A stretch of 64,000 nt of DNA, taken from Polychytrium aggregatum. Its lineage: Eukaryota; Chytridiomycota; Chytridiomycetes; Polychytriales. A program made the translations under genes and the position numbers. Below the pieces are notes generated by a model, which ran no database searches, had not been told where the DNA came from, and was given only the letters and a program-made list of their open reading frames with translations. Position 1 is the stretch's first letter. Every line of letters starts with the position of its first letter. Below, one piece after another: positions 1 through 64,000 of the stretch. Location of the stretch: contig NW_026516358.1 of assembly GCF_025602895.1 (NCBI RefSeq), forward strand, positions 27,037-91,036, read 5' to 3'.

Positions 1-3000
1 CTGCTTGATTGGCTTCAAACTCCCGATTGGTCTGAAGACAAAGAATGGTGATGTAGGCCCATACTTCGCTATCCCTATTGTTCAGCACGTTGGCTTCCTG
101 GAGTTTGATTGATGAAACATGGATACAGCTGAGTATCGGGAGGGAGATGGTACTGGTACAGATGAAGCCGCCTCATAACGCGCAAGCTGGTTCAGCCTCT
201 CAAACTAGAGCATGCTTTCGTGGTCGTGATGAGGGGTAGGCCGGGAATCCTTACAGCGAGAGAATCCTCGGCTTCTGCATACTCGCTCAGCGCTAAGCAC
301 GCCTTGCCGACTCCCAACCATCCGTTACTTGTGGGCTCGAGCTCACATGATTTGATATATATCGCCTTGGCCAAATTGGCCGAGTGCGTGTCCTGTGTTT
401 TGAATCCAAGAGCATCCTGACTCTCGGATATCTCGCCAAGAAGGCATCTGATGCTGTCTGACGGAACAAAACCAGCTTTACGCAGGTACAAATGGCCGAG
501 ACGCAGGTAGATCAGGGCCAGGTTGTGCGGGGGCTTCGGAAGCGATATGACTGTTTCGTAGGATGACAGAGCATCGTCCCAGTTCTGTTGGATATATTGG
601 AGGTGTCCTAGTTGTGGGGTGAAAAGGCCGGGATTGTGAGGCTGTGACCATTGAATCGGCGGCCACCCTCGCACACTCCCGCCCACACTGGCTCGATGAA
701 GGACCTTCGGCCATATTGCTTGTATCGCTCAAGTCATACCAAGTGCTGCCCAGGCATCCGGGCTATCTTGCTTCACATCTATGGCGTCCTGGACATGCTT
801 TTCGGCCACCTTGAAGTTGCTGCGCTGAACTTCGAGCTGACTCAGAAGCAGATAAGGTCGAACCTGCGGACCGTTTTTCAGCATCTCCTGTGATAGTGCT
901 CTCTCGACCAGCTGACCGGCATGACATTGGACCAAAAACTCGGCCGACAGCATAAATATCGATATATCGTTGCTTGAGCTTGATTCGCTGTGCAACTTTT
1001 CGGCATCGGCCAGATACTTCTCTGACTCGAGTTCCTCTCCTATGATGTCATAGAAGAGGCCCTTTTCCAGCATAGATGTTCAAATATGAGCGGACGGTCG
1101 CATTTTGCAGCTAGCTCGACGACTGCAGCAGACCAAGTTGCTGTAATGATCACGACAAACCCACCATCGCTGTTAATCCCAGCACATATTTGGGCTGAAT
1201 TTCCGTGACGCGGTTGAAAAACACCCGTGCTTCTTCGTAGCGCTCGTTCACGCAACAGAGAGATCCATAGCCTAGTAGACTGGAATAAATATCCGGTGTG
1301 AGCTCGGGAAACATTCAGCATATCCATGACCTAGGATTAATACAAGCATTCATGAATCACTTGATGATGAGCTAGCCAACCTTGGAATGTGTTTTTGATT
1401 TCTCTGAAGGATTTCTTTGAAGCACTCCTCGCCTTTTGAGGGCAGGCCAGTACGGACACAAAAGCAGCCGTAATCAAACCTGCACATCGAATGACATGCA
1501 CATCGAATGACACGCACATCGAATGACACGCACACCCCCAGACGTGCATTGTGTTGATAGTCAGTCAGTCGGAATATTTCGAATGCTTTCTGAAGTGGAT
1601 TTGACTCGCACACCTCGCACGGACTGACTCAAAATGTATCGCATCCCATCGTATCGCATCCTATCGTATCGCCTTTACCATGCTTGCATACTCTCTTCGT
1701 ATTTAGAGACACGCTCTTGATGATAGAGGGCTGCGACATGGAGGTTTCTTTCGGTTTCTTCGCGATCGGCAAACGATTTGAGAGAATTGAAGTCGGCAGT
1801 GCGGCTGATGGTTGGATCTTCTGCAAGTGCAACCCTGTTCTTAAACATCTGAATATTGCTGCTATATTAGAATTGGTCAAGATGGCTGTCAGGCGCAGCA
1901 CATTGCCTCCGCTTACTTGGGCTGTTGAAATGTGCATTTGGTCGTTTAAATAGACGTATATCTCGCTCAAGAAACACTGAAGCTCCGCCTTTGTGGAGAA
2001 TGGCGATTTCTTTTGGAATTGCTATAGGCGAATGATCGAGCTCGTTGGAAACGCGGCTGAATACTGTTGTCGAGTCCTCGGTGATGTGAGCCCTCCATAG
2101 CACTTACCTCGCGAACCACCTCAACGACGGCTGCTTTGAGGCGCTCCTTGAAACTAAAATACACGCCACTTCTGTTCAGATGAAACATGAACTTGCGGCG
2201 GCGCTGGAATTGAGAGAAATGGCGGACTTGATCAGTGCCGTCGGTGAGCTCTGGAGCTGCATCCAGAAACCATGCTACTTACCTGCTGTGTATCGTCAGC
2301 CGTCACTGCAGCCGCAAATTCGCCATCCTTGGCAAACTCCCTTTGGTACTCCTGAACCAAAATTCGCACAATATCTTGGATCTGCTCCCGATACTCCTGG
2401 TTGGCCTTGACAGATCGTCGCTGATAGAGCATATGGGATGGAATTATGCGCCTTGGTATGAAATCGCTTACAGACTTTGTAATCTGTAATGGCCGTATGG
2501 GAAGGTCACTGTTGTTAGCACCACAATGTCGCGTTCTGAACTCGGTATGACCTCTCAGACAGCTTTGTTCATGTTTGATACCCCACCATCAATATAGCAA
2601 TGCTCTACAGGTATCTCTCCTCAAACTATGACTGCAGACCCCATACATACCGGCTGGAGCTTTTTCTTGTTTAGCAATGGCTTTTCGAGCAAGAGTTCCA
2701 AGTAAATTGATGTCCCCAGTGATTTATATATGTTTCCGCCTAATGTATAAACATTGATTGTTAATTTGATTCCTGCATAGCTTGCTGCATATCTTGACGG
2801 TTTATGCAGCATATTGTTACCATCATCCTTGTTTCCCTTGCTTTTCTTTCCATCGGCACTAGTTGGATTCCCGGTAGTAAGACCTTCAGCTGTTGAAGGA
2901 GGCTCAAACATCTCCATCGGATAGCGACCTGGGACAGCAGTGGCAGAATCAGAGCCCCGAGCAATTGCCAATGCTGCTATGTGAAAGCACCGACCCGCGA

Positions 3001-5181
3001 CGACCTGCTTCGGACCTACAGCGTACCTTTCAAGCCCACAACTCTTGGAAACATAAGGGCACTGCTGTCAACGACTACTTTGCCCCGGTATTTGTTCACG
3101 TACGGGTCTGTCAAATGAGCAAATTTGGGTTGAAGCTCTCGAACAAACTGGACATTGACGAAATAGCCGATTAGCTTCTCCACTACCGATACTGAGCTCA
3201 AGTTGGTTTTTACATTCAATCTCAGTTTGTCTCGTGATCCTGGTAACCACGTACCTCGATCTCGATCGGACGCTTTGCCAGTGCCCACTCGCGGAGACGG
3301 ACGACCGCGGTCGGTGGAAGCCAGATATAGTGACTTGTATGCCAAAGCACTTTTTTCGTGTTGATGTTGGATGGATCTGCCCCGGTCTTTTCAACCTTTT
3401 CTGCTGGTGGAAGCTCCGAGAGGGTTGCTCCATTGTGGCCAAGACTACTGGCCGAGTTTTTGGGCTTAGGAATGTAAATTGGCTGCGGCTGGATCGCGTT
3501 TGCCTCCGCTAGATCATTCAGAAGACAATATTATGAAAGGCAGAAAATAGCACAGTGAGTCAATATCGCTCGGCAGCTTGTCTGAATCTACCACAGAGGG
3601 AGAATACAACACCGATTCAACTAGACGCAAACTGATGCTCTCGTCAGCTGCAACTGGCAACGAACATCTTTTGTACTTTGGAATAGCACTCTGTAATACA
3701 TGTGCTCCGCCGAAGCTCTCTTACGAAATGGCCAGCATACCTGTGGAGCTTGCATCCGAAACGGTCAATGTGCCTCCGCCTACGTTGATGAGACGCTCTG
3801 GAGAGCTTTCTGCCGGGACGACAAAGTTGAGAGAGTACTGAAAAATGTCTTTGAGCCCCCGTGTATTGCACAGCAGGTTGGTTAGACTCTGTTTGTATGC
3901 GGATCGGTCCGTCCTTCTCGGTAGCTTGCGCGCACATAAAATGATAACTGAGTCTGCGACTCCTCCCTCGTCGCTAGACCAGAGTATTTTATCATGTTGG
4001 CGTCCCTTTCGCGTGCATTCTGCACTCACTGGAGTTTAGATCTTTCTCCGATCCTTCTTTGACGTTCCACTCGTCCGGGACGGGCAGCATGTCTTCGATT
4101 TTTAAGCAAATGCAGTTGGACGTATCTTGAATGTCGGGCCGAATCAAATGGTCGTCAAAGGTGATTTCGACTTCGATACGAGGAGAAATGTCCTCTTCCG
4201 GCGACTTTGGGACCGGAAGAAGTTTGGGATTAGCATAGCTGACGGAGAGCGTCTCGGAGACCGATAATGGGGGTGGCTCTGGAGACACGGTTTCCACACT
4301 TGGGTCGCGTGAAATGAAATTGAGGAGTTTGCCCATGAACGACATTTCGGTCACGCCGAGAATGGCGGTTTTCTCCTTGGGAAGCGACTCAATTACTGTC
4401 ACGACGAGCTTCTTGTTGCCGATCGTGTCGATGAAGCTCTGCATATGCAAGGGCCATAGATGTTAAGAACGCAGCTTCCTGGCAATGCTTTCTGTAGCCA
4501 TGCAGCAACACCAACCTCGTCAATATGGAACTTTTGTTCGATCAAGAAAGAATATTCTGGATGAGGATTGTCAATAACCACTTGAGACTGTGAAGGTTTT
4601 GTCCCGTTGCGAGCGTTAGTTTCCAAAGACCATATGATCCCAACATTCTGAATCGGAGACTCCGTTTCGCGCGCAGGCGGTACAAGCGTTCCCTCTCACA
4701 AAACAGCTGCGAGGTCTGCACAACAGGCAGCCATCATGACAATCGGAAAGAACGCACATCTTTGTAATCGAAATCAGCAAACTGGACCCGAACAAAGCTG
4801 TTGACGTGTTCGCCCTTTACTCCCCGGATATTTCTGGCTGAGATCACTCTGATCAGTTCACCGGCGCGTGGTTAAGGATTATCGTGTGCCTCCGTGATCT
4901 TGCCCTGGACATCCACCATCCACCATGCCCAAAGCCCCAGACTTTCGTCGGCGACGTGTGAAAAGGATATCCATCGTGACCTCGCGAGGAGTGCTTGGTG
5001 TGTTATCTGGATCGGCGGTGCCGCTGACTTGGGAAGCAAAAAAAGTCGAAGGTTTTCGCGTCTGCGCCATGGCGAGCTGTGCAGCTTGAGACCCTGCATT
5101 TGCACTCGATGCCGCCGGTCCCGAGCCTTTGGCGGTGCCAGGCTTGGAGGTGGTTGGTGATCTCTTGAGCGACTCGTTCAT
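1..5181 (-). CDS. CFAP70: CFAP70 (TTC18), ciliary C2/TPR protein, 3' end outside window
   Basis: Axonemal protein with an N-terminal C2-like domain and C-terminal TPR repeats, known from the central apparatus of motile cilia. Exons read leftward. The likely start is the ATG at 5181 (MNESLKRSPTTSKPG), followed by a Ser/Pro-rich leader. A C2-like stretch lies near 4745-4865 (RVQFADFDYKDV) and a segment with VVTVIESLPKEKTAILG lies at about 4390. The family-typical RSGVYFSFKERLKAAVVEVVRE lies near 2110-2180 and EIYVYLNDQMHIS near 1930-1970. TPR exons run from about 1300 to 1; LIYLRLGHLYLRK and NGWLGVGKACLALSEY align with the human C-terminus. The frame is still open at base 1 (EANVLNNRDSEVWAY), so roughly the last 30 residues are missing. 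At least ten short introns are implied. Identity is secure from several colinear matches; exon limits are approximate. Confidence 0.85.
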
Positions 5182-5363
5182 CGCTTGGGTGTCGTGAGCA
5201 GATAGCCGAACGCGATGGAATCGCAGGTTGCGCCAGCCATTCGCACTTGCAGTTGAACTCAAACGAAACTTGGCGGTCTCGCATGAAGCAGTTTGACCAA
5301 TCAGTCGGACGTTGGGTTGGAGGAGCGCGCCAAAAGCTGGTTTGCGAGCGAGCCGGAGCGCTC

Positions 5364-5740
5364 CGAAACGGAGCGAAACCCCATGCTTGAGTCAGGGGCC
5401 CAGCGTTGTTCTGGGTCCTGAATGCACACCTGCCCATCGCCCGCCACGACCAAATAGCGTTCTCACAGTGCCTGGAGGCCAAGCTGTCGAGAGGATCGAG
5501 TACATGCACCACACTCACGCATCGAGACAGCAGTGCTTCATGAAACATGATCACGACATGCCTGTCGATCGTCGCCACAGGAGATTGACCAAGTGTATTC
5601 AAGGCCGCACCCCAAAACCAACCAAACCCAAGAGATTGCCAACCTGGACTGGAAACAATCGCACGGCTTGTTTACTGTGGTCTGCGGAAGTTCGGCATGC
5701 CTCAGGCATCTGATGCCAGAAAACAGGGATACCATCCCGT
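5364..5740 (+). mobile_element. Fanzor-tail remnant, lineage B
   Basis: This stretch is nearly identical to 50973-51366 on the other strand. Near 5540-5585 one frame reads NMITTCLSIVATGD, matching the end of the intact Fanzor (NMITVCRSIVETGE at 19625-19665), with stop codons around it. The zinc finger is not recognisable. A distal stretch (about 5615-5720) is not present in the intact element but is shared with the 51-kb copy. At the right edge the sequence breaks down where the 51-kb copy has a clean inverted repeat, and it abuts the 435-bp repeat. It is non-coding debris of a second Fanzor-bearing lineage. Confidence 0.6.
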
Positions 5741-6175
5741 TCCCAAGCTTGGGTAGATGCTGCTGCCTCTGCCGCAACGGCCCCTCTTTGGTTCTGGCTC
5801 TGGTTCTGGTTCTGGCTCTGGCTCTGGCTTCTGAACACGCACACATCTACCCTGTGATCCTGTGTGCCCGAGAGCATTCTCGAGGTCCAGACGCTTTACA
5901 CCCCCGGGTATCAGGCCCATGCATCGCACCCGTGTCCCAGTCCTGAATCGTCGTGGCAACACGAATGTAAGCACGATCCTGAGTGCGAGTTGATCATCGC
6001 TTACGAGTATCGACCGCATATGTTGACAACGGTACTTCATGAAACGATGCGATACACACAAAGGCCAGCCACAATCCCACAGGCCTCGGCTGCGCGACCA
6101 GCAGGGAAGTTGGGTTGGCAACCTTATCGCTGCATAGACTTTCCCTTGGCGAGTGATGGTGCCGTGTTGTGCGAA
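5741..6175 (-). repeat. 435-bp dispersed repeat, copy A
   Basis: Reverse complement of 15573-16008, with essentially no differences that I could see except at the AGCTTGGG edge. It contains a hexanucleotide (CTGGTT/CTGGCT) run at about 5795-5832. That run would read as PEPEPE on the minus strand, where an open frame spans most of the repeat, and the other strand is also largely open. No known protein is recognised. High identity over 10 kb implies recent duplication or mobility. Confidence 0.75.
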
Positions 6176-6498
6176 TGTGGGAATCAGTGAACCAAGAGAA
6201 ACGCAGGTACGATGATCGCCCCCCCCCTCAAAGAGTGAGGTACCCGGGACAAACTCGATTGACATGTGCATATATTCAAGCTTCAGAGAGAAACAGAAGA
6301 AAACATATCGATTGCCTCAAACACTGCGTGACCTGTTCCCTTTGAGAGTGCCGTGGTTTATTCCAGGAACAGCCTTGCCCATTACCAGCAAACAGGCCGC
6401 TCCAGCAAACGCCGGCACAGATATCCCTGCACTCGGCATATACCCCACCAGGAGCGCCGGTTGGATCACGGTTGCAAATTTTGTAACTGTTTCCAGGA
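6176..6498. other. intergenic, no gene seen
   Basis: 323 bases between the 435-bp repeat and the 3' end of the coiled-coil gene. A short C-rich run lies near 6221-6229. I see no coding frame with recognisable homology. It probably holds the 3' untranslated region of the minus-strand gene at 6499. Confidence 0.5.
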
Positions 6499-9400
6499 TC
6501 ACATTCCACGAATGTTCGTTACAACCTGTGCTCCGGACAAGGACATCGCACGAGCCACAGGGGGGTCGCTGACACGGCTCTCGGGCCGACTGAGTGGAGC
6601 AGGACGGCGAGGTTCGTATCCGGAAGTATCATAACTGGTGCCGTCTAACTCATCAACACCGGTAATCGGCCGCTCTGTTGTCGTTGTATAGTTGCTGCTC
6701 TCTCCAAAGCTTAATCCTTCGCCGTAGCTCCTGCTTTGTGGGTTGTTCTTTTCATACTGAGCAGTCAGTGGTTGCTGTACGGTCGTATAGTGTCTTTCCA
6801 TGATGTTGCCGGCCATGCGATTCGATGCCGTCGAATTTCTTCTCTCGACCATGCTAGTTTGCTGTGAGAACGTCGGAGGAGCGTTGCTAGTCGTTTGCAT
6901 AGCTTGAGCAGGCGGCCGGGTGCTGACGCTGCTTCGAAGGACACCCGAAGGACTAGCACTGAGGATCGACGCCACGTCGCGGTCCATCAGCAGCTCAACT
7001 TGACTGCGAAGCCGTTTTGAGAGCTCGTTTACATTACTTTGCAGTCTCTGAAGGTCGCTGTCCTTTTGGCGGTCAATCACGCGGCTGCTCGCCACTTCAT
7101 CCTCCAGTCGGCGGACCTGGTCCAGGAGATTGCCTTGCTTCAAGTTCAAGACGACAATTTCCTGCTCCTTCTGCTGCAAAGCAGTCGAGAGCGTCCCAAT
7201 CTGTCGGTTACAGCTGGCCTCGCTAGCCTGCAGTTCAGATATGCGGGCCTCAAGCCGGAAGCGTTCCGCTGTGAGATCTGTGGCCTCGAGCTTGGTACGT
7301 GAGAGCTCTTCGTTTAGTCCTGTAATCTGCTGGGCCTTGTTGCCGAGCTGGGCCTGGAGGTTTGCCAGATCACTCTCGAGCGACTGCTTGGTGTAGCTTA
7401 GTCGGTCTTGGAGGGCAGCGAGATCTTCTTTATACTTGGACTTGAGACTCTCACGGTCGTATGATTCCTTGGCAAGGGCAGAGTTTGCATTTGCCAGAGA
7501 CGTTGTCAGGTCAGAGAGACGCTTGGATTGCTGCTGAATGTTTTCGTCACGCTGGCGGATAATTTGTCGCAGGTTGCCTTCCACCTCGCGCACCTCGGCG
7601 AGCTGAAGTTGCTGCTCATTCAGGGAACAGGTCAGGTCGGAGACCTTTTCTTGAAAGGCAGCGAGCTTTTCCTTGCTGAGTAGCTTGAACTCAGATATGG
7701 CTTGAGTGTCTCTGTCGATTCGAATCGATAAGTTGTTGATCTGGGCGTCTTTGTCTTGAAGCTCCTGAAGTTTGAGCTGCAAGTCGGCCTTGCATTGGGA
7801 CAGCGCTAGAGACAAATCGTCGCGCTCTTTGCGAAGCTGCTCCTGCACATCCTTGAGCGACTGGATGTCGTGTTCGCAAGCACTTATATGTCCCCGCAGG
7901 TCATTCACAAGGTGTTTGTACTCCGCATTGTCCTGAGTGAGACGCAGGCTTTCGGATTGAAGCTTACGGTATTGTTGATTGAGCGAATCTAGCTCTTCCT
8001 TCTGTGAAGCGACCCTGTTGAGGTTGTCTTGGACATCAAGACGTAGCTTTGCTTCGACGCTCTTGAGATGATCGATATCTTGCATAAAAATTAGCTCTCG
8101 TGCCATCAAGCGCTCGACCTCGCTTGAGTATTTGCGCTGGAGGGCTGTCACGGCCTCGAGGTCACTGCAAAGCTTGCGCTCGCGTAGTGCAGCCTGCTCA
8201 AGCTCATCCAAACACTGCCGCTCGCGCTTGCTCAGGGTCTCGTATTTTCTCTCCAGCTCTTGGAGCTGCATCTTGACATCCCCGAGGGCTTGGCATTCGG
8301 CCGTTTGCTGAGCGAGCTGACCCTTGAGCGCCTTCAGCTCTTCGTCGCGCTGAGAGCAGTAGTGCTCGAGCTGGAGAATATGCACCTGCTGCTTCATTCC
8401 GTTTTCTTTCTCCTTCATCCACTCTCCATCGCGTTCTCGGGACACCTGGATGATTTTCTTGAGGTCACGTTCTCGCTGAGAGAGTTTTTCCTCGAGCTCT
8501 GCTTTGGCACCCTCGAGTTCTTGGTTGAACTTTTCGACTTTGCGGATCCTCATGTCGCTCTCGACAACTTGTTTGGTGACTGTATCGACCCCGGCTTTGA
8601 GCTTGTCATTCAAGCTAGACCAGGCCGCAGACTCCTTGTTGTACTTGGCGACCAGCCCTTGGTACTCGTCATTGAGGTCGGTGAATGCCTTGTTTTTGGC
8701 ACTCAAGGCCCTCGTCAATTGCGTGACTTCGTTGGCGGTCTTGCGCTCCTGATTGCGCAGCTCCAGAAGATGGTTTGTCTGCAGCGACTGCACCTCCGAA
8801 ATGAGTTTGTGGTATTCGCTTTCAAGCTGAAGATGCTTTGCTCGCTCTTCTTCCAGGAGTACAAGGAGAGTTTTGCTGTTCGTGGGGAGCTATGAATCGA
8901 ATTGGGAGTGGATGAGCTATCGGCAGACCGGGCGTGACAAGCACTTGAGCAGACAGCCCCCCCCTCCAGACAACTATTCTCCCCCGGAGCAGCAACTTTG
9001 ACTGCCATAGCCCCTGTCCACGAAGCACCATCTACCTTCGGTTTGGGCTGCAGGTCCCTCGCGGATTTCCCGTACACATCGCTGGAGGTGGTGCGGCGGT
9101 GCGTGCTTGCATCGCGGCTATCGGTATCCCGGCCGGTGAACCTTGGCGTGCGGTCGCGGCTGCTCTCCCGGTCTCGGTCACTGTCCGGATCGAGGGCTCT
9201 TTCCCGCGGCGACTCGAAGCCGGCAGTGCTGCGTTGGGTGCCAGAGGTGTGGTATTCGGGGAACGGGGGCCTTTCCGAGGTATAGTATCTCTTCCTCTCT
9301 TGCTCCAGTCCGCGGCTGTCGACCAAATTGTCTCGGGGAGGATTGGGCATGTCCTCCTCGCCAAACTCCCGGGGCTGGTCGATCCAGACGTCTTTACCTT

Positions 9401-10245
9401 TGGTCTGGCCGTATTTGTCTCGGAGGTCGGAATCGGGCGAGTCCAGACCGACTCCACCCGCTTGGCGATATCTCGGGTCATCTTGATCGGGCAAGCCAGG
9501 CCGTTCGTTGTCTGGGATTTCGGCGAAGCGTTCGCGCTCGTACTGCTTTGAGGCCAGATCCCCCAAGGACGACTTTGACTTGGCCGGGATGCTTCTCTCT
9601 CTGGCTCGGGTATCTTCGCGATCAGGATCTATATTCGCTAGCGAGGCATCGGCCGACTTGGGCTCGGATCGGGCAGCCAACCGGCTGCCTACATTGAGTT
9701 TGTTGCCAATGGGGCTGTTGCGGCCACTTGTTTTGGCTGAATGTGAAACGACACAGAGATTTGGCTGTTAATGACAGTCAAGAGGGAGTGCATCAACCAA
9801 GTTTGAGGTGCCAGCGACCTTAGATCGGGACAAAAATGACAATGGCAATGACAGTGATAGGCGGAGCCGGCAGGGCCATGGTAATGGTCAGATGTGGTTT
9901 GCAAACGAGCTTAGGATGGAGCTGTCTGTTTGGATTCGTCGGCCAACATCAGAGAGCACCCGAACGTGGCGAAAGGGCAGCAGCGCTCAGAAATAGTCGT
10001 ATGAATAGAATACCAGTCTCTCGCCAGGAGGCGGCTTCGTCGAGCCGACCATAGCTCGGAGTGGGTGCGTTTAGTGCCAGACCGGAGAGGGGTTTGGCCG
10101 AGGAGCCGTCTTGACGCAAATCCCGGGGTGTATCGAGGGTTATCGACGGCCGAGACCGAGCATAGAGCTCTCGCTCCCGTTCCAGCTCCCGAAGACGGTC
10201 TTCTCTCGACCGCTTGGGCTGGGTTTCGGCTGAGAGCGGCGGCAT
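6499..10245 (-). CDS. Long coiled-coil protein, CEP135/TSGA10-like (centrosome/basal body candidate)
   Basis: About 1,100 residues in three visible exons. Exon 1 starts at ATG 10245 (MPPLSAETQPKRSREDRL) and ends near 10018 (DEAASWRET, then GTATTC). Exon 2 runs from about 9738 to 9035 and is Arg/Ser/Asp-rich, ending KSARDLQPKPK before a GTAGAT donor. Exon 3 runs from about 8891 (LLVLLEEERAKHLQLESEY) to the TGA at 6499. Residues after the low-complexity head form an almost unbroken heptad coiled coil of about 600 residues (long E/K/Q/L runs, few prolines). A Ser/Thr/Pro-rich tail follows. The layout resembles CEP135/TSGA10-type basal-body proteins and suits an organism with cilia, but coiled-coil likeness alone cannot prove orthology. 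It is divergent from the RhoGAP gene across 422 bases. Confidence 0.5.
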
Positions 10246-10667
10246 TGGTGTCTGATCGATGTGCAGCCCGAGAAAGAGGATATAGATGACGAAAGTGGAT
10301 TCGTGGGCGACCTGGCGATGATGGCGATCGAGAGCTGAGCTACGGCGGGCGATGGCGATCGGGCATCCGACTGAGAAGGGGAGGGGGAATCGGCTGCTCT
10401 TCTGGACAGTGCCGGCCGGCTCGAAGCGACCGAGAACAACAATCCGAGCGTCGATAGAATGCTCTGATTGGGACGGCGGGCACGGGGCCGAGGCCGGACG
10501 ATTGTGCTCGAGGTTGGCTCGGCCTGCCTCAGGTCGATGGAGCGCGCGGGAATCCAGAGTGATTGGCATCATTCAAGGCCGGGAGCAGGTATGTACGGCC
10601 AGGTCCAGCAGCGACATGCCCGCATCCAGTTGGCTCATGTTGCGCCTGTTGGATTTGATCGCCAGCC
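10246..10667. promoter_or_regulatory. divergent intergenic region between coiled-coil gene and RhoGAP gene
   Basis: 422 bases separate the minus-strand ATG at 10245 and the plus-strand ATG at 10668. It must hold both 5' untranslated regions and promoters. No clear TATA box is visible and the stretch is GC-rich, as in housekeeping bidirectional promoters. Overlapping open frames are present but have no recognisable protein. Confidence 0.5.
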
Positions 10668-13600
10668 ATGAAGAAGTTTCTGGGGACCATTAGCTTCTCC
10701 GGCATCGGAGGCCGGAAACGGCCAAGTCCGAGCCGTGGTGTCCTCGAGGCCTCATCTGCAACGGAATCCTCCGGCTCGGCGTATTTTGGGTCGCCTCTGT
10801 CGACGGTGCTGCATACAAGCAGCATCAATCTCAGTATATCGCCTGCTGCTGGCGAAAGCCCAATAACAGCATATGGACCCGTGCCTCCGATAATGACCGA
10901 TTTCGTCAAATTCTTCGAGTCAGGAGCAAGTAGGCCATCCGAATGCAATGACAGTGCGATGAATTCCGTTGAATGGGTTTGTCTGAACCACACCCTGCGT
11001 ACTCGGCTTTTTAGTGGATGCGGGTGACGAGCAGCACTTGGTATACAGCCCTGGGCTGCAGAGGGTTTGGTTGGAGGCGATTCGTATGTTCTCTCGAGTT
11101 TTCATGGTGCTGGCGATTCTTGCGCCAATCCTCTCAAGTCCGCGGCACTCATACTTCCCACCAATACTCTTCGCGTTCTGCCCTCGTGCATTGCCAAGAT
11201 CTGTTTTGCGAGGGTGTATTCCGGACAGCAGGCTCAGCTCGAGTCATTCGCGAGCTCCGAGAGAAAATCAACAGCGGTATGTCGGATTCCTAGTCCCATG
11301 GCGCCGTCGCAAGCAAGGCACAGTATAAGCCAGCGGGAGCACTGAATATGCATCTGCGACCTCAGGATCGGGAATTGGGTTCGCCGAGTTGACAGAAGCA
11401 GATGTTCCTGCTGTCGCCACTCTATTCAAACAGTGGCTTCGTGAGATTCCTGAAGGAATCATTCCGAAGCTACACTTCCACCAATTTGTCGAGGCTGGAG
11501 GTGAGGGCTTGTTGGTCGATCGGATGAAAGCCGGTGTTATAAAGGTCGATTGTCACCGATAGCCTCGGCTTTCGACTGGGATTTCAGCCTCGAAGTGCCA
11601 CACGGGTCCTACGAATAGCCTCTGCTCTCGATATCCACGATGCAGATCGTGTGCCAACGAAACCGTGGCGAGGCCATAACCTTGATGTCGTTCATGTGCA
11701 GAATGCGCTGCGGATCTCGCAGAATGCATCAAGGCTCTGCCGGAAACAAACGCTGCTTCGCTCATGTACTTGCTTGAGTTCCTCGTGTTTGTATCAGCAC
11801 ACGAACATCACAACAAAATGGGGATCGACAACCTCGCAATCGTATTTGGCCCAACGCTATTCCAGTGCCCGAGTTCTCAGGACGATGATCCGCAAGCCTA
11901 TCTTTCCGAAAGTGTTCAAACAACCAAAATCCTCAAGTTTCTTCTGCTTCACTTTGGAGAAATCAAACAAGTATGTCGTCGTGGATATTCCGGTCTCATT
12001 GGGCGCTTTTGTCTCAAAGGGCACCACTAAGGGTGCCGCCCAATAACGATGGAATCGATCGCTCCTTCTGCACACTAGATCATCATCGGTCAATCACGCA
12101 GTTGTAAATTGTCGCAGTCGCAATGCTCTCTTCCATCTCGTGAATTGCTCGATCAAGACCAGTGCCTCGGAAAGCATCCCACGTGAGTCCAGTCATCCCC
12201 CAGCTCTATCCGATTATGGACACGATCCAACGATCAACGATCACGAATTGAACAGAATTTATCGCCCGACATAGGGGAGTCTCTACAAGCTTGCCCGTGT
12301 TCATGGAGTCACTTCTCACTGATCTGAGTGGACAAAGCGTTCAACGAGTCCTCGGCTCCGAAGGTCCGGATATGGGAGAAAATGAACCCAAGGTATCAAC
12401 CACTCGTAATGTCGTCCACGGCACATTTAGTCGCCATTCCAAGCCGGGACCATACAACGTGCACGTTCTGTCTTGGCAAGTGGAGCTGTGTGGAGCTGTG
12501 TGCTCACGAGTGCGCTTTTCTTAGGACCAGCCGATTCATACCCAAGCAAACGCTGTCACCATTTCCGGCTCGCGCGGGAACTCGTGCACTTCTTCCGACC
12601 AGCAGAGAACTTTGGCCTGCAGCGAGCCCCAAACAATGAAAGCGACTGTGGAGGTAGAATGGGATTTGTTTTCGACAAGCATGGTGCCATCGTGTGACCA
12701 AGTAAGAGGATTTACATGTCAACTGGTTGGGTGACGAGCAAACCATTGGTTCCTCTCAAGGTTTCCGTCGGTATCATGTCTGTTCACGAGCCATATGGTC
12801 TGGTCCGATCTGGCGATCAATCCACACAGTAAGTCACATCGTCTCTTTCATTTAACGAACGCGAGACGAAGCTAAGGCCAGCCGATACTCCCAGGATACT
12901 TCAGCCTGCTCAACTATCGAGCTTCACGAATGAGAATCAAGCACCCGAGCGCCTCGAACTTGAGCAAGCTTCGATCTCAAAGGCGGTAGGCACTATTTCG
13001 TTTCGGCCAATGACTCATGGAGCTGGCCAAAGGGATAGGTGGCTCGGGAATGCTTGAGCAGATTCGCAGGTTTGGCGAACAAACTCATCGTCAGATTGTC
13101 GGATCTCTCTCGCTCACTAGAGTCGCCCCAAGCCACCTCGCCGGAAAGCGCCCCCACCACCAGCGAAGGTGATCTCCAACAAAGACCCATCGCTACCTCC
13201 GCCTCCGCCCGCAAGTGCAGTACCGCCTCTCCCGCAGTTCCAGAGACTTGCTCGACCAGAACTTGACGATGGGATTAGACGACCAATATCGGCCTCAGAA
13301 ACGGCTCAGTGCAGATGGGATGCCGAAAGCACTGCTGTCATGGCAGAGTTGCGCAGACCGTCGGCCTCGTCGAGCCCCAGGACCAGGCCAGAGACTCCGA
13401 AAAACGCATGTTTCCCAGATCGCTGCAGTCGGAGCAGCGGGGAGTTGGACAGTTCCGGCAGCGAGTCTTCTCCGATTGAACAATCATATTCATCCACGAA
13501 GCCACAGTCCAAATTACCTGATGCGATCCCTTCAGAACGCATCGTCAATGGATGTCTAAGTCTGGGCAAAGCAGCCTCGCATAGCACTGTAAGATATGCC

Positions 13601-15510
13601 GCACGGTCTCAAATGCCTGAATTAACTGCGATCCCTATCAGTACATCTCTTGAAACTCTGTTTTATTTCCATTGAAACCCATTGAGACCCTGTCTGAAGA
13701 ACCCAGTGCCTGCGCCACCGTGTCATTTGCGGCTGGCCCTCGAGACTGATACCATTTCGTGATCGTTACAGATCGCACCGGCAAACCATCAGCGACTCCC
13801 CAAGCACATGAAAAACAAGAGCCTCAACATTGTGACAGATACGCCAACCGGTCATCAGCAAACGAAAAAAGTGTCGTTTGAGTCGTCTCTTCGGTCACTG
13901 GCAACGCCCCTGACCCCATTCACGCCATTCACGCCGCTCACACCGCTAACTCCACGAACTCCAATGACCAAATCGGTACCAGCTTTGGAAAAATCCAATG
14001 GAAGCGGTATGGCTGCACCTGAACACACTGTGTCCGCCCAAATCGAATCCGGGGTCATGAGATTCAGATGAAGTTGCTCCCACTGTGCTGATATCAAAGT
14101 GTTTCACAGCCAATACCAAAGCTCACAGTGGAGCCAGGCAATCTTCGGACGTACGAGTCAATGAACCGGGGAAATGGCACCGCTCTGTCGATTCTCTCCA
14201 TTCAAATGCGAGCTGGTGAGTCTGGTCTTTACAAGACTAAGAAAGAGGGGTAGTTGCAACATACTGGGTCTGGAATCTGGATCTATACAGCGTGGCCGCA
14301 TTCGCACATTTTGATTCTCACTATTGCCATTCATCTAGTCTGTCCGAGAGCAACGTGCAGCTTGACAGGAAATCGCCAGTAGACCACAGAAGTGATATCT
14401 TGGCATCTGGAGTCGAGGGGCTGGCAATTGAATTGCGCCGGCTTCAGAAAGAGGCGGCCGCACAACGAGCGGCCAGTCTTGCAGTTGATCGTGAAGCGAT
14501 TTTGTCAAGGGAAATGAGGATCATAGAACTGAAGAAGATGCTCAATGGTGCGGTGCCCCTGATAGTATAACTTGTTTGCTTGACATTTGCAGTGCAGCTG
14601 ACCGTCCCCACCTTTGGAATCGCAAATCTAGAAGAGCGGACATCACCGGGTCAAGACGCTCTCGATCGTCTTGAGCTCAAGCGTCGTGCTGAAAATCGCC
14701 CGTATGTTCTCGACGACATGACGATCACGCAGCTTTGCCAAGAAAAAGTCGACATCAAGCGAGAGATATACGAGCTTAGAAAGTCTACCGAAACCGATCA
14801 ACAGGTATGCCGGGTCGTATAGCAGAGTATTGACGGGGCAGGAGATACAATGGTGAGTATGCCAATAATGGGTATGGCAATGGTATGATCCAGGGCTTTG
14901 CTTCATCGTCTATCAATATTCTCTGGATTCTAGAGCGGTTTCGAAGACCATGACATCTTGCGCGAGCTCTATCGAAGGTACTGTGAGATTCGTGCTCTGA
15001 TTGAGAAAAACGACGGTCAAGTTGCATCAGCAAAGGAATCAGCGTCTCTCGCTTCCATCAACTCACCGGCAACTGGCTCCATGGAAGCGTAAGTTGTTGG
15101 CAGAGATTGTCAGCCAGGATCGCGTGGTTCGGGGCGACGATTGAACCTGAAGGGAGAGCGAGCATACGGGCCGGCATTTGTGGCCATGCCTTACGTTGCT
15201 GATCAACTGCACGTGTGGCAGGTTGAAAAAACTGCGCTATGAAAAGAAGGTCCTGCAGATCAAGTTGCACGCCTATCAGGATGAATTCATGCAGCGGATG
15301 GGACGACCCGTGCAAACATCCAGAGATAGAGCTCCCATCCAAGTTGATTATTTGCGGTACAAGGTGAGTACTCATGTTCTGCGAGCTCAGATAGCATCTC
15401 TGATACTGGAAATTGGCCATTCTTGACTTCCTATCAATACTGAACTTGAGTGTCATCAGGAATTGAAAATGATCCTGAAGGAATACGAGCAACCGTGCCA
15501 AGAATCATAG
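10668..15510 (+). CDS. FAM13-like RhoGAP protein
   Basis: GTPase-activating protein for Rho-family GTPases. The likely start is ATG 10668 (MKKFLGTISFSGIGG). The RhoGAP domain lies in three exons: CEGVFRTAGSARVIRELREK at about 11208-11277 with the arginine finger in GVFR; ADVPAVATLFKQWLREIPEG at about 11400-11455; and MGIDNLAIVFGPTLFQC at about 11820-11870. A long disordered middle follows, including a TPFTPFTPLTPLTP run at about 13915-13965. The C-terminal exons match the FAM13 tail: DDMTITQLCQEKVDIKREIY (about 14716-14775), RELYRRYCEIRALIEKN (about 14960-15010), LKKLRYEKKVLQIKLHAYQ (about 15225-15280) and a final ELKMILKEYE ending at TAG 15508-15510. FAM13 pairs RhoGAP with exactly these C-terminal helices. 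The first RhoGAP exon shows a frame change near 11200. Confidence 0.75.
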
Positions 15511-15572
15511 CTACTATACCAGATTTCTTGAAAGACGTGTGATTGCAAAGCCTAAGCCTTATCGAAGGTGTG

Positions 15573-16008
15573 TTCGCACAACACGGCACCATCACTCGCC
15601 AAGGGAAAGTCTATGCAGCGATAAGGTTGCCAACCCAACTTCCCTGCTGGTCGCGCAGCCGAGGCCTGTGGGATTGTGGCTGGCCTTTGTGTGTATCGCA
15701 TCGTTTCATGAAGTACCGTTGTCAACATATGCGGTCGATACTCGTAAGCGATGATCAACTCGCACTCAGGATCGTGCTTACATTCGTGTTGCCACGACGA
15801 TTCAGGACTGGGACACGGGTGCGATGCATGGGCCTGATACCCGGGGGTGTAAAGCGTCTGGACCTCGAGAATGCTCTCGGGCACACAGGATCACAGGGTA
15901 GATGTGTGCGTGTTCAGAAGCCAGAGCCAGAGCCAGAACCAGAACCAGAGCCAGAACCAAAGAGGGGCCGTTGCGGCAGAGGCAGCAGCATCTACTCCAG
16001 CTTGGGAT
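15573..16008 (+). repeat. 435-bp dispersed repeat, copy B
   Basis: Inverted, near-identical partner of 5741-6175. It ends about 50 bases before the left terminus of the transposase-Fanzor element. It holds the same hexanucleotide run (AGAGCC/AGAACC) at about 15920-15960 coding PEPEPE in one frame. No protein family is recognised and its ends show no obvious inverted repeats. Confidence 0.75.
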
Positions 16009-16058
16009 GATTACGGTTATAACAAGCGAGCCAACCCTCCCACAGCACGTCCGGATTA

Positions 16059-16084
16059 CAGGCAATCCAATAAAAAACGGGACA
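16059..16084 (+). repeat. left terminal inverted repeat
   Basis: 26 bp beginning CAGGCAATCC and ending AAAAAACGGGACA, directly preceded by TA. Near-copies lie at the left ends of derivatives 38655 (minus) and 43010 (minus). The outer end of 50973 reads CAGTCTATCC and then the same inner block. Confidence 0.85.
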
Positions 16085-16142
16085 CCCGGATTTTTGACCA
16101 TTCATCGAATATTTTGTTACCCAAAACCATCGCGCGCTGGCC

Positions 16143-17075
16143 ATGACCATTCGCCACACATCCGACTTTCGCACCGCCGCATTGCGATGCTACGCCCTCA
16201 TCCATAGCCTGCGTAAGGTCGCCACCATATTCAGTGTATCCAAGAGCACCATCCATCGATGGCACCGAGGATGCAAGCTGGATGACCCATCCCGGGTCCC
16301 AGCTCGCAGATCCACTTTCTTCGAGCAGGCATGTCCAGTCATTCGCACCCTGATTGAACAGGACCCGTTCCAGACTGGTCCTGTGTTGCGATGCAAGCTC
16401 GAGTCCATCCTCCAGAGGAAAGTATCACTCTCACTCTGCCACACTGCCATCCACCGAGCAGGTCTCTCACACAAGAGGGCAACACACCTCTACAAGTCCA
16501 AGCGACTGGATGAGCGAGTGGCACAGTTCAGGGACCAGGCCCGCTCCATTGACCCACGACGATTCGTTTTTGTCGACGAGACAGGGATCAGGAGATCCAT
16601 TTTCCCTCTTTACGGATACTCACCGAAGGGTGCTCCGCTTCGCCAGCGCAATCACATGAAGCACAAGTCTGTCTCGGCTGCATTTGCCATCAACCACTCT
16701 GGTGTGCTGCATCGCATGTACATCCCCACATCATTCAAGACACACTCGATGGTCGAGTTCTTTGAGCGAGCGAGCTTCCCAGACGACTCTGTGATTGTGA
16801 TGGACAATGTCAGCATGCACAAGACAATGCCTGTCCTGGACTGCATCGAGCGCCGAGGATGGTCAGTGATCTTCACCCCACCTGCCTCGCCCGACTTCAA
16901 TCCCATCGAGAACTTCTTTGGGATTGTGAAGCATCAGTACAGGAAGGCAGCAGCGCTGAACGCCTCCGAGGGGTTCAAGATCGGGATGGTGACCCTGTTT
17001 GAGTCTGCCGTTCGGAGGGTGCTTCCAGATGTCTTCCCACGGCTGATTGAGCGAGCGATGCGCTTCTGGGGTTGA
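16143..17075 (+). CDS. Tc1/mariner-type DD34E transposase
   Basis: 310 residues, uninterrupted from ATG 16143 to TGA 17073-17075. A helix-turn-helix lies at about residues 17-42 (IHSLRKVATIFSVSKSTIHR), followed by a linker and a second DNA-binding region. The catalytic core has D145 in FVFVDETGI, D221 in VIVMDNVSMHK and E256 in PDFNPIENFFG. There are 34 residues between the second D and the E, the DD34E signature of Tc1-type enzymes in the IS630/Tc1/mariner superfamily. All three catalytic residues are present, so activity is plausible. The ORF starts 59 bases inside the left inverted repeat. The Fanzor gene follows 252 bases downstream on the same strand. Confidence 0.92.
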   Translation: MTIRHTSDFRTAALRCYALIHSLRKVATIFSVSKSTIHRWHRGCKLDDPSRVPARRSTFFEQACPVIRTLIEQDPFQTGPVLRCKLESILQRKVSLSLCHTAIHRAGLSHKRATHLYKSKRLDERVAQFRDQARSIDPRRFVFVDETGIRRSIFPLYGYSPKGAPLRQRNHMKHKSVSAAFAINHSGVLHRMYIPTSFKTHSMVEFFERASFPDDSVIVMDNVSMHKTMPVLDCIERRGWSVIFTPPASPDFNPIENFFGIVKHQYRKAAALNASEGFKIGMVTLFESAVRRVLPDVFPRLIERAMRFWG

Positions 17076-17327
17076 GTTCCCTCCAATCAAGCCGCCGTTC
17101 TCACGTTCACATCCCTGGCTTGAGCCTCTCGGCGATTTTTGAACAGGGTCACTTCCCCAACCAGCCCGCAAAGACGGGCTCCTGCTCTCGGGTATAAATG
17201 CCACACCTTCGTCCTGCTGCTTTCTTCCCTCATCTCGCCTTGATCTGATCATCGCGCTATTGTACGATAAAAAAAAGTCTCTGCTCTGACCAGTACCACT
17301 GGCAGGCATCCAGCATCCTCTGCCCCC
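17076..17327 (+). promoter_or_regulatory. Fanzor promoter region with TATA box
   Basis: 252 non-coding bases between transposase stop and Fanzor start. TATAAA lies at 17193-17198, about 130 bases before the Fanzor ATG. A C/T-rich stretch follows, the usual fungal initiator context. This suggests that Fanzor is transcribed independently of the transposase. Confidence 0.55.
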
Positions 17328-19700
17328 ATGCCTCCGAAGCGCAAGGGTACCGGTGATGGCCAGCCTCGGCCACCCAGGCCCAAGAAAGCCAAGTCACAGT
17401 CGGAGCCTGTCTCTGGTTCGTATTCTGATCCCACGCATGCTTGTTTCTCTGTTGCTCCGTCGCTCACCACCACTGCTTCTGCAGATCCAATGGATGTCGA
17501 TCCCACCGAGCCTGGTCCATCTACTTCCTCGAGTACCGGCAAGCGATGTCGCCAGTGCGATGGCACCGATCACGAACGCTGCAACACCAGCAAGTGTCCC
17601 AAATACCGGCCCCTCAAGAGCTCTGTCGTCCCACTCGTGGATGGAAGGTCATCCGCCCCTCAGTTCAGCTGCTTCAAGCAGACGATGGATAGCTGTTGTC
17701 TCAATCCCGCTCTCCGCGACAAGATCCAGGCCACCGTCGAGGCCATGACCCAGATCCAGTTCGAGGCATCCAGGCTGCTCAACCTGCATATCCTCCGGTG
17801 CATCGAGCAGGATCTTCCCGTCCCCGTCATCTCCAAGTCCACCCCTGCTTTCATCCGCCAATGCTTCACGATTGTCCAGGCCGATGCCCTCTCCCCGACC
17901 GGGGACAACGAGAAATACAACGAGCATCTGGTCGCTTCCTTTCGCGACTACCAGACCACTCGGCACGCAGACCTGCCTCCGGCCCCTCGTCTGCCTGATG
18001 GTGCTCACAGTCAGCTTCTCACACTGGCTGTCAACGCCTATGCCACCAACTGCACCACCCACCTCGACCTGGCCTACTGGCGACTCCTTCGCCGCTTCTG
18101 CGCTGCCGTCTTCCCTGCCAACAAGCACAAGCACGAAGCCATCGAGGCCTGTCTCGAGCTCTTCGAGAAACCAGGGCAGACTCCACCCAAGGCCGATCTC
18201 GAGTTCCTCTATCCAGACTTTGGCCACGTCCTGGACGAGTTTCGGTACAGCAGCGACCAGGACCGCTTCCGGGCCCTCCATCGCCTCTCACACCATGTGG
18301 GAATCCTCGCCCGGGACAAGATGGTCGACAATGTCCACAAGTGGATCGACTGTGACATGCCCGCCCTCCGAGTCACCGAGCTGCAGCGCCAGGCCAAGCT
18401 GGACGAGCTCACTACCCAAGGCATTCCCTCCGACGACAAGCGATTCACCACGGCCAAGTCTGAGCTCGGCACCACCAAGGCCAAGATCAACAAGCTGGCA
18501 TCCAGGATCAACTGGGCACTCAAGCAGCTCACTCTTGACACTCCTCCGGCCGTGTGCACGATGGTCCCTCTGTGCACAGCCAAGGCCAAGTATGTCAAGA
18601 TCGACACCGTCACTCTTTGGCAACTCCTGGGTCCAAAGAAGCGCCTTGGACTCACCAGGGACAAGCTCAAGGAAGAAGGTGATGACGGTGTCAACAACCA
18701 GGATCGTCTCTGGCGCAGTTGCTTCAAGCTGCGTAGTTCCCTCTTCCAAGAGCGGGACGTGAACAAGAAACTGTTCAACTACGAGATCAGTACCGATGGA
18801 ATTGGATGCACCATCGGTCTCGTCAAGTTTCTGCCTCGAACCGATCACACCGAGACCATCGAGCCTCCTCCGACTGCCGAGCAGCGTATCCAGACCCACA
18901 TCGGCGACCCAGACCCCAACAGGACCACTTGGATTGGCATCGATCCTGGAGTCGGCTCCATCTTCACGGCGGTCATCCAAGCACCGAGCCACCAAGACGA
19001 GGTGGTCTCGTTCTCCAATGGTCACTATCAGCAAATGTGTGGCCATACGTCCAATACTGAGTGGCACAACACCATGAAGTATCGACTCAGCATCGAGACC
19101 TAGATGTCGACCACCCCCTCGCCCAAGGTGTCGTCCTCGGAGGCCTTCAAGATCCATCTCGCCCATGTCCTGCGACCGGAGCTGCGAGTGCAGCTCGACT
19201 TCCACCTTGGCAAGAAGGCCCGTCACCATCGCTTCACGGGCCACAGGAGACGCCAAGTGGCCGTCGACAGGATGTGTAAGTCGGTCCTGAAGCACGCCCC
19301 GATACGGACCGATGTGGTGATCGCCTTTGGCAATGCGTCATGGCGTCAAGGCAAGGGCTATGCATCCAGCCCTCGGAGGCAGCGGTTTGCTCGGTACTTT
19401 GAGCAATTCGAGCACCACCGACGCCGTCCCAATCACCATCATGGAAGCGTCAAGGTGGCCTCGACGAACGAGTTCAACACCTCGCAAGTGTGCTCCAAGT
19501 GCCTGGAGCCAGTTCGGTTGGAAGGACTCGATGCGCCCAGTGTTGCGAATTCCCACTTTGTCAGGAGCTGCAAGAATCCCAGCTGCCGGACAGTGTGGAA
19601 TCGCGACGTCAATGCGGCGCGCAACATGATCACAGTATGCAGGTCGATTGTGGAGACCGGAGAGCGACCGGTGGTCTTCACTCGGAGGCTGCCAAAGTGA
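17328..19700 (+). CDS. Fanzor (eukaryotic TnpB-like RNA-guided nuclease), one in-frame TAG
   Basis: A single frame of 790 codons from ATG 17328 to TGA 19698-19700, broken only by TAG at 19101-19103 (codon 592). The N-terminus is basic (PPKRKG, PRPKKAK), a likely nuclear localisation signal, with a zinc-knuckle-like C74-x2-C77-x4-H82-x2-C85. A long helical region follows. RuvC-I is WIGIDPGVGSIF with D539. Past the stop come VVIAFGNASW, a candidate catalytic Glu715 in TNEFNTSQVC, the TnpB-type zinc finger C722/C725/C748/C753, and RuvC-III D760 in WNRDVNAARNM. The family is RNA-guided DNA nucleases related to IS605/IS607 TnpB; Fanzor genes carried by Tc1/mariner elements have been described. The TAG separates RuvC-I from the rest, so without readthrough the nuclease would be dead. 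The surrounding frame shows no other damage, so the break is recent, is read through, or is a base-call error. Confidence 0.88.
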
Positions 19701-19797
19701 TCTGTTTTATTTCTTGTGGCTTTGCTTGACGCAAGCACAGCACATACTACTGTTCATGGAAACGGCTATATTGTCCCGTTTTTTTCTGAATAAAGTG
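19701..19797 (+). ncRNA. candidate Fanzor guide-RNA scaffold region (3' end of element)
   Basis: The 97 bases between the Fanzor stop and the right end of the element. In TnpB and Fanzor systems the guide RNA scaffold overlaps or follows the nuclease 3' end and runs to the element boundary. This is inferred from position. The sequence evidence is that derivatives at 42711-43010, 38224-38655 and 44490-44755 keep recognisable versions of this segment together with the last Fanzor codons. I have not folded it. Confidence 0.4.
19772..19797 (-). repeat. right terminal inverted repeat
   Basis: 26 bp; read on the minus strand it begins CACTTTATTC and ends AAAAAACGGGACA, and it is followed outward by TA at 19798-19799. 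The 42711 derivative has the same outer block (CACTTTA after TA). Confidence 0.85.
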
Positions 19798-19981
19798 TAA
19801 GCTGCAGTTTGATACGCATTAGGCAAATTCTTGGGGATTGTTTGCAAGTGGCTCGGGGGCGACCATCGGCTCATGTGGTGATGTCGCTTTTGTCCCATAT
19901 CCCAAGGCCTCTCGGGTGCTCAGAGCACCTCCGAAGCGCCGAAATGAGACAGTGGACGCCGGGAATCGGTAGCGTGCAGTA

Positions 19982-21146
19982 CTAATTGTGGCCCCGTGAC
20001 ATGAGAACTCTGTCCGATAACCCGGCAAGATTATTCATAAGTTGGTGGAGCTGGCTGTAGTGGCCCATGATCTCTCGGGTAGACTCTCGAATTCGAGGAT
20101 CCTGCGAAATAGAACGGTGGTCCAGTGAGCCGCTCGGAGGTGGATACAGCGCCCTGATTCCGAGAGCTGGAGCCATACACACGGTTCGGGCTGGTGCCGA
20201 TGCGGCAAAATGGAAAGCTTGTCGATAAAGCTGCGATGCCCCCACATACCATCTTGGCATACTCTGTCATTTCCATCAAGCCGACCCACTCCGCGACGCC
20301 TATCCGATCCTTGCTCGTTTCAGTCAGATGTAAGAGTGAATACAACAGTTCGACAGCCGGTCTATCGATTTCATGCGAGAGCCCAGCGATTCCACGGGAT
20401 TAGCAAATGCATAAAAGATCAATCCCTGTCTCTGACTGCGATCAGAGGCTGCTGGTTCCCGGAAACATCAGTGTCTACCTTTGTGCCTCACGTTGGACGT
20501 AGAGGAAGCTCTTTGGGCTCGGCTGCTTGAGATTGAGCAGAATTGGCTGCAGATGAGAAAGTGTTGCGTCGATGTTGCTCTTGAGCTCGTGGAGATATTG
20601 AAGTTTTGATTCTAGGAGGAATTCGCTGCTGCGTCAGACAACGGAACCCCAACATGCCCCCGAGGCTCCAGCGCTATTGGACAGGGCCGATCTCATCGAG
20701 CCGACCAAGGTGAGCTGGCCCACTAGAGCAGATCCGAATACCTATCACCCTGTAGGCACCGGTCTCGGTCGCGAGGCCACGATTGATGCTATGAGCTCAG
20801 TACCCAGATCTTCGGAATAGGCCAGGTCATGAATAGCTTCGTGGCGCCTCACATGCGCCAGGCTTTGGTTGAGCTGTGAAACCCCCCTCCCGAAAATATA
20901 GATGCAGAGCGAGCCGTGCAACATGAGCGCAAGGGCCGCAGATGCAATGGACTTTTCATCGACAAGCCTCGTTGGTGTGCGGCAACAACAACGTACCTCT
21001 CCGATCGAGTGCTGGAGCTCAAACAGCTGCGTCAGAGTTTCTGCCCATCCGCTCGCGGACCCTTGGGCTGTGCCGTCTGGATGCAAAGTGTCGGCGGCGA
21101 GTCCCAGGCGCTCTGCTTCTTCCAGAACATTGGCGTATGAATTCAT
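19982..21146 (-). CDS. Unrecognised multi-exon helical protein (weak HAUS2-like order)
   Basis: Starts at ATG 21146 (MNSYANVLEEAERLGLAADT); the first exon ends FELQHSIGE before a GTACGT donor near 20995. Later exons include LQYLHELKSNIDATLSHLQP (about 20525-20610), ELLYSLLHLTETSKDRIG (about 20290-20345) and a last exon RESTREIMGHYSQLHQLMNN ending SRGHN at TAG 19982-19984. The protein is short, helical and mostly coiled coil. The order of helices is reminiscent of the augmin subunit HAUS2, but I cannot claim identity. Its 5' end is 233 bases from the divergent XMAP215 gene. Confidence 0.5.
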
Positions 21147-21379
21147 GGTGATGGACCAGAACAGGCGACAGCAATCGAGGGCGAATGGCTGTCGAAGTGA
21201 ACAACAAGCAAGGGCTGGCGCAAGTCTGGGTTGGTGGCGCCCGATTTGGTATTATTGACTCCCTGGGTGTCGCCTGCTCTCGCTCGTCCTCGTTCGCTGT
21301 CGCCGGCCCTCGCTGGTGGTCTTGTCGCATCGTCTGGCTTGCCCGCCAGCGTCCAACACCTGCACCTGCATCTGAACTC

Positions 21380-31113
<9,734 letters not shown>

Positions 31114-33023
31114 TGCTAGAATCGATGGTGCAGTGTGAACTGAGCGCTCTCTCTGGGCTGGTCATGACTATATTTTTTTTCTGGACCCTGAATACACCGC
31201 CGCCATGACCAAACAGCGTGTCCAAGGAACTGGGGCGGAACAGCTCGGTTGACCCGGCTATCTTGATATCGAGCAGCCACAGAAACTGTCTGGATGGTCG
31301 AATGCACGCACCACACCTCCCGCATCGCAACATCAATGCCAATCGAGCATAGTCGCAAGATATTGACCTAGTATATCCAGGATGATGCCTCCCAAACCAA
31401 CCAAATCCACTGGGCTGCCCACGAAGACAAGAGTGCAATCGCCCGGCCTATCCTCCAGGGCCAGCAGAACACTGCAATGGACACTCGGGATACACCGTCC
31501 CGTTTCGCTCTGAAAAAGCCGCAGCAACCCTGCGGTTTGCTGTGCCTGAATGCGCTCGTGGTTGTTGAGTTCGCAAGAGCATCACCACTTTGTCAGTCCT
31601 CTGCCGGCCGAGCCGAGCAAAGTGATCCAAGAGTTCCGCCAAGCTCAGGGCACAAAGGGAGACTTGGCATTGCTTCTGGGCCAAAGATTTTCAGTCGAAC
31701 GAGACACATTCCCAGTAAACCGTGATCGTCTGCCACTAGATACGTCGGCGGGATGTCGGCCGGTTTCCGGGTCTGCTCAGCGCCGGGGCCTCATTGCTGT
31801 GCTCGGCAAGGCGGGTGTGGATTTGCCGGATCATGGCGACGATTGATTCAGAGCTATGCAGCTGCATTGATGACGGTTGGCTTTCGGTCATTCTCCTTGC
31901 GTTGAGATGAATTCCTGAAGTAGTTGAATTCGATTAAGCGAAGGAAGCAAAATCAGCCCTCGCCGCTATCCGTGCTGCTCATCAAAGCGGCTCCCTACCA
32001 AGTCGAACATGCGTGTGCTGGCGGTCTCTCAGTTTTTCGATGACATCCAACTTGGACTCGAACTGTGGAGCGTACCGAACGGCGAGTACGCTGTGAAAGA
32101 ATACCGAGTCATCCGCCTTCCGCTTGGCGACTCTGACATTCGCGGGGAAAGTTAGATACCGATGAGAGCCCATCAACCAGACACAACCGCCAGTGGCCAG
32201 GCAGATCATCAATCGGCATGGAGACGATCACCGCCTTAGTCGCCGAAGCTATCGACTTACCTGGCCTCTGGGAGAGACCGGAACTTGAGCCAATAGACAT
32301 CGGTGAGCCGATCATGATCATGATCGTCAATAAACCCATACCTATCTCACAGCGGCGCATATTGCCCAGTCGACGAGTGGAGAAGACATGTGGGTCAATA
32401 TCCATTCTCCGAGCTTTGATCAGGAAACGAGGATCCCAGTCGCCGATCCTCCTACTGATTCTGTCATCGATTCAACCATCGATTCAACCATCGACTCAAC
32501 CGCGGACTCAACCATCGACACATCTGTCGATTCATCTTCCGATTCCCCACTTACGACCGGTGCATCAAGGCCGGACGAGTGCGATCCAGGATGATGTTTC
32601 TGCGGGTCGCTACTTACTCCTCGATTTTGCCATGGACAGAAAACAGATCCAAGAGCTCTTTGGTGACGCCCAAGGCCGGAACGTTTTCGACGATCAAGTA
32701 TCTATCCGTGCCAGTGCATCGCTAAGTTCGAATAGCTGGATAATGCACCCTCGCCGACAACTGACGGCTGATGCTCGGTGAAGATCGGCTCGCTCGCGCA
32801 CTGACCTAGATTCGTCGTTGATGGTGTAGACTGCAGCCAGAGCGTTTGGGATGAGCAACCAACAACAAGAATGGCCGCCAGGGCAACAGATCGCCCTGAT
32901 TCGCTTTGGACTTGAGGTGCGGCATCAACACAGTCCGCTCACCTCGACGAGCACGCTCCTTTCCGAGCTTGCGCATTGGTGCAGCCTCGATACTGAGCAA
33001 TATTGTTTCGCCAGGGGGCTACG
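31114..33023. other. no recognised gene; scattered open frames
   Basis: 1.9 kb between XMAP215 and the next small ORF. A plus-strand frame at 31382-31513 (MMPPKPTKSTGLPTKTRVQS) and another at 31550-31846 (HHFVSPLPAEPSKVIQEFRQ) look protein-like and could be exons of one small gene. A third, 32218-32781, overlaps the 12-bp repeat. None has a family I recognise. The region may also hold 3' sequence of XMAP215. Confidence 0.4.
32455..32550 (+). repeat. 12-bp tandem repeat (GATTCAACCATC-type)
   Basis: About seven imperfect copies of a 12-mer. In one frame it codes DSTI/DSVI/DSTA units (within a 68-codon ORF at 32388-32594), and in another it codes Gln/Pro/Ser. Being a multiple of three, it keeps any reading frame. 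Confidence 0.8.
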
Positions 33024-33356
33024 ATGAGCACCGAACCGACCGGGAGCGGTGAGGAGAAGAGCAGGAGGAAGGGCAAGGAGAGGGCTCTCGCAACCACCCT
33101 CATCCCGCGGACCGATCACATCTCGGCCCTTTTGCACCCCGGTCGAATCACCACCAGCGATATCGGGCTATCGGGTGGAGAGATTGTTTCGGTTGCTGCT
33201 TCGTTATACGCAGACACGGTCGCAAATAAGCCATGCAAGTCGACTGAGAGTGCACCTTACGATTTCGCCTGTGCACTCACCCTAATCACCCGCTATTACT
33301 TTTGGTTGACCCGCATAACCACTGCGCTGGACTCTGACTACATCGATTTCGCATAG
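33024..33356 (+). CDS. Hypothetical small protein
   Basis: 110-codon open frame starting MSTEPTGSGEEKSRRKGKER with a basic, disordered head and a more hydrophobic C-terminal half (FACALTLITRYYFWLTRIT). It ends 92 bases before the PPP4R4 start. It may be real, or an upstream exon or leader of that gene. No family recognised. Confidence 0.3.
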   Translation: MSTEPTGSGEEKSRRKGKERALATTLIPRTDHISALLHPGRITTSDIGLSGGEIVSVAASLYADTVANKPCKSTESAPYDFACALTLITRYYFWLTRITTALDSDYIDFA

Positions 33357-33448
33357 CCAGCAACTTGCTGTCCTTCCTCTCTCCTCATTCGCTGCTACTT
33401 TCGTCGCTTCCCTTCCCGCTTCCGTGCGGCTGCTGATAGCTACAGCCC

Positions 33449-36400
33449 ATGGGTCCCCCGCGCTCAGACGGGAAAGCATCCCGGTCCAGCCGCACCGAAG
33501 AAATCGACTGGGCTGGCGCGCTGGAGACCCCAGCAGAGTGCACCATCGAGGATGATATCAAAGGCACCGACGAGCTCAAGTACTCATTCAAGCTGTACAA
33601 GGTACATGCTGTCCGAACGAGCGGCCCGCAGCCGCCGTACTAACACTCAGCTGCAACCCTTACCATAGACGGACGAAGAAATATCCAGATTTGCCATTCC
33701 GGAGGGTTTAACCGAGGTCGACCGAGCCGCCTGTCTCCTCAAGTAAGACCCTCCACCATCACCACCGTCGGATCGTGAGGAGCCCGGTCAGTGCGCGAGC
33801 TAATCATCCATGTATCCCTCAGAGGCGGGCGACTTGTCCAGAAGCAAAGTGTCATTGATAATATGATGGGACTGTTCAAGAACTCGCCAGCCCAGGCTTC
33901 GGCTGTAATCATACCTTTGATACTGGTGAGTTTCCAGGCAAAGCCGTAACAACACTCACAACAACCAACATCAGCCTCGAGGGACCGGAATCGGGATGGT
34001 ACTCTTCCCAGGTGACCAGCGAATATCGAGGGTGTGTTCTGACGGATCGTTTTCGTTGGATTAGGAGCTGGTCATCAGCGAGCCCAAGCTGTTTCGGCCC
34101 CAAATTGGAGCCAATTTGCTCGAGCTGCTGGAGAGCGGACTTTTGGACAAGGACTGTATCAAACCCATATTCTTCGTTGCGCGCAAGTTTTTGGAATCGA
34201 AGGAGACCGGTAAGAAATCGCTGCTGGACGATTGCTGGTGGTTAGGTGTTAAGCGACACTCTTCTGCTCGAGGTTGATGGGTACGAACCAACAGACCCGA
34301 GTCAGCAGAGCTGCCTTATTGTGCAGCTACTAACTTTGCTTGAGCCGCATGCTCCTGCTTCACCGGCACCCATAGACACGGACATCTGGATGAGCGTGTC
34401 GACCGCTTGCATTCAATGCTTACCGGTCTCGATCATTGAGGAGACAGTACGTGGCATACAGAAACGTTTCTCTGACGGCGTAAAGTGGGATTTGCCGAAA
34501 CCAGAGCCCATCGCGCAACAGTCCAGCAACAACTGGGGCTTGTGCATTAATTCCGTTCCGTTCGCTTTTGACCAAGGTGTTGCCTGAGATAATCGCGGAC
34601 GTGGGCTTGTCGCAGCCGGTCTTGAATCGTTTGTGGTGCGGCAAGTCTCTTGGGGTACTCTACACTCGATTGGATCCAAAAAAGTATGCCTAGCCTCCGA
34701 AGCGCCGGTGCCGATCATATTCGGGCTGCACCAAGGTACATCGATGCAACAGGGAGCTTGAATTTGACCAGTGGTACCATTCTCAATCCACGGAAGGTAC
34801 GAGAAGACCCTATTGACCAGAGCCTGCCTGCTCTGCCAAGATGTCAATGCGGAAGTTCGGACGACAATGTGCAGCCAACTTGGGATCATCGCGCAGAGTA
34901 ATTGGTAGGTTTAGCAGCAGCCCTTCCGAATGCATGTCCCGACATGCCTAAATTTGAAACGGGCATGATTCGGTGTGTTCGTGGATGGGTTTCTGCCCAC
35001 GTTCGTAATCTGCATAATCCGGTGCTACACGGGCATAAGCCATTATGATGGAGTCGCTACCAACCCGTGAGGTACCACCGGATTCAGACACTGAGCCACG
35101 CAAACTCTGTCACTGATCAGCTCGGATGCAACAAAGAAGAAGATTTTGACAGAGTACTCTGAGCTCCTCTTCGATGAAGAGGAATCGGTTAAAGAAGCTG
35201 CCCTGACGAGCGTCCTGGATTTGTGGGAATGGGTTGACAAAGGTACGTGGTCGTAGTGCAGCCAGTCGACGACGAAAGGCTTCTGAACATACGTCCCTCT
35301 CTCCTGTAGATTTTCGTGACACTACCTTGATTCCGTTTTGGAAATCTCTATGCCAAGAGCGGCCTCCCAAAATGATGAGAGTGGTTGCTGAGAAAATTGG
35401 CCGATTTATATGGATTGCACGGGGTGAGTACTTTCGACAAGTTGAGTTTGCACTTCGCTGTGGATATGCACACTGGTTACTGAGCCCACGACTCAATGCT
35501 TGGGGTAGATGATCTATCCGACAACGACATGGCTCTGTGCTTGAGCTTTTATCAGTCTTTGACGCTGGCCTCAGACGAAGAGCTGCGAGTATGGTGCGCC
35601 TTCAACTATCCTGTAAGTATGCCCACCAACTCCCGCTTTGCCTCAAACCCGAAAACTTGCCGTACGACACTCCAACCTTCTGTTCGTACACAGGCAGTGT
35701 TCATGTCTCTCGGCGATGTCGCTGTGGATAACATCAAGATGGAAAGAGTTTTGGAAACACTTTCGGGGGATATCAGCATCCAAGTGCGACGACGAGTTGC
35801 CTGTGGTTTGCATGAGGTACACCTGTAATGTTCGCGCTTCCGCGTGCGTTTCCCCCAGTGGCTGCCCCGAGTCGTGAATCGCACAGATAAGCTGGACGCA
35901 TTCGTCTGCAACTTATGAGCAAAAACAATGCTGAACCTATTCCGCTAGGTGGCATTGATGGTAGGAAGAGATTCCCATTCCAAACTCCGAGTCATTTTCA
36001 CAAGATTCTTAATGGATTCAAACCTGGACGTTCTCATGGCCATTGTCAAAAATCTCGACAAAATTCTGATGTCCTTCACTTACGACGAGTCCTTTACAAG
36101 GGTGGGCATCAAGACATTGAATGAGCTGCTGCCTGGATTACTGAATGCGCTGCTGCTGCTATTCACAAAGTGAATTTCACGAGGCCTTTGCCTTCGTGGC
36201 GCTGTGCTTATGTATGTACTATCTTTCAGGGAAATCAAGCGGAAGAGCTCCTGCTGCTGATTCTTCGACGAGAACAAGAAGTTGCTTGCAGCCCGGAATT
36301 CGGATGGAGAGCACACCGGGCCCTGCTCGAAAGCTTTTCCAACTTTGCCAATTTCTTTGATTCACACTTCCTGTGTGAACACTGTCTACCGCTTCTTACG

Positions 36401-38139
36401 CGCAGACTGAAGGAGGTTAGTCAACTGGATCATGTGAACCGCGGCATGGGTAGTTTGGACATACAAAACGCTGTATACCCAGTACGATTGGCGCCCCTAA
36501 TTATGGCGCATCCATTTTATTTCTCTAGAACAAGCCTCTGCCGGTCAAATACGCGGCAATACACGCCATGTGCTCATACATGCGGAGAGTGCGCTCGGTC
36601 GAGTTGCGTGAGCGGATCGCCAAAATACTCTGCGGTACGTTGGTGGCTACAGGCTAAAATGCGAAATTGACAGCACACCGAAATAACACTCAACAGCGCC
36701 AATGTCTAGTCGGTCGCTTTGCTTTGATGACGGCAGATTATTTACTCGTACGTTATGCGACATGTACAGATCTCAAGAGCTCGCCGTCATATCACATCCG
36801 CATGCTCTTCTTGGATGCCGTACAAACTGCTCTGGACTTGTGCTCCCAAAAAATGGTTCGAAGTACCGTCTTTCGAGATTACTGTGACATGGCACGAGAC
36901 CCTGTCTCAAACATCCGGCTCCGAGTGTGTGCCATGGTACCAGACATGCGCCGGACGCTACGAACGCCCCAGGACTCGGTTTTAATCAGCGAGCTCAGCG
37001 AGTGCGCTGGATTCCTGCTCGGGGATGTCGCAAGGGATATCAAGGAGCTCGCCAATGAAGTTGTTGCTCGGTTCCAAGATCAAAGGAAGGTTGTGGGTGG
37101 AGGATATCTTACCACAGATGGTCCCTCGCCAGGTCAGAGCAAAGAAGATCGGGATCGGGAGATGGAAGAAGATCGGGCTATCAATATCGCTTCCGAGTTG
37201 CAGGATGGACCAAGGAAGAGTATGACCGATGAGGACCGCGGTGACCTTCGCTCCAAAGTGCAAAAGCTGTCCGTCTCTGCGGCTGTCCCCAATCCGCCGC
37301 GTCGACTGTCTGTTAGTGCGAGCGGTGCCGGCGCTGGATCAAGTCTCCTCAATGCAGGGTCCAAACTGACGGCGCGACAAAAGAATCTCTCCAGCTCGAC
37401 ACCCATCAATGCTTCGCCAGCCAGGATTCCGATCGATGCAACCGACGGCTACCTCTCGCAGATTCTGGCCTACACCAGTCGATCCACACGGCCACACGAA
37501 ACAAATCCACCCAAAGACACCAAGCAAGTTCCAAAATCACAACTACCGTTGGGCCCCGTTCAAAAGATCGTCCGGAGAACGACGGCAGGAAAGTCGTTTG
37601 AGAAGGATGCGGCACCAGAGAAGATCCTGCCGGCGTCACTGGGTAAGTCGGTGCTCATTGGGGGCCCCTCAGCTCTTGGCCATCCAGGCCCGTCGCATGC
37701 CCTTCGACTTTCCAACGGATCGCTTGCGTGCTCAGGGTCACCCGAGGCCACACCTTCACTTGCTCCAACAATGCCACTGAGGACTGGCGGAACTCATAGC
37801 GATGCTGGGCCCGTGCGTCCCGTTTCGGCAACCTCAAAATCAGGAAGCGAAACGTCCAAACCGCCGGTCAGCTCTGCACCAAATCCTTCTCCCTCCACGC
37901 TATCATCAAGCGGCGCAGCGGGTCGCCGCCTGGGAGGAAGCCTTATGGGAAACAAGGACTTTGGGTCTGGGTCGACATTGCAAGGAGGGCCCGGCAAAGG
38001 CACAGCCGGAGCCAGCAGCCGGGATGTCAGTGCAATTTCTGCGCCTGCCTCAGCAAATGCCGGGTCCTTACGCAGCGGGACGGTTCGCGGACCGAGCTGG
38101 TGCAAACAGCTTCCTCCGATACCCAAATCTCCAAACTGA
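33449..38139 (+). CDS. PPP4R4-like HEAT-repeat regulatory subunit of protein phosphatase 4
   Basis: HEAT-repeat scaffold related to human PPP4R4. The start is ATG 33449 (MGPPRSDGKASRSSRTEEID). Exon 1 ends near 33600 (SFKLYK, then GTACAT). Exon 2 has EISRFAIPEGLTEVDRAACLL, the family's conserved opening. HEAT exons follow, for example PKLFRPQIGANLLELLESGL (about 34083-34145), VKEAALTSVLDLWEWVDK (about 35187-35240) and ERIAKIL near 36610. The long last exon has SYHIRMLFLDAVQTALDLCS and DPVSNIRLRVCAMVPDMRRT (about 36790-36960), colinear with human PPP4R4, then an acidic helix and a Ser/Pro/Gly-rich disordered tail ending PKSPN at TGA 38137-38139. A dozen short introns are implied. Identity is good; inner exon limits are approximate. 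Confidence 0.75.
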
Positions 38140-38223
38140 GCGTGGGAACAGCTCCACTCATTGTCTGGGTAGGGCGGAGCGAAGTCTGGAAGTGCGAGTA
38201 TGCAGGATCCGGAAATATATTAC

Positions 38224-38655
38224 GCTTTAGACGTGAGCATACGAGACACCACACCCGCTTCCATGGACATGTAGTATGCGATAGCTTGCATCTGAAAAGG
38301 CCATTGCCAAAGTGATCATGCTGCGCGCCGCATTGATATCGCAATTCCACACTGTCCAGCGGCTGGGATTCGTACAGCTCCTGGCAAAGTGAGAATGGGC
38401 GACATTGGACGCATCAAATCCCCTCAGCCGAGAGGGCTCCAGGCACTTGGAACACACCTGCAATGTGTTGAACTCGTTGGTCGAGACTAACTTGCGCAGA
38501 CTGTGGATGACGCTATAGTATCGTAACGGGGCAGTGCAAAAGTCGAGTGCGTCGCGGATGGTCGGTCGTGGCCAGCGCGCATTGGTCTCGGGCGACAAAA
38601 AACAACCTATCAGTGCTCATAATCCGGAGTGACCCATTTTTTACCGGATCGCCTG
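38224..38655 (-). mobile_element. 432-bp internally deleted transposase-Fanzor derivative
   Basis: Both ends match the full element. The left end (minus strand, 38655) begins CAGGCGATCC and then AAAAAATGGG. The right end carries TAAAGCG next to TA at 38222-38223. Inside, the start of the transposase (ALDFCTAPLRYYSVIHSLRK) runs directly into the Fanzor C-terminus (STNEFNTLQVCSKCLEP ... NAARSM). The joint lies where the parents share AAGGTsGCC (16215-16223 and 19452-19460). The frame stays open for 123 codons but the transposase ATG is now ACG, the last zinc-finger Cys is gone and the tail is shortened. It lies 84 bases after PPP4R4. Confidence 0.85.
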
Positions 38656-39021
38656 CAACGTACATCTATTCGTTGAAGCCGCTCGCGCCGCCCCTGACCG
38701 CCGGCTCGGCATGTGCATTTGGGCCGGTCGCGGGACAGCCACCTCGCAGCCCCGAACATGTCCTTGCCGCCCATCAGAGCCGTGGTCCCGTGCCAACGCA
38801 GGCACACCAGCGTCACGTGGCATTTGTTGTTCGGCGCCTGGCCGGCAACACCCCGTGGTGCTGATCTTGTCGTTGCCTGCGACAGCGCTGCCCTGCCATA
38901 TCATCCGAGAGGCTGCGTCCCTGCCCACTACCTCCTCAGCATCGGGCTTGACCCCATCGCTGCACCCTGTCTGTGCGAGTGCTCAGTCCATTCGAGAGCC
39001 CATAGGCCTCCAACATTTGCA

Positions 39022-42181
<3,160 letters not shown>

Positions 42182-42710
42182 GACAAGCTGTCAAGAGCGC
42201 ACACCTGCAGATGGCGGAGAATTGCCGAGGATGATCTGCCGCCACCGAGCCTGCGCTTGAGGTATGTGGTGAGAGGCAAGGCACCTCGCTGACATTTTGC
42301 GACCCGATGTCTCAAGGCTCCAACATTCGCTGAGCTTCAGTCAACACTTGGCCAAACAACCAGAGCCACCCATCATCCGAGGGCTATAAATGCGAACGTC
42401 TGCCTGTGGCCAGCAGATGGCGGGTCTTTGCTGCAGGATCTGCAGTCCGTAGTCTCGTCTCAATCACCGAGACCACCGTGGGTGATCCTGTCGAATCCAT
42501 AGCCCAACAGAACACCTGCCAATACACCATCCGCATCAAGAGCACATAACCATAAGCACCACAGTGAGCATGGAGAACCGAGGCTCCCACAGATCGTTGA
42601 CGATGTGTACATGCACTTTGCATCTTGGTTGAGCTCATTAGCCGGATCGGCGAGCTCCTGGACTTGGTGGAATGCTGTGGATTGTACCAAATGTATTGAG
42701 GTCGATGCTA
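42182..42710. other. intergenic, no gene assigned
   Basis: 529 bases between YME1 and the 300-bp element. Minus-strand frames at 42384-42638 and 42460-42690 are open but have no homology I recognise and lack a clear splice context. Confidence 0.4.
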
Positions 42711-43010
42711 CACTTTACACAGCAAATGGGACACATCCCACAACCCATATGTCAGCTTATCTGTGATGTGCTTGCGTCTAGCTAAGCCATAAGAAATAAA
42801 TCAAATCACTTTGGCAGCCTCCGAGTGAACACCACCAGTCGCTCTCCGGTCTCCACAATCGACCTGCACCCTGGCCTCGGAGTCCCAGCGGTGAATGTTG
42901 CTCTTGGACACACTGGCGAATGGTCATGGCCAGCGCGATAACATTGGGTAACAAAATATTCGTTCAATGGTCAAAAACACGGGTGTCCCATTTTTTTATT
43001 GGATTGACTG
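42711..43010 (-). mobile_element. 300-bp MITE-like transposase-Fanzor derivative
   Basis: A minus-strand copy with both ends of the full element. The left end (43010) reads CAGTCAATCC then AATAAAAAAATGGGACACCC. The right end reads TGTCCC then TAAAGTG before TA (42709-42710). It keeps the leader and the transposase ATG with its first codons, then a piece matching SVSKSTIHRWHRG. It then jumps to the last 20 codons of Fanzor (SIVETGERLVVFTRRLPK and stop) and the right end. The second joint falls at ATGCA, shared by both parents (16271 and 19637). It cannot code for either protein. The left flank is TG rather than TA, probably by mutation. Confidence 0.87.
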
Positions 43011-43113
43011 TGCTGTTGGAAATATGGAGCGAAACATGGATACGAGGAAGCTGAAAGCCGGTAAAGGAGACTGGAAAAGGTATGTCCTGCGCACCCCCCC
43101 CCCCACACACACA

Positions 43114-44082
43114 TTAATTGCGCTGCTTGTCTTTGCTCAGCAAATCTGTCGAGGTCGTGGCGATGGTGCTGAGGTTGGTAGTGCTCGGGAGCGGCAAGGC
43201 TGAGGATCCGAGCTCGGCCTGGGAACCGCCGATGGCTTGGAATTCTGGGTCCCTCTTGATCGGATACGACTTGAGGATGGGTACCGGTGACACGACGGGA
43301 TTTGAAGCTTTGCGTTTGTGGTTCGAAGACTTTGGGGTCGATGTGCGATCGGTGTCGTGGCGGTCGCCGCTGCGGTTGGTCTTCAAAAAGTTGTTGACAT
43401 TGGCGGAAATGTTGCTTTGGATCGCAACGATGGGGAACAAAACGCTACAAAAGTTCCAAAAGATATTCGAGAAGAAGGTGGCGACTCCGAATTGATACAT
43501 CAAGGAGCCCAAGAAGCACAAAAACGTCGACAAGAACGTCCAAATGACGGGCAAGTACAGCTCGAGAGCCTTCTTACGACTCGAAGCCATTCCCACGCGA
43601 ATATAGATCAGATAGCAGTAGTAGAGATCAAAGTAGATACACGAAATCAGCATGGAAATAAAGGTGACGGATCCTTCAATCGGCCAGCAAACCTCCATGG
43701 GAGAATAAAAGCAGGCCATTTTCCCGGCGGTCAGCGTCAGGACGATCACAGCGAGCATGATTTGGTCGAGGAAGAACTTTGATCGTTCAGGCACGACATA
43801 GGCCTTGCGCTTGTACAGCACCACCGCAGCCGTGATGAAAACAGCCCAGTCTGAGACCTTGTAGACATTGTAGATGATGGGGTCGAAGTAGGATGTGTAG
43901 ACCATGATCAAGATGATCTTGACAATGTTCCCGATGATGGCGGACACAATCAGGTACCAGAGAAGCGTGGCCTTGAATCGGCACACGGTTTCGGCGACCA
44001 GCGAAGTGATCCACAAAAGACAGATCACGGCTGAGGCCGCAAAGGTGTCCCAGTCGCGGCTGGACCACGCACCCGATGTCAT
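43114..44082 (-). CDS. Seven-transmembrane protein, unknown function
   Basis: 322 residues from ATG 44082 (MTSGAWSSRDWDTFAAS) to TAA 43114-43116 with no intron. The frame continues upstream to 44235, but that part is not hydrophobic. Seven hydrophobic helices are visible, among them TFAASAVICLLWITSLVAE, LLWYLIVSAIIGNIVKIILI, FISMLISCIYFDLYYCYLIY and FFSNIFWNFCSVLFPIVAI. A cytosolic Ser/Pro/Lys-rich tail of about 90 residues follows. The topology suits a fungal receptor-like or transporter-like family; no signature motif decides. Its 3' end is about 100 bases from the 300-bp element. Confidence 0.7.
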   Translation of the reverse strand: MTSGAWSSRDWDTFAASAVICLLWITSLVAETVCRFKATLLWYLIVSAIIGNIVKIILIMVYTSYFDPIIYNVYKVSDWAVFITAAVVLYKRKAYVVPERSKFFLDQIMLAVIVLTLTAGKMACFYSPMEVCWPIEGSVTFISMLISCIYFDLYYCYLIYIRVGMASSRKKALELYLPVIWTFLSTFLCFLGSLMYQFGVATFFSNIFWNFCSVLFPIVAIQSNISANVNNFLKTNRSGDRHDTDRTSTPKSSNHKRKASNPVVSPVPILKSYPIKRDPEFQAIGGSQAELGSSALPLPSTTNLSTIATTSTDLLSKDKQRN

Positions 44083-44489
44083 TTTGGAGAATGCTAGGCA
44101 GAGACGGGCGAACTTTGCGTTCAAGTGTTGGAAACAGGTTCTGGCCAAGCAGCGTGGAGACTCAGAAGAGCAGTAGATGCGGCTTTTAAGGGAGATGGGC
44201 TCGTCAGATACGACACCTGCGCGCAGATCGCACATATGCCAACCGTGATTGAGATGACGACTGGGGTCGGATACCTGCTGGATTCACGAGACAACATCGT
44301 TCAGCCAGGCAGCCAGTCGACCGCCATTGTCCGCACATATGAAACCGGCCACGCGATCATGAGGTCATCGTTGGTTGCAACGTCGACCCCGCTTGGCTCG
44401 TCTGCGACATGTCGGTTCATTCTAGATGTGCTCAGTGGCCCCATCCACAAATGGTCGTGCAACGGCTGGATCAGCCCATATTGTCGACG
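44083..44489. other. upstream region of 7TM gene; no clear feature
   Basis: Contains the promoter side of the minus-strand 7TM gene. Open frames on both strands extend through it, but I cannot tie them to a protein. If the remnant at 44490-44755 once had a left end, it should lie here, but I see no match to the left inverted repeat. Confidence 0.4.
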
Positions 44490-44755
44490 AACTTGCAAGT
44501 GCTACACGCTGGACTATCGTATTGCTGCCTTGCAAGGCTCCGCCTCATCCTCAGTCCGAGAAATGCAGTCTCCAGCTGCAGAGTGTCCAAGAGCAACATG
44601 GCCACTGTGTGCATGGCGATTACGAGGATCTGCGATCTCCCTCAGAGGCTGCCAAAGTAATCGGCGTTTATTGCAAATGGCCTTGCTTGATGCAGGCTTT
44701 GAAAAACTACATGTTCGACTGAAATGGGAGTGTCTGTTGCCATTCGAATAGAGTG
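44490..44755 (+). mobile_element. Degraded Fanzor-tail remnant with right end
   Basis: One frame ends NMATVCMAITRICDLPQRLPK and a stop at about 44593-44660, aligning with the Fanzor end NMITVC...RRLPK. The following bases parallel 19701-19797 (GCTGCCAAAGTAATC, then TTGCTTGATGCA). The right terminus reads GAATAGAGTG at 44746-44755, next to CA instead of TA. The zinc-finger region (44490-44590) is only faintly similar. It is non-coding. Confidence 0.6.
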
Positions 44756-45044
44756 CAGAATAACAAATAGCTTGTCGCACCCGTTTTGTGAGCGTCGTAT
44801 ACTCGATGGATTTCACAAGACTTCATGGACAATCACAGACATCGACAGCAATCCCTGGGTATACGCATGCAAGCAGTGTGGGGATTGCTAGGAAGTCAGT
44901 GCAGGGTCATGCTCACAAGTATGGGTGAACAAGCAATTCATAGTTGTGACGAAGGAAAGCAGTCAAGATGAGACAGTCCTCAAAGAGACCGCGAGTAAGG
45001 TTCCGTTGAGCATCTGGACTTGTCGGCTCGGAGGGAGGGGCCAG

Positions 45045-46378
45045 CTACTTGCTAGCAACATGGATCAGCTGTTGCTTCTTGGGATCGATCGTGGGCTGCT
45101 GGCGAGGCGCTGTAATCAGCAACGGAGATCGAGGTGCAGTGATCATCAAAGGCGACTTGGGCGCCACAATCATCAAGGGCGATTTAGGAGCCGCAATGAG
45201 GAGCTGTGGACGAGCTGCCGACGACGGGCCAGAAAGACGTCCGTGGCCAGAGACGAGGACGTAGGCACGACAGTCGGTCTGGTGGGTCGGTTGAGGCTTG
45301 ATATGCTTCAAGAGCTCCGTTTGGATATCCTCCTTGATTGCTCGCTTCATTGCTGGGAGGTTCTCATATGACTTTGCTGCCTCACGCCGTTTCCTGTAGT
45401 TTCACGGTCCTTGGTGAGCCCTCAGGCCTCCCAGGTTGCAGGCACATCCAACATGCGGCGGCCGTATATCGAGCAGACACCCTGGAACCAACACTTACTG
45501 CTCGGCCTCCTCCATTTCGATTGCGGCCTTGCGCGACTTTGCCCGAATTAAGTCGGAGTTGGCGGCCGCCTTGAGCTCCTCTTGTATCCGGCGCTGCTGT
45601 TCCTGGTCCTCGGCCTGTGGAGACGACGTCGATCAGCACCGGACTGGAGGGTGGGAGATGAAGAAGAAAACAACAAACAGTGGGCCGGGTGTCGGCTGCA
45701 CCGGAGATGCACTTATGATCGAGCTCGGTGGCTTGCCTTCCTGGCCACCTCGAGAGAGAGTCTTCTCATCATGTTTTCTTGCAGCTCAAACTTCTTTTCT
45801 TCCTGAAGCAGTCTCATCTGCTCTCCTTCTGCCAGCTGCTTGGCGAGCTGCGTTGATCAGCGGTAGCGTCAGAGGAAGAATAGAACTGAGCCAGCACGTC
45901 CAACTCGAACTCTACGAAAGCGCAGGGAACCTGATACCTTCTGGGCACTCTTCCTTTCTTGGGTGGCCTATGATTGTTCAACATCCAAGTGCCGGAGTGT
46001 GATGCATTGCATAAGAAGAGGTGTACCGGGTGTCAGTGTTCGCATGGTTGACCCAAGGCGGTGTCAAATCACAACAAAGAGAGGACGAGGCAGGGAAGGC
46101 CTCGGTCATGATAAGCCGTGCAGCAAACGCAAGGACGGGGCATTCCACAGGAATGGCCTCAGTCATATTGGATAGCCAGCTCCAGGCCAAGCCGATGCCT
46201 CCATGACTGGCGTAGCAGCAACCCGGGCCCGGCCATCCAAAGGGAACCCGCATCCGCACGGCGCACAATCCAGGCCGGTGCCTTCCAGCCCCGATCGGGC
46301 CTGGCCGATCTTTCGAACCCATGATGCTTACAAGAATGTCATCGTCCTCAATGTTCGACTGCTTCGTCTTGGAGGCCA
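45045..46378 (-). CDS. Small charged coiled-coil protein, unknown function
   Basis: Starts at ATG 46378 (MASKTKQSNIEDDDIL, then a GTAAGC donor). A tiny exon ATQERKSAQK lies at about 45940-45970. Helical exons follow: LAEGEQMRLLQEEKKFELQE (about 45745-45850) and DQEQQRRIQEELKAAANSDL with AKSRKAAIEMEEAEQ (about 45500-45615). The last exon (about 45045-45355) has repeated PKSPLMIVAPKSPLM-type units and ends IHVASK at TAG. Single alpha-helix or coiled-coil character dominates. No family recognised; the A-P-K/R-S-P-L repeat is the most distinctive part. Confidence 0.5.
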
Positions 46379-46711
46379 TTGCGCGAGGGTGCAGATGTGC
46401 TGGTTAGCGGGGCGGATCGGGACGGTGAAGTCTGATTCGGGTGCGAGTCGAATGGCTGCTCTGTCTGGCTGGGCGCTCGGCCGGAGAGCAATGGCTTTAT
46501 TGGAGGATATGTTTATGACAGCCGTTCCGCAGAAGTTCCTGGGGGCCGCCACCTCTCTGTCCAGCAAGATCAGTTTGGAAAACAGAGCGGCTTGCGGGGG
46601 CGGGTGAAGCCACAGTCCTTGGTGCTATGCTAGCCAACAGCAGCGCTTGCTGCTATCAGCGGGGCCGACGAATAAATATTTGCATGCCATCGAGAGGCAT
46701 CCGCCAATCAC
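46379..46711. other. intergenic between coiled-coil gene and ELF1 3' end
   Basis: 333 bases. No gene recognised; it contains the promoter of the coiled-coil gene and the 3' untranslated region of ELF1. Confidence 0.4.
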
Positions 46712-47411
46712 TCAGTAGTCGTCTGCGTCGTCGAACGTTGGGGAGGCTGCCTGGTGGCGGTCGGCGGGCTGGGCGTTGGCACGCTCACATGCATCGATCC
46801 ACTCGGAGTATACGTCGATGGGCTCGCTCAAAGCTGATTGAGCAGGCCACCCAGAGGAGAACAGACATCGCAAGAGTTGAGGTCGTGGCAAATCGATCCC
46901 AACCAAGCATTGGCATTGGCATTGGCGTTGGCATTGGCATTGGCGTGACCATGTGAGGTAGTGGTTGGAGTGCGGGCAATAAGAGGCTGGTCATAATGGC
47001 CTGTTGCAGCGGGGCCAATAGCAAGCCCAAGGAGTTATGCCCACCGTTAATAATGGCCTGGAACTTGACATTGCAGGCCTTGCATGAGAGATAGCCGACA
47101 TTGCTGTTAAAGTCGCTGTGGGCAAATGGATGAGTGATCAGAGGAAGGAAATGTGGCCGAATGGCTTGACACGACCCGGGATCGCCCTCAATCGAAGCAG
47201 GAGCCCAACCAACACCCAGATCATGCGAGCTGCATCCAGAGAACGGCGATAATGCCAGGATCGGCGCCAGGAGGGTGCTCCATCCGATCGGCCTGACGTA
47301 CAGCTTGGTGCTCACGGACTTTTCGTGATTGCAGAACAGGCAGTTGAATTCCCTGTCCAGCGTGAGCCGGACCTTGCTGGGCGGCTTTCGCGAAGATTTG
47401 CGTTTGCCCAT
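46712..47411 (-). CDS. ELF1: ELF1/ELOF1 transcription elongation factor
   Basis: Small zinc-ribbon protein bound to elongating RNA polymerase II. Three exons. ATG 47411 begins [18 protein letters not shown] and runs to [14 protein letters not shown] before a GTACGT donor. Exon 2 has [19 protein letters not shown] (about 47050-47110). Exon 3 has [16 protein letters not shown] and an acidic tail DDADDY ending at TGA 46712-46714. The four zinc ligands (CLFC and CKAC) and the conserved basic head are intact. It is divergent from URI1. Confidence 0.93.
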
Positions 47412-47822
47412 ACCGAAGAGCACTGCGAATGCGTTCAGACAGCCAGGTCGCGGGTTTCAGGGCCACGGCTTTCCAGCCGAAACGGCCGATCAAAATGAGC
47501 GAGAACGAAACAACGCGCTCTCGGAGCCACCTCGGTCGGCGAGAAGAGCAGCCTCTGGCGAGAGACCCCCGAGGGAAGGCGAGAAGCCTCTCGCCGTCAC
47601 ACACACACACACTCTCTGCACACACACACACTTGCACAAAGGAGTCAAACACCTCCCACCGACCATGGCCGGATTCCAACTTAGCTGCGCCACATACAAC
47701 GTGACTTTCAGGTGACCGAGATGAGCAGCCGCGAGGGGCCCAAGCATTTTTTTCCTCCATGACCCAGGACAGCCAATCCGGTGAGGGACTGCCGCCCATC
47801 AGACCGAGCCCAGCCCACAACT
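47412..47822. promoter_or_regulatory. divergent ELF1/URI1 intergenic region with CA repeats
   Basis: 411 bases between two divergent start codons. It includes CA dinucleotide runs at about 47600-47631. No TATA box is obvious. It should carry both promoters. Confidence 0.5.
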
Positions 47823-50525
47823 ATGGACAGCGACTCAATGCTCGGCCCCGAAGCTTCTCCCGGAGATATCCAGCAATTCAAGGACAGGGTCAACAAGGTA
47901 TCGATCGAGAGGTCCTTCTGTCACCGATCTGCACCAAAGTCAGTCGGCTCAGCCAGGGCGATGCCCTGCGATGCCCTGTGATGCCCTGCGATGCCCTGCG
48001 ATGCTTTGGCTGGCCAACCTGCTCCGCTGACACCGCCGCCCACAGACCCTCGAGTCAACCCGATCGTCGTTGGAGAGATGGAAGTCCTATGATCTGGACT
48101 ATGTCAAGCTCAAGGACCTGGTTCTCGAGCTTCCGACCAAGACACGCCACCCGATCACGGTTAGCACCTCCAAGCGTCGTCGCTGCTCCTGTGATATGCA
48201 TTCGCTGGATTCCAAAGTCCAGAGTCCGACCGATCTGACCAATGTTATTCTCAGGTTCCGTTCGGTAGGCATGCCTTTATGCAGGGCCATATGGTCCACA
48301 CCAATGAAATCATGGTGCTGCTTGGCGACAACTGGTTTGTCGAACGCTCCGGCCAGCAAGCAGCCGAGATCATCGACCGCCGGAGAGAATGTAAGCAGCT
48401 GCTAGAACAGCAAGGATCCTGATATACGATACACAGGATCGGTAGCACTCTAGACTTGCGACTTTGCCTCACTTCAAACGAAACCGGACACGCATGTGCA
48501 ATCTCTCCCACAGATGTAAAACAGCAAATTGAGGGTCTGGAAACTGGAATCCGAAATCTATCCGCCAAGAGCGATGTCACAGAGACAGGCCTCTTAGGCT
48601 TAAACGAGGTGCGCAATACTACCCTTTGGCATTGCACACTGGACCTCAGCAAGGCGATGCGATTGCTGCTGCTGCTGAGAAGGACAGGGTTTGGGACGCA
48701 GCCTTCATGGAACTTGACTTGCCAGTCCCCCGTGCGGCACACGGCGGTGGGCTTGTCAATACTCATGTCTGCGCTCATGTCGCTTTGAGCCAGTCCAGAG
48801 AGCTGCGAGTATCTAATGATATCGCTCTGCTACCAGATCAACGAAGATGGGGAGGCGGTGTTTGAGATCCGCGAGGAATACGACGAAGCACACTCTCAAA
48901 GTATGTATCCACAGCCAGGCCGAGCGGATACCATAATTCAGCTCCTGGAGGATGCTAACACGGGCGAATGTGATCACCCAGGAGTTGTCAAGGAGGCAGC
49001 CGCCCCGGCCCTATCCAAAGACCATGCTCTGTCGGCGCCACCGGCACTTGATCAGTCCAAGATCGGCGCTTTCGAGCGGCAACTTTTGGAGCGACTCAGA
49101 AGGCTTGAAATCGAGGAGGAGAAGGAGCAACAGGATTTGGAAGAGCCGTCTACTCACAGCGACGATGACGTGCTTGACGAAACCGAATCCTTTGATGGAA
49201 ATCAAGGGCACGATGATGATTCTGACTCAAACGGTGACCCAAGAATCCCGAATCATGTTGCTGGTGAATTGCCGATTCAGCACGGGAGTAACAGCGAAGA
49301 GCAGGATACGGCCCTCCCTGTTGCTCAAGGGGACGCTGTGGAATCGCACAATGAAGCTGAGCAAGCCCGACTGGACAGGCATGCGGACCACTCTTGGGAT
49401 GAATGGGTAGACGAGCCTTCGGAGCACAGCGATGCGATGTCGGATGAAGAGTCAGCGCAAGCAAAGCTCGAACGCGAAAACAAGCTGCTGCAGGATGTCT
49501 CGGACTACATTAGCGCCATCCCAGATGAGGGCGTGCAAGTGATAAATGGGCCACTAAACACCCCGGCGGACATTTATCGGAGAATGAAGGCTCTCACTCG
49601 GTTATCGGAGTCCGTGCAAGCTGACCATCGTCTGGGAGTAGAGAATGCTTCAGTATCAAGCTCGTCAACTCGGGCATTCAAGCCACGTATTCCGAAGCAG
49701 TCACGCCAGACTCTGGCCGCCAAAAGCACAGGCACTGTGGCTCAAGACCAAGGTCATCGGTCACACCAAGCCGACGACGTTATATCGGACCTGGTTGTCG
49801 AGCAAAGTATCGATGCCCCTGTCGCAGAAGACTTTGAGGATTATATTTTATCGACACAAGTAGCAAACGAATACTATCATCAAAAGCAGCGCATGATTGC
49901 ATCACAAACAACTCTGAGTGGCAAGCCTCTACTCGATCAGGTATTCGAATCGGCCTATTTGGTCCACTCTGGCAGCAAAGCGGCGCGTGAGGTGGACTCC
50001 TTGGGATATTAATTCGGATTCAAAAACAAGGCGTTTGAGCTCAAGCCTCCTCAAGAGAAGCCCTCGATCTCAAAGTTCAAGGCATCGCGTGTTTCGCATG
50101 TTTCCGATGACGAAGAGGCGCTCTATGAAGAGTATCTCCGTGATAAATATGCGGCAACTGCCAAGACGCGCGCCACTGGGCCACCAAAGGTTCTGCCAAG
50201 CGGAAAATACACACCGAGCGGGAGCAAGCCTGTCCCAACCAGCGTCGTGGATGGTACGGCTGCCCGAGCTCCAATCCAACCATCGGACGTGGGAGTGACC
50301 GGCGCTATCAAGGTGAGTTTCAAGTTCAAGCTTGTTTTGACTTGTTTGTGATTGATGGTGGTGAGTTTGCCAAAGCTTGCAAGATGTTGATTGCTGAGAT
50401 AGGAGAACATCAAGCGGCGAGCGATTGATTTGTCAGTGGATGACCTGTCATTGGATTCCAGGCCGTACGATTCGCGGATCCGGGTCAAGGGCAGCTCAGG
50501 GAAACGGGAGAGGAAGCCACTATGA
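47823..50525 (+). CDS. URI1: URI1, unconventional prefoldin RPB5 interactor
   Basis: Prefoldin-type chaperone subunit of the R2TP/RNA polymerase assembly machinery. ATG 47823 begins MDSDSMLGPEASPGDIQQFK. A helical exon has RWKSYDLDYVKLKDLVLELP. The hallmark prefoldin hairpin is VPFGRHAFMQGHMVHTNEIM then VLLGDNWFVERSA, about 48254-48350. A large exon from 48816 (INEDGEAVFEIREEYDE) is acidic and disordered. The conserved C-terminal motif is PSISKFKASRV near 50065-50097, and the last exon (about 50402-50525) ends GKRERKPL at TGA. One TAA at 50010-50012 lies in frame inside the large exon and the homologous frame continues after it, so the gene is either mutated or has an unrecognised splice there. 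Confidence 0.82.
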
Positions 50526-50972
50526 AGAGCCATAAGCCATCACTGCCTTGGGCACACGCTCGACCAAGCCCACCTGCCCAGTCTATCGTGAGGGAAAAGT
50601 TCCCGGAAGCAACGAGTGTGCTAGATGAGACAATCGGCGTAAACTCAGAGGTAAGAATGGAGGCACCGCGCTGGTCAAGAAAGCACCTTGACTTGATCGC
50701 GATTGGCGTCCAGGTTGAGCTTCCAAGCGTGACCGATCTGAACGTTTTCCACACCATAGACCAAGTCCGCACCCACCCATGGCAAGATTTCGAGATTCAA
50801 AGCTGCTCGACAACAAAGCCACGGTAGTCAAGCGTCTCATTAAGGAGCAGCGATATAACCAAACGATTCAATCAGTTGGGGGGGGGATCACTGAACGTCC
50901 TTAACATTGCCCATGCCATCAACATATCTCGGCCTGTCAGTGCCCCGGTATTGCCATGATGATCGTCGTATA
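50526..50972. other. intergenic, no gene assigned
   Basis: 447 bases between URI1 and the Fanzor remnant. A plus-strand frame (50522-50827) and minus-strand frames are open without recognisable homology. A GGGGGGGGG run lies at 50880-50888. Confidence 0.4.
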
Positions 50973-51366
50973 CAGTCTATCCAGAAAAAAACGGGACAGC
51001 TCCTTCCTGGCTTCAGATGCCTGAGGCATGCCGAACTTCCGCAGACCACAGTAAGCAAGCCGTGCGATTGTTTCCAGTCCAGGTTGGCAATCTCTTGGGT
51101 TTGGTTGGATGGGAAGCATGGCATTGAATACACCCGGTCGAGCTCCTGTGGCGACGATCGACAGGCATGTCGTGATCATGTTTCATGAAGCACTGCTGTC
51201 TCGATGCGTGAGTGTGGTGCATGTACTCGATCCTCTCGACAGCTTGGCCTCCAGGCACTGTGAGAACGCTATTTGGTCGTGGCGGGCGATGGGCAGGTGT
51301 GCATTCAGGACCCAGAACAACGCTGGGCCCCTGACTCAAGCATGGGGTTTCGCTCCGTTTCAATAA
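50973..51366 (-). mobile_element. Fanzor-tail remnant, lineage B, with terminal inverted repeat
   Basis: Near-identical to 5364-5740. Its outer end begins CAGTCTATCC and contains AAAAAAACGGGACA directly after TA (50971-50972), so it is a true end of the same transposon type. The minus strand reads MITTCLSIVATGARPGVF at about 51130-51179, the Fanzor C-terminus, followed by a segment absent from the intact copy. The inner boundary near 51366 (next to a TTTCAATAAAG stretch) shows no inverted repeat; it looks like a broken end. Confidence 0.7.
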
Positions 51367-51943
51367 AGCTGTAATCGGCACACCCCACCCCTGGATGCAA
51401 GGACGGCCGCCCAATATCATTATCTCAGAATCTTGGGCGCCTCCAGGATTTTTCTTGTCCCCATGAGTACTCGAATTGATAAGCACCACCAGGAGGAGAG
51501 CCATACATGTCAGGAGGCATGGCTTTGCTTTTCACTTGACAGATTGGCTGCTGTCAACAACACATCAACTGCAAGGATATTCAGTTGCGGTGATAGGGTT
51601 GAATATATCGAAGGTGTGCTCTGGGGAAGTAGGTATGATTGATGTCGCTATGTTGATGTCGCCGTCAAGATGACCGTAGTATTCCCATGGCTCCATCAAT
51701 CAGTCAACCGTCTGCTATCAAGTTGCCGAGGTCCATCCAGGTCTCTTATGCTCGAGAATGTGCCATTGGCGATTCAAGCACAACAGTGACAGCAACTGCG
51801 CCACTGGGTAAGGAAAACGTCGACCGGCGCTCGGTATTTACGGAGCTCGGCCCGGAATATCGGATGGATCGTGCGATGCTGGAAAATGTTGAGGCTGCGA
51901 CTGACTATTTGGGCAAGCTTCGCCATACTTTAGTCATACAGTG
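51367..51943. other. intergenic, short open frames only
   Basis: 577 bases. A plus-strand frame from 51687 runs into the last MDM10 exon on the other strand and reads KENVDRRSVFTELGPEYRMD. It could be a small gene but has no recognisable family. Confidence 0.4.
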
Positions 51944-53414
51944 TCAGCAAAATTGCAACTCAAGTCCAAGCGATTGCATCGAATGACGCTGGAAGCCTGT
52001 TTTCAGACCCACGCTCGCAATCAGGCGATGAAATCGACTTTCGAACTTTACGGCGAATCCCTAAATGAATGGATGGAATGAGCAAATTGGCTGTGGATAC
52101 CGGCAGTCATTCCATGATTGTAAAGCTCACCTCTGCAAGGCTGACACTGGTCTTGAACACATGAGCCTTGTCAATGGGCGAATACTCGAGGCCGGCCGAG
52201 ACATCAGACTCGAAGCTGAATACGTTGAGGTCATATCGGGTTGAGATATCGAGGTGAGGGCGCACCGTGGCTGTGTATGTGGCCGAGAGATGACCCATCA
52301 TCGGATTGCAGACGAAGCTCATGACCGAGTGCGCCGTTTCGGCGTATTGCCGACTGTAGCGAGCACCTAGCGATACTGAATATCCGAAGCGAGCACCCGA
52401 TCCGAAATAATCAGAGATACAGACAGACGAACCGTGATCACCAATGCAATACTGCAACCATCCGAAAATGGAACAAGCAACCATGCCCACACATATCCTG
52501 CTGGGCCGATATGGGGAATGAAGCTCGCTTGCACTCATCTGCAGGGAATCCTAAAAGAAAATACTTACGCCCACCGCTGCGCTCTCGTGCGGTATAGTAG
52601 AGCTCTCCACCGACAGCCCAGCCGGAATTGAGGAAGCGATATAGCCCACTCAGGCCAAAGATGTGATCTTCGCTCGTGTAGCTTAGCTCTCCGCACCATC
52701 GGGAGCTGTTGTGGAGGAGTTGAGTGTGTATCTAGGGTAGTAAATTTCTGGCCTAGTAAGATGTCGCCCCGTTCTGGCCTGCTCGATGCGACTGAGACAA
52801 TGCTTATGATGACAATGATGATGCCTATGCAAACATGAGCTGCTCACCGATGAAGCTGGCGTCGACCAGGAGTTTGTTCCCGACACGACCAAGAAGGTCG
52901 ATTTCAACAAACGTCGACTGTAGAGACCTTCGAGTGAAAAATCCTGATCAAGGCGTCCGTAAAGCAAATAATCCTCTTCGAGGGTTGGGAGCCTGGAGTG
53001 GGTCCAAGTCAAGATCTGCTGTGCAAGCTTGGCCAGAGCCTCCGGGTTGGACAGGTGACTATGGTTGGTCTCGGGGAGGGTGCCGGTGGTTTCTTGAGAA
53101 GTAACGGTGATGGAATCCTCGAGATCAAATGGAAGGGATATCGGCCAAGGTTTCTCGACGAGGGGGAGAGGCGAAATCTTGAGAGGGAGGGAGGAGAACA
53201 GAAATCCGATGGATTTGTCGCTGGGAAGCCCCAGCGAATACGAGGCAAAGAGCAAAGGAGAGATGGGCTTTCCAAGTCTCAGACCAAGACCGTGCGGGGT
53301 TTCGAAATTGAGGATGGAGTCTGATGCACTTGATAAGGACGAGTAGTAGTTTTGCTCAGTCCATCCGAAAGTCTTGTAGTACTGCTGGAGGCAATAGTTC
53401 ATGAAATCGAGCAT
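51944..53414 (-). CDS. MDM10: MDM10, beta-barrel subunit of ERMES
   Basis: Mitochondrial outer-membrane beta-barrel that helps tether ER to mitochondria and assists the SAM complex; essentially a fungal marker. ATG 53414 begins MLDFMNYCLQQYYKTFGWTE. Exon 1 includes LGLRLGKPISPLLFASYSLG and ends near 52845 (VDASF). Exon 2 (about 52720-52570) has FGLSGLYRFLNSGWAVGGEL ending at a GTAAGT donor. Exon 3 ends KTSVSLAE before GTGAGC near 52130. The last exon (about 52062-51944) reads GFAVKFESRFHRLIASVGLK and ends LGLELQFC at TGA 51944-51946. The alternating aromatic and polar strands are typical of a 19-strand porin-like barrel. Confidence 0.85.
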
Positions 53415-53559
53415 GGTAGTAGGTGGGCGGTCGCCTTGACTCAGAGCCCAATGAAATGGCCAATGCCGAGGATATGCAGAGACAGGGCAAGCGGTTTAGC
53501 CCAATAGCAACGGGGACTGGCGATGTGGCCGCAGCCCAGAGGTATTCAGGCGACCGAGA

Positions 53560-56014
53560 TCAAATCGTTTCAGGAAAGGGAAGACCGATCACAGGCCGAT
53601 ACTCCACTGCGCCGATCATGTGATCGTCGTGAGTGCCATCCAATTTGCAGCGAGCGACCCACAAGGACATTGGGAAACGAGGATCGCACGTCTGAGCTCG
53701 ATATCCGTGGGATCATCAGGGAGAGAGCACACCAGATAATGAACCGCACCCTGCCGACTGGCCCACTGCCAGCGATGGTCGCCAAAGTGCAGAACAACAG
53801 AAACCTACCAAGGGGCCATCCAGCATCAGCCCTGGTCGGATCGAGGGCACACAGGGGCCCGAAATCCGACGCCTGGAACGAGAACGGCGATGCCTGAGCA
53901 GAATGCTCGCCCAGACCCCCGAGTACGACACGGAAGAGCTGGACGACCTGCGTCGTCAGCTTCGGTCCACGAGAAAGGCCATCACCCAGCTCAAGCGCAA
54001 GAACGGCATACGGTCATGGAAGGAATCCATGGCCACCATGGACACCCAGAAATGCCTCGAGATGACCAAGACCATCGGAGCAATGCGCACGAGGAAGGAG
54101 AGAGAGGGATCCCACCTCTTTGACAACTCGGACCCGACTCTCGAGAATCTCGTGGTGCCCTTTGGCAAGGTATCCTCTGCCTCGCAGGACAGCGGGACAG
54201 AGTACGACAGATGTATAACCCCGCCACCCCTGAGCACGGAGGCGACCCTCCTGCCGCCCGACAAGCGGCTCCCAGAAGTATCGCTGGAGCACATCCAAGA
54301 GACCATCGAGAAGGCACCATGTCGCAAGGCAGCGGGATCCGACAAGATCAAGAGCGAAATGCTCATACGAGTCGCACCAGTGATAGCCGAGTGGCTCCGC
54401 CTGATCATCATGGCGGCGCTCAAGGTCAGTGTGGTGCCAAACGAATGGAACAGCGTGCTGATCCACCCAGTGTACAAGCAGAAGGGATCGACCCTGGACC
54501 CGGCCATGTATCGCCCTATCGGTCTCACTCAGACTTGCAGGAAGATCGTGGAAAGGATCATGCTCCCCTTCCTGGCAGAACAGGCAGGAGACATGGACGT
54601 CGCCCAAGGCGGATTCCGAGCCAGACGAGGAACCCTTGACCAGATCGTCGCCCTGGACACCCTGATCAAGCACCACAAGACGAACGGTGAGGAGTACTCT
54701 CTGATCTTCCTCGACATCAAAGCCGCCTATGACACAGTATGGCGCGAGAGACTTTGGACCAAGCTCAAGCAGCGAAGAATGAACGGCATCGCCCTCGGCT
54801 TCCTCAAAGCCATGTTTGACCGGGTATCCATCCAAATGGTCAGCAAGGGCAGAAGATCCAAGCCAGCATGGCTCCAGAAAGGACTGATCCAGGGATCGGT
54901 GCTGAGCCCACTCATGTTCAGCGCCTTCATCGACGATCTGCCAGGACCGAATGGTGACCAGGACAAGAGAAGCAGCATCCAACATGGCCAAGATGGGCCT
55001 GACCCTTGGGAACCTCACGGCTAAGACCCTAACGATTGCATACCGCACGTTCCTGCGGCCGATGATGGAATACGGCCTCGCCCTCGACGCCATCCCAAAG
55101 AACGAACAGAAGCGGCTCCACCGGACACAAACATTCTGCCTGAACTTGCTTTTCACACCGCTCGCACGACTTCACATGGTGCACTGCACCTCAATTGCGG
55201 ATTACCCACGATGGCGACAAGAGCAAAGGTCCTCGGCATCCAATGCCGAGCACGATGGGAAGACGTCGCCACACACGACGACAAGATGATCGCCCTCATC
55301 ACCCGCTTTATCCGATCCACGGCGATGAAGGACCAGCCATACCTTGGCAAGCCCTTCTACGAAAGCATCCAATGGAACCTGACCTGCACCCGCAAGGAGA
55401 AGAACGCCACGTTCTCGATGTCCATGGCCTTTGCCAAGGACGACGACTCGACCACGGATCGCACACAGATCCTGTCGGTCAAAACACTCATGCTGACCCA
55501 CGATGCCCACACATCGTTCAAGCGAGGACAGCAGCTGACGGCTGCGTGCACACCAAGAACAAAGATGTCGGGAGTCTGGACCCAACTTGGACCAAGCATC
55601 CCACGCAGACTACACGTAGTAATGGTGTGGTGGAGACTGGGGGCATTCCCCGGGCACCCACACGGCAAGTACCGCCTCTGTAAAAAGTGCAAATGCAACG
55701 GCGAAGGCCGAATCGAGCTGAGCAGATCCCACGCACAGACGTGTGTGGATGAGGAAGACACCTTGGACGCCCTGGTACAGGGCTATAAGGATATTTTCAC
55801 TGGATGGACCGAGCCCGAGACCGAAGGTGTCGGGCCTATTGATAAGTTGTTGGATATGCTGGGAGAGGTTGGCAAGCTGGAAAACGAAGAACCCATCGTG
55901 GGACAGGCCTTCAATGGTCTGTGGACTGATCTGGAACAGATCTTCCATACCCTGATGTGGAGACTCGCTGGATGGCAAGCCAGGCCCGGCGACATTCCTG
56001 AGTGGGACATTTAA
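53560..56014 (+). mobile_element. Degenerate non-LTR (LINE) retrotransposon
   Basis: A 5'-truncated LINE. Near 53607-53720 one frame reads DHVIVVSAIQFAASDPQGHW, resembling the end of an APE-type endonuclease domain. The reverse-transcriptase frame follows (53903), then a shifted frame to TAA at 56012-56014. No poly(A) tail or target duplication is visible. Confidence 0.75.
53903..56014 (+). pseudogene. LINE reverse transcriptase, catalytic box deleted and frameshifted
   Basis: The frame from 53903 to 55024 carries RT motifs: NSVLIHPVYKQKGS, YRPIGLTQTCRKIVERIM, AQGGFRARRGTLDQI, FLDIKAAYDTVWRERLW, KGLIQGSVLSPLMFSAFIDD. Immediately afterwards, where the catalytic FADD box should come, the sequence jumps to a thumb-like part in another frame (LTIAYRTFLRPMMEYGLALD, from about 55020). 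Roughly 100 residues are missing, including the catalytic aspartates. A third frame from 55211 carries the C-terminal domain with a CCHC-like finger CKKCKCNGEGRIEL...H..TC (about 55678-55743). It is inactive. Confidence 0.8.
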
Positions 56015-57537
56015 ACACTCGATGTACTCCATGAAGAGCGAGATGCCGGGGACCACGGGGTCCTGATGGTCGTTAAGCCTCAACAACACTAAGGGGACAA
56101 CACAGCAAACTCTTTTTGAAACAGGACACCAAAGCGCATGGATGTCCCGTGGATTAATGATCTTGATGGGCATCCAAGTTCCATGGAATCCGCGATGATT
56201 ATTTCGCTTTACCCTCTTGTCCTGACTTGCAGTAACAGCATCTGTGGTGACCCACAGGTCCTCGTCGTCCCAATCGCCCATGTGATTTCCTGTTCTGCGA
56301 TACCCTGAGCCATACTGTCCTAATTGGCTGACGATGATATGATCCGACAGAGGCATGAGAATGTCCCAGAGGAATGGTGTCTCCCATAAGCTTTTCATCG
56401 TGCTGGAGTTGAGGGGAATGAATATTGTTCCCTGACGCATATATCGGGCGACTGAGAGAAAGAAGTAGCCAGGATAGATCGAATTCCGAAGAGGTTTGAC
56501 CGACTATATATTGTTCGATCGACTTTTGTATGAGAAAGGAGCGTCGGTTCATTTGGGTTTCATTCCAGAAATCATTGGGCTACCAAGTGGGTAGATATGA
56601 GCCCAGAACTCGAGGATGAATGATGGATAACGAGAGCGACGGGGAAATGTGATCGTGAAGATGAGGAGAGGGAGAAAAGGGCGATCTTGTAGGAGAGGAT
56701 AAACTTGTCAACACAGTTATACCAGATCCTATCCCGATTTGGAGTGTCAAGGAGAAGATTTATGTGATGAAAGGGGATAACCAGGAGTAAAGAATAAGGA
56801 AGGTATGATCTTTGGGATATTGAAATGGTTATTAAGATTGGGTTCGACCTACCGAGGGAGAGGGAACCCATGAACGAGTTGTTAGAACACTTGGTTTCCA
56901 TATTACTAACTGGTCGCCGAACGAAAGGAAAAGAGCAATGTCTATCAAACAAGGAACTACCCAACAGTGACAGGGATGAGGAGGAATGCCATTGCTCATT
57001 GAATAGAGGTGAGGAGGGGAAACACATAAACGAGTGGACTTTACAAGCAGTGAGGTCATTTCAGGACAGTTGAGGCAAAGGCGAGAGTTACTCTTGCGAA
57101 GAGTGAATACCGGCGAAATAAATGATGTGCTACGGGAAGGGCTTGAATTTGGGAGACGAGGTAGTGGGACAATGGCAGATGCTCAAAGAAGCTGTACCGA
57201 AGCATGGGAAGGGCGTGACGAACAGCGACCAACCTTCCTAACAGAGATTCGTATGGTTCATGAATGTGAGAAGAAAAGAGAGTCCTTGGATGAACGCAAA
57301 CTCGATGCACGGAGGAGGTGTTCGATGAGGATGTGTTACAGACTGCTCCTGTTACAACCCCAAGCCACACCTGCCGGGAACATGGATCATGTGTTCTCCC
57401 TGCTGGCCTGTCAAATATAGTCTTCGACTCTCGAAGCCCTTGTGTCCCCTGTCCTTGGTTATCATGTTGTTCTGGCCAATATATGTACCTTCATGGTGAC
57501 GACAGGCCTTAGATTGCCCCCTCCGCCAGAGCCCTCG
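56015..57537. other. region of unknown origin, possible transposon debris
   Basis: About 1.5 kb between the LINE and the old chromovirus LTR, somewhat AT-richer than its surroundings. A minus-strand frame (56440 down to about 56015, continuing as a shadow into the LINE) reads SLWETPFLWDILMPLSDHII and HMGDWDDEDLWVTTDAVTA. It looks like real protein but I cannot name it. The part 56560-57500 has short open frames rich in Ser/Leu with no recognisable family. Confidence 0.35.
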
Positions 57538-57539
57538 TA

Positions 57540-57989
57540 ACAGTCCAATCCTTGTATGATCACAGGATCAGGATCAGGAGGAGGTAAGGATCTAGAGTCG
57601 AGTGAGTCGAGTGTGTCTGGGGTCGAAGGTGATGACCAGAAACATGAGCGGGCGAAGGCGGGCTATTTATCTGTCTGGCGGTCCCGGAGGCGAAGCCTGC
57701 CGCAGCGGGGGCGAAGCAGCGGAGGCGGCGGGACAGCAGCCAGGCAGCAGCGGCTAACCGGAGAAACATATGAAAGTCTGACAAATGCTCGGTGGCTGAC
57801 AAATGCGGGTGACACAGCGTTTGACTAATGCATGGTCGATGACAGATGCAGGGAACACAGAGCGGCGTGTGCAACATGAGAGCAAGGAAAAAGGAAAGGC
57901 GTCGCAGGACAAAGGAAAAGGAAAGTGTGCGACGCAAACAGTGACACAAGTGCGACGGTGCAGCCTGACGGGCAGAGAGATCTGTGACA
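57540..57989 (-). repeat. 3' LTR of an older chromovirus copy
   Basis: On the minus strand a polypurine tract (CTGGGGGGGA, about 57990-57999) is followed by TGTCACAGATCTCTCTGCC, the classic junction of polypurine tract and LTR start. The far end is placed near 57540 (GGACTGTTAC) only tentatively. Confidence 0.55.
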
Positions 57990-58023
57990 TCCCCCCCAGA
58001 AAAATTGTGCTCAAGTCAAACCA

Positions 58024-58336
58024 TCAATTTTTCGATCCCGAGTTGCGTTGCACTTGTGCTTGGCAAAGGTCGATCAGTGTGTCCATTTCCGGAAGGTTGC
58101 GGTTGCGGCTGAGGAAGTCGTGGATGTCTGCGAGTCCTCCATCCAAGAGTTCGGCCAGTGGTGCCCACGAGTCGTAAGATGGGTCGTATCCCTGCCAGCG
58201 GAGCAGGAACTCGTGTCGATATCCAGGAAGTCGACGTCGTCGGTTGATCCTGTGTCCAATGATCGCTTCGAACACTGATTCGTCGTTGTGGTTGGGTCCG
58301 GGTTCATCAAACACAAGTTGGTCGGTCGATGGTGTG
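58024..58336 (-). pseudogene. C-terminal chromodomain fragment of a chromovirus pol
   Basis: The minus-strand frame reads ESVFEAIIGHRINRRRRLPG, then HEFLLRWQGYDPSYDSWAPL and ends with a stop at 58024-58026. This is a chromodomain of the kind found at the C-terminus of Ty3-type integrases. It differs clearly from the chromodomain of the complete element at 58.9 kb. Everything upstream is replaced by the inverted LTR at 58337. It sits correctly before the polypurine tract at 57990. Confidence 0.75.
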
Positions 58337-58532
58337 TGTAGGAGATGGTATCTCCGACGCTGTGCTGCGCGTACTGCGCGTACTGCGCGGCGCAGTGGGT
58401 CGTGACCTGTGCTGCGCTTTGCGTTTTCACGCACCGCAGGCAGGCCACCGCAGGGTATACCTGTGGGTTGCCCCCGTTCCCCCCGTTTGTCTGGAGTTCG
58501 GTTTTATCGTGAATAAACGTAAGTGCTCCCCG
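58337..58532 (+). repeat. partial LTR, opposite orientation, interrupted by the complete element
   Basis: 196 bases that are the reverse complement of 58646-58841, starting TGTAGGAGATGG and stopping at GCTCCCCG where the complete element begins. In the intact LTR the next bases would be AGCTCACC. It forms a large head-to-head palindrome with the adjacent LTR. Confidence 0.85.
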
Positions 58533-58841
58533 TGTAACGTCCACTACTGGGACGTTGGGGCAAGACGGGGAGGGAGGGGGTACAAGACAAGACAGGACGG
58601 GGCAGAACAGGGCGGTGCTAGGCTACTCTAGCGGACGGGTGAGCTCGGGGAGCACTTACGTTTATTCACGATAAAACCGAACTCCAGACAAACGGGGGGA
58701 ACGGGGGCAACCCGCAGGTATACCCTGCGGTGGCCTGCCTGCGGTGCGTGAAAACGCAAAGCGCAGCACAGGTCACGACCCACTGCGCCGCGCAGTACGC
58801 GCAGTACGCGCAGCACAGCGTCGGAGATACCATCTCCTACA
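58533..58841 (-). repeat. 3' LTR of chromovirus
   Basis: 309 bp; matches 63690-63998 base for base as far as I could follow. It contains a CGCAGTACGCGCAGTACGCG short tandem near 58795-58814. The pol stop codon lies only about 10 bases from its start. Confidence 0.9.
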
Positions 58842-58850
58842 CTCCCACAC

Positions 58851-61800
58851 TTAAGAAGGCTTCCTGCGAGGAGCCCTGCGTGTGCTCTTTATTTGGGGCT
58901 CCTCGAGGTGTTTACCGTATTTACTCAGCTCCTCGGGTGCATGGGACAAGTCCTCCAGTGTTTGCCATGTGTTGCCCGAGTGTGGGTAACCAACCCACTT
59001 GACATAAAACCGAAGTGACCCATCAGCCACTTTCTTGTGCCTCACGATCCTTTCGACTTCATATTCTTGAGTATAGTATTGTCCGAGGTCGTCTTCCAGT
59101 GGTGCGTCGTCCGGGACACCTTCGTCGGCGTCGGGGAACTGTGCTGGACTGCGGGTCGTGTGGCGACGCAGCTTGGACACATGGAAGACAGGATGGAGCT
59201 TGCTTCCAGGTGGCAAGTCCAACAGGTAGTTGAGGGGACTGGGTCGGGCCGCTATCTTGAACGGTCCTCGGTACTTGGGCAACAACTTCTTTGACTGGGC
59301 TTCGGGGACCTTGATGTTGTCGGCGTCCAGGTAGACAAGGTCTCCAACTTCAAAGGAGACATCCTGGTGTCGGCGGTCGTAGTACTTCGCCATCACTTGT
59401 TGCGCATCCGTGAGCGCGTCGGCGATCATCTTGTGTCGGACTTGATGATCTTTGACAAAGGCACTTGGTTTGGGAGGCAATCCAGCCGTGGACTCGGTCA
59501 GTGTCAAGGAGGTGGGAACATCAGGCTGGAATCCGTAGAGCGCCTCAAAGGGGCTCAAGCCAGTTGTGCTCGACTTGGCGGTGTTGTATGCAAACTCTGC
59601 ATGACTCAGCTGTATGTCCCAGTCGTCTTGGCTGGTCGAGGCGTATGTCCTCAGGTATTGCTCGAGGGTGCGGATCGTCCGCTCGGACTGTCCATCCGTT
59701 TGTTGGTGGTGCGAGGTTGACATGTTCAGCTTGGTGCCGAGATGGTCGAACAGACTTGTCCAAAACAAGGAGGTGAATCGGGGGTCTCGATCACTGACGA
59801 TGGACTTTGGGAGGCCGTGGTGCTTGAACACATGCTTGAAGAACAGCAGTGCAAGGTCAGGCGCGGAGCATGTCGTCTGGCACGGCACAAAGTGTGCCAT
59901 CTTGCTGAACCTGTCGACAAAGACAGCGATTGCATCGTGGTCCAACTTGGTCGTCGGTAGATGCGTGATGAGATCCATGGACATGCTGGTCCAGGGGCGG
60001 TCGGGAACAGGCAGGGGTTGCAGCAATCCTTGCTCTCGGGTCGTGCGTGACTTGACCATCTTGCAGGTATGGCAGGACTCGATGTACTTCTCGACGGTGC
60101 GCTTCATTCCAGGCCAGTATGCGACTTTGGCCAGTCGGTCGTATGTCTTCTCGACTCCAAAGTGTCCAGCGAGGGGCGAGTCGTGGACCTCTTGGAGCAA
60201 CTTGGTCTTCAACGACGGAATGTCCGGCACACAGACACGGCTGTCCTTCTTCAGGAGGAGCAGGCCATCACGCACTGTGTACTCGGATGATTCGTCGTCC
60301 TTGGGGAGCTTAGACACCTTTCGGAACAGTTCTCCGAACTGTTTGTCGTTGGCGATGTTGTCTCGGACAACATCCAGCATCGTGTTGTCGACACTGACAG
60401 TCGACTCGTACAGTGACGCCAATTGGTAGTCGGGGCGTCGGGACAGTGCGTCAGGCACCACATTGAGTTTGCCTTTCTGGTATACAACCTCGTAGTTGTA
60501 CTCGGCGAGGAACTCCATCCATCGCGCTTGGCGTCGGCTCAGGTTCTTCTTGGTGTCGAGGTAACGCAGTGACTGGTGGTCCGTCACAATCTTGAAGGGC
60601 TTGGCGGTACCGTGGAGGTACACTCGGAACTTCTGCAGCGCGTAGATGATCGCAAGCTGCTCCTTCTCGTGCACGGGATAGTTGATCTCGTGTTGGGACA
60701 GTTTGCGCGACTCGAAGGCAACGGGCCTTCCCTCCTGCATCAAAACAGCTCCCACCGCAAAGTCGGAGGCGTCGGTGTGCACGGAGACATCCGTGTTCGG
60801 GTCGAACACAGCGAGGACAGGAGCGTTCGTCAAGGCGTGCTTGAGGGTCTCGAACGCTTGGCGTTGTGGGTGGTCCCACACGAAGGGGCACTCTTTGCGG
60901 AGTAGGTCTGTGAGTGGACCGGCAGTGCGCGCCAGATCGGGGATGAATCGGCGGTAGTAGTTGACGAGACCGAGAAACGACTGCACGTCAGAGACGCATG
61001 CGAGCGGCGGCCACTCGACCACAGACTTGACCTTGGCGGGGTCGACTTCGATTCCTCTTCCTGAGACAACGTGTCCCAGGAACGGGACTTGATTCTTGAA
61101 GAACTCACACTTGGACAGTTTGGCATACAACTTGTGCTCGCGTAGCTTGGCCAGCACGCGGGCGACATGACCTTCATGGGTCGCTTCATCCTTGCTGTAC
61201 ACAAGGATATCATCCAGGTACACGATGACAGAGTTGTCGAGCTCTTGGCGGAACACATCGTTCATCAGCTGCATGAACGTGGCAGGTGCGTTCGTCAATC
61301 CGAACGGCAGCACTAGGAACTCGTACAGTCCGTAGCGAGTCCTGCAGGCGGTCTTGTGGACATCATCCTCGTGGATGCGGATCTGATGGTAGCCTGAGCG
61401 GAGGTCTATCTTGCTAAAGACCTTTGCTCCACTCAGACGATCCATCAACTCGTCGATCCTGGGCAACGGGTAGGTGTTCTTGATGGTCTGTTTGTTTAGT
61501 GCGCGATAGTCGACGCACATCCTGAGATCACCTTCTTTCTTCTTGACAAAGAGCACTGGTGCACCATACGGTGACTGGCTCGGGCGGATGAACCCATGGG
61601 CGAGGAGGTCATCCAACTGGCGCTTGAGTTCGTCCATCTCCGTCAGCGACAGTTGGTACGTCGGTCTTGACGGAGGCGACGAGCCTGGTTCGATGTCGAT
61701 GCGATGATCGACGGTGCGTTGGGGTGGCAGGCATTGTGGCAACTGGTCGGGGAATACGTCCTTGTACTCGTCGAGCAGCTTGGTCACCACAGGCGGGGGA

Positions 61801-62525
61801 CCGGGACCGGCTTGGTCGGTGTCGTCGACCTCACGCACGACACAGAGGAACGACGTGTCCTTCTTGATCAGCCTCTTGAATTGCATGGCTGAGAGGAGAG
61901 GTGGCATGTTGGGTGAGGCCATGCCCTGCAGGACAATGTCAGGGCCAACACGGACAGTGCGGCCTTTCCAGTCGACGACTGGAGTCGGCTCGGCACGAGC
62001 AAGCCAGCTCATGCCGAGGATGGCATCGAACTTGGTGTCGATCACTTGGAACAACAGGACAGGATGGTACTTGGGATGGAGGGCCACTCGCAGGACCACT
62101 TGGTGTGTGCACTGCTGCACACGATCGTCTGCAAGCGCCACACTCATCGGCGACTTCTTCTTGGTTGCATGTATGTTGAGCTCCTGGAGCAAGCGTCTGC
62201 TGACAAAGTTGCAGCTTGCTCCAGAGTCCACCATCATTCGGACGGTGTGACCTTGGACGGTGGCAGGGAGGTACAGCAGGGACTCTTCATGGTCCTCCTG
62301 CACAGCCTCCTGCACCATGACTTGACTTGGGGGAACGGGCGACACTTGGTCTTGGTTGGCTTCATCACGGCCACTCGGACATTTTGGATAGGGTTCGGCC
62401 ATTGCGGGGGCCTGCGGCGTCAGCACGCCATTGCACACGACGTCCACGGCTTGCGGACACATGTCGGAAGCATCCGACACACACGACTTGACAGGGGTGA
62501 GGGCACAGGCGGTCCTGTCCCTCAA
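58851..62525 (-). CDS. Chromovirus pol polyprotein (protease, RT, RNase H, integrase, chromodomain)
   Basis: About 1,224 residues counted from a TTG at 62525; the frame is open from about 62560 and has no ATG at its head, so it is made by fusion or recoding. An aspartic protease has DSGA at residues 100-103. Reverse transcriptase has [12 protein letters not shown] and YLDD at 436-439. RNase H has HTDASD near 583. The integrase zinc domain is H781, H788, C818, C821. Its catalytic D851 (SMDLI), D912 (SDRD) and E948 (QSERT) have 35 residues between the last two. The C-terminal chromodomain ([30 protein letters not shown]) targets insertion in chromoviruses. It ends RRKPS at TAA 58851-58853. All catalytic residues are present. 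Confidence 0.92.
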
Positions 62526-62745
62526 GGGTTCTTGATTTTCTTTTTGTTTTGGTTTTCAATTTTGGTTTTCTCTTCACGTTCGTGGAGAGGCAGGCGGCTT
62601 GCGCCACCATGCACCTCTCGCACGACGCACAACACTTGGTTTGTTTCTCCTTCGGGGGAGGGGGCGAGGTGAACTTCCTCTGGAGACGCGTGGACTGCAT
62701 TGAGCAATCCACGGCGTTGGTCTCCTACTAGGGCTCCAGAGCCAC

Positions 62746-63567
62746 CTAGTAGGGTCGGCCGTTTCCCGACTTCATGGGGCACTCCTTGGCCTGGTGTCCC
62801 GGTCGGTGACAGAAGAAGCAGGAACCATGGCGGAGGTCCTCCTGCTTCTGTCTGTCCTTGGGGGAGACAGTGGCAGCTTGCTGGAACCGGGAGCGGGGAG
62901 GGCCACGAGCCTCCATGGCGTTGACGTCAACGTCCATGGGCTCAGGCATGGGTCTTGCGGGCGGGGCCGGGCGAGGCGGACGGGCTGGGACGTGATGAGA
63001 CCGATGGCCGCCTGCCAGCTGCGGGTAGAACTGGCGGCCATGGTACTGGACGTTGTCGAGGTTCTCGGCAACGTCCATCATCACGTCCAGGGACTTGCGG
63101 GCATCAGGGTTGCTGGCGATGTACTCTCTGATCTTGGGCTTGAGGCCCTTCTGGAAGAGGTACATCGCATCAGCAGAGCCCAGCTCCTCAATCTGGGAGG
63201 AGAGGTCTTCAAACTCCTCGATGTAGCGGGTCACAGAACCACGCTGCACGAGAGAGTATAGCTTGTCACGGGCAATGAGTTCAGCATTGGGGCTGCCGAA
63301 GCGGCGACGGAGGCGGTCCTTGAAGTCGTCAAACACACCTTCGCTCTGCTCGTCGAACCCTTGGCGGCGGTACCAACGGTACGCCTGGTCCTTTAAGCAG
63401 AGCTTGGCGGCGACGATGTGGTGGGTGGGGGCGACTTGGGCAGCATCGAGGTAGTCCTCGAGTTGCTGCAGCCAGTCCTCCACCGAGGAGGAGCGGCTCT
63501 TCCCAGTAAACACTGGGGCACGGAAGGTCTTGAGGAAGGCTTCCGGAAGTGGGCGGGGGTTGCTCAT
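62746..63567 (-). CDS. Chromovirus gag
   Basis: 273 residues from ATG 63567 (MSNPRPLPEAFLKTFRAPVF) to TAG 62746-62748. A capsid-type retrotransposon gag domain occupies about residues 15-165 (DWLQQLEDYLDAAQV, YRWYRRQGFDE, FGSPNAELIARDKLYSLVQR). A Pro-rich linker and the zinc knuckle C-x2-C-x4-H-x4-C (CFFCHRPGHQAKEC) lie near the end. Pol starts about 190 bases further on in another frame. Confidence 0.9.
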   Translation of the reverse strand: MSNPRPLPEAFLKTFRAPVFTGKSRSSSVEDWLQQLEDYLDAAQVAPTHHIVAAKLCLKDQAYRWYRRQGFDEQSEGVFDDFKDRLRRRFGSPNAELIARDKLYSLVQRGSVTRYIEEFEDLSSQIEELGSADAMYLFQKGLKPKIREYIASNPDARKSLDVMMDVAENLDNVQYHGRQFYPQLAGGHRSHHVPARPPRPAPPARPMPEPMDVDVNAMEARGPPRSRFQQAATVSPKDRQKQEDLRHGSCFFCHRPGHQAKECPMKSGNGRPY

Positions 63568-63689
63568 GGCAGGGGCAGGCTCCAGGGACAGAGAGGAGAG
63601 TCGGTCGGCAAGAGAGGCGGGATCCAGCTTGAGGATCTAGAAAGAGGACAAACAGGACGAAAACAAGACGAGGATTTCCGATGCTACCA

Positions 63690-63998
63690 TGTAACGTCCA
63701 CTACTGGGACGTTGGGGCAAGACGGGGAGGGAGGGGGTACAAGACAAGACAGGACGGGGCAGAACAGGGCGGTGCTAGGCTACTCTAGCGGACGGGTGAG
63801 CTCGGGGAGCACTTACGTTTATTCACGATAAAACCGAACTCCAGACAAACGGGGGGAACGGGGGCAACCCGCAGGTATACCCTGCGGTGGCCTGCCTGCG
63901 GTGCGTGAAAACGCAAAGCGCAGCACAGGTCACGACCCACTGCGCCGCGCAGTACGCGCAGTACGCGCAGCACAGCGTCGGAGATACCATCTCCTACA
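63690..63998 (-). repeat. 5' LTR of chromovirus
   Basis: 309 bp, identical in sequence to 58533-58841 as read. Only two bases (CC) of right flank remain before the window ends. Confidence 0.9.
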
Positions 63999-64000
63999 CC

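What the first reader, a model, noticed from the sequence alone, without database searches (positions are those of the whole stretch)
16059..19797. Tc1/mariner element carrying a Fanzor nuclease, with precise ends and TA duplication
Seen: matching 26-bp inverted repeats, TA on both sides, an intact DD34E transposase and a TnpB-type RuvC/zinc-finger protein in the same orientation inside. Known: Fanzor proteins are RNA-guided nucleases and have been catalogued inside several eukaryotic transposon classes, including mariner. Inferred: transposase and nuclease form one mobile unit, the nuclease perhaps acting at donor sites as TnpB does. This copy is almost intact, in a genome with many derivatives, and is a good candidate for a living system.
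Basis: partly seen in the sequence, partly recalled or inferred. Interest (0 to 1): 0.88.

Follow-up and report, generated by a model that had tools for sequence, protein, structure and literature searches.

The report
Jumping gene with RNA-guided DNA cutter

Summary
Window 16059-19797 is one full-length copy of a high-copy TA-flanked Tc1/mariner (IS630-type, DD34E) element that also encodes a Fanzor1-type nuclease. At least 39 long copies share these ends. Genome-wide pattern scans count 246 left-end and 316 right-end places. Two corrections: the inverted repeats are imperfect (19 of 26 bases), and this copy's Fanzor frame is cut by a stop at 19101-19103, although intact copies exist.

The unexpected result is a one-sided scar. 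Where the first base of the left end deviates, it equals the base just after the right-hand duplication in 20 of 21 resolved sites, usually with further microhomology. A scan for mirror-image right-end scars found 0. The base before the left TA is T or A in 48 of 48 sites, with no matching excess on the right, like a nuclease TAM. The short scarred derivatives read keep the right end.

Best reading: the Fanzor, guided by the right flank, cuts unoccupied copies of the site, and repair copies the element in (homing/retention, as for TnpB). Break and repair are well supported; Fanzor as the agent is inferred. Missing control: a Fanzor-less mariner from the same genome.

The parts
16056..16058 (+). 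Left flank TTA: TA target-site duplication preceded by T, the predicted transposon-adjacent motif (TAM) of the nuclease
   Evidence: 48 independent sites have T (43) or A (5) before the left TA; background T 15%, A 34%
16059..16084 (+). Left terminal inverted repeat; its first 1-5 bases carry right-flank-derived scars in other copies
16143..17075 (+). Tc1/mariner (IS630-type) DD34E transposase, 310 aa, intact frame
17328..19700 (+). Fanzor1-type RuvC/zinc-finger nuclease gene (790 aa in intact copies); in this copy interrupted by an in-frame stop at 19101-19103
   Evidence: Cas12f1-like_TNB E=3.9e-10 on the C-terminal piece; TnpB family model E=1.4e-6, below its curated cut-off; DPG, E six residues before CxxC, TDG and RD motifs in 15 of 21 copies
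19701..19799 (+). Predicted guide-RNA scaffold (3' non-coding end, right TIR and right TA)
   Evidence: element positions 3651-3700 and 3726-3739 show no base mismatch among 17 copies, while whole elements differ by about 3.4%; kept in the short derivatives read; fold ends in a stem that includes TIR and TA, z -1.19, not significant by itself
19772..19797 (+). Right terminal inverted repeat; no terminal-base deviant next to TA found
   Evidence: 0 hits; 316 canonical places; last base G in 52 of 52 distinct right ends read
19800..19815 (+). Right flank, predicted guide sequence of this copy (length taken from SpuFz1, 14-17 nt)
   Evidence: inference from PMC10432273 and PMC10711439
42711..43010 (-). 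Short degenerate derivative of the family inside the window (CA at the left TSD place, no scar)
38223..38655 (-). Older, decayed derivative related to the family

Best explanation
A Tc1/mariner element inserts at TA. Its Fanzor1 nuclease binds an RNA made from the right end whose 3' tail is the genomic right flank, so each copy is programmed against its own unoccupied site (T-TA followed by right flank). Cutting that site a short way into the right flank leaves a left-hand 3' end that reads left flank-TA-first bases of right flank. This end invades an occupied copy of the same site and is extended into the element. Usually the few right-flank bases are trimmed away. Where they can pair with the element's first bases they are kept, which leaves the observed scar. 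Net effect: the element is restored to, or homes into, sites where it is missing. Shown here: one mobile unit; purifying selection on both genes; scars confined to the left end, with microhomology; a one-sided T/A-TA left flank; short scarred derivatives that keep the right end. Inferred: that the break is made by Fanzor, that the guide is the right flank, and that the template is an allele or sister copy.
For: Of 24 sites (39 places) with a deviant first left-end base, 21 have a readable right flank, and in 20 the deviant base equals the first base after the right TSD (p 6e-9). Five of these were fetched after the rule had been formed. Matching runs after TA reach 9 nt, below the 16-17 nt at which SpuFz1 cuts the non-target strand (PMC10432273 section 8). 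Beyond the last deviant base the match continues for 41 bases in 17 sites, against 8.2 expected and at most 29 in 100,000 draws. Shuffling flanks among the 24 sites of that test never reached the observed 17. Mirror-image scars at the right end: 0; that scan's anchor is sound, since 50 of 52 distinct right ends read have its T-run and all 52 end in G. All 39 copies found by similarity keep left-end register. Left -1 base is T 43, A 5 of 48, with no complementary A excess on the right (59 of 316, 19%, against 15% background). A sister family has C at left -1 in 4 of 4 sites. The 10 short derivatives read (8 of 264-385 bp, two of 1.1 kb, all picked because they are scarred) keep at least 165 nt of the right end.
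Against: No biochemical, RNA or read-level data. No Fanzor-less mariner from the same genome was tested, so transposase plus host repair is not excluded as the cause. One first-base deviant (C386/C400) and one second-base deviant (C46:659246) do not match their flank. Three first-base deviant sites stayed unresolved. A CGGGCG left-end subfamily (13 places) does not follow its flanks in the four read (C1, C57, C379, C395). In the sister family only the first base matches at most sites, and its own normal left end is not known. Deviants were sought by patterns that fix the register, so only the 39 similarity-found copies speak to register; and one further left end lying next to copy L026 is not in register. 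No empty allele was found, so cutting of one cannot be seen directly. Some matches are one base long (C358, L012). Where both haplotypes were read, both carry the scar, so no scarred/unscarred allele pair was seen.
Confidence: 0.58

Rival explanations
1. One-ended insertion: the transposase joins only the right end to the target; the free left-flank 3' end copies TA and some right flank and then switches to the left end by microhomology. No nuclease is needed.
For: Explains right-flank bases and microhomology at the left end. One left end next to copy L026 is out of register.
Against: Register should be free, but all 39 similarity-found copies, 6 of them scarred, are in register. It also needs the right end always to go first. 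The TAM-like left flank is unexplained.
Confidence: 0.17
2. Gene conversion between occupied and empty alleles started by unspecific breaks, unrelated to Fanzor.
For: Gives in-register chimeras of empty-site and element sequence.
Against: Should mark both ends alike; right-end scars number 0 against 39 left-end first-base deviant places.
Confidence: 0.08
3. Variable target duplication: the transposase sometimes makes a 3-7 bp duplication while the left end loses the same number of bases.
For: Same length, and flank bases copied.
Against: Gives no reason for the match to continue past the replaced bases (41 against 8.2 expected) or for left-only loss.
Confidence: 0.06
4. Assembly or polishing artefact: reads from empty alleles overwrite the left-end bases.
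For: Full-length copies show signs that could be misassembly (allelic bodies differ, two pairs share only one flank).
Against: Would be symmetric. Ten scarred sites read in two contigs show the same scar in both (for C415, C223 and C384). Eight scars are in elements under 400 bp, where the two haplotype pairs compared are base-identical.
Confidence: 0.05
5. The left-flank T/A preference reflects transposase target choice, not a nuclease TAM.
For: The two element ends are not identical, so asymmetric target contacts are possible.
Against: No complementary A excess on the right (59 of 316 places); a related family has C there instead (4 of 4); Spu-1 elements have a conserved left-only CA, and the measured TAM is CATA (PMC10432273 sections 7 and 8).
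Confidence: 0.25

Closest known systems
Fanzor1-bearing Tc1/mariner elements (PGv-1, PUl-1 and others; Bao and Jurka 2013, PMC3627910)
   Same: Mariner transposase plus Fanzor1 between TIRs with TA duplications (passages read)
   Different: [quoted passage not shown] here a high-copy family with intact copies, small derivatives and end scars
Spu-1/SpuFz1 of Spizellomyces punctatus (Saito 2023, PMC10432273)
   Same: Conserved bases beside the left inverted repeat only, agreeing with the TAM; right-end guide RNA; 'ghost' elements without the nuclease (sections 7 and 8 and passages read)
   Different: No transposase was found between the Spu-1 repeats; here it is in the same element. Sequence similarity to SpuFz1 is weak (E 0.31)
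IS200/IS605 TnpB donor-site retention and gene drive
   Same: Guide = right flank, cut of unoccupied site, repair from the occupied copy (PMC11870625 passages; Saito discussion passage)
   Different: Single-strand 'peel and paste' transposase in bacteria; here a eukaryotic DDE cut-and-paste element
KolobokP composite elements with a DDD/E transposase and a His-Me finger homing endonuclease (PMC9587614, search listing only)
   Same: Eukaryotic DDE transposon that carries a homing endonuclease, by its title
   Different: His-Me finger endonuclease, not an RNA-guided RuvC nuclease

Membership tests
Tc1/mariner (IS630-Tc1-mariner) transposon | TA target-site duplication | tested here: met
   39 of 39 copies abut TA or a one-base mutant of it on each side
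Tc1/mariner (IS630-Tc1-mariner) transposon | DD34E/DDxD transposase of the IS630/DDE_3 family | tested here: met
   DDE_3 5.7e-23, IS630 121 bits over cut-off 100, spacing 34
Tc1/mariner (IS630-Tc1-mariner) transposon | Terminal inverted repeats | tested here: met
   19 of 26 bases, perfect inner 13, counted by hand from both ends printed
Fanzor (Fanzor1) | DPG in RuvC-I | tested here: met
   residue 539 in the 790-aa frames (in L013 the script printed an earlier DPG at 527); criterion from PMC10711439 passages
Fanzor (Fanzor1) | Catalytic E six residues before the first CxxC (alternative E) | tested here: met
   E715 in 16 of 21 copies; not found in the longest frame of the other five
Fanzor (Fanzor1) | TDG motif, characteristic of the Fanzor1 WED domain | tested here: met
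   residue 489 in the 790-aa frames; that it lies in the WED domain was not tested, no structure
Fanzor (Fanzor1) | Zinc finger followed by RuvC-III RD | tested here: met
   TNB domain, RD at 759; the second cysteine pair is CxxxxC by eye
Fanzor (Fanzor1) | Clustering in a Fanzor1 tree / REC2 fold | not tested
   no curated tree at hand; structure prediction unavailable; one search scored the 8000 best candidates and none passed 1e-3
Fanzor (Fanzor1) | Right-end RNA running past the TSD | not testable with these tools
   needs small-RNA data; conservation and retention of the region only
RNA-guided retention/homing (TnpB-like) | Cutting of the unoccupied site next to a TAM, guided by the right flank | tested here: inconclusive
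   one-sided scars and TAM-like flank; no direct assay
RNA-guided retention/homing (TnpB-like) | Re-acquisition of the element from an occupied copy | tested here: inconclusive
   scars with microhomology; no empty allele seen

The most novel reading that the evidence does not exclude
Fanzor works in nature as an RNA-guided homing system of a eukaryotic cut-and-paste transposon: it cuts the unoccupied homologous site and drives the element, and small right-end-bearing derivatives with it, into that site. The left-end scars would be the first genomic record of this activity. Because the scars lack the excision footprint usual for mariners, the target would mostly be the never-occupied homologue, a natural super-Mendelian drive, and not only the donor site after excision.
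Probability: 0.45. Interest if true: 0.9.

Novelty: new member of a known kind. Interest (0 to 1): 0.76.

Why it matters
Saito 2023 states that the biological roles of Fanzors remain unknown (passage), and Yoon 2023 says little is known about their function (passage). A high-copy family in which transposase, nuclease, guide region, TAM-like flank and repair scars can all be read makes the retention/homing hypothesis testable by counting. The predictions are exact: scars only at the left end, bases taken from the right flank, none in families that never had a Fanzor. The paper searches made here listed no report of such scars or of Fanzor homing. They cover open-licence PubMed Central papers only; some searches listed 30 of 55, 25 of 289 and 1 of 2 papers; and beyond the four papers opened, in passages or single sections, only titles and abstract starts were seen.

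Tried and rejected
Rejected: random mutation of the left end (20 of 21 match the flank; right-end deviants 0). Rejected: inherited left-end variants choosing matching targets (canonical copies match their flank at CA in only 14 of 67; one search printed 15 of 68, and I removed L113, whose left end is CGGGCG). That 14 of 67 is nevertheless above background (8.1%, p 9e-4) and is not explained by scar formation alone. Considered: CGGGCG left ends as scars; the four with flanks read do not match, so I treat them as an inherited subfamily. The T at position 4 of some left ends (GTC) recurs at several sites and may be inherited too.

Led nowhere: protein homologues of the whole Fanzor (the 8000 best candidates scored, none at 1e-3), Rfam on the window (none at gathering score), SpuFz1 by sequence (E 0.31), structure prediction (not available), empty-site search (none). 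The organism was not identified.

Unresolved side result: haplotype pairs with nearly identical close flanks carry element bodies as different as unrelated copies. In 8 of 10 pairs there are 98-156 differences, in one 40 and in one 1, while two short pairs are identical and one 1.1-kb pair has 4 differences. This is either in-situ replacement (ectopic conversion) or a consensus/assembly artefact in long repeats; I could not decide, and I did not use it as evidence.
Full report
What is there. Window 16059-19797 is a complete copy of a TA-flanked element encoding a 310-aa DD34E transposase and, in the same orientation, a Fanzor1-type nuclease gene (17328-19700) that a stop at 19101-19103 interrupts in this copy. 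The genome that holds the window has 64,678,306 bases in 418 contigs. A DNA search gave 39 copies, the window's included, that reach the right end, the others at about 95-97% identity. All have the same ends. Pattern scans count 246 left ends of the form TANNNGC[A/G]ATCC... and 316 right ends CTGAATAAAGTG-TA (G 80, T 73, C 104, A 59). These are places, not independent insertions: many sites occur twice because two nearly identical haplotypes are assembled (flanks differ by 0-4 bases in 2 kb in the six of eight flank comparisons that align throughout).

Both genes are maintained. Among 17 insertion sites, pN/pS is 0.185 for the transposase and 0.29 for the Fanzor. Of 21 copies read whole, 12 have both frames open at full length. 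The Fanzor carries the published Fanzor marks: DPG, a glutamate six residues before the first CxxC, TDG, and RD after the zinc finger, all four in 15 of 21 copies (criteria from PMC10711439 passages, and for RD from PMC3627910 passages). Sequence similarity to the solved SpuFz1 is weak (E 0.31), and the protein search that scored the 8000 best candidates found no homologue of the whole protein, so placement as Fanzor1 rests on motifs and the TNB domain (E 3.9e-10), not on a tree.

Right end. The last 97 nt after the Fanzor stop are non-coding. Element positions 3651-3700 and 3726-3739 show no base mismatch in 17 copies that otherwise differ by about 3.4%. Eight short derivatives (264-385 bp) and two of 1.1 kb, all chosen because they are scarred, keep 80-205 nt (662 nt in the 1.1-kb ones) of the left end and at least 165 nt of the right end. 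This fits a guide-RNA scaffold kept for action in trans, as suggested for 'ghost' Spu-1 elements (PMC10432273 section 7 and discussion passages). The RNA fold closes with a stem that includes the TIR and TA, as described for Fanzor1 reRNAs, but its energy is not significant (z -1.19).

Left flank. In 48 independent sites the base before the left TA is T 43 times and A 5 times, against 15% and 34% in the background (p 4e-30 for T). After the right TA, A is not in excess (59 of 316 places, 19%, background 15%); T is somewhat rarer there than background (23% against 34%). A TA-specific transposase acting alike on both ends would not do this. In Spu-1 a CA is conserved upstream of the left repeat and the measured TAM is CATA. 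A sister family with a different right end (CTGGATAGACTG and one variant) has C before the left TA in 4 of 4 sites. I therefore predict TAM (T/A)TA here and CTA in the sister family; a transposase cause is not excluded.

The scars. The left end normally reads TA-CAGGCAATCC. Two scans for left ends with a deviant first base (39 places) or deviant second base (21 places) were paired with right ends (the C list shows 100 of 104). One search prints 27 left ends, 25 of them with an intact right end and flank. Merging haplotype duplicates gives 24 first-base sites: 9 single places and 15 pairs. Ten pairs were confirmed by shared left flanks; five (C52/C334 twice, C101/C376, C112/C407, C168:155996/C362:2144) were merged on identical left ends without fetching both. 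Right flanks are readable for 21: 15 match and 1 does not (C386/C400), and 5 of 5 fetched afterwards match (L173-L177). Of these five, L174 belongs to the main family (its right TSD is CA), and the other four to the sister family, whose normal left end I do not know; L173 has TC as right TSD. Total 20 of 21 (p 6e-9 at the commonest background base frequency). Three stayed unresolved (C124:162032, C168:155996, C290:180547). Examples, left end against right flank after the duplication: C102 TAGTCAATCC / TAGTCAATCGGG; L027 GTGGCAATCC / GTGGCAAATCG; C179:411692 AGGGCAATCC / AGGGCAAAAC; C68 AGAGCGATCC / AGAGCACCC; L174 AAGGCAATCC / AAGGCGG. Second-base deviants outside the CGGGCG subfamily with a readable flank: 4 of 5 match at that base (C415/C46:543403, C377, C384/C399, C122; C46:659246 does not); C1:1142524 and C370:113828 stayed unresolved. 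In the shuffle test I used 24 sites, including four CGGGCG ones and both mismatching sites, but not the later L173-L181: 17 match at every deviant position among the first five, against 5.6 on average and at most 14 in 100,000 shuffles. C9/C79 matches at position 1 but not at position 5 and is therefore not among the 17.

Two properties identify the process. First, the match continues past the replaced bases (41 bases in 17 sites against 8.2 expected), so a 3' end was paired there. Second, it is one-sided: a scan for right ends keeping TTTTTTCTGAATAAA but with a non-G last base before TA, which a left-flank-derived scar would have since left flanks end in T or A, found 0. Of 52 distinct right ends read, 50 keep that T-run and all end in G. 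Register is kept in all 39 copies found without regard to the left end; one more left end, next to copy L026, is out of register. A strand reading left flank-TA-right flank can only come from an unoccupied copy of the site, broken within the right flank. An RNA-guided nuclease whose guide is the right flank is the obvious agent; SpuFz1 cuts the non-target strand after bases 16-17, and the longest run seen here is 9.

Homing or donor repair. Mariner excision usually leaves bases from the element end (PMC4561436, start of abstract in listing). The matching scars show a clean TA junction, so the cut site was never occupied or was precisely rejoined. One unresolved left end (L179: TA-TCGTGTA-TCC) contains GTGTA and might be a footprint-bearing case. 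In the probe chosen without regard to a second haplotype, 4 of 8 sites had one and none was empty (40 of 84 candidates scored). With haplotypes this similar, that is weak evidence for drive.

What I could not show. No Fanzor-less mariner of this genome was examined, so the transposase or ordinary repair remains possible. No RNA, reads or biochemistry were available. Long elements at the same site on two haplotypes often differ as much as unrelated copies (8 of 10 pairs with 98-156 differences), and two pairs share only the left flank (L014/L109, L018/L110). This may be real replacement or assembly error and is set aside. The scars do not depend on it: eight are in elements under 400 bp, and ten scarred sites read in two contigs show the same scar in both (with for C415, C223 and C384).

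Verdict. The kind of element is known since 2013 (Mariner with Fanzor1, PMC3627910 passages). New here, as far as the searches made show (open-licence papers and partial listings), is a genome-wide, one-sided repair signature that ties such an element to cutting of its own unoccupied site.

Noticed in passing
L017/L020, window/L022, L010/L023, L009/L105, L011/L106, L013/L108, L014/L109, L018/L110, L021/L107: Same insertion site on two haplotypes, nearly identical close left flanks, but element bodies differing by 40-156 bases; variants are shared among copies and 82% of variant pairs more than 500 bp apart show all four combinations. Ectopic conversion or assembly artefact.
   Followed up: partly
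L068 (C156, 311 bp with both TA) versus L111 (C223, 3.6 kb); L075 (C9, 1.1 kb) versus L112 (C79, 3.6 kb): Same site and same left-end scar, but one haplotype carries a short internal-deletion form, as incomplete repair synthesis could give.
   Followed up: partly
L014/L109 and L018/L110: Same left flank but different right flanks; rearrangement on the right side or misjoin.
   Followed up: no
C1:90461, C124:443089, C379:29691 and ten other places: CGGGCG left-end subfamily, some members with a transposase match ending at residue 262, apparently a transposing variant with its own left end.
   Followed up: partly
L173, L175, L176, L177: Sister family with right end CTGGATAGACTG or close to it, internal remnants of the Fanzor part about 72-83% identical, left flank C-TA, and left-end first bases that match the right flank.
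   Followed up: partly
L026, just right of the element (C13, next to 461900): A second left end directly after the right TA, with 11 instead of 8 bases between TA and CCAATAAAA, i.e. out of register.
   Followed up: no
L179 (C290:180547): Left end TA-TCGTGTA-TCC, which looks like an excision footprint (GTG-TA) copied into the left end; right flank not found.
   Followed up: no
L096/L097 (C124:158440-162110): Right end abuts CAGGCAAT directly instead of TA, i.e. right end joined to left-end-like bases.
   Followed up: no
right flanks of 67 canonical copies: CA (14) and CAG (7) directly after the right TA are commoner than background (8.1% and 2.3%), so flanks resembling the left end seem favoured.
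   Followed up: partly
window 58854-63636 (-) and 53696-55021 (+): Ty3/gypsy-type element with chromodomain (gag and pol frames), and a separate reverse-transcriptase frame.
   Followed up: no
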